The notes below the pieces were generated by a model that ran no database searches, was not told the origin of the DNA, and saw only the letters and a program-made list of their open reading frames with translations. Below, piece after piece: positions 1 through 64,000 of a DNA stretch of 64,000 nucleotides; the stretch's first letter is position 1, and the number at the start of each line of letters is the position of its first letter. The stretch spans positions 1 through 64,000 of the forward strand of contig JANWVV010000001.1 in the NCBI GenBank assembly GCA_025055795.1. Direction: 5' to 3'. The DNA is from Gemmataceae bacterium (GTDB lineage: Bacteria > Planctomycetota > Planctomycetia > Gemmatales > Gemmataceae). Made by a program: the position numbers and the translations under genes.

Positions 1-2
1 CC

Positions 3-2000
3 CCAGCCGGGGCTGTCTGGCTCCGCACGCCACAGGGGTTTCTGCAACTAGCATGTCAGCTCAACTTGGACAAAGTGGGGCTGGACGACAAGCGTGGATG
101 CCGACAATGTCATAACGAGTTACTCCGTCAGGCTTTCCAGTCGCAGCCGCCACGACCAGTACTGCTGGAGCCAAATGGACGTCTTAGTCTACCCGGGAAC
201 GAAACCGGTCCGGTTCCGGCGGCGAATCTGACAAACCTGTTCGTTTTGTTGGCACCCATTCTGACGCCGGACAAACAAGCGTTGGGACTGCTGGAAGTTT
301 TCCAGGAACCGACACACGACCCACGTTTGTATCCGGCGTTTCTCAACTACACGGCCCAGATGGCAGGCTATGCCAGCCAGTACCATCACTACTTGAGCCA
401 ACGTGCGGACCCGACCATTGAGCGGACCTTCACGCAAATCGAGGCCTTTGCCCGCTTGATTCATTCCTCGCTGCATCCCACGGAAGTGGCTTATCACATT
501 GCCAACGAAGGGCGAAAGCTGATCGAGTGCGACCGTCTGAGTGTGGGGGTGCGTTACAGCCGCAAACGGGTGACGGTGGAGGCCATCAGCGGTGCAGACG
601 TGGTGGAAAAAGCCAGCACGCACGTCCGCAGCTTGCGCCGATTGATGGAAGTCGTTTTGCAATGGGGCGAAACCTTGGTGTTCAAAGGCAGTAAAGAAGC
701 AGGTCTGCCCCCGGACGTAGCCACCGCCCTGGATGCCTACCTTGCGGAAAGTCATCCGAAGTTCCTGGTGGCTCAGCCGATCCGGGATGAACGGGAGAAA
801 GAGACGCAACCGGTCCGTTCCGTGCTAGTTCTGGAAGTGTTCAACCCGCCGGAAAACGTGGAGCCATTGGTCCAGCGGCTGGAGGTGGTAGGCAAGCACG
901 CGGCATCAGCTCTGTACAATGCCGCGGAAATGAAGCGCGTGCCCCTGCGTGTGCTGTGGAAGCCACTGCTAGCCGTGCAGGACGGCCTGGGGGGCAAGGG
1001 CCGCTTCTATGCCGCGACCGCTGCTGTGGTGCTGACTCTGCTGGTGGGTGCGTTGATTGCGGTCCCTTACCCGTTGCGTCTGGACGCCAAGGGACAGTTA
1101 CTGCCCGAGGAAATTGCCCAAATTTTCCCCCGCACCGAGGGGGTCGTCGTCGACATCCGTGTGCGGCCGGGGCAGAAGGTAGCGCCGGATTACGACGTCG
1201 TTCATTTGTACAGCGTTGAATTGGCCCAACGGCTGCAGCAGGCATTAAACACACGCAATGAAGCACAGGGACAACTGGAGGCTGCCGAACAGATACTACG
1301 GGAGGCACGCGAGGTCCGCGACCGAGCCACTTATGAGACGCAACGGGAAACGGCCCGCTTACGGCGGGACGCCGCCGAGCGTGAATACCAGGCTCTGCTG
1401 CGGGAATATTTGTGTCTGCCCGAGCCATTGGGAAAGTTCCGAGCCGTGGCTCCCCGTTTCGACCCTGCGGTGCCCCGCCACCGTCCCCCCATTTGGACTG
1501 TCCTGGATGACGACCGTCGTGACAAACTCCTGGGACGTACGGTCCGTCCGCACGAAGAATTGCTCCGCGTAGGTAATCTGGAGGGAGCCTGGCATGCGGA
1601 ACTGAAAATCCCTCAGCGTAACATCGGACACATTCGCCGGGCCTTCGCCGATCCCCGTTGGCATCAGGTAGAAGCGGCCAGTGGTCGTAAATACCTGGAC
1701 GTTGATCTGCTGTTATCGAGCATGCCGGATACCCGCTTTCTCGGACGATTGTACGAAGATGGCTTGACGGCTCAGGCAGTACCTAATCAGCACGAGCTGA
1801 CGGATAATGAACCGGTGGTCACGGCTTACGTCAAATTACAGGCCCCCGACATCCCGTTGCACCTGCAGGCCCCCCGCAACCAGTTCGTTACTGGCCTGGA
1901 AGTGCGGACCCGTATCCGTTGCGGCCAGCATGCCTTGGGCTATTCCCTGTTCCATGGCGTGTGGGAATGGTTCTATGAGAAAATCATCTTTTTCTTCTAA
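3..2000 (+). CDS. GAF domain-containing HlyD-type membrane adaptor (5' end outside window)
   Basis: The reading frame is open to the left edge, so the start lies outside; the TTG at 66 is only the first possible start inside the window. Numbering from that TTG, residues 1-105 look like the end of one GAF domain and about 122-293 like a second. A single membrane segment follows (about 313-338, FYAATAAVVLTLLVGALIAV). Then comes a HlyD/biotinyl-lipoyl-like adaptor region with a Glu/Arg-rich coiled coil (about 390-450). The domain order implies a cytoplasmic sensory part and a periplasmic adaptor part. It is the first gene of a same-strand trio with the HlyD-WD40 and PqqD-M50 genes, so it probably works with them in envelope transport or processing. 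The GAF ligand is not evident. Family assignment is good; the function is inferred. Confidence 0.8.
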   Translation, partial: PAGAVWLRTPQGFLQLACQLNLDKVGLDDKRGCRQCHNELLRQAFQSQPPRPVLLEPNGRLSLPGNETGPVPAANLTNLFVLLAPILTPDKQALGLLEVFQEPTHDPRLYPAFLNYTAQMAGYASQYHHYLSQRADPTIERTFTQIEAFARLIHSSLHPTEVAYHIANEGRKLIECDRLSVGVRYSRKRVTVEAISGADVVEKASTHVRSLRRLMEVVLQWGETLVFKGSKEAGLPPDVATALDAYLAESHPKFLVAQPIRDEREKETQPVRSVLVLEVFNPPENVEPLVQRLEVVGKHAASALYNAAEMKRVPLRVLWKPLLAVQDGLGGKGRFYAATAAVVLTLLVGALIAVPYPLRLDAKGQLLPEEIAQIFPRTEGVVVDIRVRPGQKVAPDYDVVHLYSVELAQRLQQALNTRNEAQGQLEAAEQILREAREVRDRATYETQRETARLRRDAAEREYQALLREYLCLPEPLGKFRAVAPRFDPAVPRHRPPIWTVLDDDRRDKLLGRTVRPHEELLRVGNLEGAWHAELKIPQRNIGHIRRAFADPRWHQVEAASGRKYLDVDLLLSSMPDTRFLGRLYEDGLTAQAVPNQHELTDNEPVVTAYVKLQAPDIPLHLQAPRNQFVTGLEVRTRIRCGQHALGYSLFHGVWEWFYEKIIFFF

Positions 2001-2071
2001 GGAACTGCCGCCGGGCCAAGGGGAGGTCGTTCGCTAGGTCTGCACAGCGTCATCGCGCAATTAACACTCGC

Positions 2072-2134
2072 ATGAATGGACATCGCAAGGGACGACTGAT
2101 TCCAACAGCGTATCGCGTGAGGGTGATTCTGTGA
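2072..2134 (+). CDS. possible 20-codon upstream ORF overlapping the next start
   Basis: An ATG at 2072 opens a 20-codon Arg-rich frame whose TGA stop (2132-2134) overlaps the GTG start (2131-2133) of the HlyD-WD40 gene. No convincing Shine-Dalgarno precedes the ATG. The overlap geometry fits translational coupling or a leader peptide, but a frame this short can arise by chance. Low confidence. Confidence 0.2.
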   Translation: MNGHRKGRLIPTAYRVRVIL

Positions 2135-4278
2135 GCAAGGTATCGCTCAGGCTCGGTTGCTGTTTCTATCTGTGTAACTGCTCCCAGACGGGAACAAGAG
2201 TAGGAGTTCTAGCCAGTCTGACCCTGCTGCTGGTGGGTTGTGGTCCGACGGCCCCTTTGGGAGAGTCAACAGGGGAAGCGCAAAGTTCAACGACTACTCC
2301 TTCCGTATCCATCGGTGCCCCGTTGTACACTCCGGAGACCGTTCCTCAGTTTCCCCCGCTCCGGATTGGGCCTGAACCGATTGTCATTCCCAATTGTTTT
2401 GTCCAGTATGAAGAGCGACAACAGGTGTCGGCGGAAATTGATGGGCGGATCGAACTACTAGCTGCTCCCCTGAGCCAGCGGCCCGACGGCCGCTACGAGT
2501 GGCAGCCCGCCGAGGGTGAGCCAATCCTGTACGACCCAGAGCATCCGCATCCCAACATTGTTTTTCATCCGCGTGACCCCAAGCGGCTCTATCCCTACTG
2601 GCGCTTGCGTGAAGGGGACGTCGTCCGGGCGGGGCAGATCGTCTGCTTGCTCGATGATCAGTTGGTTCAGACCCGGCGTGAAGCAGCGGAAAAGAACCGC
2701 CAGGCCGCCCTGGAAGTCCGCCAGCAGGCCCAGAAAGGTGCCGAATTCGCCCAGAAAAAAATCGACCTGTACAAGGACAAACCCGACGTCATTCCGCAGT
2801 CGACCATGCTGGATGACCAGATCATGCTCAGCCGCTTCCTGGAAAACCTGGCGCAGGTCAATCAACAGATTGTCAAGGCGGAGCAGGAACTAAAAGAAGC
2901 GGATCTGTTGATCCAGAAGCATCGGGTGACAGCCTCTGTCAGCGGGGTTATCCGCAACATAGCTCGCTGGCCTGGGGAATTTGTCCGGGCGGGTGATAAA
3001 ATTCTGGACATCCAGTCGACGGACAAGGTACGTCTGGAAGGCCAGTTAGACGTGCAATACGCGTCTCGGCTACGACGGCACATGCGTGTCAGTGTGGAAC
3101 CAGCTGTTCCCAGCGCACCGGTGGTCAGTTTATATGCCCATCGCCAACCGGTAGGCGGTATTGCCATCTCGGGTCATACCGACCGTCCGTTGGTAGTATC
3201 GGTTGGGCTGGATGGTACAGCAGTCATCTGGGATCCGAACCTCGATCAAGCGGCTGAACGCTCCAGCTTGGGGCACAATTTGCCGCATCCGGCCCCGGTC
3301 CGTGCCGTGGCCTGTACCCCGCCTGGCGGTTCCCGCCAACTGGTTGTAACAGGGGCTGACGACGGCCACCTGCGCATCTGGGACATTACCAATCCGGAAC
3401 AGCTTCCCACACAACCCAAGGCCGAAGGAACGGAAAGCCACCTGACCGCTATTCTGGCCGTGGCGATCAGTCCCAACGGTCGCTTTGCCGCTTCGGCGGC
3501 CGGCCGGGACGTCTTCATATGGGACCTGGCCACGGCCCAGAAGTTGTATAGCCTCCCCCTGGAACATCGGGATACGGTAACCTATGTGGCGTTCACGCCG
3601 CAAGCCCGGCTGGTGACTGTCAGCCGCGACCGTACCTTGAAGGTCTGGCAACTAGGGCGCGACGGAGCCGCTCTATTGCGAACCTTCGAACATCGTGCTG
3701 GATTAGTGGACGTGCTGGGCGTCAGTCCGGATGGGGTCCGCGTCCTGTTCGATCACGACAAAAATCGGTTGGATCTATTACATCTTGAAGATGGTCAGAC
3801 GATCGGTCAGGTGGCGCATCTGAGTCCGAACCTCGGTTTTGCCACCTTGGCTATCTTCCAGCCGCAGACACTGCCCACTGATACGCCGCCGGAACAATGG
3901 CCCCCTTATACCGTAGCGACCGTGGGGGGCGAGGGGGATCTTAAAGGGGCCGCCCAGCTGTGGCATCTCTCCCGCAGTGGCGGACGCGCTGCCGAAATCG
4001 CCCGCTTGATTACCCCCGGCCGCAGTGCTATCACCGCCGCTGCCTTCAGCCCCGTTGCGCAGCACCCCTATTTCGTGGTCGGTACGGAAAAAGGAAGCGT
4101 CCATCTCTGGTTGCTCCCCAAGGAACCGCCCCACCGCCAGCAAGGACACATCGTCACTATCGATGCGGTCGACCCGCGCTTCGTTACCGTGCGTGTCGAG
4201 ATGGATAACCGCCTCCTACGCCTGCTGGATAAAAGCACCGCGACGGTCATTGTGCCACCGGCGGACAAACGCCCCTGA
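2131..4278 (+). CDS. HlyD-type adaptor lipoprotein fused to WD40 repeats
   Basis: The GTG start gives a 715-residue protein. A hydrophobic stretch ends in a lipobox (LVGC, Cys about 37), so it is probably lipid-anchored. Residues about 95-340 form a HlyD-like adaptor: a lipoyl half near 100-180, an Ala/Gln/Lys-rich coiled coil near 185-265, and the second lipoyl/beta-barrel part (SGVIRNIARWPGEFVRAGD). Residues about 345-675 carry WD40-like repeats with recognisable ends such as VIWD, RIWD, FIWD and LKVWQL. The HlyD-WD40 combination on one lipoprotein is unusual outside planctomycetes (inference). It lies 130 bp after the GAF-HlyD gene and 82 bp before the M50 gene, suggesting a shared transcript. 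The propeller could be a periplasmic docking platform. Confidence 0.82.
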   Translation: MSKVSLRLGCCFYLCNCSQTGTRVGVLASLTLLLVGCGPTAPLGESTGEAQSSTTTPSVSIGAPLYTPETVPQFPPLRIGPEPIVIPNCFVQYEERQQVSAEIDGRIELLAAPLSQRPDGRYEWQPAEGEPILYDPEHPHPNIVFHPRDPKRLYPYWRLREGDVVRAGQIVCLLDDQLVQTRREAAEKNRQAALEVRQQAQKGAEFAQKKIDLYKDKPDVIPQSTMLDDQIMLSRFLENLAQVNQQIVKAEQELKEADLLIQKHRVTASVSGVIRNIARWPGEFVRAGDKILDIQSTDKVRLEGQLDVQYASRLRRHMRVSVEPAVPSAPVVSLYAHRQPVGGIAISGHTDRPLVVSVGLDGTAVIWDPNLDQAAERSSLGHNLPHPAPVRAVACTPPGGSRQLVVTGADDGHLRIWDITNPEQLPTQPKAEGTESHLTAILAVAISPNGRFAASAAGRDVFIWDLATAQKLYSLPLEHRDTVTYVAFTPQARLVTVSRDRTLKVWQLGRDGAALLRTFEHRAGLVDVLGVSPDGVRVLFDHDKNRLDLLHLEDGQTIGQVAHLSPNLGFATLAIFQPQTLPTDTPPEQWPPYTVATVGGEGDLKGAAQLWHLSRSGGRAAEIARLITPGRSAITAAAFSPVAQHPYFVVGTEKGSVHLWLLPKEPPHRQQGHIVTIDAVDPRFVTVRVEMDNRLLRLLDKSTATVIVPPADKRP

Positions 4279-4360
4279 GGGGAAACGTCGTATGTGAAAG
4301 CGCCCTTTCCGCTCCGCCGACCGACGCATCTGACCAGGCATATTCCGGGTACATCCAGCC

Positions 4361-6616
4361 ATGAGTCACGCTACCGACAGCCTGAACGATCCTGCCGTAC
4401 GTCGCAAAGCCGTCCGCCTGCGTGTCCGGCCGGATCTGCAGGTCTTTGAACAAAAATACGAGGGGAAAACCTACCACGTCGTCAAGGATCCGGTCTGCCT
4501 GCGCTATTACCGTTTCAACAAGCAGGAGTATTTTGTTTTTCGGTTATTTGATGGGGAACACACCCTGGAGCAGGTCCGCGACCGTTTTGAGGAAGAATTC
4601 AAGCCGCACCGGCTGGAGTATCAGGACCTGGAAAGTTTTGCCCGCCAGTTGGTCATGGCCGGTTTGGTGCAGCACGAGGCACCCGGTGCGGGGCGTCACC
4701 TTTTCCAGCGGCGGGCCCGACAACGTCGCCTCAAACGTCTGGCTGCTCTGACCAACATTCTCTACATCAAAGTGCCGGTTTTCGACCCGGACCGCATTCT
4801 CTCCTGGCTTTATCGCTACACCTGCTGGATCTTCACCCGCTGGTTTTTCGTTCTCAGCGTATTGTTTATTGCAGCCGCTGTTTTCCACGTCCTGCTTCAT
4901 TTCGACGTTTTTTACGCCCGGCTGCCCGCTTACCACGAATTTTTTACCTGGCGTTCCGTCCTATATATCTGGCTGTCGCTCGGTGTGGTCAAAATCATCC
5001 ATGAATTTGGCCATGGATTGTCCTGTAAAGCTTTCGGGGGCGAATGCCACGAAATGGGCTTTCTGTTCATGTGCCTGAGCCCCTGTTTGTATTGCAACGT
5101 TACCGACGCTTGGACCTTGGCCGACAAATGGAAACGTATCATTATCTCGTTTGCCGGCATCTACGTCGAATTGATGATTGCGGCGGCTGCGACTTTCGTG
5201 TGGTGGTACACTCCTCATCTGCCCTTTGTCAACAATGTGGCGATGTGCCTGATGATTCTTTGCTCGGTATCGACCATTGTCTTTAACGCCAATCCTTTGA
5301 TGCGTTTCGATGGTTATTACATCCTGGCCGACTGGATGGAGGTTCCCAATCTGCGAGAAAAATCCAATCGCTTTCTCAACAATCTGTTTTTGTCCAAATG
5401 TTTGGGGATCGAGGTCCCTCCGGAACCCTACATGAGTCCTGCTCGCAAGCTGGGGTTTGTTATCTACGCGGTAACCAGTTGGATTTACCGTTGGGTAGTG
5501 CTTTTTGGGATTCTCTGGATGCTTTCCGACTTTTTGGGTCCGAAGCTGAAAATCCTCAGTCAGATGCTGGCCCTGGCTTCATTAGTTTCGATTGTTGCCT
5601 GGCCTGCGTACCGGATCATCCGCAACATCCGTCAACGAGGGCGATTGCCGGACATGAAAGCCAAACGTGTGTACGCCACACTGTCGGTAGTGGTTCTGTT
5701 GGTCGTGGCCTTTTTCGCTTTACCTTTGCCGGTCAGCCGGATCCATGAAACCGGTCTGGTGGCCGTTCACCCGCAGGCGATCGAGAGCGTCTTGTTGCCG
5801 GAGCCGGCTCGATTAGTCCAGCTACACACACGGGCTGGCCACTTGGTGCATAGGGGCCAACTGCTGGGAGAATTCACTAGTGAACCTCTCCGGGTAGAAA
5901 TCGAGCAGGCACGGGCGGCCGCTGAGGCCGAACGCCAGATTGCCGAACGGTTGCAACAGGAAATCAGTCGGCAGTTGGGTACCGCTGAGGAGGCCACGCT
6001 AGCACAGTTACGTCTCCAGCGGGAAGAAGCCCGCAAAAAGGCCGACAGTGCCGAACGCCGCTTGCAGCTGTTACAACAGCGTCTGGAAAAACTGCGTGAG
6101 TTGCGGGCCCCCCGTTCCGGCACCGTTCTGAGTGCCCCGAAGCCTGAAGACGTCGGCAAACTTTTCGACAAAGGGTATAGCGAGGCCCAGCCCATTTTTG
6201 CAGTGGGCGATCCCCAACGGCTGGTGGTCCGTGTCCCTGTGACGCCTCCGGACTACCGCTTGCTCCAGGAAGATCTGGCCCACCTCGATGTGTTGGAAGC
6301 TTCGGTTCTGGTCAAAGGCCGCAGCGATCGGATCTTCCTGGGTCGGTTGGTCACTCTGCCGGCGCAAAATGCCCAGACCGTGCCGGTGCAATTGACGCAA
6401 CGAGGCGGTGGCCCTTTGGCCGTCAAACCCCACACGGATCCTAACGTGTTGGTGCCAATGGCGCAGGTGTACCTGGTTGAGGTGGAGCTTGTTGATCCCG
6501 ATGCTGCCATTGACCCAGGCCAGTTGGCCAGTGTCAAGATCCACACGCGTTGGCGGAGTGCCGCCTGGTGGTTGGCCCGTACCTTAGCCAACGCCCTCGA
6601 TCTGGGACTCTACTAA
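4361..6616 (+). CDS. PqqD-like / M50 zinc metallopeptidase / HlyD fusion membrane protein
   Basis: The product has 751 residues in three parts. Residues about 18-105 resemble the PqqD-like peptide-recognition fold (DPVCLRYYRFNKQEYFVFRLFDG is the kind of segment seen there, quoted only in part by its key residues Y49, F52, F59 and D64). Membrane segments follow, with the M50 zinc motif HEFGH at 214-218 and the second motif NPLMRFDGYY at 311-320, whose D317 is the expected third ligand. Further membrane segments run to about 460. A HlyD-like lipoyl and coiled-coil region fills about 465-735. Proteins of this type are often labelled putative peptide zinc metalloprotease. The combination suggests recognition, intramembrane handling and export of a peptide (inference). 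No precursor peptide is recognisable nearby. It is the last gene of the trio. Confidence 0.85.
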   Translation: MSHATDSLNDPAVRRKAVRLRVRPDLQVFEQKYEGKTYHVVKDPVCLRYYRFNKQEYFVFRLFDGEHTLEQVRDRFEEEFKPHRLEYQDLESFARQLVMAGLVQHEAPGAGRHLFQRRARQRRLKRLAALTNILYIKVPVFDPDRILSWLYRYTCWIFTRWFFVLSVLFIAAAVFHVLLHFDVFYARLPAYHEFFTWRSVLYIWLSLGVVKIIHEFGHGLSCKAFGGECHEMGFLFMCLSPCLYCNVTDAWTLADKWKRIIISFAGIYVELMIAAAATFVWWYTPHLPFVNNVAMCLMILCSVSTIVFNANPLMRFDGYYILADWMEVPNLREKSNRFLNNLFLSKCLGIEVPPEPYMSPARKLGFVIYAVTSWIYRWVVLFGILWMLSDFLGPKLKILSQMLALASLVSIVAWPAYRIIRNIRQRGRLPDMKAKRVYATLSVVVLLVVAFFALPLPVSRIHETGLVAVHPQAIESVLLPEPARLVQLHTRAGHLVHRGQLLGEFTSEPLRVEIEQARAAAEAERQIAERLQQEISRQLGTAEEATLAQLRLQREEARKKADSAERRLQLLQQRLEKLRELRAPRSGTVLSAPKPEDVGKLFDKGYSEAQPIFAVGDPQRLVVRVPVTPPDYRLLQEDLAHLDVLEASVLVKGRSDRIFLGRLVTLPAQNAQTVPVQLTQRGGGPLAVKPHTDPNVLVPMAQVYLVEVELVDPDAAIDPGQLASVKIHTRWRSAAWWLARTLANALDLGLY

Positions 6617-6630
6617 CCCCGCTCTTTGAC

Positions 6631-6676
6631 AGGTGTTAATTTTGATCCCACCCAGATGTTAATTTTGATCCCCGCC
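6631..6676 (+). repeat. two tandem copies of a 23-bp repeat, possible IS-end remnant
   Basis: Positions 6631-6653 and 6654-6676 are near-identical 23-bp units sharing the core TGTTAATTTTGATCCC. Closely spaced terminal repeats of this style occur at ends of IS21-like elements, but no transposase or second end is visible here. The repeat lies just after the M50 stop codon in a 224-bp intergenic stretch that otherwise shows nothing clear. The repeat is certain; its origin is a guess. Confidence 0.5.
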
Positions 6677-6840
6677 AAACCCCTGGCTTGTCTCCAACTA
6701 GCATGGACTATTGCACGGCGTAGGGCTGTGCTTGCCGACCGAGTAATCAGTGTAGCAAACCCTAAGTGCTCTTTTGCGCTGGATAACCGAAATTCACGGG
6801 GGCGGTGGCAAACTGATTGTCAGTGCAGTCATGAGATAAC

Positions 6841-8445
6841 TTAGCGATCGTCGTCCGGGATGACCTCACCGCCAGCACGGGTAATGAGAGCCTTGATGAC
6901 ATCCGCCTTAGGTAATTTCGAGAAGTTGCGGACCGAACCATCCACATAAGCCGCCTGCCAAACGTTACCGACCTTTCCGAGCAACGTCGACATGTCTTTT
7001 TTAGGATCAAAGGGCAATTCGCTGGGTTTAGTCCAGGGCACGGCCTGGTCCGCAACAACTACTGACCAGGTGTTCGCGGCACCGTCAGTAAAATCCCCGA
7101 TGCGGAACCCTTTGCCCAGTTCCCAAGCGGCTCCATTGCCCACGAACACCCGGTAGTACGTCATTCCTGCTTTTCCTTCCTGGTCTTCCGTCCCGGGTAA
7201 TGCGTAAATCTTAGGCATCAGAGGGATTAACTTTTTGTTGTGCTCGCTGTCCCATGGTTCATTCAGTTTGAATCTCCTGAATAACTGTTCTTGCTCCAGA
7301 AAGGGAAGGATCAGGACACGCCAGCTTAATAACGGTTTGCCGTTTTCGTCGACTGTGGCCGCGGGGGGGAAGCGACCTTGCGCGTCATGGTAAATGTGAA
7401 GTGCCAGAACAATCTGCTTGAGGTTGTTGGTGGAGCGGGTACGCACGGCTGCCTCGCGAATTTCCTGAACGCCCGTTATAAAGGCAGCGGCCACCGGCAA
7501 GGACGAGGCATCCAGCTCCAGGCGCAACTGCGTAGTAGTGTCCCGTGTCTTCAGTTCACCCTTGTCGATGGCTTTGGCCAAGGCAGCCAAGCAAACGTGG
7601 ATCGATTCCAGGCTCGGCCTATCCGCCAGCGACTTTTGCATGTCACGCAAACTTTCATCGAGGGCCCTAAGGACAAGCTGACGTAACTGGGCGACCGCCT
7701 TTTCAGTTCGGGCAGCTCCATCGGCTGTGGCCGCATGCAAACTGAATTCAGCGGTGAGGGGCTGTTTGAGACTGACGGTCAGTGATACCAGACGGGTGTT
7801 ACGGATCAGATCAGCTACTAATGGTATTTCCTTGTCCAAGGCTTCAAGGAGCTGATCAGGAATTTGTCGGGATTGCAGGGCAGCGAAGATGAAGGGACTC
7901 TGAGTACGTGCTTCCTGAATTCGTTCGTGGAGCGGTCCGCGGGCTTCCGGCGGTACAGGCTTTAGCCGTCGATGTCGCGCCTTCAGATTGCCGCCAAACA
8001 GTAAGGTGCGAGAATCCAACCGCTCAAGTACGCCGCCTTCTCCAAAATTTTTAGCAGCCCGGATGCGTTCCAACAACTGGTCCTGTACATCGTTACGCAG
8101 GCGAAGCAGAACGCCGATTGATAGATTCGATTCTAGTTGCGGTACAAACATGGCTGCACTGTCGATCTCTTCTAGCGACAAACCGAGCTGTTTGTCCAAT
8201 TCCTGGTTAATCCGCTCGTGCAGGGCGAAATTATCTTGGCGCCATTGCCGGTATTGAGCGTGGTTCCACAACTGGTTTAGGTCGAGGTGGGCGACCAGAA
8301 CCGCGTCGCGTGGCAGATAGTCGTAAAGAGAAGTGGGTGACGCCGGTGGCTGGGGCACCAAACTCCGGGCCGGTTGGCCACTCATCAGCACAGCGCCCAG
8401 TCCGCTAAACACTAGCAGAAGTACAATGATGCGATGCGTTGTCAT
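6841..8445 (-). CDS. secreted DUF1559 domain protein without prepilin leader
   Basis: ATG at 8445 is preferred because a good Shine-Dalgarno (gaggaagg) precedes it; an upstream TTG at 8484 lacks one. The 534-residue product begins with a signal-like segment (IIVLLLVFSGLGAVLMSG). A middle region of about 300 residues has no recognised domain; it starts with a motif LYDYLPRDAVLVAHLDL that resembles planctomycete proteins of unknown role. The C-terminal 200 residues are DUF1559-like: RSTNNLKQIVLALHIYHD, then LLSWRVLILPFLEQ, and a late YVDGSVRNF. Typical DUF1559 proteins carry a pilin-like leader; this one does not. It is transcribed convergently with the M50 operon. Role unknown; probably a cell-surface or periplasmic protein. 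Confidence 0.8.
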   Translation of the reverse strand: MTTHRIIVLLLVFSGLGAVLMSGQPARSLVPQPPASPTSLYDYLPRDAVLVAHLDLNQLWNHAQYRQWRQDNFALHERINQELDKQLGLSLEEIDSAAMFVPQLESNLSIGVLLRLRNDVQDQLLERIRAAKNFGEGGVLERLDSRTLLFGGNLKARHRRLKPVPPEARGPLHERIQEARTQSPFIFAALQSRQIPDQLLEALDKEIPLVADLIRNTRLVSLTVSLKQPLTAEFSLHAATADGAARTEKAVAQLRQLVLRALDESLRDMQKSLADRPSLESIHVCLAALAKAIDKGELKTRDTTTQLRLELDASSLPVAAAFITGVQEIREAAVRTRSTNNLKQIVLALHIYHDAQGRFPPAATVDENGKPLLSWRVLILPFLEQEQLFRRFKLNEPWDSEHNKKLIPLMPKIYALPGTEDQEGKAGMTYYRVFVGNGAAWELGKGFRIGDFTDGAANTWSVVVADQAVPWTKPSELPFDPKKDMSTLLGKVGNVWQAAYVDGSVRNFSKLPKADVIKALITRAGGEVIPDDDR

Positions 8446-8623
8446 GGCCTGGTCCTTCCTCAAAGGGAAATAGACAGGGTCCAAACAGAAATGCGCAACA
8501 GATGCGAAGCAAAGTTAATTTAACAGACCGTCTTGATTCCTGCTAGGAAAAACGCTAGCAATTTTCTAATTTTTTGGCGGATAGGAGTGGCCGAGATCAA
8601 CCTGTAAATGGGGGTATGGCCTG

Positions 8624-9403
8624 ATGTTACGGATGTGGCTTCCTTGGCGGTCCTTGGGCAAGTCGGCAAAGGCAACTGAGGCTGAGGGACCATTGCGGGG
8701 ACCGTTACCTTTTACTACGGAACACTATCAGCGGATCAATCACCGGCGATTAGAACATTTGGCTTCGTTACACCTACCTCTTGAGGGGAGTACCGTACTG
8801 GAGGTGGGAGCCGGAATCGGTGATCTGACAACGTTTTTTCTGGACCGTGGCTGCCGGGTTACCACCTCGGATGGTCGACCGGAAAACGTGCAAATCCTGC
8901 AATCCCGTTACCCTGACTTGGAAGTTATCTTCCTGGATCTGGACGCCCCTGACAGTCTGTCCGACCGACACTTCGACGTTGTGTTTTGCTACGGTGTGCT
9001 CTATCATCTACGACGTCCCGCGCAGGCATTGGAATATCTGGCTGAGCGTTGTCAGCGGTTTCTGCTGTTGGAAACGTGTGTCACCTGGGGGGAAGAACAG
9101 GAGATACATCCTTGTGAAGAAAACCGTATGGATCCCACACAATCGATCAGCGGCCAGGGATGCCGACCAACGCGGCGATGGGTCTTCACGCAGATGCGTC
9201 GACACTTCCCCTACGTCTATCTGCCCCGAACACAACCCTATCATGAGCAGTTTCCGACGGACTGGCGGTTGCCTCCTTCAGATCCTAAGGCCCTGATTCG
9301 GGCTGTTTTTATCGGCAGCCGTGAGCCGCTGACCAACGACTTGCTCGTCGACGAATTACCCCTGTTGCAACCCCGGCGGACGGCAAGGTGCTGGGCCGCC
9401 TAA
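8624..9403 (+). CDS. SAM-dependent class I methyltransferase
   Basis: The 259-residue protein has a Rossmann-type SAM-binding motif I (VLEVGAGIGDLTTFFLDRG, residues about 64-82), an acidic motif II end (TTSDGRPENV) and a motif IV-like DVVFCYGVLYHL. These features place it in the methyltransferase type 11/12 group. Nothing shows the acceptor substrate. The start ATG at 8624 follows a G-rich stretch. It is divergent from the DUF1559 gene (178 bp between starts) and convergent with the PilT-type gene, so it is probably monocistronic. The C-terminal 80 residues, rich in Pro and Arg, have no assigned function. Confidence 0.8.
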   Translation: MLRMWLPWRSLGKSAKATEAEGPLRGPLPFTTEHYQRINHRRLEHLASLHLPLEGSTVLEVGAGIGDLTTFFLDRGCRVTTSDGRPENVQILQSRYPDLEVIFLDLDAPDSLSDRHFDVVFCYGVLYHLRRPAQALEYLAERCQRFLLLETCVTWGEEQEIHPCEENRMDPTQSISGQGCRPTRRWVFTQMRRHFPYVYLPRTQPYHEQFPTDWRLPPSDPKALIRAVFIGSREPLTNDLLVDELPLLQPRRTARCWAA

Positions 9404-9697
9404 AGAGCTGTTCCCTAACAAATAGCAAGTCTAAAGATTACTACTGACCGATTTGGTCTGATCAACAAGCCACCAGGGGGGTGTGAGGGGGACATCCCCC
9501 TCGTTAGCAGATAGATCAAACCGAGGGACAGCAGACCCACTGGTCGTCCACGCTGGTGTGCCATCCGTATTGCCCAATTTCTGCCCGCGAGCCAGAATCG
9601 ATCAAGCTTGCCGTGTGGAATAAACATGCACTTTCGCTTGACCCTGGGGTGATCGTCCCTGGCCCAAGAGTTTGATGCCGAGTGGTCGATTGCCCTA
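9404..9697. other. intergenic region between convergent genes with a strong hairpin
   Basis: No credible gene is seen. GAGGGGG (9485-9491) and CCCCCTC (9496-9502) form a 7-bp GC stem with an ACAT loop. It sits between two convergent stop codons, so it may help end transcription from either side, although no clear T-run follows. Confidence 0.45.
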
Positions 9698-10798
9698 TCA
9701 GGGACGCTGGAGCAAGGAGGGGTCGGCCATGTGCAATTCAGCGGTACGTCGGGTAATCCGGCCAGTGCGGTAAAGCTGACGGATGGACTCATCAAAGGTG
9801 ATCATGCCTTCATCCCGGCCGGTCACTAGGTAGTTGTCTATACTTTCGATTTTGCCGGTGCGGATAGCACTGGCAATCGGGTGGGTATTCCACAAGACTT
9901 CCAGAGCCAGAACGCGGCGGCTTCCCCGTTCCGGTCCAGGTAACAGCCGCTGACTGATGATGGCTCGCAAGCTCATAGCCAGTTGGGCCCGTACCAAAGT
10001 TTGGACTTCCTGGGCGAACAAATCGGCCAGGCGGGTGATCGCCCCTTTGGCATCGCGGGTGTGCAGAGTGGTGAAGACCAGATGGCCAGTCTCGGCGGCC
10101 GAAAGCACCATCTGGGCCGTCTCGCGATCCCGGACTTCGCCGATCAGCAGGACGTCGGGATCATGACGAAGACCGTATTTGAGTCCATCAGCGAAACTAA
10201 GAACGTCGACACCAACTTCACGTTGGGTGACCAAGGAGTGGGGACGTCGAGGAAACAAATACTCGACCGGTTCTTCCACTGTCAGGATGCGGCGGCCCCC
10301 AGCCGCGTGAATCCGGTCGACCAGCATAGCCAGGGTGGTTGTTTTGCCCGAGCCAGTGGCCCCGGTAACGATGACCAGGCCGTCCCGCAATGAGCAGAGG
10401 CGATCAGCTAACGCCTGGGGGAAACCCGCCCACGCGAAATCGGGAATACGACCCGGAATGATGCGAAAGCAGGCCGCTAGCTGGCGACCCGCATGGAACA
10501 ACGCTGCCCGGACTCGGACAGTTTGCTCTCCCAAGGAGGCCGTCAGGGCAAAGTCGACGTTTTTATGGATGCTCAATTGGTCGGCCAGGTCCGGAGCACA
10601 CAGCGACAGTAACACCGGTTCCAGCGTGGCCGCATCCAGAGGTGGTTCTGGCAGTTCGGTCAGTTCGCCATGCAAACGTACCAGCGGCGGGTGGGCGGGC
10701 ACCAGATGGAGATCCGAGGCCTCTACCTGCACCGTCCACTCCAGATAGCGACGGAGCAACTCCGGCACTGCTCCCGCGTCTTCCTTTGCTTCCACCAT
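9698..10798 (-). CDS. pilT: PilT-type twitching/secretion ATPase
   Basis: The ATG at 10798 is preached by a Shine-Dalgarno-like GGGAGGAA; an upstream TTG at 10849 is less likely. The product (366 residues) has the type II/IV secretion ATPase features: Walker A GATGSGKTTT, an Asp-box-like EEPVEYLF region, Walker B LLIGEVRDRETA and the His-box ETGHLVFTTLHT. The N-terminal part (ASDLHLVPAHPPLVRLHGEL) is the PilT/PilU-type N-domain. Such hexameric ATPases drive pilus retraction at the inner membrane. No other pilus genes are next to it, so whether it is PilT, PilU or a related paralogue cannot be decided here. Confidence 0.85.
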   Translation of the reverse strand: MVEAKEDAGAVPELLRRYLEWTVQVEASDLHLVPAHPPLVRLHGELTELPEPPLDAATLEPVLLSLCAPDLADQLSIHKNVDFALTASLGEQTVRVRAALFHAGRQLAACFRIIPGRIPDFAWAGFPQALADRLCSLRDGLVIVTGATGSGKTTTLAMLVDRIHAAGGRRILTVEEPVEYLFPRRPHSLVTQREVGVDVLSFADGLKYGLRHDPDVLLIGEVRDRETAQMVLSAAETGHLVFTTLHTRDAKGAITRLADLFAQEVQTLVRAQLAMSLRAIISQRLLPGPERGSRRVLALEVLWNTHPIASAIRTGKIESIDNYLVTGRDEGMITFDESIRQLYRTGRITRRTAELHMADPSLLQRP

Positions 10799-10995
10799 GC
10801 CGGAGGTTCCTCCCTGGCAGTTCAATCGTCGGGCATGAAACGAGAGCAAACTCGGGTCTGATCCGCGTAGTCACCCGCTCTGCTTGTGCCATCATACTCC
10901 ACGACCGGATAAGGCTAATCGATTGCTCCAAGCCGATGACCAGGCTGACAGTGTTCGCCGCAGGCTCCTACGGGCTATTGCAGGAAAGAACATAG

Positions 10996-11023
10996 GCCGG
11001 GCAAGGTTCGGCCTCTGCCCGGC
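10996..11023 (-). terminator. possible terminator after the DUF1549 gene
   Basis: GCCGGGC (10996-11002) and GCCCGGC (11017-11023) form a perfect 7-bp stem with a 14-nt loop, 54 bp beyond the stop of the DUF1549/1553 gene. On the minus strand the stem is followed by a moderately T-rich stretch (tatgttcttt). The weak T-tract keeps confidence low. Confidence 0.35.
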
Positions 11024-11077
11024 GTCGCCTGGGAAACAATCCCATCACCAAAGCTGTGGTTCGAGGCGATTCTTTTC

Positions 11078-14000
11078 TCAATGATTGAACAGGAAGGCCG
11101 GTGTGTTGATCAAGGCCCAGACCAGGTCCTGTGCGCCGACTACTCGCGGGTCGGCCGGCGGCACCTTAGCGGCCTCGGCTGCCAGACGCTGATATTCCTG
11201 GTCCTGGGCCAGGTACATCTGGCGGAGGCGGGCCTTCTGCTCCGGTGTCCGCTGCTCTTCGGGTGTTGACAGCAGCGTCACCTGTTCGGGAGTCAGAGGG
11301 CTGGTCAGTCGCGGATTCGGATCGGTGGTGTACGACAGGCGGAAGCGACCAATGGTATGGTGCGCGGCCTGCTGATAGTGCTGTTCCATTTCAATGGTGA
11401 AGGTGACGCCTGCGGGTCCGCTTACCGGTTGTGTCAGGCGGAACAACGCCGCTTGATTACGTCCGGTCTGCGGGGCAATGGCCCAGCCGGTGGCCCGGTT
11501 GTTGTCCAAGGTATTGGCGAGAGGGAAGCCATCCTGCTGGAAGGTGGCAGCGGCCGCATTCAGGGGGACAGCGGCTGCCGGTCCATCCGGCTGGTCCAGG
11601 CGCTGGTATTTGATGCGGAACTCTGTCAGGACGAAGTTGCCGTTGGCGGCCCGTCCCGGCCCTTTACTGGGCAGGCTTGGATCGCTGAGCACTTCCAGCC
11701 GCAAAGCGGTGATCGGTTGATCGGTCTCGGCTAGGCCGACGATTGTATAGACGTCGAGGGAATCCAGCCGTCCACTGGCCAGCAAACTTCCATCGTTTTG
11801 CAACGTGAGGATGGCTCCGGGTTGAGACTGGGCATAGGGCCCCTGACGGGAAACGGCTCGCCGGACATCCAAGGTGATCCACTGGGTGGGCCGTTGGGCC
11901 AGCATGGCCGCTTCCCAGGCCTTTTGCCGCTCCGGGATCGTCTTTTCGTAGGCTTCAAAGGCGGCTTTACGCTTGAGATGTTCCTCCACCAGGTATTTGT
12001 GGTCGGCCTCGGCGGAGTGCAGGGCCTTGATACCGGCCTGTAATTCGGTCGGTGTCGGCCGCCGGTTCAATACGGACAAGTAGATCTCCTCGACTACCTT
12101 GGCGTCGTCCTTTTCCTTAAGGACGAACTGGTTGAGGCGGTTGGTGGGATCGCGTAAGGCTTCCCCGATGATCGGTCCGTTGACCATGGCCAGAATGGGA
12201 CCGAGGTTGAGGCTAGTGGAACGTTCACATTCGCAGGGGCTTTCCCGGGGGGGCTTGCTGAACAGTTCGAAGAAGCCGCCGGGGACCTCGACGTTGCTGT
12301 CGAGTAGCTGAGCGGCGCGGGCGCCGGGAGGCAGGCCGGGCAGGCGGCTGAGGGCCCCTGTGGCCCGGTGAATGGCGTCAAAAAGAACTTCCGCCGGCAG
12401 TCGCCGAGGCAGAGCGTGCGAATAGTTGATCTCGTCATCCTTGTTCCAGCGATTGGTCTGTACGGAAAGCTGGTAAGTCCGGCTCTTACAGATTAATCGC
12501 ATCAGGTGCCGAGTATCGAAGCCGGAACGGATGAACTCCTCGGTCAGGCGTTCCAGTAGTTCGGGGTTGGTCGGCGGATTGCCGGCCCGGATGTCGTCCA
12601 CCGGTTCAATCAGACCGACACCCAACAGGTAGCTCCAAATGCGGTTGACGTAGCTGCGGGCAAAGTATGGATTTTGCGGTGAGGTAATCCAGCGGGCCAG
12701 TTGGATCCGGCGTGGCTCAGCCGGGTTGAGACTGACCGGTACTGTAAAGGGGAAGCGGGGGGGCGCGATCTGGCCCGTCCGTTCGTGCCTGACCTCACCT
12801 TGCGAGCCGTCGCTGACGATTTCCACTAATGGCTTGGCCCCTTCCACAGCGGTGCCACCGATCCTCTGGCCCTTGTACTGGGGGTCTTCTTCCAGTTTGA
12901 CCTGAGCGAAATAGGCGGCCAGGCCGTAGTAATCATCCTGGGTCCAACGTTCGAACGGATGATCATGGCATTTGTTGCAATTGAAGCGAATGGCCAGGAA
13001 CAATTGGGTGGTGTTCTCTACCAGAGCGTCGGGGGTACGCAAGATCTTGTGGTACGCCGCTGGGGGATTGGTCAGGTTGGAGCCACTGGCCGTCAGGATG
13101 GTATAGGCGAAGCGGTCGTAGGGCATGTTGGAGGCGATGGCCTGGCGGATCCATTGCCGGTAGGCGGCGGCTCCGTTTTCACCCAGGAACTTGCGGTTGA
13201 CCATGAGCAGGTCGGCCCATTTGTTGGTCCAATGTTCGACGAAGGCCTCGCTGCCGATGAGGCGGTCGATGAGTTCCTCCCGCTTCTGACGGCTGTCGCG
13301 CGGATCGGCCAGGAAAGCACGGACCTCGTCGGCCGTAGGCGGCAAACCAGTCAGATCCAGATAAACCCGGCGGAGAAATTCCTCGTCGCTAGCTAGCGGA
13401 CTGACTTGCACCTTGATCTTTTTCAGTTTGGCATCCACCAGTTCGTCGATGAAGTTGTAAACGGGCCGCTGGATCCATTCGAAGCCGGTGCGATCACCCA
13501 GCACAATCAGGGTGGAAGCGGCATAAGCGCCCTCGTAGCGCACCAGCATAGTGGCCTCTCCTCGCCGCAAGGTGGTTACCAGGCCGCGGCTGTTGGCCGT
13601 GGCTACTTCTGTGTTGCTGCTTTCCAGGAATGCCTCGGCGGTCACGTCCCGCACACGTCCGTCGCTGTAAGTGGCATACACGGCAAACTGTTGCTTCTGG
13701 CCGATCCGATGAATGATGGGATTTTTCGGAAAAACGTCGATGCTGCGTACGCGGGGGGTCTGCGGATCAAACCGTACGCCTTGGGCGATCCAACGGCGGA
13801 GCAGTTCGTAATTGGGATCACCCAGTTGAAGTAGCACGCCCCCCTGATGGGGAACCACACCGGCTGGTTTCATCAGCATCAGGCTTTTTTCGGGTGCTGC
13901 CCGGTTGAAGCGTCGGCCTTCCAGATCATCGGTCAGGCTGCGGTAGTCGAAGAGCGGGTCGTAGCCGCGCAGCGATAGTTTGAAGCCGTTTTTGCCCTGG

Positions 14001-14464
14001 GCCGCGCCATGGCAGGTGCCGGCGTTGCATCCTAATTTCGACAAGACTGGTTGGACATCGGCTACAAAGCTAACGGGGAAATCGCTCTGCACCGCGCTGG
14101 CCTGTACGGGCACCTGTACACTGTGGTTACCGAGGCGAACGCTGATAGTGCCGTGGACGTCCTGACGAGCCCGGATCAAACCAGCATCGATGGTCAAACC
14201 AGCGGGCAGGTCGTATTGCGCTAGGCGGGTGACGTCGGCCGTTTCGCCGTTGCTGAGGGTAGCGGTCACGATCAACTGGGCATAAGCAAACGGTCCCCGC
14301 AGTTCCACTCGGCTCGGATGAACGGCCAAGTGGGTCACTGTGGTATCCGGTGGTAGCTTTTCTTCGACTGGGGGTGCAGACGGTGCCGGTTCGGCCCCTG
14401 TTAGTCCCCCGCATACGAGCCACAACAGGGCTGCACACGTGAAAAAGGTATGTCGGCTTTTCAT
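11078..14464 (-). CDS. DUF1549/DUF1553 planctomycete surface protein with Big_2-like domain
   Basis: ATG at 14464 gives 1128 residues starting with a signal peptide (MKSRHTFFTCAALLWLVCGG); longer starts up to 14566 are possible. An N-terminal beta domain is followed by a cytochrome-like segment with a CNAGTCHG motif, then a Big_2-like domain (RDVTAEAFLESSNTEVAT). DUF1549 follows (FLRRVYLDLTGLPPTADEVR, with FNCNKCHDHPFERW including a CxxCH), and DUF1553 (NPYFARSYVNRIWSYLLGVG). The last 300 residues are less conserved and contain a beta-rich part. These proteins are abundant in planctomycetes and usually pair with DUF1501 proteins; their biochemical role is not settled. It lies downstream of the cytochrome-WD40 gene on the same strand, with a 323-bp gap. 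Confidence 0.88.
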   Translation of the reverse strand: MKSRHTFFTCAALLWLVCGGLTGAEPAPSAPPVEEKLPPDTTVTHLAVHPSRVELRGPFAYAQLIVTATLSNGETADVTRLAQYDLPAGLTIDAGLIRARQDVHGTISVRLGNHSVQVPVQASAVQSDFPVSFVADVQPVLSKLGCNAGTCHGAAQGKNGFKLSLRGYDPLFDYRSLTDDLEGRRFNRAAPEKSLMLMKPAGVVPHQGGVLLQLGDPNYELLRRWIAQGVRFDPQTPRVRSIDVFPKNPIIHRIGQKQQFAVYATYSDGRVRDVTAEAFLESSNTEVATANSRGLVTTLRRGEATMLVRYEGAYAASTLIVLGDRTGFEWIQRPVYNFIDELVDAKLKKIKVQVSPLASDEEFLRRVYLDLTGLPPTADEVRAFLADPRDSRQKREELIDRLIGSEAFVEHWTNKWADLLMVNRKFLGENGAAAYRQWIRQAIASNMPYDRFAYTILTASGSNLTNPPAAYHKILRTPDALVENTTQLFLAIRFNCNKCHDHPFERWTQDDYYGLAAYFAQVKLEEDPQYKGQRIGGTAVEGAKPLVEIVSDGSQGEVRHERTGQIAPPRFPFTVPVSLNPAEPRRIQLARWITSPQNPYFARSYVNRIWSYLLGVGLIEPVDDIRAGNPPTNPELLERLTEEFIRSGFDTRHLMRLICKSRTYQLSVQTNRWNKDDEINYSHALPRRLPAEVLFDAIHRATGALSRLPGLPPGARAAQLLDSNVEVPGGFFELFSKPPRESPCECERSTSLNLGPILAMVNGPIIGEALRDPTNRLNQFVLKEKDDAKVVEEIYLSVLNRRPTPTELQAGIKALHSAEADHKYLVEEHLKRKAAFEAYEKTIPERQKAWEAAMLAQRPTQWITLDVRRAVSRQGPYAQSQPGAILTLQNDGSLLASGRLDSLDVYTIVGLAETDQPITALRLEVLSDPSLPSKGPGRAANGNFVLTEFRIKYQRLDQPDGPAAAVPLNAAAATFQQDGFPLANTLDNNRATGWAIAPQTGRNQAALFRLTQPVSGPAGVTFTIEMEQHYQQAAHHTIGRFRLSYTTDPNPRLTSPLTPEQVTLLSTPEEQRTPEQKARLRQMYLAQDQEYQRLAAEAAKVPPADPRVVGAQDLVWALINTPAFLFNH

Positions 14465-14787
14465 GGCACCTGGTCCCTGTTTATCCATCACCTTCCGATT
14501 GAACGCCAAAGGAGACTCCTGAAGATTCAAACCGTGGGGATTGTGTCTATGCAGGTAAGCAAACAAGGGCTAATCAGGGTTGCTTTGTAATCATTCTGAC
14601 AAATCTGTGGTTGGGAATCCACCAAACACCAGCAATATCTTTTGTGTTTGGTCTTTACGTCCCTTAAAGTCGCTGATGACGCTTTATTTAATGGTTACCG
14701 TTATTGCGCTAATCAGGGTTATGATCCGCGTTGTGGAAAGCGGTTGATGTCTAGGGGTGGTATGACGGATTGTGTGGTATGTGTGTG

Positions 14788-16332
14788 TTAACGGCTGGGG
14801 GTTGGGGTTGTGGGTAGGACCACGAATTTTTGCAGCAGTTTTCCGGTATTTGCATCGTGGATCCAGACGATGCCATCAAAACCGCCTGAAGCCAGCCGCT
14901 GACCGCTGGGGTGCCAAGCGACGGCGTATACCGGTCCGGTAATTTGCTCGCAGGTGATTTTGCGCTGGCTTTGGCGCACGTCGTAGATACGCACTTCGCC
15001 TTGGCCATCCAGGCTGCTAGCGGCAGCAAACAGGTAACCGTGGGGATGGAAGGCCACGGCGGAGATACGGCCGGGCATCGCCTCGTAGTCGCGGATTTTG
15101 TTGGCGTCGTCGCCGATTTCCCGTTTTTGCTCCCGATGGATTTTGTAGAGGCGTGGTGTGCCATCGGAGCCGGCCGCCACTACTTCGTCGTACAGTTTCG
15201 GTGGCACCCCTGGGGTGTCCGGTGGCACCTTCTGGTAGCGGGGTGGCCGGGGTATTTGCAGTGTCCGGCCGAAAAACCGGACGGTGATCGTCTTGGGCCA
15301 GGGGCGGCGATCCACGGCCATCAGGCCTCCTTTAAGGGCCCCGGGGGTAATGCTGGTGACATTGTCAATGAACCGTTGCGTCGCCACTTCGGTCAGACGC
15401 ATGCTCATGTCCCGGCTGACCGAGACCAGATGCTGACCATCTTGAGAAAAAACGGTGCCGAGCACCCAGTCGGTATGGGTTCCCATCTGCAGGACTTGCC
15501 GGCCATTAAGGGCGTCGATGGCCCGTACCGTGTTATCGGCGCAGCCAAACGCGATCATTCGACCATCGGGAGACCAACTGACGCCGTAGAGTGTATCAAA
15601 TGTATAGGGGGCTGATAACAGGAGTTTGCCTTTGCGGTGGTCCCAGACCTGGACTTCGCCGAAGCGGCCGGGTGCGCCCCCCACTGCCGCCAGGCGGTCC
15701 CCCTGGGGAGAAAAAGCCAGTGACTGGATCCGTTCAGAAATGCCGATCAGTCGTGAACGCATTTGCAATGTTTCAGCGTCGTAAAGCAGGATTTCGTGGT
15801 AGCCCGTGACCGCCAGGAACTGTCCGTCCGGCGAGTAAGCCAGGGAGGTAATGACGGGGGGCGAGTTGTATTTAGGAGGGTGGTCGGCGTCCACGATTTC
15901 CGTCCGTGCTACCGCCGGAGTGTCGTCCTTAGCTCCTTGGATGATCCAGGCAATGATCTTGTCGATTTGGACCGGCGACAGGGGATCGCGACCTTTGGGC
16001 ATTTCGGCTTTGCCGTTGGGATGGATGCGGATTTGCTCCACTAGGTAGCTTTGGTCTGGTCGACCGGGGACGATACCGGGCTTGTCCCGCTCGCCCGCTT
16101 TGAACAAATCGGCATAATTGGTAGTCAGGTAACCGCCCATTGGTCGGGCAGGCTGGTGGCACCCATTGCAATGTTGCTGCAGGATTGGTCGGATCTCCTT
16201 GTAGTAGCTGACCGGGGCGGGGGGGGCTCCTTTAGGTGCACTTTGTTGCGACCAGCTTGTCGTGCCTCCCACAAGCCATCCAAGGCCGAGAAACAACCCC
16301 GTCCAACCGATCCTAGATGCTCGTGAGATCAT
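14788..16332 (-). CDS. planctomycete c-type cytochrome domain fused to WD40 repeats
   Basis: ATG at 16332 has the best Shine-Dalgarno spacing (gagg, 8 nt); GTG at 16341 and ATG at 16338 are alternatives. The 514-residue product has a signal peptide (about 1-28), then a PSCyt1-like cytochrome domain with heme motif CNGCH (about 56-60) and an EMPKGRDPL segment whose Met may be the axial ligand. From about 160 on it carries WD40 repeats (VITSLAYSPDGQFLAVTGY, VSWSPDGRMIAFGCADNTV, AVAWHPSGQRLASGG). It is probably exported and may carry electrons or act as a scaffold. It is upstream of the DUF1549/1553 gene; the two families often co-occur in planctomycetes. Confidence 0.85.
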   Translation of the reverse strand: MISRASRIGWTGLFLGLGWLVGGTTSWSQQSAPKGAPPAPVSYYKEIRPILQQHCNGCHQPARPMGGYLTTNYADLFKAGERDKPGIVPGRPDQSYLVEQIRIHPNGKAEMPKGRDPLSPVQIDKIIAWIIQGAKDDTPAVARTEIVDADHPPKYNSPPVITSLAYSPDGQFLAVTGYHEILLYDAETLQMRSRLIGISERIQSLAFSPQGDRLAAVGGAPGRFGEVQVWDHRKGKLLLSAPYTFDTLYGVSWSPDGRMIAFGCADNTVRAIDALNGRQVLQMGTHTDWVLGTVFSQDGQHLVSVSRDMSMRLTEVATQRFIDNVTSITPGALKGGLMAVDRRPWPKTITVRFFGRTLQIPRPPRYQKVPPDTPGVPPKLYDEVVAAGSDGTPRLYKIHREQKREIGDDANKIRDYEAMPGRISAVAFHPHGYLFAAASSLDGQGEVRIYDVRQSQRKITCEQITGPVYAVAWHPSGQRLASGGFDGIVWIHDANTGKLLQKFVVLPTTPTPSR

Positions 16333-16877
16333 CGACATCACCTCGTGCTATTGTCGTGGACCAAAACCACGGAGGCGATCAGCGTTGATACAAGGACGCA
16401 GGCAGGTACAGTTGTGGCAACTGCGTTCACGCGTGTCCACGCGCAAGGGCAGGGCCGGCACTCCACCCATCGGTGAGACAGTGCCGGAAATTTAAGGTCG
16501 CACAGTGGTGACCGGTAACCTTAGAGTTTACGGGTATCCTACCATTGGCTCGCCGCACCGGTTTGTCACGGTACGCTATGATTGATTCGAAGGCGTGCTC
16601 AAGTAGTATTATATCGTTCTCCTGCTGGGTAGGAAGCTCTGTTCCTTACGGACGACTCCTCAAATATTTACCAAGCCTTTATCTGGGATTGATGTACAGT
16701 TCAGGCACGGCATTGCTCAGCCGCTGTAGCTTATCAGTTCCGAACCGCTTTTTGTCACGTTATGATTTTTCTGCATAAATATTTGAGAGTGGTATATTCC
16801 ACAAGTGGTCACAGGCGGGGGGTATGTTTGGGGCGGTCTGGAGGGGCTGAGTTTTAGGGCAGCGGGAAGGCGGCGGG
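16333..16877. other. 545-bp divergent intergenic region with two inverted repeats
   Basis: No gene is visible. CGCGTG/CACGCG (16430-16443) is a tight inverted repeat, and CCGGCACT/AGTGCCGG (16455-16487) is a perfect 8-bp stem with a 17-nt loop. The region separates the divergent cytochrome-WD40 and antiporter genes and should hold promoters for both. The right half (about 16590-16800) is more AT-rich. Confidence 0.45.
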
Positions 16878-18614
16878 ATGCTTGGGCGGGGACTAGTAGC
16901 GGGATTGGCCGCTGTGGGGGTGCTGTGGCTGGCCCAGCAGGCGGCAGCGGGAGCCAACGGAAGGTGGTACAGCATCGCGCCACCGTTGCTGGCGGTTTGT
17001 CTGGCGTTTGCCACGCGGCGGTTGTTGCTTGCGTTGGCGATAGCGGTCCTGGTTGGTGGAATGCTGGCCGTGGTAGCCGAGCAAGGGCTCAACGGCCTCG
17101 AGAGTTGGCTGGGGGGAGTACAGCGGGCGGGTGGGTTTGTATATGCCGCCGCTTGGGACCCTGATCATGCTGTAATTCTGGTTTCCGTGTTCCTGATGTT
17201 AGGCATGATCACAGTAGCGATGGCTGCAGGTGGATTTGCTGGGCTGGTTCAAGCGCTGAGCCGGCTGGCCCGTAGTCGTCGGGCCACCAATGGCTGTACT
17301 GTCCTGATGGGTCTGGTGCTTTTTTTCGACGATTATGCCAATTCGGTCCTGATCGGTTCGACTATGCGTCCCCTGACAGACCGGCAACGAATCTCACGGG
17401 CCAAACTGGCTTTCTTGATCGATGCCACGGCCGCTCCCGTGGCAGGCGTGGCCATTGTCAGCACCTGGATTGGCTACGAGGTTGGCTTGTTCCGGGAGGT
17501 CGGGCAGCAACTCCACCTGGGACGGGACGGCTTCGCTATGTTTTTAGATGCATTAGGTTTCCGCTTCTATTGCTGGTTGATGCTCCTTTTTCTGATAATC
17601 AACGTGTTGTGCGACCGGGACTTTGGTCCGATGGCCCAGGTGGAACGGGCGGCAGCCTGTGGTTACGATCCAGCCCGACCGGCGGTCGAACCGGCCAGCA
17701 CGACCGTGGTCGGCCGGCACAATCCCTGGACGGCTGTACTGCCGCTGGGCGTTTTTGTGGGTGGCATCCTCATCGGCTTGTGGTGGGATGGCGGCGGCCT
17801 GGAACGCCTCTACCACCAAGGGCAGTATCTTTGGCAAATCAGTTATTGGCGCGACGTGTTGGGCAGCGTGACGCGTTCCGTCCAGGTGATTGGCCTAGCC
17901 GCAGCAGTTGCTTTGATAGTCGGCGTGGCTTCTGCGCGTGGCCTGGGGGGCATGAGCGGACAGGCCCTCCGGCGGGCCTTGTCCGATGGGGCCCGCTTGG
18001 CCGTTTATCCCTGCTTGATCCTGGTGCTCGCCTGGTCGTTACAGAAAAGCTGTGCCGCCTTGGGCACAGGACAATTCCTGGCAGCCGCTGTCCAAGGGAA
18101 TGTCACCCCGGTGTTGTTTCCCACGCTTTTGTTTACGCTAGCTGGTCTCATCGCCTTTGCGACCGGTACCAGTTGGGGTACCATGGCCATTTTGATCCCC
18201 ACTGCCATCCCCGTCGCCTACCAGCTCGACCAACAAAACTATGGCCTGATCACGGTCATGTCCTTGGCGGCAGTGTTGGACGGTGCTATCTTTGGTGACC
18301 ACTGCTCGCCGATTTCCGACACGACCATCCTGAGCGCTACTTCCAGCGGCTGTCCTCTGCTGCAGCACGTCCAGACGCAATTACCCTACGGTTTGGTAGT
18401 GGCTGGCGCTGCTATGCTGTTGGGGTATTTGCCAGCGGCGTTATGGAATTGGTCCTGGCCCGTGTCCGTGCTGGCGGCCGCGTTGCTGTTTGTGATCTTA
18501 CATTACTGCTGGGGGAAGACGCCCGAACCTTCGTCGATACGCCCTCCCGCTTCGCCGGGTACACCACTCCCACAATCGATGCCTCCAGCTCATGAGGCAG
18601 CGTCAAGCTCATAA
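16878..18614 (+). CDS. Na+/H+ antiporter, NhaC family
   Basis: The 578-residue polytopic protein shows about 12 hydrophobic segments and NhaC-family signatures: VLFFDDYANSVLIGSTMRPL (about 150-169), LAFLIDATAAPVAGVAIVSTW and GDHCSPISDTTILSATSSG near 475-495. Family members exchange Na+ for H+ or for charged metabolites across the inner membrane. The start ATG has a GGAAGG Shine-Dalgarno-like sequence. The last 40 residues are Pro-rich and likely cytoplasmic. It stands alone on the plus strand, so regulation is likely its own. The transported substrate could be other than Na+. Confidence 0.85.
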   Translation: MLGRGLVAGLAAVGVLWLAQQAAAGANGRWYSIAPPLLAVCLAFATRRLLLALAIAVLVGGMLAVVAEQGLNGLESWLGGVQRAGGFVYAAAWDPDHAVILVSVFLMLGMITVAMAAGGFAGLVQALSRLARSRRATNGCTVLMGLVLFFDDYANSVLIGSTMRPLTDRQRISRAKLAFLIDATAAPVAGVAIVSTWIGYEVGLFREVGQQLHLGRDGFAMFLDALGFRFYCWLMLLFLIINVLCDRDFGPMAQVERAAACGYDPARPAVEPASTTVVGRHNPWTAVLPLGVFVGGILIGLWWDGGGLERLYHQGQYLWQISYWRDVLGSVTRSVQVIGLAAAVALIVGVASARGLGGMSGQALRRALSDGARLAVYPCLILVLAWSLQKSCAALGTGQFLAAAVQGNVTPVLFPTLLFTLAGLIAFATGTSWGTMAILIPTAIPVAYQLDQQNYGLITVMSLAAVLDGAIFGDHCSPISDTTILSATSSGCPLLQHVQTQLPYGLVVAGAAMLLGYLPAALWNWSWPVSVLAAALLFVILHYCWGKTPEPSSIRPPASPGTPLPQSMPPAHEAASSS

Positions 18615-18831
18615 TCCACAATCATGATGCAACATCTGACCTTTCTGTGACTGTTCAAACCTGGCGGCCCGTACCACCGAAGCACGGTGGTTACGATTTG
18701 CCAAACGTCCCAAGTCTTGATAGCGAAGTAATGCCCAGGTTGCTGCTTTCTCCTCCTGAAGAAGAGGGGGCAACACATATCGCTCGATAATCTTTAAAGG
18801 CTATCTCGCCAGAGGCAGGCGGTGGGAACAG

Positions 18832-19218
18832 CTACAAGACGCCGGGTTCCTTAGGGTCGACCATTAACACGCCGGAAAATGACTTGAGCACCTCGATGAC
18901 GCTCAGGTAGGTATTGAAATGCTCCATGAACGGATCAACGTCCTCACTTTGGACGTTCAGTCGGCGGAGGGAAGCCACGTAGGTGTCGGCTTCGTCCGGT
19001 TCGATGCCGGCGAGCCGGTCGACCAATCCTTCGATTTCATCCCGGAGTGATTCTCCGCTTTCCAGTTCTATACTAATGGTCCAGCCCTGGTGGCTAACGG
19101 TAATCCGGTGATCATAGAGCTGTACCTGGTGGTCTGGCAGCCGTTGTTGCAGGCGGCGGACCGCTTCATCCAAGCTGAAGTCGCTCTGCGGCGTCATCAA
19201 ACCAATGGCTTGGTACAT
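18832..19218 (-). CDS. hypothetical protein, 128 residues
   Basis: ATG at 19218 is preceded by GGAGG at good spacing, supporting a real gene. The product is acidic and soluble, with no signal peptide or membrane segment. It has two predicted helices rich in Glu and Leu (LDEAVRRLQQRLPDHQ and SLRDEIEGLVDRLAGI) around a short beta-like stretch (ITVSHQGWTISIELESG). I do not recognise the family. It lies in a run of three minus-strand genes (18.8-20.7 kb) with gaps of about 150 bp, so they might be co-transcribed, with no hint of a shared role. Confidence 0.65.
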   Translation of the reverse strand: MYQAIGLMTPQSDFSLDEAVRRLQQRLPDHQVQLYDHRITVSHQGWTISIELESGESLRDEIEGLVDRLAGIEPDEADTYVASLRRLNVQSEDVDPFMEHFNTYLSVIEVLKSFSGVLMVDPKEPGVL

Positions 19219-19365
19219 AAATGGGTCGCCTCCGCACAGCTTCGCAATACTTGACTAGGATTGTCCCGTAATACTGACGGACCTTGTCAGTTTGCACTCT
19301 GGTTAGCCAGGGAAAACATGAACAACGCGTAAACGGGGTCCAGCACGGTCTTTCAAAACAAACCA

Positions 19366-19926
19366 TTACACATCGGGGATTTCCAGGGTGTCGAGTGGGT
19401 CGGGGGAGGGAGTCTGGGCAACGCCGGCGGCGGAAGCCCTCGCTGGCAATTCCGAAGCGGGGAACGATGCGGTGGTGCCAGTCACTTCCGCTTCCCCTGA
19501 CCGCGTAAGCAGTTCGGTGGTGGCAGGGGGTGAGAGTTGCTGGACGGCCGCCCAGTCGACACGCTGCAAGGTCTCTTCGAGGGTACGCACCACTCCCCGT
19601 AGGGACGATGCGGCCATGACATAGTTGGTATGCGTAGAGAAGCGGGCGTAGTGTTCCGTAAAGTAAGTAGCGATGCGTCGCAGCTTCGGTAGTTTGCCTT
19701 GCAAGCGGCGGAGGTAGGTGGCCGGGTCGTTCCGCTGCCGAGCTGGTTCGACGGCCCGAATGCAATCAAACAGCGTGCGGGGGACGGCCAACATCTCTGG
19801 ACTGCTCTGGATTTCGTCCGCGTGTTTCAGGAAGGTGCGGATCATCCAGGCGTGGGCTAACACCTCCTCCAGACGTTCAATCGCCTCGTGCGGCGTCAGC
19901 AGGGGCAACCCAGCCGATGACGTCAT
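19366..19926 (-). CDS. hypothetical protein, 186 residues, helical with Ser/Pro-rich tail
   Basis: ATG at 19926 is favoured by GGAGGG 7 nt upstream; GTG codons at 19929 and 19932 are alternatives. Residues 1-125 are strongly helical (HEAIERLEEVLAHAWMIRT, YLRRLQGKLPKLRRIATYF). The C-terminal 55 residues are rich in Ala, Ser, Thr and Pro and look disordered. No signal peptide or membrane segment is visible. The family is not recognised. It sits between two other small minus-strand genes. Confidence 0.65.
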   Translation of the reverse strand: MTSSAGLPLLTPHEAIERLEEVLAHAWMIRTFLKHADEIQSSPEMLAVPRTLFDCIRAVEPARQRNDPATYLRRLQGKLPKLRRIATYFTEHYARFSTHTNYVMAASSLRGVVRTLEETLQRVDWAAVQQLSPPATTELLTRSGEAEVTGTTASFPASELPARASAAGVAQTPSPDPLDTLEIPDV

Positions 19927-20076
19927 CACCACGACCCTCCATTACTTGCCGGCTTGGCCTTCGTTCAAGCTGGTAGTGATGTCCTGTTTCGCCCTTGATC
20001 TGGCAGTGGCAAGCGAGGCGAGCTGTTTAGCACGGCTTTGGCATCTTGTTCAGCGATGCCCCACAGTTTGTGCCAT

Positions 20077-20739
20077 TCACGAGCCCCCCGGCGTCACGGA
20101 AGACGGCGGAGTGGGAGCAATGCTAGTCGCTGCCTCGCTTCCACCGCTCACGCGGACTGCCGGCGACGTCGGTACTACTGGTTTGCCTTTGCGGGCCTCC
20201 AAATCTTCCTTGGAAAGCAGCACTAGAAAGGTGCCGACGGCTGCCAGCAAAATACCGGTGGGCAGCTTCCAGCCGGGCGCTTCCCAGGCAAAATGCCACG
20301 GCTGGCCTGGCTGCGGATGCCAAACCAGACTGAGCAAGGTATTGATCAGGGGAGCCAAGGCAAAGATCAGTGGGGCAATATAGATGCGGTAGGAAGCGGG
20401 GTCCAAACCATCCAGTTTGGCCTGATCCACAGCGGCTTTGCTGGCAAAAATGACACAAATGGCACCAATTGCCCCCGCTGCACCAGCCAGGCCGCTGAAG
20501 ACCAGACCAGTCAGCCGCCACTCCGGTTTGGCATCATCCCGCGTAAGCATCAGGGTTACGGGAATCACCACGGCCAGGATGAAGTAGGCGACACCAACAC
20601 ACAAAATCGAGGCCAGCCGACCCCCGATAGTGCCTGGCCGTGTGGTTAGTTCCGTACCACCGTAAAAGATGAGCGGCACATAGGTGCCCCACGCTAAACC
20701 GGCCAGTAACACATACACCCACCACGGGATGGTAGCCAT
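20077..20739 (-). CDS. five-segment membrane protein, possibly DMT-like
   Basis: The product has 220 residues and five hydrophobic segments: WVYVLLAGLAWGTYVPLIFYG (about 6-26), LASILCVGVAYFILAVVIPV, GLVFSGLAGAAGAIGAICVIF, IYIAPLIFALAPLINTLLSLV and LPTGILLAAVGTFLVLL. The opening AWGTYVP resembles drug/metabolite transporter (EamA-like) proteins, but the length is about half that of the ten-segment members. It ends in a soluble Pro/Ser-rich tail of about 40 residues. The ATG start follows AAAGGACGG. The substrate is unknown. Confidence 0.65.
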   Translation of the reverse strand: MATIPWWVYVLLAGLAWGTYVPLIFYGGTELTTRPGTIGGRLASILCVGVAYFILAVVIPVTLMLTRDDAKPEWRLTGLVFSGLAGAAGAIGAICVIFASKAAVDQAKLDGLDPASYRIYIAPLIFALAPLINTLLSLVWHPQPGQPWHFAWEAPGWKLPTGILLAAVGTFLVLLSKEDLEARKGKPVVPTSPAVRVSGGSEAATSIAPTPPSSVTPGGS

Positions 20740-20879
20740 ACGCCGTCCTTTCTGCTCGTCGTAGGCGGTGGCCGACAGGCGCGCCTAGGTGCGGGCTGCA
20801 CGGAAACTGTACAGCCACGGCGGAGTTCAGCCAAGCAAGCAACTATTCACCCGCTGGGCCGCCCGACTTGCAGGATGTT

Positions 20880-23800
20880 TTAGGAGCGTCCGTCGAGGAC
20901 GTCCCGGACTTTACGAGCCAGACTGGCCGGTGTGAATGGTTTCTGCAGGAAAGCGACTTCCGCATGCACCAGACCATGCCGCAGCACAGCGTCGCCGGTG
21001 TAGCCGCTCATGAACAGGACCTTCAATCCGAGCAGACGTTGCCGCAATTGTTCCACCAGTTCCCGGCCGCTCATCCCCGGCATGACCACATCGGTCAGCA
21101 GTAGATCAATCTCCCCGGCATGTTGTTCGGCCACGCGCAACGCTTCCATGGCATCTGCGGCCAGCAACACGCGATAGCCGTATGTTTGCAGAGCCGTTTG
21201 TGCCAGGCCGCGGACGGCTTCGTCGTCTTCGACCAGCAGGATGGTTTCGTGACCGCGAGGTATGTCTTCCACGACCGGCTGAGTGGTACCCGTCTGTTCT
21301 GGAGCAGCCGGCAAGTAAACCTTAAAAGTAGTACCATGTCCCACCTCACTATAGACCTCGATGTGACCGCCATTCTGGCGGACAATTCCGTAGACGACGG
21401 CCAGGCCCAAACCGGTGCCTCTGCCGAGTTCCTTGGTGGTAAAGAAAGGTTCAAATATGCGTTCTTTGACTTCGGAAGTCATACCCGTGCCCGTATCACT
21501 GACTGTCAAGCATACATGCCGTCCGGGGCGGGCTTCCGGGTGTGTCCGGCAGTAATGTTCGTCAAGTTCAACCGTGCTACATTCCAGCGTTAGATGCCCC
21601 CCTTGCGGCATGGCATCGCGGGCGTTGACAGCCAGATTCAAAATCACCTGGCTGAGCTGACCCGGGTCGATCCGCACCGGGGGTAGGCGACCGGCCGAAG
21701 CGGTCGCTAGCACAATGTCTTCCCCAATCAACCGACGGAGCATCTTTTCCATGTCGTGGATGAACTGACCCAGGTGGATCAGCTTGGGTTCCACCAGGGT
21801 TTGTCGGCTGAAAGCCAGCAACTGTTGTGTCAGGGTCGCTGCCCGCTGGCCGGCGTCGGAGATGGTTTGCACCATCTCTCGCAAGGGATCATCTGCAGGC
21901 AAACGCTGCAACAGCATCTGGCTATAGCCCAGAATGACAGTAAGCATGTTATTGAAGTCGTGGGCAATACCACCAGCAAGTCGGCCGATGGCTTCCATCT
22001 TCTGAGCTTGCAACAGTTGTATTTCCAGGCGTTTACGGTCCGTAATATCGACGATGATACCTCGTAATCGGACCACCCGTCCTGCCTCGTCTTTCTCGAC
22101 AGTGACGTAATCCTGGACCCAAACGATCCGTCCATCGGCTGCCACTAGGCGGTATTCGAAGTGGTGGTCTTCACCGCGGGCGGTGGCCGACTGACAAAAC
22201 CGCACAGCCCGTTCGCGGTCTTCTGGATGGATGTGATTAGCCCAGAAATTCTCTTCGTCGTACCACTGCTGCAGCGGGTAGCCCAGCAGCCGCTCTGCCC
22301 GTTCGCTGACGAACGTGAAACGGAACGTTCGCGGATCCGCTTCCCATACCACTCCGTCAATCGAACGGATTAAGGAGCGGAGAAAGTTTTCCCTCTCCTG
22401 CAGGGCGGTTTGTGCCTGATACTGTTCTGTTATGTCCAAGGCAGTGCCGAGGATGGCGGGCCGACCCCGGAACAGAATGCGCCGACCCATCACTTCAACT
22501 ACTCGGCGGGTACCATCGGGACGCAACACACGAAAACTATAGCGTGTCTTTACAGTTTCTCCCACCAGTCGCCGGCGCAAATTCTCGGCAACGAGAGCCC
22601 GGTCTTCGGGAGCAATAACGTTTAGCACCAAGGGCAAGCTTAAGATTTCTTCCCGGGGGGCCCCATAGATTTGTGCGATGGCATCGTTGATGTAAATGAA
22701 GCGGTCATCCTGGATCAGGTAAACGCCAGCCAGGGATTCCTCGGCTAGTAACCGGAATTTTTCTTCGCTCTCGCGGAGGGCTTCGCGGTCGCGGTGTCCG
22801 ACAATCGCGAGGCTGGCCAGGTAGGCCCAACGCTCCAGATCTGTCCGTTCCTCACTGGTAGGGGCTCGCGGTCTGCGGTAGTAAACGGCAAAGGTTCCCA
22901 GGACTTCACCTTTCCGGCCGCGGATCGGAATCGACCAGCAAGCTAGCAGCCCGAAGCGTAAAGCCAGGTCACGGCCGATATCCCATAGCGGATCGGTGGT
23001 GATGTCACTGACGATGATTGCCTTGTTGTAGTAGGCGGCCGTACCACAGGAACCGACGGCAGGGCCGATCTGGACACCATCGACGCTGCGGTTGTACTCG
23101 TCGGGCAGGTCAGGGGCAGCGGCATGGCGAAGCCGCTCCCCTTCCAGCAATAGCACCGAGGCTAGAGCTTCGGGATAAAGCTGTTGGTATTCGCGACAGA
23201 GCAGCTCTAGCCATTGGTATAGATCTAATCCCCGGGCCAGTTGTTCGAGCAAGCGACGTTCGGCCTCGCGACGTCGTTGAGCGAAGCGTTCCGCCGTCTG
23301 ATCGCGGAACACCAGCACCACGCCGGTGATGTTTCCTTGATCGTCGCGGATAGGCGCCCCCGAGTCGGCTATGGGAATGGCCCGGCCATCCGGACGGAGC
23401 AAAACCGTGTGATTGGCCAGACCTACTACCACTCCTTCCCGGAGCACGCGTCGGACGGGGGATTCCACGGCTTGCAGGGTTTCTTCATTGGCGATGTGGA
23501 AGATTTCTTCCAGGGGCCGGCCCGCTGCGTCGCGATTGCTCCAGCCGGTCAGTTGTTCGGCAATCGGATTGAGTAATTCCACCTGTCCTTGGGCATCGGT
23601 GGCTATGACCGCATCCCCGATGCTTTGCAGGGTGGTGCGGTAGCGGGCCTCGCTGCGTCGGAGTGCCTCTTCGGCCCGTTTTCGCTCGGTCAGGTCCCGA
23701 ATGGCCACGCCGTAACGGCGTTGACCGCCCACTTCCAGGGGATTGACGTTAACCAATCCCCAGAACCGCCGGCTATCCTTACGAACCAATTCCAATTCGC

Positions 23801-24077
23801 GTTCCGCAGCTCCTCTTTGTTCAGCGACAAGCAGCAATTGGGACATCAGGTCGCGGCTTTCGGCCGGGCACAAGTGTGTCAACGGCTGCTGGTCCATCTC
23901 CTGGTCCGTGTAGCCGAACAATAGCGCAGCCCCGGCATTCCACCAACGGATGGCTCCGTCCGCCCCGGTTAAAATCAAGGCACGGTCCTGAACCGATTCG
24001 ATCCAACGACGAGCCCAGGCGCCGTCGTCTACAGGTTCCCACGGTCGATCGTCACCAGAGAAATGTGGGGATGACAT
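20880..24077 (-). CDS. soluble hybrid histidine kinase with four PAS, one GAF and a receiver domain
   Basis: The product has 1065 residues and no membrane segment, so it is probably cytoplasmic. In order: PAS (about 25-140), PAS (about 145-265), GAF (about 275-420, with [19 protein letters not shown]), PAS (about 425-545), PAS (about 555-680), HisKA with the phospho-acceptor His in [11 protein letters not shown] (about 703), HATPase (about 800-930 with TVSDTGTGM and [11 protein letters not shown]), and a receiver domain (about 945-1060) with the likely phospho-Asp in [10 protein letters not shown] (about 993). The H-box is of the NtrB-like FNN type. No response regulator gene is adjacent, so it is an orphan; the receiver may pass phosphate to an HPt protein elsewhere. 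The stimulus is unknown. Confidence 0.9.
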
Positions 24078-24646
24078 AAAAATCCACGAGGACTGTTGAT
24101 AACCTGCAGGACAAGCCGGAGTGAACAGACGATATCAGTAATGACCTCTGCTAAGCGTTTTTACTGCTTCATGTAAACAACTTGAAACCAAAATAGCGGT
24201 TTATCCCTAAGCATACAACGATTTTCTGCTGCAGGGTCGGCCTTTGTAACACCGCTTGGTATAGTACGGTCGGACTGAACTTTTGTATCAACTGATGAAG
24301 TCAGTTGATTGACGATGCAAATGTGCGCTGCCGCCCCGAAAATCCTTGACAATCAACATGCGGGATTTAAATTAAACAAACAGGAGACTTTTAGTCAGGG
24401 CCACAGCCTTGTCGGCCTCCGCGAGCCCTACGATCCTTCACGTTCGGCCTGTTACTTTTTGTCAATTTATCCGCATTGCCCTTTTTTCTATTGACAATGC
24501 TCATAAAATTAAGCATTGTTAAATTAGCACGCTTACCCACGGAGGCCGCTGTGCCTCCGTCTGGTAAGGTTGGTTTTCCCGCCTCAATGTTTCTCTCTCC
24601 TCCCCACCACACCCTTACTTAAAAAGGTATCGAGAGGGTGCCCGCC
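24078..24646. promoter_or_regulatory. 570-bp divergent intergenic region with three inverted repeats
   Basis: It separates the histidine kinase (minus) from the DUF1501 gene (plus). Three perfect inverted repeats are present: ATCAACTGA/TCAGTTGAT with a 5-nt spacer (24287-24309), ACAATGCT/AGCATTGT with a 10-nt spacer (24494-24519), and ACGGAGGC/GCCTCCGT with a 6-nt loop (24539-24560). The first two, in AT-rich surroundings, look like operators; the third is GC-rich and more like an RNA hairpin. No gene is visible here. Whether any is used is not known. Confidence 0.5.
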
Positions 24647-25966
24647 ATGCTGAAGCTTTTCACCGGTCGAACAGAGGACTGTTCAGGGGTATCACGCCGC
24701 ACGTTTTTGCAGTTGGGCGGTTTATCGGTCTTTGGCTTGACGCTGCCGGGGTATTTGCGGCTGCGGGCGGCGTCGCCCCAGACACCGGCTAGCGCCAAGC
24801 GCTGCATTTTGTTGTGGATGCAGGGTGGGCCTAGCCACATCGACACGTTTGATCCTAAGCCCGATGCACCGATAGAGATCCGTGGCGAGTTTGGCACCGT
24901 GGCCACGAGCCTGCCGGGGGTCCGTTATGCCGAACCGTTGCCTTTGCTGGCTCAGCGGGCCCACCAGATGGTCACCATTCGCGGCCACGACCCGCAAAAC
25001 GGCTCCCATGGCGTGGCTGATCACTTGATGATGACCGGCCATAAATTTAATCCTTCCTTGCCGTTTCCCTGTTTCGGGTCAGTCGTGGCCAAGGAGCGGG
25101 GCTACGTCAACGGCATGCTCCCCTTCGTGCAAATTGGCCGGCATATCGACCGCCGCTTCAACGGTGGCATCGGGGGATTTTTGGGCGATCAGTACAATCC
25201 GTTCGAAGTACCGGACGATCCGAACTCTCCAGCCTTTCGGGTGCGTGATTTGAGCCTGACCTCTGAGGCCGAGCGGCAACGGCTGGAGCGCCGCTACTCC
25301 ATGCTGGCCGACTTGGAAAATTATCAGCGGCGGGTGGAACGGACCGATGCAGTACTAGCCCGTGATGAGTTTTATGCCAAGGCCCATGGAATCATCACAA
25401 GTCCGGCCGCCAAAAAGGCCTTCGATCTGACGCAGGAGCCAGCCAAGGTACGCGACCGCTACGGCCGCAATTACCTCGGTCAATCGTGCCTGCTGGCACG
25501 GCGACTCATCGAAGCAGGGGTCCAGTTTGTTACCGTCAGCGACGGCGGCTGGGACACCCACACCGACAACTTCCGCAGCCTTAAAGGGCATCTACTGCCT
25601 CGGCTGGATCAAGGGCTGTCGGCTCTGCTCGACGACCTGCAGGCCCGTGGACTCCTGGACGAGACACTCATTGTCTGGTTCGGCGACTTCGGACGCACCC
25701 CTAAGGTCAATCCCACCGCTGGACGCGACCACTGGAGCACCGCGGGCGTTGCCCTGCTGGCCGGGGGTGGATTACGCGTCGGACAGGTAGTCGGTGCCAC
25801 CAATGCCTTGGGTGAGTACGTCATTGATAATCCCGTTACCCCCCAGGACCTGGCCGCTACCATTTACACCGTTTTGGGCATCAACCTGCACACCTGGTAT
25901 CGCACGCCCGACGGTCGGCCTATTGAACTGTGCCCTGAAGGCAAACCAATCCGTCAAATCCTTTAA
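24647..25966 (+). CDS. DUF1501 family Tat-exported protein
   Basis: ATG at 24647 has GAGAGG 9 nt upstream and is preferred to GTG at 24638. The 439-residue protein carries a twin-arginine signal (SRRTFLQLGG, about 17-26). It then shows DUF1501 features: CILLWMQGGPSHIDTFDPKP, GVADHLMMTGH, VSDGGWDTHTDN and IVWFGDFGRTPKVN. The fold is related to the alkaline phosphatase/sulfatase superfamily, and the conserved His and Asp suggest metal binding (family knowledge). DUF1501 genes usually stand beside DUF1549/1553 genes; here the nearest such gene is 10 kb away. Activity is unknown. Confidence 0.9.
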   Translation: MLKLFTGRTEDCSGVSRRTFLQLGGLSVFGLTLPGYLRLRAASPQTPASAKRCILLWMQGGPSHIDTFDPKPDAPIEIRGEFGTVATSLPGVRYAEPLPLLAQRAHQMVTIRGHDPQNGSHGVADHLMMTGHKFNPSLPFPCFGSVVAKERGYVNGMLPFVQIGRHIDRRFNGGIGGFLGDQYNPFEVPDDPNSPAFRVRDLSLTSEAERQRLERRYSMLADLENYQRRVERTDAVLARDEFYAKAHGIITSPAAKKAFDLTQEPAKVRDRYGRNYLGQSCLLARRLIEAGVQFVTVSDGGWDTHTDNFRSLKGHLLPRLDQGLSALLDDLQARGLLDETLIVWFGDFGRTPKVNPTAGRDHWSTAGVALLAGGGLRVGQVVGATNALGEYVIDNPVTPQDLAATIYTVLGINLHTWYRTPDGRPIELCPEGKPIRQIL

Positions 25967-26075
25967 AACTCACACCGTGAGTGGAACTATCATGTCACCC
26001 TTTTCCTTGTTGATGGGATAGGGTGACAGGTGGTTCATGTTCACACAAGTTGCCTCACGTACCGTTGTAGCTCTT

Positions 26076-27242
26076 TCAGGCGGCCCGTCGGGCGGGCTGG
26101 GGTAGACGCGCCACAAAGGCGGCGCAGGCGTCGATGACCCGTTGTTGCTGTTGTTCCGTGATGCCGGGGAACATGGGCAAGGCGAGCACTGTGGCCGCGG
26201 CCTGCTCTGCCTGTGGAAAATCGCCCTGTCGGTAACCCAGCCGACGGAAACATTCCTGTTGGTGTAAGCAGAGGGGATAGTAAATCTCCACGCCGATCTG
26301 CTGAGACTTGAGGAACTGTGCCAGGGCATCGCGATAGGAGGCGGGCACCCGTACCACGTATTGGTTGAACGTGTGATAGCGTTGGGGAAGCACTACAGGC
26401 GGGCACAGGAACTGTTCCAGTCCGGCTGCTGTGATCAAGCGACGATAGCGGTCCGCCGCTTGCCGGCGTTGTTCGAGCCAACGCGGGACCTGCGGCAGTT
26501 TAACGCGCAAAATAGCCGCCTGCAGGGCATCCAAACGCATGTTGTAACCCACTTCCCGATGGTAGTAGCGTACTTCGGAGCCGTGGACGCGTAAAGCTCG
26601 CATGCGGCGGGCCAGGCCATCCTGGTCGGTCAGGACCATGCCGGCATCCCCTGCAGCTCCCAGGTTTTTGGTGGGGTAGAAGCTAAGCGTGCCGGCGTGT
26701 CCCAGGCTGCCGCAGGTACGCTCCTGATAGCGGCTACCGAAGGCCTGGGCCACGTCTTCGATAATGTACAAGGTGTGCTCTTCCGCAATGGCCCGAATGG
26801 CCGTCATGTCGCAGGCTTGTCCGAACAGATGCACAGGGATGATGGCTCGGCTGCGAGGACTAAGCCGACGCACAACGTCGGCCGGGTCCAGTCCGTAGGT
26901 GTGCGGTTCAATGTCTGCGAACACAGGGGTGGCACCCACCCGGCAGACCGCTCCGGCCGTCGCGAAAAAGGTGAACGTGGGGACAATCACTTCGTCCCCA
27001 GGACCGATGCCTAACGCATGCAGAGCCAGCACCAGGGCATCCGTACCCGAAGAGCAGGCTACAGCGTGCCGCACCCCACAAAAGGCGGCCACCTCCTGCT
27101 CAAAGGCGGCCACCTCCGGCCCCAGAATCACCTGTCCCCCGGTCAGTACCCGCTGCAGGGCGGCCAGAATCGGCCCGGCGAGTGCCCGGTTTTCCCCTGC
27201 GATGTCGCACAATGGCACATCCGTGCCTGCTTCTCCGCTCAC
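26076..27242 (-). CDS. DegT/DnrJ/EryC1/StrS-type PLP aminotransferase
   Basis: GTG at 27242 is chosen since AAGGAG precedes it by about 8 nt and the protein then begins just before the family's conserved start; the frame extends to 27341 without support. The 388-residue product has the fold-type I features: SSGTDALVLAL (64-74), VPTFTFFATAGAV, EDVAQAFGS (162-170) and the PLP-binding lysine in SFYPTKNLGAAGDAG (K192). These enzymes aminate nucleotide-linked keto sugars for surface polysaccharides or secondary metabolites. No sugar nucleotide genes are adjacent, so the substrate is unknown. Confidence 0.9.
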   Translation of the reverse strand: MSGEAGTDVPLCDIAGENRALAGPILAALQRVLTGGQVILGPEVAAFEQEVAAFCGVRHAVACSSGTDALVLALHALGIGPGDEVIVPTFTFFATAGAVCRVGATPVFADIEPHTYGLDPADVVRRLSPRSRAIIPVHLFGQACDMTAIRAIAEEHTLYIIEDVAQAFGSRYQERTCGSLGHAGTLSFYPTKNLGAAGDAGMVLTDQDGLARRMRALRVHGSEVRYYHREVGYNMRLDALQAAILRVKLPQVPRWLEQRRQAADRYRRLITAAGLEQFLCPPVVLPQRYHTFNQYVVRVPASYRDALAQFLKSQQIGVEIYYPLCLHQQECFRRLGYRQGDFPQAEQAAATVLALPMFPGITEQQQQRVIDACAAFVARLPQPARRAA

Positions 27243-27625
27243 AGTAGCTTCTCCTTCCTGACAAAGTGGTCCGGCAGCCGCTACGCCTCTGAAACTATCC
27301 GCGGCGATTACCTGAGAGGCAGCTCCGCTTGAGACACCCACGGTTCGTCAACCAGCTTTTCCTTGCCTAATCGGCGTAACTTCCCTTTGTCAAGATGAGT
27401 CCTGTTGGCGGCTTATCCCCTGCAGCCCCACAGGGCTGTACCGCAGAGCAGATGACATACGGCAGGAAAAACTACCTACCAAGCACCTCCACTGATTACT
27501 GACAATGGCCCATCCTCACGATGTGCGAGCGCATGTTGGCAGACAATGGTTTGGGAGTGTTGGATGCTGGAGAGCATGCTACTTGCGCCGTGACCCCACG
27601 TTTACTTGGAGATGACCGTTTCTAA

Positions 27626-29461
27626 TCAGTGAGGCACCATGAGGGTGAACGGCCATAGAAAAGCCTGCAGGACCGTCATCAACCCGACAACACATGCCAG
27701 GAAAACGCTGTGCCAGATGACAGCCTTGAAGATGTCGGCTTCCCGACCAATCTGATTGGTCCCCGCCGTGGCCACGCAGATACTTTGTGCATCGATCATC
27801 TTTCCCATCACGCCACCCGTACTGTTGGCGGTACAAATCAGGATCTGAGTCTGTTCCAGACTCAGGTGGCGTAGGGCTGAGCTACCGTGTGCGTTCCACA
27901 CTTCGGTGGCCGTGATTTTCTGCAAGCTGCCAAACAAGGCGTTGCTGCCGGCGTCGGTGCCGGTCAGGAACACTCCCAGCCATCCTAGCAGGGCAGCGAA
28001 AAAGGGGTAAAGTACACCGGTTTCGGCGAAGGCCACCCCCAGCGTCGCATCCATGCCCGCGTATTTGGTGACGTAGCTCAGACCCAACATGCAGGCGATG
28101 GTCGGTATGGGAATACGCATCTGATAAAGGGTCTTGCGGAACACTGAAACTATCTCGGTAGTTGACAAACGGAGAAACAACATCGATATGATGGCAGCAA
28201 AAAACACGGAGGTGCCCGGGGCCGTCAACCAGTTGACTTTGAACAAAGCGGCCTCTTTGCGTTCATCGCCTACGGCTCCGGCGGGCACCAGACGTTCGGC
28301 CCGCTCGACCTTTTTGTGGAGCGTGGGCACGGGGGCCTCCCAATACGACGGAGCAAAGCCCAGATCCAGCGGCCCGTTCTTTTCCATCTGGCGTACGATG
28401 CCGGAGAGGATAAGCAGAGCGGCCATGACAACCCAAGGGGTCCAGGCCCGCAGAACCATGCGCCGCGTCAACGGTTTTTCCCGACTGGTGAGGCCTTCGC
28501 CGGCGGGCAGCAATTCGCTGACTTGCTCTTCTGCCTCAGCCACGCGGGGATCTGCAGGGCGAACCGGTTCGACCGTCTGTCCAGCTCCGACCGCTGTAGC
28601 GGGGAACCGCCAAGGGTGGGGAGGCTTCCAGACAAATTTGAGAAACGCCGCTAGGCAGACCATGGAAATGAGAGCCCCACAAATGTCGGTCAACGGCCAG
28701 ATGGGCGGCAAGCCGTAGACATGAGCAGTGGCAAAAAAGAACTGGGCCAGGGCAAACGAGCCGCCGCCCACTACCAGGGCAGGCCAAATGGCTAAGGTTT
28801 CCCGCCAGCTACACATCGTCTTGACCATGTACAACGGGATCAAACACGACAAGATGGGTAGCTGGTGCCCACACATAATACTGATGCTGTCGCCCGACAG
28901 ACCGGTCACACTAGCCAGTGTCAGGATTGGCACGCCCAAGCCGCCAAAACATACAGGCGAGGTGTTGGCAATCAGACACAGAACAGCCGCCTGAAACGGC
29001 GGTACGCCCAATCCCACCAGCATGGCCCCGCAAATGGCCACGGGTGAACCCGCCCCGGCAGCTCCTTCCATGAAGGCACCAAAACAAAAGCCAATCAGCA
29101 CCGCTTGCACACGCGCGTCGTCACTTAAATTGCCAATCGATCGACGGATGATGGTAAACTGACCGCTGACCAGCGTTGTGTTGTACAACAACATGGCAGC
29201 GAACACCGTCCAGCCGATTGGCAACAGCCCAAACGACATGCCATGCACAAAGGCCCAACACGCCATTTCCAGGGGCATCGCGTAGGCCAGCCAGGCAAGC
29301 ACTATGGCAGTTATTGCCCCTGCTGCCCCCGCCCACGGGGCCAACCAGCGACGTGCCACTAATAGATAAAACAATACCAGTACTGGCATCCCAGCCACTA
29401 TCGTCGAGAGTACCCGATGACCCAATGGATCCAGATTCTGTACGTACAGTGCCCACACCAT
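27626..29461 (-). CDS. lldP: L-lactate permease (LctP family)
   Basis: The 611-residue polytopic protein matches the LctP family along its length: FCFGAFMEGAAGAGSPVAIC (about 128-147), a late GTDAGSNALFGSLQKITA and ANSTGGVMGKMIDAQSICVA. A hydrophilic stretch at about 285-335 interrupts the membrane segments. Family members import lactate or glycolate with H+ or Na+. ATG at 29461 follows GGAAAGG. Glycolate oxidase-type genes lie 27 kb away in this window; a link is possible but not shown. The gene appears monocistronic. Confidence 0.9.
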   Translation of the reverse strand: MVWALYVQNLDPLGHRVLSTIVAGMPVLVLFYLLVARRWLAPWAGAAGAITAIVLAWLAYAMPLEMACWAFVHGMSFGLLPIGWTVFAAMLLYNTTLVSGQFTIIRRSIGNLSDDARVQAVLIGFCFGAFMEGAAGAGSPVAICGAMLVGLGVPPFQAAVLCLIANTSPVCFGGLGVPILTLASVTGLSGDSISIMCGHQLPILSCLIPLYMVKTMCSWRETLAIWPALVVGGGSFALAQFFFATAHVYGLPPIWPLTDICGALISMVCLAAFLKFVWKPPHPWRFPATAVGAGQTVEPVRPADPRVAEAEEQVSELLPAGEGLTSREKPLTRRMVLRAWTPWVVMAALLILSGIVRQMEKNGPLDLGFAPSYWEAPVPTLHKKVERAERLVPAGAVGDERKEAALFKVNWLTAPGTSVFFAAIISMLFLRLSTTEIVSVFRKTLYQMRIPIPTIACMLGLSYVTKYAGMDATLGVAFAETGVLYPFFAALLGWLGVFLTGTDAGSNALFGSLQKITATEVWNAHGSSALRHLSLEQTQILICTANSTGGVMGKMIDAQSICVATAGTNQIGREADIFKAVIWHSVFLACVVGLMTVLQAFLWPFTLMVPH

Positions 29462-29952
29462 GGGAAACTAACCTTTCCGTGATAGCGTCTCGTGCGAAGG
29501 TGCCAGAAGCCGGGGTTGTTTCAGGCAGGATGTTCCTCGATGCTAGCGTTCCGCTTGGTTTTTGGCTAGCTCCCACCGACATCTTCTATTTGGGATTTCT
29601 GCTTTTGCTCTGACTAAACTCGGTCTATGCGCGGCCCCGGTTCTGCTCCGGGTAACGCGTCGTTCCGAGTCACCGGACTTGAACTTGAATTTTTGTCTAG
29701 CAACGATCTCATCAGGGCCGCAAGCGGGGTCGATAGAATCGATATCCGCGTTGCAAACACCTCCAGATTCTGCTTTTTCTCTGAGCCTTTTATTTCCGCC
29801 ACATTTCCCATTTTTCGTTAAGAGTAGGGTTATCGATAGCCGAAACAATCAGCGGAAAGTCTCTAAACGTCAGGTGCAAAGTTAAGACAAAGGGGATTCT
29901 GCCCGGCCTGGATTACTTGGCATGGCGGTTCCTGCATCAGGGAGAAAGCTCC
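29462..29952. other. 490-bp intergenic region, no gene seen
   Basis: It lies between the divergent lactate permease and lipoprotein genes. Short frames occur in several phases, but none has a good ribosome site or a recognisable product. Nothing else stands out apart from expected promoters. Confidence 0.5.
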
Positions 29953-30402
29953 ATGACTGGCGCCCGTCGCGTCCTCGGTGTATTGGTGGTGATTATTTTC
30001 GGATTGTACGGTTGTGCCCAGGGCCCAATGCCGGCTACCGACAAGGCGGCATTGGAAGCCAAAATCCAACGACTGGAAGAAGAAGTACGTCAGGCCCAGA
30101 CAGCCCAGCAGCAACTACGGCAAAAACTGTTAGCTGCGGAAGAACGGCAAGTGCAACTGCAAAAGCAGCTAGAACAATTGCAAGCCCAAGCCGCGGCCGA
30201 ACGAGAGGCTTTACGTGCCGAGCTGAAAATCCGTACCGCTGAACGCGATGCTATCGCCGCTCACTACGACAAGTTCCGCAAGGATCTACGCGATCTATTA
30301 CAGCAGACCGAAGCTAACCTGCCCGGTGGCAGTCCGGCAGTGGCCCCGCCACCGGCTACGGCCACCGTCGGAATGCGTACCACCTCCGTGCTACATCCCT
30401 AA
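29953..30402 (+). CDS. small coiled-coil lipoprotein
   Basis: ATG at 29953 follows GGGAGAAAG; an in-frame start at 29917 lacks this. The 149-residue product has a lipoprotein signal with lipobox LYGC (Cys about 21). Residues about 35-115 are a continuous coiled coil rich in Gln, Glu, Ala and Leu (IQRLEEEVRQAQTAQQQLRQ). The last 25 residues are Pro/Ala/Thr-rich. It probably sits on the periplasmic face of a membrane as a rod or spacer. The family is not recognised. Confidence 0.75.
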   Translation: MTGARRVLGVLVVIIFGLYGCAQGPMPATDKAALEAKIQRLEEEVRQAQTAQQQLRQKLLAAEERQVQLQKQLEQLQAQAAAEREALRAELKIRTAERDAIAAHYDKFRKDLRDLLQQTEANLPGGSPAVAPPPATATVGMRTTSVLHP

Positions 30403-31012
30403 ACACAACTCTGCAACACTCATCCAAATCTTGATCCCTCATAATCAACATAGGGTAGTTGCATAACATCGGCAATTTGTGACTTCGTAACTCGCACAGG
30501 GATGTCATTATTCAAAACCAGGTGTTATGCTTTACTAGCAAAACCGATATGACTTATCCGCGGGTGGCAATCGGGATGGTTGATTTTCGCTCAGGTAGGC
30601 GGAGGTCAACCACTAGGTCACATTGGATGCCTAGGACTATATTTGCAGCCTCTTGACGGCTAGTTTTGTAGTGTGGATTGATCCATGTGTCATTTGAGTT
30701 AGGCCCTAGTGGCACTATTTATCTTCGGTTGGCTCCGGCTCAGACTGTGGTGTGTGGCAACTCAATGATTGATTTAACTTCAAAGCGACGTTATCGTTAC
30801 AGAGGTCAGCTCTCTTGGTAACTGATGCGATTGGCTTTCCAAGACATGCTAAACTTTGTGGTTGATCGCGGTATTGTTGAACTATCTAATCGCACGATGC
30901 ATAGATGGCGATCTGAAAGCTAGTATTTTATGGCTAAAACGTGTGTGACCAAAGCAGTCACCTATGAGCCTATTCAGTACTGCGTGGAAAACACGAGGGG
31001 GGCCGTTGATAC
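30403..31012. other. 610-bp intergenic region, no gene seen
   Basis: The base composition is more AT-rich than the flanking genes, frames are short, and nothing recognisable is encoded. A promoter for the gene at 31013 is expected here. No repeat or stable long hairpin was noticed. Confidence 0.5.
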
Positions 31013-31906
31013 ATGACCACTTACAGCGGTCGGATCGTGGCTGCAAGCATAACAGCGGCAATCCTGGTACTTTCGCCAGGAACGGACGGTACCGTGGAAG
31101 GTCTTTGTCTGGTGCAGGAGGGTTCGAACCGCTCGCCGCTACAATTGAGCTGGCGGAACAATCTGCTGCAGATCCGCGGTCCCCAGATACCGGGAGAGGT
31201 GATCGACGTCTGGTATTTGGAGGCATATTGTCGGCCTGGCTCGGCCGATCGCGACTGGCACGAAACGGTCATTGGCCACACGACGGAACTACTCGAGGCA
31301 GCCACCGATGGTTCTCGCTTGCGACTGCGATGTACCCTGCGCGACGGCGTTCGCGTCGAGCATGAGATTAGCGCCACGGCAGACGAGGTTTCCTTCCGCC
31401 TGCGTGCCCACAATCCCACCGACAAGCCCTCGCAGGCGCACTGGGCCCAACCCTGTATCCGTGTCGACCGCTTCACCGGCGAAAAACAGGAGGGATATCT
31501 GAAGAAATGTTTTGTTTTCTTGGATGGCAAACTGGCTCGCTTGCCGACGCCGCAATGGGCCACCAAGGCCCGGTACACGCCCGGACAAGTCTGGCGTCCC
31601 CGCCATGTGCCCGTCACGGACGTCAATCCCCGCCCTCTCAATCCCGTCATTCCCACCTACGGATTGATTGGTTGCTTCTCCGCCGACGAAAAGATGCTGC
31701 TGGCCACGGCCTGGGAACCCTATCAGGAGCTGTTCCAGGGAGTTATTGTCTGTATCCATGCCGACTTCCGTATCGGCGGACTGGCCCCGCAGGAAAGTAA
31801 AGCCATTCGCGGCAAAATCTACATCCTGCCTAATGACGTAGTGGCTTTACTCCGGCGCTACCGACAAGATTTCCCCGAGCACCTTGCCGCGACCATCAAA
31901 CCTTGA
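31013..31906 (+). CDS. secreted protein of unknown function, 297 residues
   Basis: The N-terminus resembles a signal peptide (IVAASITAAILVLSPG). The rest is beta-rich, with alternating hydrophobic residues (LLQIRGPQIPGEVIDVWYLE, LRLRCTLRDGVRVEHEISA), consistent with a beta-sandwich. It resembles hypothetical proteins common in planctomycetes, but I cannot name a family. The start ATG follows an AGGGGGG run at slightly long spacing. It stands alone between an empty 610-bp stretch and the convergent folC gene. Confidence 0.72.
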   Translation: MTTYSGRIVAASITAAILVLSPGTDGTVEGLCLVQEGSNRSPLQLSWRNNLLQIRGPQIPGEVIDVWYLEAYCRPGSADRDWHETVIGHTTELLEAATDGSRLRLRCTLRDGVRVEHEISATADEVSFRLRAHNPTDKPSQAHWAQPCIRVDRFTGEKQEGYLKKCFVFLDGKLARLPTPQWATKARYTPGQVWRPRHVPVTDVNPRPLNPVIPTYGLIGCFSADEKMLLATAWEPYQELFQGVIVCIHADFRIGGLAPQESKAIRGKIYILPNDVVALLRRYRQDFPEHLAATIKP

Positions 31907-32065
31907 ACAAACAGGGGTTACAAGTCCTGTCGTGCTGGCACACCAAAGCGTTTCGGACCTGCCGATACTGGCCAGAGAGGTATGCCCGACGTGCCGAATC
32001 TTGCGATGAAAAGGAAATTAAACAAAGATTGGCTAGTATGGGCAGGCAGTTCGCGAGCTAGCTGG

Positions 32066-33370
32066 TTACGAAGGTACCAGCCGGGGTGCCGGCGATGCAG
32101 AAGCGACATCGCTGCGGATACGGGCGCGTAGTTCCCCAGCCAGGAACACGCTTCCTGTGATGCAAATCAGGTCGTCGGGACGGACATCGGTCCAAGCTGC
32201 CGACCAGGCCAGGTGGCTTTGGGCGAATACTCGAACCCTGACGTGCTTCGGCACCAGGTCAACCAGGATTTCCGCCAGACGTTCTGGGGGGACACAGCGG
32301 GGATTGGTGCCATAGCGGGTCAAGTAAAATTCGTCGAAGGCCTGGGCCAGCAACCGTAGCATGGTCGGGTAATCCTTGTCGGAGGAGACAGCAAAGATGA
32401 GGCGTCGGCGGCCGCACACTGGTGCCGTCTGTTGCAAGGTCGCCACTAGAGCCTCGATGCTGGGCACGTTATGAGCCGTGTCAAGAATGACCAGGGGTTG
32501 GCGATGGAGGCATTCCACTCGGGCCGGCCAGTCAACCTGAGCCAGGCCCTGGCGGACGGCCTGTTCCGGGATGTGCCAGCCGGTTCGTCGCAGGCAATCG
32601 ATCACGGTGAGGGCTACCGCTGCATTGTCCCGCTGATGTTCGCCGGCCAAGGCCAAGGAGTAGCCTTGAGCAGCCCGTCGTAGCGTTTCCGGTACTTCGA
32701 TGAGAGGGGCTGCCTGTTGTGCCGCTACTGTTTGGATCACAACGCGCGGTCCCTGCTGGCGTTCGCCGCTAACGACCGGTACACCCCGCTTGATGATTCC
32801 AGCCTTCTGATAAGCGATTGCCTCCAGCGTTGGTCCCAACTGGGCCATGTGATCGTAGCCGATGTTAGTTATTACGGAGACCACGGGACGGCAGACGTTG
32901 GTGCTATCGTAGCGGCCACCAAGCCCTACTTCGATGACGGCTACGTCGCAGCGACGATAAAGGAAGTGCAAAAAGCCCGTTGCCGTGCTGATTTCGAAGA
33001 AAGTAACCGGTGGACTGAACCGTTCAACAGCAGCAACGGCAGGTCGGACCTCGCTCAGACGAGCGGTCAGTTCGGGAGCTGAAATGGGCACACGATTGAC
33101 CTGAATCCGTTCAGAGACGTGCTCCAAATGAGGCGAAGTGAACAGCCCCACCCGATAGCCGGCACTTTGCAAAACCGCGGCCAGCATTGCACAAGTTGAA
33201 CCTTTCCCCTTGGTACCAGTTACATGGATCAGACGTAGACGATCCTGAGGGTTACCGAGCAGTTGTAGCAGGGCTCGCATCCGTTCCAGCTTCAGGTCCC
33301 GTGGCGTAGCACTCCTCACCTCGTAGTTGATCCGACTGAACCACCATGTCAATGCTTCCTCATAAGTCAT
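32066..33370 (-). CDS. folC: bifunctional folylpolyglutamate synthase / dihydrofolate synthase
   Basis: FolC adds glutamate to dihydropteroate and folates in the cytoplasm, using ATP. The 434-residue product (ATG at 33370; TTG at 33382 is possible) has the P-loop GTKGKGST (52-59), the LFTSPHLEHVSERIQVN segment, VIEVGLGGRYDSTN and ITNIGYDHMAQLGPTLEAIA, all typical of the Mur ligase-like FolC family. Late motifs ILDTAHNVPSIEAL and AVSSDKDY also fit. No clear Shine-Dalgarno precedes either start. Length is normal for the family. No other folate gene is adjacent. Confidence 0.92.
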   Translation of the reverse strand: MTYEEALTWWFSRINYEVRSATPRDLKLERMRALLQLLGNPQDRLRLIHVTGTKGKGSTCAMLAAVLQSAGYRVGLFTSPHLEHVSERIQVNRVPISAPELTARLSEVRPAVAAVERFSPPVTFFEISTATGFLHFLYRRCDVAVIEVGLGGRYDSTNVCRPVVSVITNIGYDHMAQLGPTLEAIAYQKAGIIKRGVPVVSGERQQGPRVVIQTVAAQQAAPLIEVPETLRRAAQGYSLALAGEHQRDNAAVALTVIDCLRRTGWHIPEQAVRQGLAQVDWPARVECLHRQPLVILDTAHNVPSIEALVATLQQTAPVCGRRRLIFAVSSDKDYPTMLRLLAQAFDEFYLTRYGTNPRCVPPERLAEILVDLVPKHVRVRVFAQSHLAWSAAWTDVRPDDLICITGSVFLAGELRARIRSDVASASPAPRLVPS

Positions 33371-33858
33371 CGTTGGCACCAAAGTTTCTGTCCCCTGCAG
33401 TGACCATTCTGGGTGCGTGCTCGGATGACAGCACTGATGAAATACAACTTTGCCACGCGAGGCGTAGAGCCGTTCCGCCTGGGGGACTACTTTTTTCCGG
33501 TTGCTCCCTTACGCTGCTTAAATCCGACACGTTGTTGCCGAACTATGCGTTTTGCAGCTACGCTGCCCATTTCCCATGCCGACGGGGGTAGATACTGGTT
33601 GACAAACACTTGCTGTACGGGATCCCTCTGTTCTTTGGAATGGAACAACCGGCTCTACGGGTTTTCTACTCGATGTGATGTGTGAGTGATCAGGGCCAGA
33701 TGTGCGCAGCAGAACGTAGACATAAATCAATCGGGTTGACCAGGATGGCCCGACGTTGCTGCCCCTGATCGTACCGGTGGACAATGGCCTCAGGCGTTTT
33801 GCTCAAGCGATTAAGACGACGCTCGGGTCGACTTGGTTTATTCTCGAGGGTGCGGAGA
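33371..33858. other. 490-bp intergenic region, no gene seen
   Basis: It lies between folC and the small lipoprotein gene, both on the minus strand. Frames on both strands are short and unrecognised. It should contain the folC promoter. Confidence 0.45.
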
Positions 33859-34311
33859 CTATTTTTTCTTTTTGGATTCCAGTTCGATGATGATCGGTTT
33901 GCCGTCGCCAAGTACCGTGTAAGAGAGGATGGTATCGGCAGGGCTGCTGTAGTAAGGGGGGAACTCGTCACGCAGGTCAAGCTCGGGGATAACGGCACCG
34001 ACCGGTTCTTCCCCCGTCGCGTTCTTGAGAACTCCTTTGTTGACGGTCACTTTATACTTGCCAGGTGCTAATCCGGGCTTACCCTGTTTGGTGTCGGCGA
34101 TGACGAAGCGGCCATCGCTGCCTGTTTCACCAAAGCCTCCCACCCCTTCAGTTCCTTTTTCAGGGATGAAGGTAACACGAACGTTGGGCAACGGCTTACC
34201 ATCTAACCGCACCTCTCCGTTAACAGGGACCCGCGCCCCGGAACCGCCTCCACAACCGGCCATGCCTGCTACTATCACAAACACGACAGATATACGGCAC
34301 AAACGGCACAT
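33859..34311 (-). CDS. small lipoprotein with carboxypeptidase-regulatory-like (transthyretin-like) domain
   Basis: ATG at 34311 gives 150 residues with a lipoprotein signal and lipobox MAGC (Cys about 20). The following domain has the pattern VNGEVRLDGKPLPNVRVTF, then GETGSDGRFVI and GLAPGKYKVTV, which matches the carboxypeptidase regulatory-like beta-sandwich. It ends in a Lys-rich tail. Such proteins are very often encoded next to prepilin-type DUF1559 genes in planctomycetes, as here (155 bp downstream of one), suggesting joint action at the surface. The function is unknown. Confidence 0.82.
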   Translation of the reverse strand: MCRLCRISVVFVIVAGMAGCGGGSGARVPVNGEVRLDGKPLPNVRVTFIPEKGTEGVGGFGETGSDGRFVIADTKQGKPGLAPGKYKVTVNKGVLKNATGEEPVGAVIPELDLRDEFPPYYSSPADTILSYTVLGDGKPIIIELESKKKK

Positions 34312-34466
34312 GCTAAGTATCCCCAAAAAGATGTCAAAGAATGTAACTACATGTAGCAAAGTAGCGACAAGACAAATTAAACCACTTCCTGCAATATTAC
34401 ACAGCAGCAGTTTGCTGGGTGCAGGAAGAGGTCGTGTAAGTATTAACCCTTATACTAAAGTGCGAA

Positions 34467-35564
34467 TCAATCGAGGTTAACAACCGATCCGTCGCTCATC
34501 AGTGCGACCAGGCGCAGGGTCGTTGCCGGGATGGTCTCACGGACGAAGCGGACCGAACCATCACCCATGGCGAAGTTGGCACCGCCTGGATGCAGACTGC
34601 CGATACGGCCCCAGTCACCCAGACGCCCTGGACGAGGGGGATTCGGACCACCAGGTGTGCCGCATGTGGTCCATGTCGCAATCAGTGACCAGTCGTTGAT
34701 TCCCTGACCGGAAGTAGTCCGCTGTGGGTCCAAACCTGTTTGGACCCAGCCTCGGTATCCCCAGACCGGTCCCCAGCCGTTGCACCGCGGCTCCACTGTG
34801 GTCTCTCCGATCAGGAAAGTGTTGCTGGAACCATCGGTAGCAGCGGCAACGGTGGTACGGCTGTTTTCACCGAAATAATATCGGGCTCCCGGTGAGGCGG
34901 TCCGCCACCAGTTGCAGGTCGAGAAATCGCTGCCGGCTACTGTGATGAAATCGTAATTGGATCGTTGCCCCGAGCGGCCGCCGCTAGCTGGGCCGATCGC
35001 CCCATACCGGTTCGGGTGATTCTGGGGGGTACTTTCCCGTGGACCGGGATCCGACGGACAGGCAAAAATCGACAGGTAGGTATTCATTAACAGCATATTT
35101 GGGGTCGGTGTCCCAGGAGCACTGGTATTACCGTTCCAAGGCGGCCCGGTATAAATGCCGTTCTGATTACGAATGGCACCCGCATTGTCCCAGATGACGT
35201 CGCAGAACGGCAGCTGCAAGTTCATCTGCTGAAACAACCCCTGCTGTTCGATAAAAGGCAGCACTAACACCCAGCCACTCATGTTGAGGACCTGACGGTC
35301 ACCCGTACCACCGGGGGCAGAAAAGCAAAAGCCGTAGCCCACCCCCGCCGGTGGTAGCGTCTGGTGCGCTGCTTCATAATTGTGACAAGCCAAAGCCAAC
35401 TGCTTCAGATTATTCTGACAACGCATCCGGGCAGCGGCTTCCCGCACCTTCTGAACCGCTGGGAGCAGTAAGCCGATCAAGATGGCAATGATCGCGATCA
35501 CCACAAGTAACTCAATCAGCGTGAACCCACTTTGTCCAAGCCTGCATTGCTTACGGGGTACCAT
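34467..35564 (-). CDS. prepilin-type DUF1559 protein
   Basis: The 365-residue product has a type IV prepilin leader: a short basic segment, then GFTLIELLVVIAIIAILIGL (about 13-32), with the expected peptidase site before Phe and Glu at mature position 5. It continues with the planctomycete DUF1559 pattern: AARMRCQNNLKQLALACHNY, WVLVLPFIEQQGLF, and near the end FAMGDGSVRFV (H-X9-DG motif). It is likely a pseudopilin-like surface protein exported by a type II or IV pilus-type machine. It lies upstream of the small lipoprotein gene on the same strand. Confidence 0.9.
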   Translation of the reverse strand: MVPRKQCRLGQSGFTLIELLVVIAIIAILIGLLLPAVQKVREAAARMRCQNNLKQLALACHNYEAAHQTLPPAGVGYGFCFSAPGGTGDRQVLNMSGWVLVLPFIEQQGLFQQMNLQLPFCDVIWDNAGAIRNQNGIYTGPPWNGNTSAPGTPTPNMLLMNTYLSIFACPSDPGPRESTPQNHPNRYGAIGPASGGRSGQRSNYDFITVAGSDFSTCNWWRTASPGARYYFGENSRTTVAAATDGSSNTFLIGETTVEPRCNGWGPVWGYRGWVQTGLDPQRTTSGQGINDWSLIATWTTCGTPGGPNPPRPGRLGDWGRIGSLHPGGANFAMGDGSVRFVRETIPATTLRLVALMSDGSVVNLD

Positions 35565-35933
35565 GGCAAAGTCTCCTGCACAAAAACGATGAAATTAACA
35601 TTACACAATGGGACCAAATCAGGAGAAGGTAAATAAAGGGGGAGGCTACCTTCGAGACCACAAACATTCTAACACAACTACTTCGAGTCGGGCAAGGTAA
35701 TTCGTCACATTTACAGGCATGCACCTGTTGTTTCAGAGGCAGGTCTGCTTTTGCTACCAGATGGTCAATAATCCATCATGCCGAAAATCAATGCTTGCTT
35801 CAAACAGCATACACATAGGTGCTAGGTAGATGAGGGCCCAGCGGTTTCCGCCAGCTACGACACATTTCGGCTAGTTTTGTCCATTGTTAATACGCTGGAT
35901 GCCTAAACTGTGGTATGGTGCGGAACATTAAAA
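35565..35933. other. 370-bp intergenic region, no gene seen
   Basis: It lies between the VWA gene stop (35934) and the DUF1559 start (35564), both minus. It should hold the end of the four-gene cluster transcript and the DUF1559 promoter. No convincing terminator was found. Confidence 0.45.
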
Positions 35934-37244
35934 TTAAGTAGGGCCGGGGGCAGTTTTCTGTAGGGTGGGAAGCTTGTGGGCTGCTGCCCAGCTCGATAGG
36001 TCCTGCCGCTGGATAGCCGCCGCCATCAGCTCTGGGAACAACGACGGTGTACATGCCAGGCACGGCACCCCTTGCTGCACCATGAAACGCGCCATGCCAT
36101 GGTTGTACTGGGGCTGACCTCTGTCATCTAACGCCAAAAGCGCAATCATCTGAACCCCTGCTTGCACCAATTCCACCACACGCTGCTGGCATAATTGTTC
36201 CGAACCACCTTCATACAAGTCGCTAATCAGCACCAGGATCGTGTCTTCCGGCCGATTGATCAACTTTTGAACGTAACCCAAAGCCCGCCCAATGTCCGTG
36301 CCTCCCCCCAACTGCACCCCAAAGAGCAGATCGACCGGATCACGCAATTCCGCTGTGAGGTCCACCACGGAAGTGTCAAACACCACCATCGAAGTGCGTA
36401 CGGCGGGTAACGATGCTATCACTGACCCTAAAATCCCGGCGTAGACGACTGATTCAGCCATCGAACCGCTCTGGTCCACGCACAAAATGACGTGTTTCAA
36501 CTGGACATGGCGTTGTTTACGCGGAAAGCCGAAAACTACTTCCGGGATGACGGTACGATAGTCATCCTGGTAGTTTTTGAGATTGGCACGGATGGTGCGG
36601 TTCCAATCGATGGCGTTGGGGGACGAAGGACGGCGTGTGCGACGAATACGGTCCAACCCGCCCAGAATTGCTTGTCGGACGCTATTAGCCAGTTTTTCTA
36701 TAAGGAGGTCGACCAGCCGGCGGACTACCTGTCGGGCTGTCTGTTTGGTTTGCTCCGGGATCAGATCTTTGTAAGAAAGGATAGTCGCCACCAGATGTAC
36801 GTCGGGCTGAATGCTTTCCAGCAGCTCGGGACTACTCACCAGAACCTGGATGCCGAAACGTTCAAAGGCATCCTTTTGTACAACCTGCACCACCGGTGCA
36901 GGGAAATAGCGGCGGATGTCTCCCAGCCAGCGGTGAATCTGCAAGGCTGTAGGAGCCAGACCGCCCTCACGCTTAGTGCCACTAGACGCAGAAGGTGCTG
37001 ACGGCACAACCGTTGCTGTTGTACCTCCGGCGCCTTCTTGAGGATGCGGACCGTACAGAAAAGTCAACGCCTGATCCAGCTTCTTGTCCGTTTTGCTCAG
37101 TGCCAAGGCCTGGTCTAGACCAGCATCGTGCGGATCACCCAGGACTAGTCGCCAACGCCGCTTACGCTGCTGCTGGAGTGCCAGGGGAGTGGTGCCGTCA
37201 TTCGGGGCGTCCGGGTGGGGGTCAGCAGCATGAACCTCGGTCAT
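35934..37244 (-). CDS. VWA domain protein of the SWIM-MoxR-DUF5682-VWA cluster (YehP-like)
   Basis: ATG at 37244 overlaps the DUF5682 stop as ATGA, and AGGAG lies 9 nt upstream, so translation is probably coupled. The 436-residue product has an N-terminal region rich in Asp, Ala and Pro, a helical middle and a C-terminal VWA domain (about 255-420) with an intact MIDAS: DQSGSMAES, the Thr of GGGTDIGRAL and the Asp of LISDLYEGG. VWA proteins partnered with MoxR ATPases typically act as adaptors that link the ATPase to a target. It matches E. coli YehP in context and type. The target is unknown. Confidence 0.85.
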   Translation of the reverse strand: MTEVHAADPHPDAPNDGTTPLALQQQRKRRWRLVLGDPHDAGLDQALALSKTDKKLDQALTFLYGPHPQEGAGGTTATVVPSAPSASSGTKREGGLAPTALQIHRWLGDIRRYFPAPVVQVVQKDAFERFGIQVLVSSPELLESIQPDVHLVATILSYKDLIPEQTKQTARQVVRRLVDLLIEKLANSVRQAILGGLDRIRRTRRPSSPNAIDWNRTIRANLKNYQDDYRTVIPEVVFGFPRKQRHVQLKHVILCVDQSGSMAESVVYAGILGSVIASLPAVRTSMVVFDTSVVDLTAELRDPVDLLFGVQLGGGTDIGRALGYVQKLINRPEDTILVLISDLYEGGSEQLCQQRVVELVQAGVQMIALLALDDRGQPQYNHGMARFMVQQGVPCLACTPSLFPELMAAAIQRQDLSSWAAAHKLPTLQKTAPGPT

Positions 37245-39697
37245 GAAGTCGTCTCCTGTTCCCATTGGGCAAGCATACGCACCCAAGTGCAGGCCAGCTC
37301 AGCTCGCCGGACATCCAGTTTCTCATCGGTCCGGGAATCCATCGAACGGGAAGCCTGTGGCAACGCCAGCAGCTGTAACAACTGACGCCGCACCGCGTCG
37401 TGGGGCGTAACAAAGGCCCGCCGCAGCAGCGGCAAATGGGCGATGAAGACTTCCTCCGGCAGCTCGATCAGCCAGGCATCCAGCAGATGGCGTAATTCGT
37501 CCACATGCAGCAGAATGGTCAGACCACTGTACAAAAACCCTTGCAACCAGGCAATTGCCTGTTCGGCGGACATACCTGGCGATAACAACCGTTGGAAACG
37601 GATTAATAACGCGCTTTTGTCTTCCTGATGAGCGTCGTACAACAAGCGGGTTATCAATCCCTGGAGGTAGCCATGACCGGCTGTGTCGGCCAACTGCTGC
37701 AACAAGTACCACCATTGCTGCTGCATGGGTTCGGCCAGAACGTCCACCTGTTGGTGCAGCCGGATTAGAAGCTGGCCCAGCTCAACGGCTACTTCCTCCT
37801 TGACCAGGGCGCATGCTTGGGGGATATGCAGACACAACCGCACAAAAATGTCATGCACGATCCGGGCCAGCATACTTTTGTCGCTTTGGCGGACATTGCC
37901 ATAACGCAGCTGCTGGGCAAAGCTTGGCCAGGATTGCAGCAGATCAATTACATCGGTGCTATGGGCTGCCAGTTCCTGAACGTGCTGCAACACTTCGCCT
38001 AAAACAAAGGGCAGGTCGGCAAATAACAACGCCTCGATCAGTTCAGCCGAACGTTGCAGATTGGCCTCGGGGAGACTGTGGCAGACATAGCGAGAGGTGG
38101 CTTGCACCAGGTCGTTGCCGTGGACGCTTTTTTCCACTAGTTGCAAGACGGCCTCGGGGCCCCATCCCCGCAGGTCCCAGACTTCATGGAAAGTACCGCG
38201 GGCCCCACTTTTTTCCTCCGGCTCCAGATCGAACCCTAGCAACCTCAAGCGATGGTAAAAAATGCTCCGCTGCTGATTCAGCTTCTGACGTAAATCCAGG
38301 TCCACGTGCCGTTGCTCTGCTGACGAGCGGACGGGGCAGAGGGTAGAAGGATCCAGGTGCAATTCGTGGCAGGTGCGAACTATATCTCGGTGCAAGGAGG
38401 TTGAGGTCAGCGCGGCGGGCACCTTGCCTGTCCGCTCGCCGATGATCAGACGCTGACGGATCAGTTGCAAGGGGCGATCATCGCGATAGCAGTAAACAGC
38501 CTGCATGGCGTGTTCCAGGTCATTGAGGTCCGGAATCGCGTGTCCCCGAAGGGCAGCCAGACTGCTGGCCAGTCGTGTCGCCTCGATGGCATGGGCCGGA
38601 CCAATCTCCACCCCCTCGTCGCGCAGCAGACGAGCAGCACGTGTCATCCATTGAGCTATCAACTGGTGACCCTCCTGCTGCCACAGGTATTCGTACCAGG
38701 CAGGACTGACGACACCAGAGCGGTAGCCGGAGGTAGTGCTCAGCCGCTGGTAGCTCCAGGGGATCCACGTCACGACGACGTCCGGGTGGTTTCGCCCACA
38801 CCGCTGCAGGTAGTTTTGCACCAGATGCTCGTCGCTTTCGGCGCTATTTGCCCAACGGAGCAGGGCGGGCGCATGCCAGGCACCACATACCACGGCAATC
38901 TTCGTGAATCCGTCCTGCCGAGCCTGCCGGATCTGCTGACGCATGTAAGCCTCGCGGACCAGCGTCAGGGCATCGGAAGGTATTTCCTTTTCCACTTCTT
39001 CCCGCAGGGCGGCCATCAGCTCTAATATCGCGGTCGGTAGCTCCTCCAGCGAACGCCGGTGCTCAATCAAGGTGTCCCACCAGCCCTCCGGATCAGTGTA
39101 TCCAGCGGCGCGGGCCAGCAGCCGGAACGGATCTGTTTCGTCGCTCCACAGCGAGGTTTCGTCTTGGTCGGTCCCTTCGGAGTGAATCTGGAAATCGCCG
39201 TCGCTCTCCTCCCCAGTTTGATCAAAAGCAGCGGCTTTTTCCACGTCGTCTGTGGACTCTCGGGTTGTGGCTTGCGTGGTGGCCGATTCCTGCGAGTCGG
39301 CTGTTTCTTCTTCCGGTCCCGTACCCAGTTGATACCTTTGTGGCAGATCGATGAACCGTGCGGTGACCTTGACCTTATTGGCATACAAGAGGGCCTGCCA
39401 TTCAGGTGAATACTCGACCATGGGGAAGAAGGCCGCTTCGGACGGGGCCTGCTCGCGGTAGACTAGCAGGGCTACGGGCGGTTGCAACTGTTTGTTGCCC
39501 ACCCAACCAATCATGTCGTTGGCCTCAGGCGGGCCTTCTACCAGAATGCAGTCGGGCTTGTGCTTTTGCAGGACCTGTCGCACACAGCGGGCAGAGGCCG
39601 GTCCATGATGCCGAATCCCGATGATTTCTACCTGCACGCGATTCGTGCCTTTGCCTTTGGGCGAGCGAATGGACACCTTGGGTGCCTTGGCAGGCAT
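37241..39697 (-). CDS. DUF5682 family protein (YehM-like)
   Basis: The 818-residue protein starts at an ATG with GGGAG 8-9 nt upstream. The N-terminal part has GIRHHGPASA (27-36) and EGPPEA (54-59), followed by an acidic low-complexity insertion (about 125-190) and then CGAWHAPAL (about 271-279). The paired His-containing motifs resemble the TraB/TIKI/EreA-type hydrolase fold (inference). The rest is helical and not recognised. In E. coli yehM lies between the MoxR ATPase and VWA genes, the same relation seen here. Its stop overlaps the VWA start by 4 bp, and 222 bp separates it from the MoxR stop. Confidence 0.83.
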   Translation of the reverse strand: MPAKAPKVSIRSPKGKGTNRVQVEIIGIRHHGPASARCVRQVLQKHKPDCILVEGPPEANDMIGWVGNKQLQPPVALLVYREQAPSEAAFFPMVEYSPEWQALLYANKVKVTARFIDLPQRYQLGTGPEEETADSQESATTQATTRESTDDVEKAAAFDQTGEESDGDFQIHSEGTDQDETSLWSDETDPFRLLARAAGYTDPEGWWDTLIEHRRSLEELPTAILELMAALREEVEKEIPSDALTLVREAYMRQQIRQARQDGFTKIAVVCGAWHAPALLRWANSAESDEHLVQNYLQRCGRNHPDVVVTWIPWSYQRLSTTSGYRSGVVSPAWYEYLWQQEGHQLIAQWMTRAARLLRDEGVEIGPAHAIEATRLASSLAALRGHAIPDLNDLEHAMQAVYCYRDDRPLQLIRQRLIIGERTGKVPAALTSTSLHRDIVRTCHELHLDPSTLCPVRSSAEQRHVDLDLRQKLNQQRSIFYHRLRLLGFDLEPEEKSGARGTFHEVWDLRGWGPEAVLQLVEKSVHGNDLVQATSRYVCHSLPEANLQRSAELIEALLFADLPFVLGEVLQHVQELAAHSTDVIDLLQSWPSFAQQLRYGNVRQSDKSMLARIVHDIFVRLCLHIPQACALVKEEVAVELGQLLIRLHQQVDVLAEPMQQQWWYLLQQLADTAGHGYLQGLITRLLYDAHQEDKSALLIRFQRLLSPGMSAEQAIAWLQGFLYSGLTILLHVDELRHLLDAWLIELPEEVFIAHLPLLRRAFVTPHDAVRRQLLQLLALPQASRSMDSRTDEKLDVRRAELACTWVRMLAQWEQETTS

Positions 39698-39919
39698 CGT
39701 TGTAACTCCCTGTTCAACTCAGCAAAGGTGCGGTGCAAACATCTCAGGTTCGCTTCCCTCGGATCAGTCTCCGCATCCAGCGAAGCACGGTATGATCCGT
39801 CTGGATGCACACGCCTGTCAGACGGCGAAACTGTCGCATCCTGATCTGGGCTTGTGTCCGTGAAGTAATTCTCCTTCGATACCCGATTGTTGAGCGAGGA
39901 GCGATGGCACCACTGGTGA

Positions 39920-41011
39920 TCATTTCGATTGTTTCAATAGTTCTGTGCTCGCCTTATAGAGGTCGTTCCAATCTTTGCGGTTTTTGACGACGGTCTCCAG
40001 GTATTCCTGCCAGATGACACTGTCTTGTACCGGGTCGCGGACGATGGCGCCATACAAGCCAGCGGCAACTTCCGGTGCCTGGAGCTTGCGGTTGCCAAAG
40101 TGGGCAGCCAAGGCCTGACCATTGGTCACAACGGCAATGGCCTCAGCGGTCGACAAGGTGCCGCTCGGTGTTTTGAGCTTGGTTTTGCCATCCAGGGTCA
40201 GGCCGGAGCGTAATTCGCGGAAGATGGTGACGATGCGACGGATTTCCTGGATGGGTGCTGGTTCGGCCGGTAGCTCCAGGGCTTTGCCCAAGGCCTCGGA
40301 GCGTTGCCGGACAATTTCCACTTCCTCTTCCAGGGTAGTGGGCAGAGGCAGAACCACCGTGTTGAAGCGTCGCCGCAGGGCAGAGGACAATTCGTTGACG
40401 CCCCGATCCCGGTCGTTAGCCGTGGCAATCAGGTTGAACCCTTTGACTGCTTGCACTTCCGTGTTCAATTCGGGTATGGGGAGTGTTTTTTCGGAAAGGA
40501 TGGTGATGAGGGTGTCTTGAACCTCGGCCCCGATGCGGGTCAGTTCCTCGACGCGGGCAATTTTGCCCGTCTGCATGGCTCGCAGGATGGGGCTAGGCAC
40601 CAGGGCCTTTTCGCTCGGTCCCTCTGCCAGCAAACGTGCGTAATTCCAGCTGTACCGCAGCGTTTCTTCGAGGGTACCGGCGGTCCCTTGCACCAGCAGA
40701 GTCGAGTCGCCGCAGATGGCAGCAGCCAGATGCTCCGAGACCCAACTTTTGGCCGTGCCAGGTACACCGAGCAACAGCAGGGCGCGGTCCGTGGCCAAGG
40801 TGGCCACTGCGGTTTCGATAAGGCGTCGCGAACCGATGTATTTGGGGGTGATCACCGTGCCGTCTTTGAGCTTGCCGCCAAGCAGATAAGTGACCACTGC
40901 CTGCGGCGACAGCTTCCAATTGGGCGGACGAGGACGATCATCCGCCTTGGCCAAGGCGGCCAGTTCCTGAGCAAAGGCCTGTTCGGCATGCTCACGCAAC
41001 AATTGCTTCAT
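39920..41011 (-). CDS. MoxR-type AAA+ ATPase (YehL-like)
   Basis: The 363-residue product begins at an ATG preceded by AAAGGAG. It has Walker A GVPGTAKS (82-89), a Walker B-like segment in which the usual DE is replaced (IARVEELTRIG), a sensor 1 region NLIATANDRDRGVNEL and an arginine-containing ALRRRFNTV. MoxR ATPases act as chaperone-like remodellers together with VWA proteins. The E-E in Walker B may still bind Mg2+ and activate water. Homology to E. coli YehL is inferred from the neighbourhood. It lies between the SWIM gene (142 bp upstream) and the DUF5682 gene. Confidence 0.87.
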   Translation of the reverse strand: MKQLLREHAEQAFAQELAALAKADDRPRPPNWKLSPQAVVTYLLGGKLKDGTVITPKYIGSRRLIETAVATLATDRALLLLGVPGTAKSWVSEHLAAAICGDSTLLVQGTAGTLEETLRYSWNYARLLAEGPSEKALVPSPILRAMQTGKIARVEELTRIGAEVQDTLITILSEKTLPIPELNTEVQAVKGFNLIATANDRDRGVNELSSALRRRFNTVVLPLPTTLEEEVEIVRQRSEALGKALELPAEPAPIQEIRRIVTIFRELRSGLTLDGKTKLKTPSGTLSTAEAIAVVTNGQALAAHFGNRKLQAPEVAAGLYGAIVRDPVQDSVIWQEYLETVVKNRKDWNDLYKASTELLKQSK

Positions 41012-41153
41012 CGCCTTGTCTCCTTTCCATCGTTAAAGTCATCGGCATTACCATCCAGTCAACAGTCGATAGCCAATTCGTTCAGAACATTGGAATGGTG
41101 GCGTATACACATCTGTGTTACACGTATGAAATTCATATCGCTATGAAGATATA

Positions 41154-42929
41154 TCATGAACTTGAATCACAAGCGGATGACAATTCCTCTAGGGCGACAC
41201 GCGGTGGAAGATGGCCTCCCCGATCTCTAAGTACCGCCTCGGCTGCTTGACAAAGTAAACCATAACCGTCTGATGTGCCCCGCATGGCCAAAGGAACTAA
41301 TGATTGCAGCGACGGATATTGATTTAGATATCCACTGATAAGATAAACTTTTTCCTTATCATATTTCAAATTTTTAAAAATATCATAGGGATTCATGCTC
41401 ATAATTTTTCCATGTTTATCCCAAATGCTATGTAGAACAAAGCAATGGTCACTCCAAACACCGAAGAAGGTGTGAGCATTCTGGATCTGCTTTATAACAT
41501 CTTCGTTTGTGAAACAAACGTTATACAATCCGACAGGGAGCAATTGTCCTTGGGAATCTCGTAACCACCACAGTTCCTTCCATTGCACAAAGTTCATGTC
41601 AGTGCAAATGGCGGGCAACTGATTTAACCAAGGGTTTTGTCCGATCCCCTGGGCAAAGGCCTCTAAGAGATCATTGATGTATCTGTAACCAACGGGAACA
41701 AACGAGAAAGGTACAAAGTCATAACTCAGGGGCGCTACCCGCAATGGGTAGAGTGTCGGATAGTACACCCAGGTAGCTGTCAACGTATCACCTACCAACA
41801 AGGAAATGTCTTTGATCTTAGTACCCTTTCCAAAAACATGATACCGATAGTTAATGATGCGTCCTTCGGAATTAGTTAGCCAATAATCATATGTGAATAA
41901 TTTGGTATCTTCATCATATGATTTTTCATGTCCAACGACTAGCCATTGTCCATCGCATCGCTGTCCCAGGGCTCTGACTTCCTCTTCACGAAGATTTCGT
42001 CCCAGCTCAATCCACAGTCCTAATTGTTGCTGGGGGCTGAGACGATGCATCTGCCGGTAAGACCGAGTGGCTAGATGAAGTAATGCTAGTTCCATGAGAG
42101 CTAGTCGACACAAATTCTCATCTTCCAGTGTACAGAGACTCTTACATGTCGTAACGTATCCCACAAGACCGCTCAATTGGCAGTCTACCAACCGCGTCGT
42201 TATGTGATTCCAGAAATCATCACTTTGACGAGACAAGGCTGCTAGTCCTTGACGCATGGCATCCTTGAGCCACTGTTCCAGCAAGGTGATTCCCTCGTCT
42301 GTCAACTGGATGCGCCGCTTGTCGATGCGTATTGCCAGGCCGCTCGAAGGGGTGGACTGTTCTACTGCGGAAGGAGCCGTTCCATTTGTCTGTGTGCCCT
42401 GGGATGAACCTGCGGGATGAACAGTTGCCTTTCCGGCAGGAGGAGAGCCGGTCTTAGTGTCGTTTGTCCCGGTAGGGCCATCGCTACCGGTATCCGATGG
42501 GGTCGTTGTTGAGCTGTCGTCGCTGGTTGACGCCGTGGTCGACGTTTTCTTGCTGGACGTTCGGCTTGTTTGCTGCAACCGTTTTTGGGCCCATTCCGGT
42601 GGTGGATCCGCGTGGATCGCGCAGGCTTGCTGCACATACCGCAACAGCAAACCAACGACATGTTTGCACGGCTGCTGACGGCTCGGACAGGTGCATTTGT
42701 ATTTGCGGTCGTTGAGGCGGAAGCTGACTTCGTAAGGGGTACTCCCGCTACCCTGGCATTCCCCCCAAACAAGCTGATCGGTCATCACCCCGTAACGGAC
42801 CCAGTTCGCGTCGGCGGCGAGCTGCTTTCCCCGGGAGAATGCGTCGGGACTTCCAGCAAAAGCTTGCACGGCTGCCTGGTCGAGCGTCATCGGCACGTCC
42901 CCGCGGAATCGTTTAATCAACGGTGCCAT
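41154..42929 (-). CDS. SWIM zinc finger protein (YehQ-like)
   Basis: The 591-residue product starts at ATG 42929 (an internal ATG at 42890 is an alternative). The SWIM motif CxCx6CxH is at C79, C81, C88 and H90 (KCTCPSRQQPCKHVVG). A Ser/Thr/Gly/Pro-rich low-complexity linker (about 118-190) follows, then a helical C-terminal region of about 390 residues with no recognised motif. SWIM domains bind nucleic acid or protein. The C-terminal two thirds of the gene is visibly richer in A and T than the first third, unlike its neighbours. It is the first gene of the cluster in transcription order; E. coli yehQ is the last gene of yehLMPQ. Confidence 0.83.
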   Translation of the reverse strand: MAPLIKRFRGDVPMTLDQAAVQAFAGSPDAFSRGKQLAADANWVRYGVMTDQLVWGECQGSGSTPYEVSFRLNDRKYKCTCPSRQQPCKHVVGLLLRYVQQACAIHADPPPEWAQKRLQQTSRTSSKKTSTTASTSDDSSTTTPSDTGSDGPTGTNDTKTGSPPAGKATVHPAGSSQGTQTNGTAPSAVEQSTPSSGLAIRIDKRRIQLTDEGITLLEQWLKDAMRQGLAALSRQSDDFWNHITTRLVDCQLSGLVGYVTTCKSLCTLEDENLCRLALMELALLHLATRSYRQMHRLSPQQQLGLWIELGRNLREEEVRALGQRCDGQWLVVGHEKSYDEDTKLFTYDYWLTNSEGRIINYRYHVFGKGTKIKDISLLVGDTLTATWVYYPTLYPLRVAPLSYDFVPFSFVPVGYRYINDLLEAFAQGIGQNPWLNQLPAICTDMNFVQWKELWWLRDSQGQLLPVGLYNVCFTNEDVIKQIQNAHTFFGVWSDHCFVLHSIWDKHGKIMSMNPYDIFKNLKYDKEKVYLISGYLNQYPSLQSLVPLAMRGTSDGYGLLCQAAEAVLRDRGGHLPPRVALEELSSACDSSS

Positions 42930-43320
42930 CTAGAATAACCGCCCTGACGGGATTGTCCAAGCATCGTAGGCCAATTTTCTCGTACTACTGGATAATGATC
43001 GATAAAATATTTCTATCTACCAATATTATGTATTCTATAGCATAAGCTAGCTGTAATAGTCGTCCCCTGCTTTTGTGATAATGACAGGTATCAACTCTGG
43101 TGGTTCGGGGAGTCGTGGTTATTGCTGGAAGCTTCGGACTTGAACGATATTTGAAGAGGCGACTCGCTTGCGATGGCTTTTTGCGATGTCGGGGTTGTTT
43201 GGCAGACCGGATCTGTGCTTCAGACCGTTTGTAGATGGGTGAAGTGCCGCGGGGTTCGGCAGAAAGTGGAGAGGAGTGTGCAGCCTGGATCCCTAGGAGC
43301 GACAGAGCGAGGAGAAACTC
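42930..43320. other. 390-bp intergenic region upstream of the SWIM gene
   Basis: No gene is seen. The part at about 42990-43060 is AT-rich and probably holds the promoter of the four-gene cluster. The part near 43140-43320 carries short frames without support. Confidence 0.45.
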
Positions 43321-44406
43321 TCACCGTTGAACGCGGGCGGAGCCACCGCGGGCGAAGGCCTCGACTTCGGCCAGAGTGGCCATGGTGGTGTCACCATGGT
43401 AGGTGGTAAGCAGGGCACCATGGGCCCAGCCCAGGTTGAGAGCCTCTTGCGGCGGGCGCCCTTGCAGCAGCCCGTAGAACAACCCGGCAGCAAAGCCATC
43501 GCCGCCACCGATGCGGTCCAGCACGTCCAGATGGCAGGTAGGGCTGACGTAACGCTCCCCCTGAAGCCACAGCACTGCAGCCCAATCGTGCCGGTTACTG
43601 GAGTGTACCTCCCGCAGAGTGGTGGCTACCAACTGGATATTGGGGAACTGTTTAACGGTGCTTTCAATCATCTCAAAAAAGACGGCGGGATCCAGTTTGG
43701 AACTTTCCGGTCGGCTGACTTCTGGTCCGCGAATTCCCAGGCCCTTTTGCAGGTCTTCTTCATTGCCAACCAGGCAGTCGACATGAGTGACGATGCGGCG
43801 AAGCACTTCGACGGCGCGTTGTTCGCCCCCGGCTGCCTTCCAGAGCTTGGCCCGAAAGTTCAGATCGAACGAGACGATGGCTCCGGCCGCTTTGGCCGCC
43901 TGCATTCCTTCAATAATCAACTCGGCGGTGGTTGGGGATAACGAAGCGAAAATACCACCGGAATGGAACCAACGCACGCCGTTGCGGAAAATGGCCGGCC
44001 AGTCGAAATCTCCGGGCCGTAACAGGGCAGCAGCTTCGTTGGCCCGATTGTAGAAGACGATTGGGGGACGGACGCCGAAACCCCGGTCGCTGTAGACCGT
44101 GGCGATGTTGGGGCCACGCACACCGTCGTGATCGAAGTATTTGTAAAACGGCTGTACGCCCATTTCGCGCACGCGGGTTTGAACCAGGTCACCGATGGGG
44201 TAGCGAACCATCGCTGTACAGATGCCCGTGCGCAGGCCGAAGCAGTCCGCCAGATTGGCCGCAACGTTGTATTCGCCCCCGGAAACGTGAATTTCCACAG
44301 AGCGTGCCTTGCGGAAAGGGGTCACTCCTGGGTCCAAACGATGCACCAATGCCCCCAGGGCCAAAAAGTCCAACTCGCACGCATCGGTCCGAATTGTCAA
44401 AGCCAT
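43321..44406 (-). CDS. kdgK: PfkB-family sugar kinase, probably 2-keto-3-deoxygluconate kinase
   Basis: The 361-residue product starts at an ATG with AGGAG upstream. It shows PfkB features: the N-terminal LGALVHRLDPG, a GGEYNVAANLA substrate-side glycine motif (about 43-53), FDLNFRAKLW, NEEDLQKGLG and the C-terminal catalytic GGGDGFAAGL, with the likely base Asp303. The pattern best fits KDG kinase-like enzymes of the Entner-Doudoroff branch, which phosphorylate 2-keto-3-deoxygluconate; fructokinase or another sugar kinase is possible. It stands apart from the other genes. Confidence 0.82.
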   Translation of the reverse strand: MALTIRTDACELDFLALGALVHRLDPGVTPFRKARSVEIHVSGGEYNVAANLADCFGLRTGICTAMVRYPIGDLVQTRVREMGVQPFYKYFDHDGVRGPNIATVYSDRGFGVRPPIVFYNRANEAAALLRPGDFDWPAIFRNGVRWFHSGGIFASLSPTTAELIIEGMQAAKAAGAIVSFDLNFRAKLWKAAGGEQRAVEVLRRIVTHVDCLVGNEEDLQKGLGIRGPEVSRPESSKLDPAVFFEMIESTVKQFPNIQLVATTLREVHSSNRHDWAAVLWLQGERYVSPTCHLDVLDRIGGGDGFAAGLFYGLLQGRPPQEALNLGWAHGALLTTYHGDTTMATLAEVEAFARGGSARVQR

Positions 44407-44684
44407 TTTGCTGCTTCTCCTGTCCGTAAGACTCTAAAATCATGATTCGACAACCTAATCCCCTTGAATTGGCTTAGGCTATCGATTAACCGTTTGACAA
44501 GATGGGCGACCAACAAACGGACCGCAGTTCATGCGCATCGGAACTACCAAAGCAATAGTATTCGAATAAATTATCAGTGTACAGTAAAGTAAATCAGATG
44601 ATATATCTCATATATCTTAGTAATCTACTAGCTTAAAATATCATATTATCGATGTCAATATATCTATTTAGATTATATATAATT
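44407..44684. other. AT-rich intergenic region
   Basis: A strongly AT-rich stretch (runs such as tatatctcatatatcttag and tatatctatttagattatatat) between the zinc-ribbon gene stop and the sugar kinase start. It probably holds the promoter of the sugar kinase. It marks the start of the AT-rich patch. Confidence 0.5.
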
Positions 44685-45272
44685 TCATAAACATTTGCCT
44701 TTATTCATGTTTTTGAACAGTTTTGCGAACTCTTCATTGGCGAAAGAGAATTCATGAACGGTTCCATACCAACCGTTGTATTCGACTGCTAGCACATCTA
44801 AAGTAGCACAATTTGAACAACGGTACATATGAAGCCGTTGTTCTAAATTTTGCTTTTCAGCCTCCCTAGTAGCTTTTTCTTCTTCGTAGATTCGTTGAAA
44901 GTATGGATATGTCATAAGAATTAGACCTATCGTAGCAAGAACAACTAAACCCGTCATCACTTTTGCCAATGATGTTTCGTTATCATCAAGCGATGTATAA
45001 ATAATTATTGCAACAATTAAGCCACATAAAGCTATGAGAGACGAGCCGTGTCCCACCGCGGTTGAAAACTGTTTAAGCTCTTGTACAACTTTTATATGTT
45101 CGAGGCAGTTACTACAGTAAGGTACATGCCATGATTTGCTTTCAGTTTGAATGACTCGTTTGCCCTTGGTACGTGTAGCAGTTACTAAAATCGTTGTATC
45201 TGCCGGACGACAGCAACAGGCACATACTTCCGGCCAGCGAATAATGCGTGCTGAAATTTGTACTATGGGCAT
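44685..45272 (-). CDS. zinc-ribbon-like membrane protein of unknown function
   Basis: The 195-residue product has Cys clusters CACCC (about 18-22) and YCSNC (about 52-56) near the N-terminus and CSNC near residue 152, likely zinc-binding. Two membrane segments follow the first pair (about 78-95 and 103-122), and a charged helix (RIYEEEKATREAEKQNLEQR) comes after them. The gene is AT-rich compared with most of the window and its codon use differs from its neighbours, suggesting recent acquisition or relaxed selection. The family is one of the many short Cys-rich membrane proteins with no known role. Confidence 0.65.
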   Translation of the reverse strand: MPIVQISARIIRWPEVCACCCRPADTTILVTATRTKGKRVIQTESKSWHVPYCSNCLEHIKVVQELKQFSTAVGHGSSLIALCGLIVAIIIYTSLDDNETSLAKVMTGLVVLATIGLILMTYPYFQRIYEEEKATREAEKQNLEQRLHMYRCSNCATLDVLAVEYNGWYGTVHEFSFANEEFAKLFKNMNKGKCL

Positions 45273-46480
45273 GCTTTGACTCCTATCAACGAATTATAGT
45301 CTAGATGGTATATTCTGACTTGTCCACACTTATAATCTACTCTGATTTTAGCCGATATTGTGCCTTATAGTATACTCATCGCCGATCGAATTGATTCATC
45401 GCAAAATAGCTGATATTTGTGTGAATTATCCAGAAAATACCGGCAGGAAGATGCTCCGACTAGGCAAAAAGCGATATATCCATCATCGCTATCGATACCA
45501 CCTTTGTAGCATTAGGTAGATAATTTTCTAGTCCCTCTTCTCTTCTGCAGTAGCGTATATATAGCGGGTGAAACATATCCAACATAGGCACTCGCTGAGC
45601 TCTAATGTGCTGACGGCTCAGCTTAGGAATTGTCATCGCCTACCTCCTGCGGTGCTTGACGCTCCGCAATACGTGCCTCAACTTTCACAAACAACATCAC
45701 TAGGTTACAGGCTGGACAACAACCTCTGCTGCAAGTGCATACCTCTCGTCATTGACTTATCAAAGACCGCCGGAGCCGTCAGACCCCTGGGTTGGAAAGG
45801 TAGCAACATGCGTTGTCTTCCTACAAAAGTCCTCTTCCTACAACTATGCCGAATTTGCCGGCCTAGCCGTGTCCTACGGAGACCGTTGATGTCTCGTCAT
45901 GTTAGTGCTGGCCCGAATTTCATCGACCAATCCAACCATGACTGATCGAGTTAGGGTTGTTGTTACTAGTGTTCTTGTTGGACCGAGACATCCGGCCGGC
46001 ATTGCTCCGCTACTCGTCGGATTTTCTGGGTGAGTCCCAACTAATAACGCACGGTGTGCCACAAGGTGGTCAAGTCGACTATCAAACCGAGTTGGTTACG
46101 GAATTGTTGCGAGGTCAGATCATTGCAAGTTGGGATCAGTTGTTCGGAGTTAGTTGTAAGGCGTTTGTGGCATGAGGGTGTGGAGCTTGTACTGACAATG
46201 TGCTGAGACTTGCCTATATTTCGGCGGCGTTGTTTCAGTCTACGCGGCCACAAAGTACATGCATCTGGTATTTGGTAGCGACCATTCAGATGAGCACACC
46301 GCAATTTGGGGCGGTCAATAAAATGCATTCGGGAAGGAAGATTGTTGAACGACGCTTGTCGATTGTATCACAAGGTTATTTTACCGTTTTATCCAAAATC
46401 TTCTGAAGAGATCGTTAGAGCAAAATTGAAAGCGTACCGGGGGATCTGAAGGAGACGGAAGGGGGCTGTTGAGGGTTAGG
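45273..46480. other. 1.2-kb region without a credible gene
   Basis: Both strands carry only short frames (the longest about 125 codons at 45568-45945) with no ribosome site, no recognised motif and irregular composition. The first 250 bp is AT-rich. It may be a decayed gene or insertion, but no coherent remnant could be read. Confidence 0.45.
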
Positions 46481-46484
46481 GGAG

Positions 46485-46503
46485 AGGGATTTTGCAAATC
46501 CCT
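46485..46503 (+). other. hairpin upstream of rsfS leader
   Basis: AGGGATTT and AAATCCCT form an 8-bp stem with a 3-nt loop. It sits just before a TTGACT box (46506-46511), so it could be an operator or the end of an upstream transcript. It has no following T-run. Confidence 0.35.
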
Positions 46504-46539
46504 GCTTGACTTCTGGGCAAGGCGCGGGGAAGATACTAG

Positions 46540-46566
46540 TAAGATGAAGTCTAAACCTTCATCTTA
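46540..46566 (+). other. leader hairpin P1 of rsfS
   Basis: TAAGATGAAG and CTTCATCTTA form a perfect 10-bp stem with a 7-nt loop. It lies at the presumed start of the rsfS leader. It is not followed by a T-run, so it is more likely a leader structure or stability element than a terminator. Confidence 0.5.
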
Positions 46567-46593
46567 TCAGGTAGGGCATGGTCTGTCAGGACC

Positions 46594-46702
46594 CCGGAGG
46601 TGTAACCACGATCCAGCGACAACAGGTGAGTGTCATCAACGCATGTAGCACCGGTAGAGACACCTCCGGAAATGCATCCCCGACCCTGAAGGAGGTGTCT
46701 TG
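46594..46702 (+). promoter_or_regulatory. candidate bistable RNA switch controlling rsfS translation
   Basis: The segment AGACACCTCC (46658-46667) can pair with GGAGGTGTCT (46691-46700), a 10-bp stem that sequesters the Shine-Dalgarno and abuts the TTG start. The overlapping ACACCTCCGG (46660-46669) can instead pair with CCGGAGGTGT (46594-46603), also 10 bp, which would free the Shine-Dalgarno. The two helices are mutually exclusive. This is the layout of a translational riboswitch or a protein- or temperature-controlled leader. I recognise no known riboswitch class. The complementarities are seen directly; function is inferred. Confidence 0.5.
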
Positions 46703-47107
46703 AGTACTGCCGTGATGATTGCTCCTGCTCCGCGTTCGGTTTCTCGTTCCCTTCCCAGTGCCCTGCAACGGGCTTGTCTCGCTGCCAAGGTGGCCGCCGA
46801 GAACAAAGGTCAGGATGTGCTGGTCCTCGACATGCGTGGGCTGACACCGCTGTACGACTTTTTTGTCATTTCTACCGGTCTCAGCCGCCGGCAAATGCAC
46901 ACCGTGGTCGAGGAAACGGATGCCGCCTTGCGTGCGGTTGGCGACAGCCGGCTAGGCATCGAAGGCTATGAGTCCAGTCGCTGGATCGTGCAGGACTATG
47001 GCGATGTAGTCGTGCACGTCTTCGACCCAGATACACGCGATTACTACAAACTGGAGGAATTGTGGGCGGACGCCCCGCGCATTGACTGGGAAAACGAAAT
47101 CGTCTGA
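46700..47107 (+). CDS. rsfS: ribosomal silencing factor RsfS
   Basis: RsfS (Iojap/DUF143) binds ribosomal protein uL14 on the large subunit and blocks subunit joining in starvation. The 135-residue product has the family core: AENKGQDVLVLDMRGLTPL (about 34-52), DFFVISTGLSRRQMHTVVE, EGYESSRWIVQDYGDVVVHV and YYKLEELWADAP. Length is normal, with a 20-residue N-terminal extension. TTG at 46700 is used because GGAGG is 4 nt upstream and later starts lack a site. The leader carries the candidate switch described separately. It is an isolated plus-strand gene. Confidence 0.92.
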   Translation: MSTAVMIAPAPRSVSRSLPSALQRACLAAKVAAENKGQDVLVLDMRGLTPLYDFFVISTGLSRRQMHTVVEETDAALRAVGDSRLGIEGYESSRWIVQDYGDVVVHVFDPDTRDYYKLEELWADAPRIDWENEIV

Positions 47108-47189
47108 TCCCGTCGTCGTGCCCGCACCATTTGTTGACCGTTCGCACCAGGAGCAACGGCCGGCACCAGACTGCGTACTTTGCACCCCC

Positions 47190-47218
47190 AGAAGGCATTC
47201 GGGGGTTCACTGCCTTTT
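47190..47218 (+). terminator. weak terminator-like hairpin after rsfS
   Basis: AGAAGGCA (47190-47197) pairs with TGCCTTTT (47211-47218) with one G-T pair and a 13-nt loop; the 3' arm itself ends in T residues. It lies 83 bp after the rsfS stop. Confidence 0.4.
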
Positions 47219-47669
47219 GTGTCTTCTAGATATGCGCTATCAGTCAGGCTGGTATTGTTCCGTCCTGGTGATAATAACCGTGGCTTGGTAATCCCGCCGG
47301 AGGGGATTGTTGCGCCATGAATCAAGAGGATAGGGTTGCTGAAACCATGTCTCCACCAGATTCGGCTGCTTCGAACTAATTTTTCTCCATAAATAACTGC
47401 AGACGCTGCCGACTAAACATTGCTCGCAACGAAGTGCCTTCGCTAAGGCAAAGGGCCAACCATTTCCAAAGCCGGATGATCGGCCTTAGGGGCAAGGACC
47501 CATACCGGCGGCGGCATGTTTTTGCGGATCCGGCACGATAAAACCCTGGTTCACTAGTGCTTGGAAGGATATGTTGGGCAATACATGCCCAGAAGCGATC
47601 TGCACATACAGTGAGCTTTTGAGCAGACGGAGTCTGATGAGGGGTTAGCCGAGCGGTGGGGAGAAGGCC
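47219..47669. other. 450-bp intergenic region, no gene seen
   Basis: Between rsfS and the MFS gene there are only short frames; a minus-strand frame at 47376-47858 overlaps the MFS start and is likely a shadow. A promoter for the MFS gene is expected near its end. Confidence 0.45.
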
Positions 47670-49115
47670 ATGACGACGGGTAACGCTGCCATGCCCCAAG
47701 GGGAGCGGAAAGGATGGGCCAGTCTGCGGGATTTGAACGGGTATCAGTGGTTTGTCTTCAGCGTGGCTGTGCTGGCTTGGATGGCCGATTGCATGGATCA
47801 GCAGTTGTTCAATTTGGCCCGTATGATGTCGCTGACCGACTTGTTGGGTGGGGCGCAAGCGGATCGGGATGCCGTCACACGCTGGGCGGGACGTGCCACC
47901 TCGATTTTTCTGATCGGCTGGGCCACCGGTGGGCTGGTTTTCGGCATGTTCGGTGACCGCCTGGGGCGTGTCCGCACCCTGACGCTGACCATTTTGCTGT
48001 ACTCGGTATTCACCGGCCTGAGTGCCTTGTCGTTTGGTCCATACGACTACTGCGTGTACCGATTCCTGACCGGTTTGGGGGTGGGAGGGGTTTTTGCCGC
48101 GGCGGTGGCGTTACTGGCCGAGACCATGCCCAGCCACGCCCGGCCGTATACCTTGGGGTTGATGCAGGCGTTGTCGGCTGTGGGTAACATCACAGCGGCC
48201 TTGTTGTTTATCGCCTTGGGCCTACTGGAACTCAACGGTCAGTTGGATCCGCTTAAGCCATATGGTCTGAGTGCCTGGCGGATCCTGTTTCTGATCGGCA
48301 TCCTGCCCGCGGGGTTGGCGATTGTCATCCAACGGCGGTTACAGGAGCCGGAGTCCTGGCGGGCGGCCAAAGCCGCGGCAGAGTCGGGTGTGGGCAAAAA
48401 ACTGGGATCCTACCTGGAGCTATTCGGCGGCGGTTGGGTCACACGCCATGCCCTGCTAGGCATGCTGCTGGCTTTTGTGGGGGTTGTCGGCTTGTGGGGG
48501 ATTGGCTTTTTTGCCATCGATCTGACCCAACGGATTTCCAATACCGCCTTTGCTGAGGAAGCAGCCTCGCTGGGTCTGAGCGGGGCGGACAAAGACCGTT
48601 ACATCGCAGGACAGCGGATCATCTGGGCAGGCATGACCTCGTTGGCGATCAATGCGGGAGCCTTTCTGGGGATGTCGTCCTTTTCCTGGCTCGCTGCCCG
48701 GATTGGTCGGCGTCCTTCGTTCACACTGGCCTTCTTGGCAGCGGCCGCTAGTGTCGCCCTGGTTTTCACCCAGATGCAAACCCGCTTGGACATCCTGTGG
48801 ATGAACGTGCTGATGGGTTTCTGCCTGCTAGCTCTGTTTGGCGGTTATGCGATTTATCTGCCGGAATTGTTCCCCACCCGTCTGCGAGCAACAGGCACCA
48901 GTTTCTGCTACAACGTTGGACGTTTCATCGCGGCTAGTGGACCGCTGATGCTGGGACTGCTTACTACCGAAGTGTTCGCCCATACAGCAGAAGGCGGCCT
49001 GTACCCCGACCGGCCCTTCCGTTATGCGGGACTAACCATGTGTAGCATCTTCGTGCTTGGTCTAGCCGTACTCCCCTTCCTGCCCGAAACCAAAGATAAA
49101 CCCCTGCCCGAATGA
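47670..49115 (+). CDS. MFS transporter
   Basis: The 481-residue protein has about 12 hydrophobic segments and the MFS signature between segments 2 and 3 (GMFGDRLGRVRTL, about 92-104). A sugar/metabolite-porter-like PTRLRATGTSFCYNVGRFIAA lies near 405-425, and a PESWRAAK motif follows segment 6. These features point to the sugar or organic-acid porter side of the family. A long loop at about 285-325 follows segment 7. The ATG start follows GGGGAGAAGG. The substrate is not evident from the context. Confidence 0.85.
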   Translation: MTTGNAAMPQGERKGWASLRDLNGYQWFVFSVAVLAWMADCMDQQLFNLARMMSLTDLLGGAQADRDAVTRWAGRATSIFLIGWATGGLVFGMFGDRLGRVRTLTLTILLYSVFTGLSALSFGPYDYCVYRFLTGLGVGGVFAAAVALLAETMPSHARPYTLGLMQALSAVGNITAALLFIALGLLELNGQLDPLKPYGLSAWRILFLIGILPAGLAIVIQRRLQEPESWRAAKAAAESGVGKKLGSYLELFGGGWVTRHALLGMLLAFVGVVGLWGIGFFAIDLTQRISNTAFAEEAASLGLSGADKDRYIAGQRIIWAGMTSLAINAGAFLGMSSFSWLAARIGRRPSFTLAFLAAAASVALVFTQMQTRLDILWMNVLMGFCLLALFGGYAIYLPELFPTRLRATGTSFCYNVGRFIAASGPLMLGLLTTEVFAHTAEGGLYPDRPFRYAGLTMCSIFVLGLAVLPFLPETKDKPLPE

Positions 49116-49296
49116 GAGGATAAGCCCTGGAAACTATCCGTCACCATGCTGGTGACATCCCACGAAACTACCACGCTGGCATTGGGTAACTAAAGACCGA
49201 ATCCCAGCAGGGGATTTTCCTTGGGTGGTCAGACAGCGGCCAGCAACAAAGTCCGCGGTGGCATTGAATGGAGATGGTATGGAGGAGTGAGTAGCG

Positions 49297-49593
49297 ATGC
49301 TGGAGGTGTATGGTCTGAACATTCCTGAGGTAGCCGTACCGCCTACTCCGGCCTGGCTCCAGCGTCACGGAGGGGAATTACGCCCAGCGTTGTCTGCGAA
49401 TGTGGTGGAGGTGTGGGTGGCAGGTCAACCCTTGTACCGTCTGGAGGTGCGGCCAGCCTATGACCGCTACAGTTGCGCGATAGTGGACATGATCAACGGT
49501 CGCCGCTTGGACGATCCCCGCAGCGTTTATGCCACGGCCGCACAGGCCCTCAATGGAGGATTGGAACAGCTTCGTCAGTCTCTGGGTTGGTAG
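49297..49593 (+). CDS. hypothetical protein, 98 residues
   Basis: ATG at 49297 is preceded by GGAGGAG at good spacing. The product is soluble, with no signal peptide: a Pro-rich start (VAVPPTPAWLQRHG), a beta-like middle (VVEVWVAGQPLYRLEV) and a helical C-terminus (ATAAQALNGGLEQLRQSL). The family is not recognised. It is 181 bp after the MFS gene on the same strand and may or may not share its transcript. Confidence 0.65.
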   Translation: MLEVYGLNIPEVAVPPTPAWLQRHGGELRPALSANVVEVWVAGQPLYRLEVRPAYDRYSCAIVDMINGRRLDDPRSVYATAAQALNGGLEQLRQSLGW

Positions 49594-49638
49594 GTCGTGG
49601 GCCTTTTGGAAGGAGTGATCTACGGGCGGCTTGCTTAT

Positions 49639-50754
49639 TTACGGTTGCAGGGACCTAAGGAACACGTTCATGATCTCCAGCCCGGCGACCGGTGTGAAGA
49701 TGATGGCTCCCGTGCCGGTGGTGCGCAAGGTGTGGCGACGCCATTGCTCAGGTTTGCCCTCGGCAGGTACAGCGACGGTGTAACGTTGCCCACCGGCTGT
49801 AACGTGCCACTGACTTTGTTCCGCTCGGGCCGGTAACCGCCAGTCAAACAGGAGTTCGCATGGGCCGTATTCCTTCACGCTGGTCAGGGGAGTGTTGCCG
49901 CTGGCTACCAGGCGTTCGCTACTGACCTTCCAGGCTTCCCCTTGCGTTTTCCAGCCGTCAAGTGTCAGGCCGTTGAAGAGGCTGACGTGGCCTTGCCATG
50001 TCTGGGCCGTCTCCTCCGGCTTGGCCTGACCGCCCGGCAATTCCTTAATGCGTAGGTTTTTGAAGTGGCATGGGGCCCCTTCGCTTTCCAGAGCCAGATA
50101 CCCCTTGCGAGGAACACAACGGCTCACCCCGGAGACTTCCTTGCCGTTGACGTGCAACTTGATCGTTCCATCGATGGCGACAATGCGATAGTGATTCCAC
50201 TGACCAGCTCCCTTAACTCGTTCTTCACTCGGCAAGCAGCGCATGTAACCCCGCGGATGGGGCCGGTCGGGCACACACACTGCCCCATGAATGGCAAACA
50301 CATCCCCGTGGTTGGTCGCCCAATCCACCTTCGGATAGTTGATCAGCACCTGGACCTCAATGCCGCGAGTGTAAGGTGTTCCCACTGCCGGCAGCGGATC
50401 TGCCCAGACGAAAATCCCCGAGTTGGCCACCTCCTTTTTGTTGACGTGCATCCACTCCACTTCCAGGATGAAATTTTCGTACATCCGTTGGGTGCGTAGA
50501 AAGCCCGTCGGCCGCCCCGTAGTGATGATCTGGCCGTCTTTGACATAGAAAGTGTCCGGATGACAATTAACGTTGACCCAGCCTTCGAGGTTCTGACCGT
50601 TGAACAGGGGGACAAACCCCTCCGAATCGGTCTGACGCTGCGTTGCAGCAACGGGAAGTGCACCCCCCTGCCAGGCAGGGCCAGGAACCGCACAGGCCAG
50701 CCAGGCAGTGAGTGCCGTCAGACCGGCCAGACACCATATCCGCTGCGTCGGCAT
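49639..50754 (-). CDS. secreted protein with two DUF1080-like domains
   Basis: ATG at 50754 follows AGGGGGAAA; an upstream start at 50796 is less likely. The 371-residue product has a signal peptide (about 1-25) and two DUF1080 (3-keto-disaccharide hydrolase-like) domains: the first, complete, at about 42-240 (GFVPLFNGQNLEGWVNVN, NSGIFVWADP, GIEVQVLI, GYLALESEGAPCHFKNLRIKEL), and a second, shorter one at about 255-371 (HVSLFNGLTLDGWKTQGEAW). DUF1080 domains are concanavalin-like beta-sandwiches, some of which cleave 3-keto sugars. It is divergent from the sulfatase gene (126 bp between starts), suggesting related polysaccharide or sugar use. Confidence 0.88.
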   Translation of the reverse strand: MPTQRIWCLAGLTALTAWLACAVPGPAWQGGALPVAATQRQTDSEGFVPLFNGQNLEGWVNVNCHPDTFYVKDGQIITTGRPTGFLRTQRMYENFILEVEWMHVNKKEVANSGIFVWADPLPAVGTPYTRGIEVQVLINYPKVDWATNHGDVFAIHGAVCVPDRPHPRGYMRCLPSEERVKGAGQWNHYRIVAIDGTIKLHVNGKEVSGVSRCVPRKGYLALESEGAPCHFKNLRIKELPGGQAKPEETAQTWQGHVSLFNGLTLDGWKTQGEAWKVSSERLVASGNTPLTSVKEYGPCELLFDWRLPARAEQSQWHVTAGGQRYTVAVPAEGKPEQWRRHTLRTTGTGAIIFTPVAGLEIMNVFLRSLQP

Positions 50755-50880
50755 AAGGCTTTCCCCCTTGCAACCTCTACAGACACTGACCAACAATGGA
50801 GATCAACCAGGCATGCAGTTTGGATAGCGTCAATCGAAAAGCATTGTACTGGCCAAGACAGTGGGATGCGAGGAGAAAAG

Positions 50881-52386
50881 ATGCGTCGTTTGATAACGCT
50901 GTGTGTTGGAGTGATGGGGTTGTGGACCGTCGTTGGGGAGCAGACGGTGGCAGCCAGGGATCCATCCCCCGCGGCTGGGGGGCGGATCAACGTGCTGATG
51001 ATTGTGCTTGACGATTTGAATGACTGGGTAGGGCCGTTACAGGGGCATCCGCAGGTACGCACGCCATACTTGGACGCCCTGGCCCGTCGCGGCTTGACCT
51101 TTACCAATGCCCATTGTCAAAGTCCGCTGTGCAATCCGAGTCGGACCAGTGTGTTAACAGGCTTGCGGCCAAGCACGACGGGTGTGTATGCCCTGCAGCC
51201 ATGGTTCCGCAGCGACGGCCGCTTCCGCGATCATCCCACGCTTTTGCAATGGTTCCGCCAGCATGGCTATCTGACGGTCAGTACAGGTAAGGTATTCCAC
51301 AGTGGCTATCCCCCCAAGGAACAACAATCTCAGGAAGCGGACGTGTGGGGGCCGGAGGCCCGTTTCGCCCCGCGACCCAAAAGTAAATTCGTTACCACTC
51401 CCGATCCCCATCCCCTGGTGGACTGGGGTGTTTTTCCCGAACGGGACGAAGAGTGTTTCGATTATGACCTGGCTAGCTGGGCCTGTACCTGGCTCCGGGA
51501 TGCACCCCGCGACAAACCCTGGTTTGTAGCTATAGGCTTCCAGCATCCCCATCTGCCTTGCTACGCCCCGCGCAAATGGTTCGACCTTTATCCGGAGGAC
51601 CAGTTGATTCTACCAGTAGTCAAGGAGGACGATCGGGATGATCTGCCTCGCTTTGCGAGTTTTTTGCATTGGAAGTTGCCGGAACCCCGCTGGAAATGGC
51701 TGGTGCAGCAAGGACAGTGGCGACCCCTGGTGCGCGCTTACCTGGCCAGTGTCAGCTTCGTGGATGCCCAGATCGGCCGGGTGCTGCAGGCTCTGCGGGA
51801 TAGCGGCTTGGAGCAGCGTACGCTTGTCGTCGTGTGGAGTGACCACGGCTGGCATTTGGGCGAAAAAGGAATCACTGGCAAAAACAGCTTGTGGGAACGC
51901 GCCACGCGTGTTCCCCTGATGTTAGCTGGGCCCGGTATCCCCGCTGGCAAGCAGTGCCGCCGCCCGGTAGAGCTGCTGGACCTGTACCCCACCCTGGCAG
52001 AATACTGCGGCCTGAAAATACCGCCCCAACTCGAAGGAATCAGCTTGCTGCCTTGGCTCAAGGATCCCCAAGCACCTCGGGAACGGCCCGCTCTGACCAC
52101 CCACAACCCCAATAATCACGCTGTCCGCACCGAACGCTGGCGGTACATTCGCTACGCCGACGGTAGCGAGGAACTATATGATTTACAGGCCGATCCGCAC
52201 GAATGGCACAATCTGGCCCAACGCCCTGACCATGCCGCTGTGAAAAAAGAGCTGGCCCGCTGGCTGCCTGAACATAATGCGCCGCCCATGCGAGGGAGCG
52301 CTGGTCGACTTCTAGTCATCGAAAACGGTGTACCCCTCTGGGAAGGGCGACCGATCCGACCCGACGATCCCTTCCCCGACCGCTAA
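50881..52386 (+). CDS. sulfatase, iduronate-2-sulfatase-like
   Basis: ATG at 50881 has AGGAG 5-10 nt upstream; the frame extends to 50560 but only overlaps the divergent gene. The 501-residue product has a signal peptide (about 1-24). It carries the metal-site Asp pair D44-D45 (VLDDLNDW) and the Cys-type sulfatase motif C84-N-P-S-R88 followed by TSVLTGLRPS, whose Cys is matured to formylglycine (family knowledge). Further features are GKVFHSG, HPHLPC and WSDHGWHLGEKG. The pattern best fits iduronate-2-sulfatase-like S1 enzymes acting on sulfated polysaccharides. It probably works in the periplasm or outside the cell. No maturase (FGE/anSME) gene is in the window. Confidence 0.92.
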   Translation: MRRLITLCVGVMGLWTVVGEQTVAARDPSPAAGGRINVLMIVLDDLNDWVGPLQGHPQVRTPYLDALARRGLTFTNAHCQSPLCNPSRTSVLTGLRPSTTGVYALQPWFRSDGRFRDHPTLLQWFRQHGYLTVSTGKVFHSGYPPKEQQSQEADVWGPEARFAPRPKSKFVTTPDPHPLVDWGVFPERDEECFDYDLASWACTWLRDAPRDKPWFVAIGFQHPHLPCYAPRKWFDLYPEDQLILPVVKEDDRDDLPRFASFLHWKLPEPRWKWLVQQGQWRPLVRAYLASVSFVDAQIGRVLQALRDSGLEQRTLVVVWSDHGWHLGEKGITGKNSLWERATRVPLMLAGPGIPAGKQCRRPVELLDLYPTLAEYCGLKIPPQLEGISLLPWLKDPQAPRERPALTTHNPNNHAVRTERWRYIRYADGSEELYDLQADPHEWHNLAQRPDHAAVKKELARWLPEHNAPPMRGSAGRLLVIENGVPLWEGRPIRPDDPFPDR

Positions 52387-52809
52387 AGTTTGGATCTCCC
52401 CAGAGCCACCAACCCCAATAATAGCACGCCCGGATTGCATACCTATAGACTTCAGCACGCCCCGGGTTGGGGTTCTAGCAATGGATGGATGCTCGCAGGA
52501 CCGCAAGCCGACTGTACATCGTGCTTCCCTAGTTGCTTGGTTGATATTTGCTTTCCTCTAGATAACTCCGAATCGACTCGACTTTTCCCGAGCGATCCGT
52601 CAGAGAAAAACATCCGGATTTGTCGCTAATGGGGATGATGGAGGCAGAACAACCGATCCATCGACCAAATTCCGACTGCGGGGTAACTAGTGCCCTTGGT
52701 GCTTTCCGCAATAAACGGTCCTGACGGCCGGATCCCTGGCCCATTAGCGGCAACCAGTCCGGCAACGCCGGATGCCATCTGACCATCAGGATGGGCAGAA
52801 TTGTGACGG
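52387..52809. other. 420-bp region between convergent genes, no gene seen
   Basis: It lies between the sulfatase stop and the serpin stop. Short frames only; nothing recognisable and no clear terminator. Confidence 0.45.
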
Positions 52810-54114
52810 TTATTTATTGGCTGGATTGACCACGCGGCCCATGAACAAGATACTGCCCGTCCCCCGATCACGGATAAAGAACAGGAAAGGTCGATCGACG
52901 CGGAACACCGGCGAAGGCGGGGGTAAACCTCTAGTTTTTATGACCACCGCGGTGGCCGCGGCCGCTTCCGTGCCTTCTTCATTTACCTCCACAAAAGCTT
53001 TGTGTAACACCGCCGAAATGAATAACTTTTCCCGACCTGTGTGCATGCCGCTAAAGTCGGCTGTTTCTGGAGAAAAGGCCGCTTTCATCCCCAGTGCTCC
53101 TAAAGGTTCTTTCAGCGAGTAACTCGCCTCGACCCGGAAACGGGGGAGATAGACATCCACTTTTATTTGCGGCCGCAGAGCTCGACGGATATTGTTAAGA
53201 TAATCAAGCGTCAGTCGCTTCTCCAAGGCAGGCAGCTCGTTGTAGGCCCGGGGCAGCACAATCAACATGCTTAGTTCCTTGCCCTGATAGGGGATGTCCA
53301 GGGCCTGGAAATCTTCGCCTTCCGCATAACTGCACGAGGGCAAGGCGGAATGATGCATCAGCGGTACCCGTACCGTGCTCCCATCAATCTTGGTGAAATC
53401 CTGTTCCTGAGTTAGTTTTTTGTCAAATTGCGTTAGCCAGTTCCCCTTGAAGTAGATAGCATTGGTCAGCACTAGCCGCGTCAGAGGAGTGATTATCCCG
53501 GGGGGCAACAGGTTTTTGATTTTGTCATGGGTCTGCCGTTCTACCCAAGTGTTGATGGTAGTACGGGAGCCTTCCGGGTTGCTCATGAAATCGACGTCGA
53601 ACAAGCCGGCGTCGAATTTCTGCTGGACCGATTGCTTGTATTCTGGCCGCCAAGGGTAGCCTTGTTGAGCCCAGAGGGCGTTTGCGGTCGACAGGGCGAA
53701 GCCACGCTTTTGTGGATCACCCGCGTTCAGAGCGCGCAAAATTATTTTGAACTCACCAAGCAGCTCGGGCCGAAGATGCAAAACCTGGTACATTTCCTCG
53801 GCTGTTTTGTTTCGTGCGCCGGCAGCCGTCATGGCCAGAGCGGTTGAGATGCTGAATGGCGATAGGAAGTGGTTGTCGTCAGGCTTGTCCTTGAGTAACT
53901 GATGGTACAGATCGGTGGCAAAACGAGTGTTGCTTTCGACCAACACGGGCCAACTCGGAGCAGGGGCCCCGCCTCCCGGCGGTGGATCCTCAAATGGTCG
54001 GGCACCAACTATCGCATGCCTTGCGGCCAGCGTGCTCAGAGCACCGACGCCGGCCCATTGGAGAAAGCGTCGTCGGTTCCACAAACGACCGGCCTTGCCA
54101 TGTTTCAGTTCCAT
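52810..54114 (-). CDS. serpin with a twin-arginine signal
   Basis: The 434-residue protein has a Tat-type signal (NRRRFLQWAG, about 13-22) and then a complete serpin domain (about 58-434): FLSPFSISTALAMTAAGA, VLTNAIYFKGNWLTQFD, LMHHSALPS, and the hinge EEGTEAAAATAVV from E379, typical of inhibitory serpins. Aligned with alpha-1-antitrypsin, the reactive bond is Arg395-Gly396, so trypsin-like proteases are the expected targets. The end RPFLFFIRDRGTGSILFMGRV fits the family. Serpins trap serine proteases by a large conformational change; a fully folded exported form is plausible with Tat. It is monocistronic. Confidence 0.93.
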   Translation of the reverse strand: MELKHGKAGRLWNRRRFLQWAGVGALSTLAARHAIVGARPFEDPPPGGGAPAPSWPVLVESNTRFATDLYHQLLKDKPDDNHFLSPFSISTALAMTAAGARNKTAEEMYQVLHLRPELLGEFKIILRALNAGDPQKRGFALSTANALWAQQGYPWRPEYKQSVQQKFDAGLFDVDFMSNPEGSRTTINTWVERQTHDKIKNLLPPGIITPLTRLVLTNAIYFKGNWLTQFDKKLTQEQDFTKIDGSTVRVPLMHHSALPSCSYAEGEDFQALDIPYQGKELSMLIVLPRAYNELPALEKRLTLDYLNNIRRALRPQIKVDVYLPRFRVEASYSLKEPLGALGMKAAFSPETADFSGMHTGREKLFISAVLHKAFVEVNEEGTEAAAATAVVIKTRGLPPPSPVFRVDRPFLFFIRDRGTGSILFMGRVVNPANK

Positions 54115-54508
54115 GAATCTGTCTCCTTAAATCCGCAAGGGGGCCTCCGCTTGATCAATGAGCGAGAAAGTTAGGGTGGTACTGTGGCGAAAGATGCAAC
54201 CCCGCTCCTACCTCATCATCTTTCCGACGTATCAGCATAAAGTTTGGTTTGCCATTGTGGTACGAAAACTGTCTACTTTGTTCTCCTGTATCCCGAAAGA
54301 TGGTGCGGCTTACGGTAGACCGTGGGCAGGGGGTTGCCCGATAGGTGTGTGAAAAAATATTTACATAGGACATCAGATCAGATACAATACATTGAATTAG
54401 GAGGCATACCCTGCGGAGGTTGGTTGATCGAAAAATGGAGGGTTGTTGGGGAGGGGGATCCGGGTGACCAGACACCATATTTGAAACAAGGCATTCACAA
54501 GCTGTGAG
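54115..54508. other. 390-bp intergenic region with a promoter-like sequence
   Basis: It lies between the glcF stop and the serpin start, both minus. On the plus strand TTTACA (54360-54365) and TACAAT (54383-54388) have a 17-bp spacer, a good match to a sigma70-type promoter, but no gene follows on that strand. A minus-strand promoter for the serpin is expected but not identified. Confidence 0.4.
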
Positions 54509-56023
54509 CTAGTGCATTTGGAGGGGTAAGGTGTCGGGATATTCGCCGGAGTAGGCGGTCCAGAGGGCGTCGACGGGGTGAGCGACCCATAGGTGTGGTG
54601 TGCTTTGCTGCAGACGCCGCAGGTGACGGGTGATTTGCATCAGGCAGCCGACGTTCCCCGTGAAGAGGGCCTGGGCACCGGTACTGAGAATATGCTGGGC
54701 TTTGCGGTGTCCCAGGCGGGTGGCCATGTCCGGTTGCGTCAGGTTGTAGCTGCCTGCCGCTCCACAGCACAGTTCGCTTTCAGGCAGTGGTACGAGTTCC
54801 AATTCGGGGATTTGGGCGAGCAGGGTGCGAGGGGCCTGGGCAATCTGTTGGGCGTGCCGTAGATGACAGGCGTCGTGATAGGTGGCCCGCAGGGGCAGAG
54901 GATAGCGAGGAGGTGGTTGCAAACCCAGTTCATGCAGAAACTCGTGGACATCACGGACCTTGCTTTGGAAGCGTGCCGCGGCTTCGGCCCAAGGGGTGTC
55001 GTGCAGCAGATGGGCATAGTCTTTCAATTGGGCTCCGCAACCGGCAGCGTTGGTAATGATGGCATCGACCGCAGCGAACCGCTGGGGCTGGTCGGCGGCA
55101 AAGGCCTGGCAATTGAGACGCGCGAAGTATTGGGCGGGCCCCTCCTGGGCAGCGTGATAATGCAAGGCCCCGCAGCAGGCTTGCTGCGGAGGGATCCAGA
55201 CCTCGCAGCCATTGGCTTGCAGCAGGCGGGCGGTAGCGTAGTTGGTTTGCGGATACAACGCGTCGGCGACGCAGCCTAGGAACAAGGCCACGCGAGCCCG
55301 ACGCGGTCCGTGGGCTTCCAGCACCTCAGGCAGGCGTCCGTAGTGCGGCTGAAGCGGCGGGAGCATCTCCCGCATGATTTGCACCGTGGTCGGCAGCAGA
55401 CGGGTCAGACCCAGTTGGTCGAGCACCCTCTCCAGTCCGGTCCATTGCAGGAGGCGGGCGGGAGCCAGCAGCAGACGATTACGCCAGCGGTAGGGGAACA
55501 CATGGAACAGCAGCCAACGTTGCCAGCGGCGGAGTGTGCGTACCTGGCGATCAGGGGCTCGCTGGGCCATGGCCAGCCGGAATGGTTCCAGGATCCGTCC
55601 GTATTGCACCCCCGAGGGGCAGGCCGTCTCGCAGGCCCGACAGTTCAGGCACAAATCCAGGTGTTGTTCGACGTCAGCGTCCAGAGGCAGGGTACCTTCC
55701 AGCACCTGCCGCATCAGATAGATGCGACCGCGGGGCGAGTCCGCCTCGTTTCCCGTCTCGACGTAGGTCGGGCAACTGGCCGTGCACAGACCACAATGGA
55801 CGCAATCGAGCACCAGTTCAAAATCCAGGCGGGGCCGCAGGGCCGGTCCTCCCTGGGGCAAAGGCCAGGTGCGGCGGTGGTCCCCCCGAGGCTGCTCGCC
55901 GCCAGAGAGGACCGGGGGGGGCATTCCGCTGCTGGTTGTCGATTCCTGCCGCGGTGACTGGTCGGACAACATGGTGACGCTCATGGCTGGACGTGCTCCA
56001 TTGGCGGGGGTAGCCGGGGGCAT
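54509..56023 (-). CDS. glcF: glycolate oxidase iron-sulfur subunit
   Basis: GlcF passes electrons from the FAD subunits of glycolate oxidase. The 504-residue product (ATG 56023; ATG 55984 is an alternative) carries two 4Fe-4S motifs: CVHCGLCTASCP (C74, C77, C80, C84) and CLNCRACETACP (C125, C128, C131, C135). Two CCG domains follow (ACCGALHYHA and LCCGAAGSYN). The N-terminal 60 residues are a poorly conserved, Pro/Ser-rich extension. It lies 38 bp after the FAD-binding subunit gene, so both are almost certainly co-transcribed. A lactate or other hydroxyacid oxidase is possible. Confidence 0.9.
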   Translation of the reverse strand: MPPATPANGARPAMSVTMLSDQSPRQESTTSSGMPPPVLSGGEQPRGDHRRTWPLPQGGPALRPRLDFELVLDCVHCGLCTASCPTYVETGNEADSPRGRIYLMRQVLEGTLPLDADVEQHLDLCLNCRACETACPSGVQYGRILEPFRLAMAQRAPDRQVRTLRRWQRWLLFHVFPYRWRNRLLLAPARLLQWTGLERVLDQLGLTRLLPTTVQIMREMLPPLQPHYGRLPEVLEAHGPRRARVALFLGCVADALYPQTNYATARLLQANGCEVWIPPQQACCGALHYHAAQEGPAQYFARLNCQAFAADQPQRFAAVDAIITNAAGCGAQLKDYAHLLHDTPWAEAAARFQSKVRDVHEFLHELGLQPPPRYPLPLRATYHDACHLRHAQQIAQAPRTLLAQIPELELVPLPESELCCGAAGSYNLTQPDMATRLGHRKAQHILSTGAQALFTGNVGCLMQITRHLRRLQQSTPHLWVAHPVDALWTAYSGEYPDTLPLQMH

Positions 56024-56061
56024 AAACGGGCGGCCTTCATGTCCGCGATAGCCGCGGGCGG

Positions 56062-57288
56062 CTACAAATTTCCGAATAACCGTCCAGGGTTGAAAACATT
56101 ATGCGGATCGAGGGCGCGTTTCAGTTCCTGCATGAAGCTCCAGGTTGAGGTGGCCTCGTCGCGGCCCCATACGGGACGTTGCCGTTTGTATTCCGCAGGT
56201 GCCCGCCAGAGGATGCTGTCCGGTTCGGGATGGTCAGTCCCGGCCTCTGCACGGTGCCACCAGATGATGCCCGTTAGAGCGTGAGCATGTACCAGCGTCT
56301 GGCGGTCGGTGTCCCCGTTAGCCGCGTATTGCAGCAACCGCTGTGCCATCTGACTGGGGCGGACCCGCACCTTCTCGACAATGGGCCACGGCGAAACGTC
56401 GGGCCAGTCGGTCAGACGAGTCCAGATCGCTGCGGGTTCTGCCAATTCCATTATGTCGGTCAGTCCAGGCCCTTGCTGATGCAGGCGTTGGATTTCATCA
56501 CGCAGGGTGGCTAGTTGCCAGCGGACAGTGCTAGCTTTTTCCTCGAAGCCGACCAGCAGCAACCACGGGGCGGATGGGGCCGATACAGCCAGTTCCATAG
56601 CCTGCCAGGCAGCCCGGCTGAGGACCTCTACCGCTACGGGACGCGTCCGGCTGCTATGCACCGTGTCCAGCACTTCCGACAGACGTTGCTCGGAGCAGCC
56701 CCAAACGACAGCGGCAGAAGCCTCGGGCCGGGGACGGACCTTCAGAGTCACTTGGGTGATCAGGCCCAGTGTTCCCAACGCGCCGATGTGTAGCTTCATC
56801 AAATCGTAACCGGCGACATTTTTAACGACGCGGCCCCCTCCTTGGATTTCCACCCCCTCATCACTGAGGAAGCGGATGCCGATGACATAGTCGCGTAAGG
56901 TGCCGTAGCCATAGCGACGTGGCCCGCTCAGGTTGACGGCTAACGCTCCGCCAAGGGTGGTTTGATCAGCCAGGGGAACGTCGACGGGCAACCACTGGCC
57001 TTCGCTGGCCAGGATCTGCTGCAGGCGGGCGAGCGGCAGGCCCGCTTGCACCGTAATGGTCATGTCCCGGACGGGGTAGTCCGCTACTTGCTGCCAGTGT
57101 TGAGTGCTCAACAGCACCCCGGGCTTTGCAGGCGGATAACCGACGTGACGGTGATGTCCCCCACCGTGAGGAAAAACGCCTTCCCCACAACTACGTGCAT
57201 GCCGGATAACGTCGCCAGCGGCCGCCACGCTTTCCGGTGTGACCACCGGATAAACGTTCCACGACGCTGTACTGTTTCCCTCGGCCAT
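56062..57288 (-). CDS. glcE: FAD-binding subunit of glycolate oxidase type
   Basis: ATG at 57288 has AGGA 9 nt upstream; a TTG at 57312 is possible. The 408-residue product is a PCMH-type FAD-binding oxidase: TPESVAAAGDVIRHA, the FAD-binding VDVPLADQTTLGGALAVNLSG (about 90-110, the Gly-rich TLGGALA is key), RDYVIGIRFL, GRVVKNVAGYDLMKLHIGALG and VTLKVRP. It ends with HNVFNPGRLF, characteristic of the family. The shorter length and the VKNVAGYDL segment favour GlcE over GlcD. It precedes glcF by 38 bp. No GlcD gene is next to it. Confidence 0.88.
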   Translation of the reverse strand: MAEGNSTASWNVYPVVTPESVAAAGDVIRHARSCGEGVFPHGGGHHRHVGYPPAKPGVLLSTQHWQQVADYPVRDMTITVQAGLPLARLQQILASEGQWLPVDVPLADQTTLGGALAVNLSGPRRYGYGTLRDYVIGIRFLSDEGVEIQGGGRVVKNVAGYDLMKLHIGALGTLGLITQVTLKVRPRPEASAAVVWGCSEQRLSEVLDTVHSSRTRPVAVEVLSRAAWQAMELAVSAPSAPWLLLVGFEEKASTVRWQLATLRDEIQRLHQQGPGLTDIMELAEPAAIWTRLTDWPDVSPWPIVEKVRVRPSQMAQRLLQYAANGDTDRQTLVHAHALTGIIWWHRAEAGTDHPEPDSILWRAPAEYKRQRPVWGRDEATSTWSFMQELKRALDPHNVFNPGRLFGNL

Positions 57289-57312
57289 CGAGTTTGTCCT
57301 GGTGATGGACAA

Positions 57313-57733
57313 CGCCGATCCTGCGGGCCAATAACCGTGGCCCTGCCCCCTTGCCTCTCTGTGATACGTTTCCTCATCGCGGCTAGAGGGCCGCTACCCG
57401 CGGGATTTTGCCCGTGTCACGCAGGGGCATGTGACGTTGAAGGATTCTTCCTAAAATGTTGTAGCAGTCGAGCGATAAAATAGCGATAGTAACCGGCCGA
57501 AAAACGTCGCGTCCTCCCGTTGGGGAGTTGTTACTCCCCATTTCCATTGCTAGCGGAGGGAATTTTGCGAGGGATTCCGTTCTGCTCGCTAATAAAGGAA
57601 AGCGGGTGCCCCGGCGGCATCCATGGAGCGGTGTGAGTTGGTTGCTCATTGCATTGTGCGCATCTGATCCAGTGGTTGATCGGGTTGATAATCGTCTTAC
57701 CGTAGGTGAGGCGAATCGTGGCAGAGGCGGCCG
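57313..57733. other. 420-bp intergenic region with a perfect hairpin
   Basis: Between the uvrA stop and glcE start, both minus. TGGGGAGT (57521-57528) and ACTCCCCA (57533-57540) form a perfect 8-bp stem with a TGTT loop. On the plus strand a short T-tract follows; on the minus strand, the direction of uvrA, it does not. It may help end uvrA transcription. No gene is seen. Confidence 0.4.
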
Positions 57734-60700
57734 TTAGCTGGCAGCCTGGGAGGTGCGTCTGTTTGCCAGTTGGGTGAGCAGACGGAGCAAGTGGGCTTGC
57801 TCCAGTTGTTCGGTTGCTGTCAGGTCGAAGCGTAACAGGGCGGAGGACGAAGAGCGGGCGGACCGGACCAGGTAGGCTTTCCAGGGGCGGAAAGCCGGTG
57901 TTTGCAGCAGCGTGGCAGGCAGCGAACATTCGACGATTACCGCTTCGGGTGTTTTGGTATGGAGGCGGTACAGTTCGGCCCCCGTGGTCGGGCAGCGGTA
58001 GATGATGAAAGTCTGGTGGGATTCGATGGCGGCGTCCGGAAACAGTTGGCGGCCGTGATGGAGCAGAAGCCGGAGCAGTTCAGGGGGCCAGGTGCGGTTG
58101 TGTCCTGGTGGGAAGCCTTTGGGGCCGGTGTGCCAGGCGTACCAGTCTCGCACCCAGGGCATGTGCCGCTCGATGGACGAGACCGGCGGGGATGCGTTCA
58201 ACACGTTGTCGACAGAGCAAACAACGGAGTCCGAGACCGTGCAGGCAGGCGAAGAACGAGCCCTGGACGGACGCCGGCGTGGTACGGAGGTTGTGTCAGG
58301 CGGTACAGAGGGGTGGGCCGAGGTCTGGGCCTGCGTGGCGGACCTGGCCGAAAGTGACTGATCGGCTGTCTGGAGTTGCTCAGACCAGAGGGCGGCCAGG
58401 AACCGCCCGGTATGGCTTGGGGCACCCGCCTGATACTGACGCACGAGCTCTTCGGGTGGTCCGCTAGCGACGATCCGGCCTCCCCGCTCGCCCGCCTCTG
58501 GCCCCAGATCGATGATCCAGTCGGCCGTTTTGATCACGTCCAGATGATGCTCGACGACCACCACACTGTTACCTGCGTCGACCAGCCGGTGCAGGACGTC
58601 CAGGAGTTTGCGGATGTCGTCGAAGTGGAGGCCGGTGGTGGGTTCGTCCAGGATGTACAGCGTGCGTCCAGTGGCTGGACGGGCCAGTTCAGCCGCTAGC
58701 TTGACCCGCTGGGCTTCGCCGCCAGAAAGGGTGGGTGCCGGTTGACCCAGGGCCAGATAGCCCAGGCCCACGTCGTCGAGCACTTGCAGGATGTGCCGGA
58801 TCTTAGGTTGATCGGCGAACAGCTGCAACGCCTCGCGAACGGGCATTTCCAGCACGTCGGCGATACTTTTGCCCTGATAGGTAACCGCAAGGGTTTCTGG
58901 ATTGTACCGTTTGCCGCCGCAGGTGTCGCACGGGATCCAGACGTCGGGCAGGAAGTGCATTTCGATGCGTTTTTGTCCCAGTCCTTCGCAGGCATCGCAC
59001 CGTCCGCCGGGCAAGTGCAGGCTGAACCGGCCGGGGGTGTAGCCGCGGACTTTGGCCTCGGGCAAGCGGGCAAATAACGCACGGATGTGGTCGAAGACAC
59101 CGGTATAGGTGGCCGGTGTGGAGGCGGGTGAGTGCCCGAGGGGATCCTGATCCACGCAGATGATCTTGTCGAGACGTTCGGCCCCTTCAACCGCCCGGCA
59201 GGGCGCATCGGAAGGCAAGGAGCGGAAGCCTTGCAGGTACAAGGCGAGCACCGGCCGGACAACGTCGTGCACCAGGGTCGATTTACCTGAGCCGCTGACG
59301 CCCGTGATCGCGACGAACAGGCCCAGCGGTAAGGCCACATCGAGGTCCTGGAGGTTGTGGCGGCGGATGCCACGCAGGATCAGCCAGTCGGTGGTGGGGG
59401 CGCGACGGCGGGCCGGCCAGGGGATGTGCTGCCGTCCGGCCAGATAGGCACCGGTAAGGGACTGGGGTGCAGCGGGCAACTGAGCGGGGGGGGCCGCCGC
59501 GACAATCTGGCCGCCTTCCCGGCCGGCGCCCGGGCCAAAATCCACAACGTAATCGGCCGCCCCGATCACTTCCCGGTCGTGCTCGACCACAATCAGCGTG
59601 TTGCCCAGTTGACGCAAGCGGTGCAAGGCCTGGAGGAGCCGCTGGCTGTCGCGGGGGTGCAAACCGATGGTCGGTTCATCCAGGACGTAGAGCACCCCGG
59701 TCAGGCCGCTGCCGATCTGGGCCGCCAGGCGAATCCGCTGCGCCTCGCCTCCGGACAGGGTCGGTCCGGGCCGGGCCAAGGTCAGATAGTCCAGCCCCAC
59801 CTCCACCAGGAAGCGGAGCCGCTGGCGGATTTCGCGGATTACCTCGCCGGCAATGTGCTGCTGCGATGGGCTGAGCGTCAAGTCGCGGAACAGGGCCTCG
59901 ACTTCGCCGATGGTCTTGTGACACAACTGGCCCAGGGTCAGACCGGCAAAGCGGGTGGCCGCGGCCTCCGGTCGCAACCGGCTGCCTTGGCAGCTGATGC
60001 AGGGTACCTCCCGCAATAACGGCTGCAACTGCTGCCGGTAGTGCCAGACCAGTCGGGCCGCTTCGTCCAGCATGGGAATTACCCCTTTGTACTGGAAACG
60101 CTGCATGGCGGTTGACGGGGCACCAGCGGAAGCGGAGCGGCCCGGGCGTCCTTTGCGCGGCCGAACTGCCGGTACATTCACCGCTTCCCCTAGCGGAATC
60201 CAAGCCGGACCAGTGCCATAGAGAATGGCTTGTTGCTGGTCCGGACTGAGCTGACGCCAGGGGGTATCCAGGTCGAAGCCGACGAAGCGGGCTAGTGCTT
60301 CGGCAAAGGGAGTCCAGGGGTCGTCTGGCTGCTGGCAGGGGGGCCAGGCGGGAATAGCTCCCTGCCGCAAGCTCAGGTGAGGGACAATCCCCAGCAGGTC
60401 GGCCGCGACGCCCCGTTGCACGCCCAACCCTTCGCAGCTGGGGCACCAGCCCAAGGGACTGTTGAACGAATAATGGTTGGGCTGCAGGGGTTCAAAGCTC
60501 AGGCCGCAGCGTTCGCAGGCCAGATGCTGCGAGAACCGTTCAATCCGCCAGGCAGGTTCTGGCCGGTGCGGATCGACCAATGCCAGGTGCATACGGCCGC
60601 GTCCCAGGGCCAGGGCCTGTTCCACCGCCTCGCCGATCCGGCTCCGCCCGCCGGCTCGGACCACCAGCCGGTCGATCACTACCTCCACCTGATGCCGACG

Positions 60701-63700
60701 GCGATGATCCAACTCGGGCACCGTATCCAGTTCGTAGGTGACACCGTCGATCCGCACGCGGGTATAACCGCCGCGGCGGACTTCCTCCCATAGCGTCGCG
60801 TATTTCTCCTGACCATGCCGCTCGAGGGGAGCCAGTACGTACAGTTTGGTTCCCTCCGGCAGAGATGCTACCTTGTCCACAATCTCATCGGTGGTCTGGG
60901 TTCCCACCGGCTGATCGCACTGAGGACAATGGCGCGTTCCCAGACGCGCATACAGAATCCGCAAATAGTCGTAAATCTCGGTGATGGTGCCGACCGTCGA
61001 GCGCGGACTTTTGCTCGTCGTTTTCTGTTCAATACTAATCGCCGGTGACAGTCCTGTGATCTGCTCCACCTTCGGTTTGTGGACCGTACCGAGGAACTGG
61101 CGGGCATAGCTGGAGAGCGATTCGATGTAGCGGCGTTGTCCTTCGGCGTAGATGGTGTCGAGGGCCAGGGAGGATTTGCCCGAGCCGGAGGGGCCGCAAA
61201 AGACGGTCATCTGCTCACGGGGGATACGGAGCGAGACGTTTTTCAGATTGTGCTGACAGGCACCACGGACGTCAATGTGGGTCAGGCGTGCGTGCGTTTG
61301 GTCGTCAGCACGAACGGCTGGGGTGTTAGCGGTGGAGGGGTGGGCTGGGGCCGACCGCGTCGCGGGGTTGCCGCCTTTTTTGGGGTGTGATGAGGCACCG
61401 GAAGATGAAACGCCGCGGACGACTGGCCGCAGCCCCAGCAGAGGGGCCAACGCCTGACCCGTGTACGAGGCAGGACAGCGGGCCAGTTGTTCGGGGGTGC
61501 CCGTGGCCACAACATATCCTCCTTCGGCCCCTCCTTCGGGACCCAGATCGATGACCCAGTCGGCTGTTTTGATCACGTCCAGATGGTGCTCGATGACCAC
61601 CACGGTATTACCGGCCTGAACCAGACTGTGCAATACTTCCAGGAGTTTGCGGATGTCGTCGAAGTGGAGGCCGGTGGTGGGTTCGTCCAGGATGTACAGC
61701 GTGCGTCCGGTATGACGGCGTACCAGTTCGCGGGCCAGTTTAATCCGTTGGGCTTCGCCGCCGGAGAGGGTCGGTGATGGCTGGCCCAGTTTGAGGTAAT
61801 CCAGACCGACGTCGTGCAGTGTCTGGAGCATGGCCCGGATCCGCGGGATGGGATCGAAGTGTTCCAGTGCCTCGGCCACCTCCATTTCCAAAACGTCGTG
61901 GATGGATTTACCCCGGTACCGGACCTGCAGCGTTTCGCGGTTGAATCGTCGCCCTTCACACACGGGGCAGGTGACCCACACGTCGGCCAGAAAGTCCATG
62001 TCGAGGCGTTTGGCGCCGTTGCCTTCGCAGGCTTCGCAGCGACCACCTGGCTTGTTGAAACTGAAGCGGCCCGGAGCGTAGCCGCGTACCTTGGCCTCGG
62101 GCAGAGAGGCATACAAGGCACGGATTTCGTCCCACAATTTGATGTAGGTGGCCGGATTGGAGCGTGGCGTCCGCCCGATGGGGGATTGATCGATGGCGAT
62201 AACTTTGTCGATGTGCTCGACCCCTTCGAGGCGGTCGTGGTCGCCGATGGCCGTCCGAACCGGGGCCGATCCCTCCTCGGCCAAGTCCTCGGGGAGTTCG
62301 TCGTCTTGGCTACGGTCATCGGGGTTGCCCCGTAAGCGAGCCCGTAGGGCCTGCAGCAAAACATCATTGATCAAGGAACTTTTGCCGGAGCCGCTGACGC
62401 CCGTTACACACACCAGGCAGCCTAATGGAATGTCGACAGTAATGTTTTTGAGGTTATTGTGGCGGGCGCCGACAATCCGCAGGGTGGAGCCATTACCGGG
62501 GCGACGCTGGGCCGGGACGGGAATCTGCTTGCGGCCCGACAGGTATTGAGCGGTCAGGGATTCGGTGTGGTGCTGGAGCTGCTGGGGCGGTCCCATTGCG
62601 ACGATGCGGCCGCCGCGATGGCCCGGTCCAGGACCGAAGTCCACGATCAGATCGGCCGCACGCATGGTGTCCTCGTCGTGTTCGACGACGATGACGGTAT
62701 TGCCCATGTCGCGTAAGCGTTGCAGGCTGGCCAGCAGGCGGGCGTTGTCCCGCGGATGCAGACCAATGCTCGGCTCGTCCAGGACGTAGAGCACCCCGAC
62801 CAGGCCGCTGCCGATCTGGGCCGCCAGGCGAATCCGCTGCGCCTCGCCTCCGGACAATGTCGGTGCCGCACGGTCCAGCGTCAAATAATGCAGACCCACC
62901 TGGACCAGAAAGTCCAATCGGTTGCGGATTTCGCGGATGGCGTCGTCGGCGATCAGTCGCTGCACCGCCGTTAACTGGGCTTGGAACTGCTCGAACCAAT
63001 GGGCCAGCTCTGCCAACGGCATAGCACCCAGTTCGACCAGGGTCTTTCCCCCCAGTCGCACGGCCCGGGCCTGGGCGTTGAGCCGATGCCCGTTGCACTC
63101 CGGGCAGCGCCCGATACGCATGTATTTTTCCATCTGACGCCGCCGCGGCCCGGCTACCGTCTTTTTGAATTGCCCCATCAACTGCGGGATGATCCCCTCC
63201 CAGTAACCCTGATGGATGTACTTCTGACCGTTGCTTTGCCGCCACTGCCAGGTGATCACCTGCTGACCGCTGCCATACAGGAGCAGTTTTTTGTCGCGGG
63301 CAGACAATTGGGCCCACGGCTTTTTCAGGTCGATTTTTAAACTGCGGGCCACCCCCTCATAGATGTGGCGTCGCCACCGCCCCATGCTGCGGACCGGGCC
63401 GATCAGGGGGATGGCTCCTTCGTCAACGCTCAACGAGGGGTCCGGGATCAGCAGGTCCGGGTCAAAGGTGTAGGAGGTGCCCAAACCATCGCAACCAGGA
63501 CACATCCCTTGGGGACTATTGAAGCTGAACAGTTGCGGGGTGGGCGGTTCATAACTGATTTGACAATGGATGCAGGCGTAGTGGGCCGAGAGCAGCAGAT
63601 CTTCGCCAGCAGCCGGTTCGCCACTGCCGGCGGTAGAGGGGCGGATCGAGTCTGCTGTTGCTAATCGTGCTGTCTCGCCACTTCCCCTCTCGACGTGAAC

Positions 63701-64000
63701 GATGAGGTTCCCCTTACCCAGGGCCAAGGCCTGCTCGACGGCCTCGGCGACGCGTACCCGTAGGGCTCCGTCGTTGGCCCCCCCCGGCCGCAGGTGGAGA
63801 CGATCGACAACGACCTCGACAGTGTGTTTGAGGCGGCGGTCCAGGCGTAATGGTTCGTCCAGACGCACCCATTGTCCGTTGATCCGACCGCGGGTGTAGC
63901 CCCGTTTGACCATCTCGGCACACAAATCCTTGAATTCCCCCTTCTGATTGCGAACCAGGGGGGCCAGGATCTGCACACGGCTGTCCACGGGCAAGGCCAG
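57734..64000 (-). CDS. uvrA: tandem double-length UvrA with C-terminal extension (5' end outside window)
   Basis: UvrA recognises DNA damage in nucleotide excision repair. The frame is open to the right edge; 2088 codons are visible. Numbering from the TTG at 63994, residues 1 to about 855 are one UvrA unit lacking its N-terminal Walker A (outside the window), and about 895-1875 form a second, complete unit. Signature motifs [10 protein letters not shown] occur four times and Walker A motifs are seen as [18 protein letters not shown] and GVSGSGKST. Zinc motifs CxxC (CPGC, CEAC/CPVC, CERC/CPSC, CDAC/CDTC) occur in both units. About 210 residues of unassigned sequence follow. Normal UvrA is about 940 residues, so this is a covalent head-to-tail pair. 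Confidence 0.9.

Follow-up and report, generated by a model that had tools for sequence, protein, structure and literature searches.

The window, a stretch of 64,000 nucleotides, carries rsfS, the gene for the ribosomal silencing factor, at positions 46700..47107 of the forward strand, on which all features described here lie. The product was assigned to RsfS, a near-universal ribosome-silencing factor (Pfam RsfS, E=2e-29), in agreement with the gene call of an earlier, sequence-only reading of this DNA. The start codon is UUG at 46700, 4 nt 3′ of GGAGG (46691-46695), and the segment GGAGGTGTCT (46691..46700) comprises this Shine-Dalgarno (SD) and the first base of the start codon. The leader is present as a single copy in the host genome. 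A UUG start (46700-46702 in the window) was found at 95 of 96 rsfS loci of the planctomycete order Gemmatales, to which the host belongs, including genera without the upstream ORF described below, a constancy that is uncommon for a start codon.

Upstream of rsfS, a sigma-70-like promoter is found at 46506..46534 (TTGACT at 46506-46511, a 17 nt spacer, and GAAGAT at 46529-46534). At the expected transcript start lies a hairpin of 10 bp with a 7-nt loop (46540..46566, arms 46540-46549/46557-46566), which the sequence-only reading had already described as perfectly paired; hairpins of differing sequence occupy the same place in other genera, for example GGTGCGG..CCGCACC. A second, short hairpin, GGTC-N6-GACC (46580..46593), is longer in some relatives, for example GGACTGG..CCAGTCC. 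It directly precedes CCGGAGGTGT (46594..46603), which holds a further SD, GGAGG (46596-46600). Seven nt 3′ of this GGAGG is an ACG (46608..46610), the proposed non-canonical start of an upstream ORF (uORF) of 31 codons (46608..46703), whose TGA stop (46701-46703) overlaps the UUG of rsfS. If ACG is indeed a start, a short ORF with its own SD lies between promoter and rsfS.

The strand AGACACCTCCGG (46658..46669), within the uORF, has an anti-SD sequence and two possible partners. Its positions 46658-46667 pair with the rsfS SD segment (46691-46700), and its positions 46660-46669 pair with the uORF SD segment (46594-46603), so that the two mutually exclusive 10-bp stems on which the sequence-only reading was built are present as described. 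Both long-range duplexes scored better than 100 of 100 dinucleotide shuffles. Folding of 46530-46720 favoured pairing with the upstream GGAGG, and folding of 46540-46730 favoured pairing with the rsfS SD (−64.0 versus −60.1 kcal/mol). The two predicted full-leader states differ by no more than about 4 kcal/mol, and which of them ranks first depends on the segment folded. The folding check suggested with the earlier reading thus recovers both stems at close energies, but the stability of the whole leader exceeds that of shuffled sequences only modestly (z −1.5), and the claim therefore rests on conservation and not on folding energy alone.

Conservation of the proposed ACG upstream ORF in Gemmatales

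RsfS was searched for in 102 genomes of the Gemmatales and the leaders were then fetched, which gave 96 rsfS leaders for comparison. These were scanned for an SD followed, after 5-9 nt, by an ACG with a frame open up to the rsfS start. Such an arrangement was found in 54 species of 23 genera, compared to 2.0 expected from shuffled leaders, and a stricter form with GGAGG in 45 species of 20 genera, compared to 0.25. Replacement of ACG by any other sense codon in the scan gave at most 19 leaders and 4 genera. Most of the leaders with the ACG-uORF have a second GGAGG 75-105 nt 5′ of rsfS. Over 22 genera, all three bases of the ACG reach 2.00 bits, and the only fully invariant positions are the ACG and the C at −2. 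This C (46606 in the window) is invariant despite the varying SD spacing; its constancy goes beyond the needs of a plain start codon and leaves room for an RNA motif other than a start. A conserved candidate start other than AUG, GUG or UUG is found for the uORF, and not for rsfS itself.

In genus g17, the ACG is replaced by a GTG behind a new, second SD, and one leader (L008) has an ATG uORF at the same position, which is what an ACG serving as start codon would predict. Two leaders of genus g37 in family f2 (L058 and L064) carry short ORFs of the form GGAGG-N9-ATT or N10-TTG in the same place. About 20 of the 43 Gemmatales genera have no ACG-uORF. Its carriers are dispersed on the RsfS tree and include members of both families of the order, hence it is probably ancestral, with several losses.

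The conserved promoter, CTTGAC-N17-GATGAT, is kept in nearly all leaders, about 92-160 nt 5′ of the ACG. A transcription start downstream of 46603, which the sequence-only reading had named as fatal to its proposal, is unlikely, since this promoter precedes all the leader elements.

No other match to GGAGG-N3-5-CMACGA in the host genome precedes a gene in this way. An ORF of 41 codons starting with ACG and overlapping the GTG of a polyprenyl diphosphate synthase-like gene (L155:444-1510, reverse strand) was considered and set aside as probably due to chance; it was not seen in relatives.

Conservation of the reading frame

The distance between the ACG and the UUG of rsfS was 68, 71, 77, 80, 83, 86, 89 or 92 nt, all of one class modulo 3, or else 76, 79 or 82 nt, a second class in which the frame ends at a TGA before the rsfS SD. 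In this phase test, for which leaders were not selected for an open frame, the 11 distinct lengths fell into these two classes. The exceptions were L047, L004 and L043, in which the class had changed and a stop in their own frame was found at +4 or −9. The genera fall into two sets by the stop of the uORF, which is the UGA on the UUG of rsfS in one and the TGA of CCCTGAAGGAGG in the other, Gemmata-like set. Spacers 5′ of the ACG vary freely, whereas the ACG-UUG lengths change almost only in steps of three. For instance, in genus g16 the promoter-to-ACG distance (105-109 nt) takes all three classes modulo 3, and the ACG-UUG distance a single class in 18 of 19 species.

Openness of the frame, taken alone, was rejected as weak evidence because stops are rare in GC-rich leaders, the off-frames being open in 26 and 35 of 44 leaders. 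The argument for the frame therefore rests on the shuffle test, in which the joint chance of openness was 0.003 over 19 genera, and on the phase test, which appears the stronger of the two. Conservation of the frame among relatives, a property of uORF attenuators, is thus found by both. No coding selection on the uORF peptide was detected (pN/pS about 1 in every frame), and the peptide is not conserved. It would therefore be the act of translation that is kept, rather than its product.

Conservation of the pairing

The sequence CCTCC occurs within the uORF in 38 of 54 species, compared to 8.2 expected. To follow the flanking pairs, the three strands were aligned without gaps in 31 sequences from 16 genera, the core being invariant by construction as the blocks were anchored on it. 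Covariation is here supportive but not decisive, as the shuffles keep the relatedness among sequences: pairs flanking the core between the anti-SD strand and the rsfS SD covaried more strongly than in 499 of 500 shuffles, and their score peaked clearly at slide 0, the correct register, while covariation between the uORF SD and the anti-SD strand was modest, its score being reached by 26 of 500 shuffles. The upstream stem of the window shows a compensatory double change in the sister species (L002/L003), CCGGAGGTGT/ACACCTCCGG becoming CCGGAGGCGC/GCGCCTCCGG. The covariation called for by the sequence-only reading is hence clear for the stem with the rsfS SD and weaker for the other. The strand that it had proposed to mask the rsfS SD stands, given its enrichment, its covariation and its alternative partner. 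A structure able to mask the downstream SD and overlapping the uORF is thereby present.

Among 36 leaders folded, the stem with the uORF SD was preferred in 23 and the stem with the rsfS SD in 11. The predicted dominant pairing varies among species, and the switch is therefore kept as a choice, and not as one fixed fold.

Discussion

Judging from the promoter, the ACG, the conserved frame, the overlap with rsfS and the conserved pairing options, we consider it reasonably probable that this region, the 5′ leader of rsfS, works as a uORF-coupled translational attenuator with initiation at a non-canonical ACG gating rsfS. We infer use of the ACG as a start, translation of the uORF and, through it, activation of rsfS. 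Transcription from the promoter would give a transcript starting near 46540, on which the upstream SD and the ACG would direct translation of the uORF up to its UGA on the rsfS UUG. The shared strand could pair with the SD of the uORF or with that of rsfS. A ribosome reading the uORF would melt this strand and terminate on the rsfS start, and rsfS would then be expressed by re-initiation or from the unmasked SD. When the uORF is not translated, the rsfS SD could be masked.

One E. coli study reports that ACG works about 0.1-1.5% as well as AUG (PMC6925171). Non-canonical start codons are reported to be disfavoured by IF3, which also impedes docking of the 50S on them (PMC4611024), and re-initiation to be reduced when IF3 is in excess (PMC2268962). 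On more speculative grounds, ACG as a near-cognate codon is expected to be rejected by IF3, and the gate would respond to how stringent initiation is and how fast the 50S joins; the leader would in this manner sense initiation stringency or 50S availability. RsfS blocks the association of 50S with 30S (PMC7125091), so that, again speculatively, it could exert a negative feedback on its own synthesis, like infC with its non-AUG start. If RsfS or IF3 lowers initiation at the ACG, synthesis of RsfS would be lowered. The opposite sign is also possible, with a 30S held on the ACG freeing the shared strand to mask rsfS. More tentatively still, and with less confidence than the attenuator itself, we suggest that the ACG may have been kept through the history of the order as a sensor, slow initiation opposed by IF3 reporting on free 50S and stringency and setting RsfS through the coupling, in a feedback loop.

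An unusual initiator tRNA reading ACG was not found among the 41 host tRNAs, whose assignments are ordinary; the initiator has the usual CAU anticodon, and the Thr-CGU tRNA looks like an elongator. In bacteria, the initiator tRNA usually has three consecutive G:C pairs in the anticodon stem. At 29 planctomycete loci (L143:1501-1576, L288-L317) this stem has A29:U41 followed by two G:C pairs (NNAGG..CCUNN).

The sequence-only reading had proposed the leader as a candidate bistable switch, for which control by a nutrient, a protein or temperature seemed plausible. The alternative masking strand is conserved, as it supposed. The free-standing riboswitch is not supported: no Rfam family reached its gathering score anywhere in the window, so that no known aptamer family is matched, and the competing stem masks a second SD. 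This SD belongs to an apparent ACG uORF that includes the switching strand and terminates at the start of rsfS. The more natural effector is a translating ribosome rather than a metabolite. One could still suppose that the leader is untranslated, GGAGG-N-CnACGA and the hairpins forming a site for a protein or a small molecule, with the ligand choosing the stem. The invariance of the ACG together with C(−2), the hairpins kept though their sequence changes, and the lack of conservation of the peptide would all fit such a site. It fails, however, to predict the conserved phase between ACG and UUG, the overlap of stop and start, the SD-like spacing of 5-9 nt and the replacement by ATG or GTG ORFs in other genera; together with the lack of an Rfam match and the single copy of the leader, this makes it rather unlikely.

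Less likely still is a genuine uORF with a different in-frame start (GTG, TTG, CTG or ATC downstream, or ATG upstream), the ACG being kept for some other reason. The window does have an in-frame ATG (46578) 10 codons 5′ of the ACG, and GTG is codon 4 in many g16 species, but 11 of the 54 uORFs have no in-frame ATG, GTG or TTG, 23 of 54 have none in codons 2-10, and the ACG, preceded by a TGA two codons earlier in several species (L011, L030, L083), is alone in being invariant and at SD distance. As for a chance pairing of ordinary SD-like sequences, without function and confined to one species, the modest z-score of the whole leader and the generic match of GGAGG with CCTCC would be in its favour. 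The pairing recurs with covariation in 16 genera, and both window stems had a shuffle p of 0/100. This last explanation, which is already contradicted by the conservation data, is very improbable.

The attenuator proposed here resembles several known systems. In infC (IF3) autoregulation, a gene for initiation and anti-association is likewise gated by a start codon that IF3 rejects, and the host infC itself seems to begin with ATC. At its SD, this gene (L113) appears to offer neither ATG nor GTG, and its likely start is an ATC after AAGGAGACCTGGCA, which holds AAGGAG. In the rsfS leader, by contrast, the odd codon is ACG, without a central U, and it starts a short uORF instead of the regulated gene; control by IF3 is proposed there by analogy. 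The E. coli toiL uORF upstream of topAI also alters, when translated, a structure masking a downstream ribosome binding site, and senses ribosomes stalled by antibiotics (PMC12121999), whereas the rsfS uORF runs into the start of rsfS, has an unconserved peptide and is unusual in its start codon. As in coupling or re-initiation at overlapping stops and starts (PMC2268962, PMC10666635), the UGA overlaps the rsfS UUG with a strong SD nearby, but here ACG is the apparent start of the upstream cistron, within which lies a strand able to mask either SD. With SD-sequestering riboswitches and thermosensors, the leader shares mutually exclusive stems hiding or freeing an SD; it differs from such riboswitches in matching no Rfam aptamer and in having as alternative partner a second functional-looking SD.

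To our knowledge, bacterial start codons are described as having a central U in common, and ACG is not called by automatic annotation. Neither an rsfS leader nor a conserved bacterial ACG-uORF was the subject of any paper that we found in the open-access literature. A deeply conserved ORF started by ACG would, if true, mean that evolution has put a near-forbidden codon to regulatory use. In addition, as far as our search of that literature shows, it would be the first described cis-control of rsfS, in which the ribosomes themselves probably set how much of the silencing protein is made.
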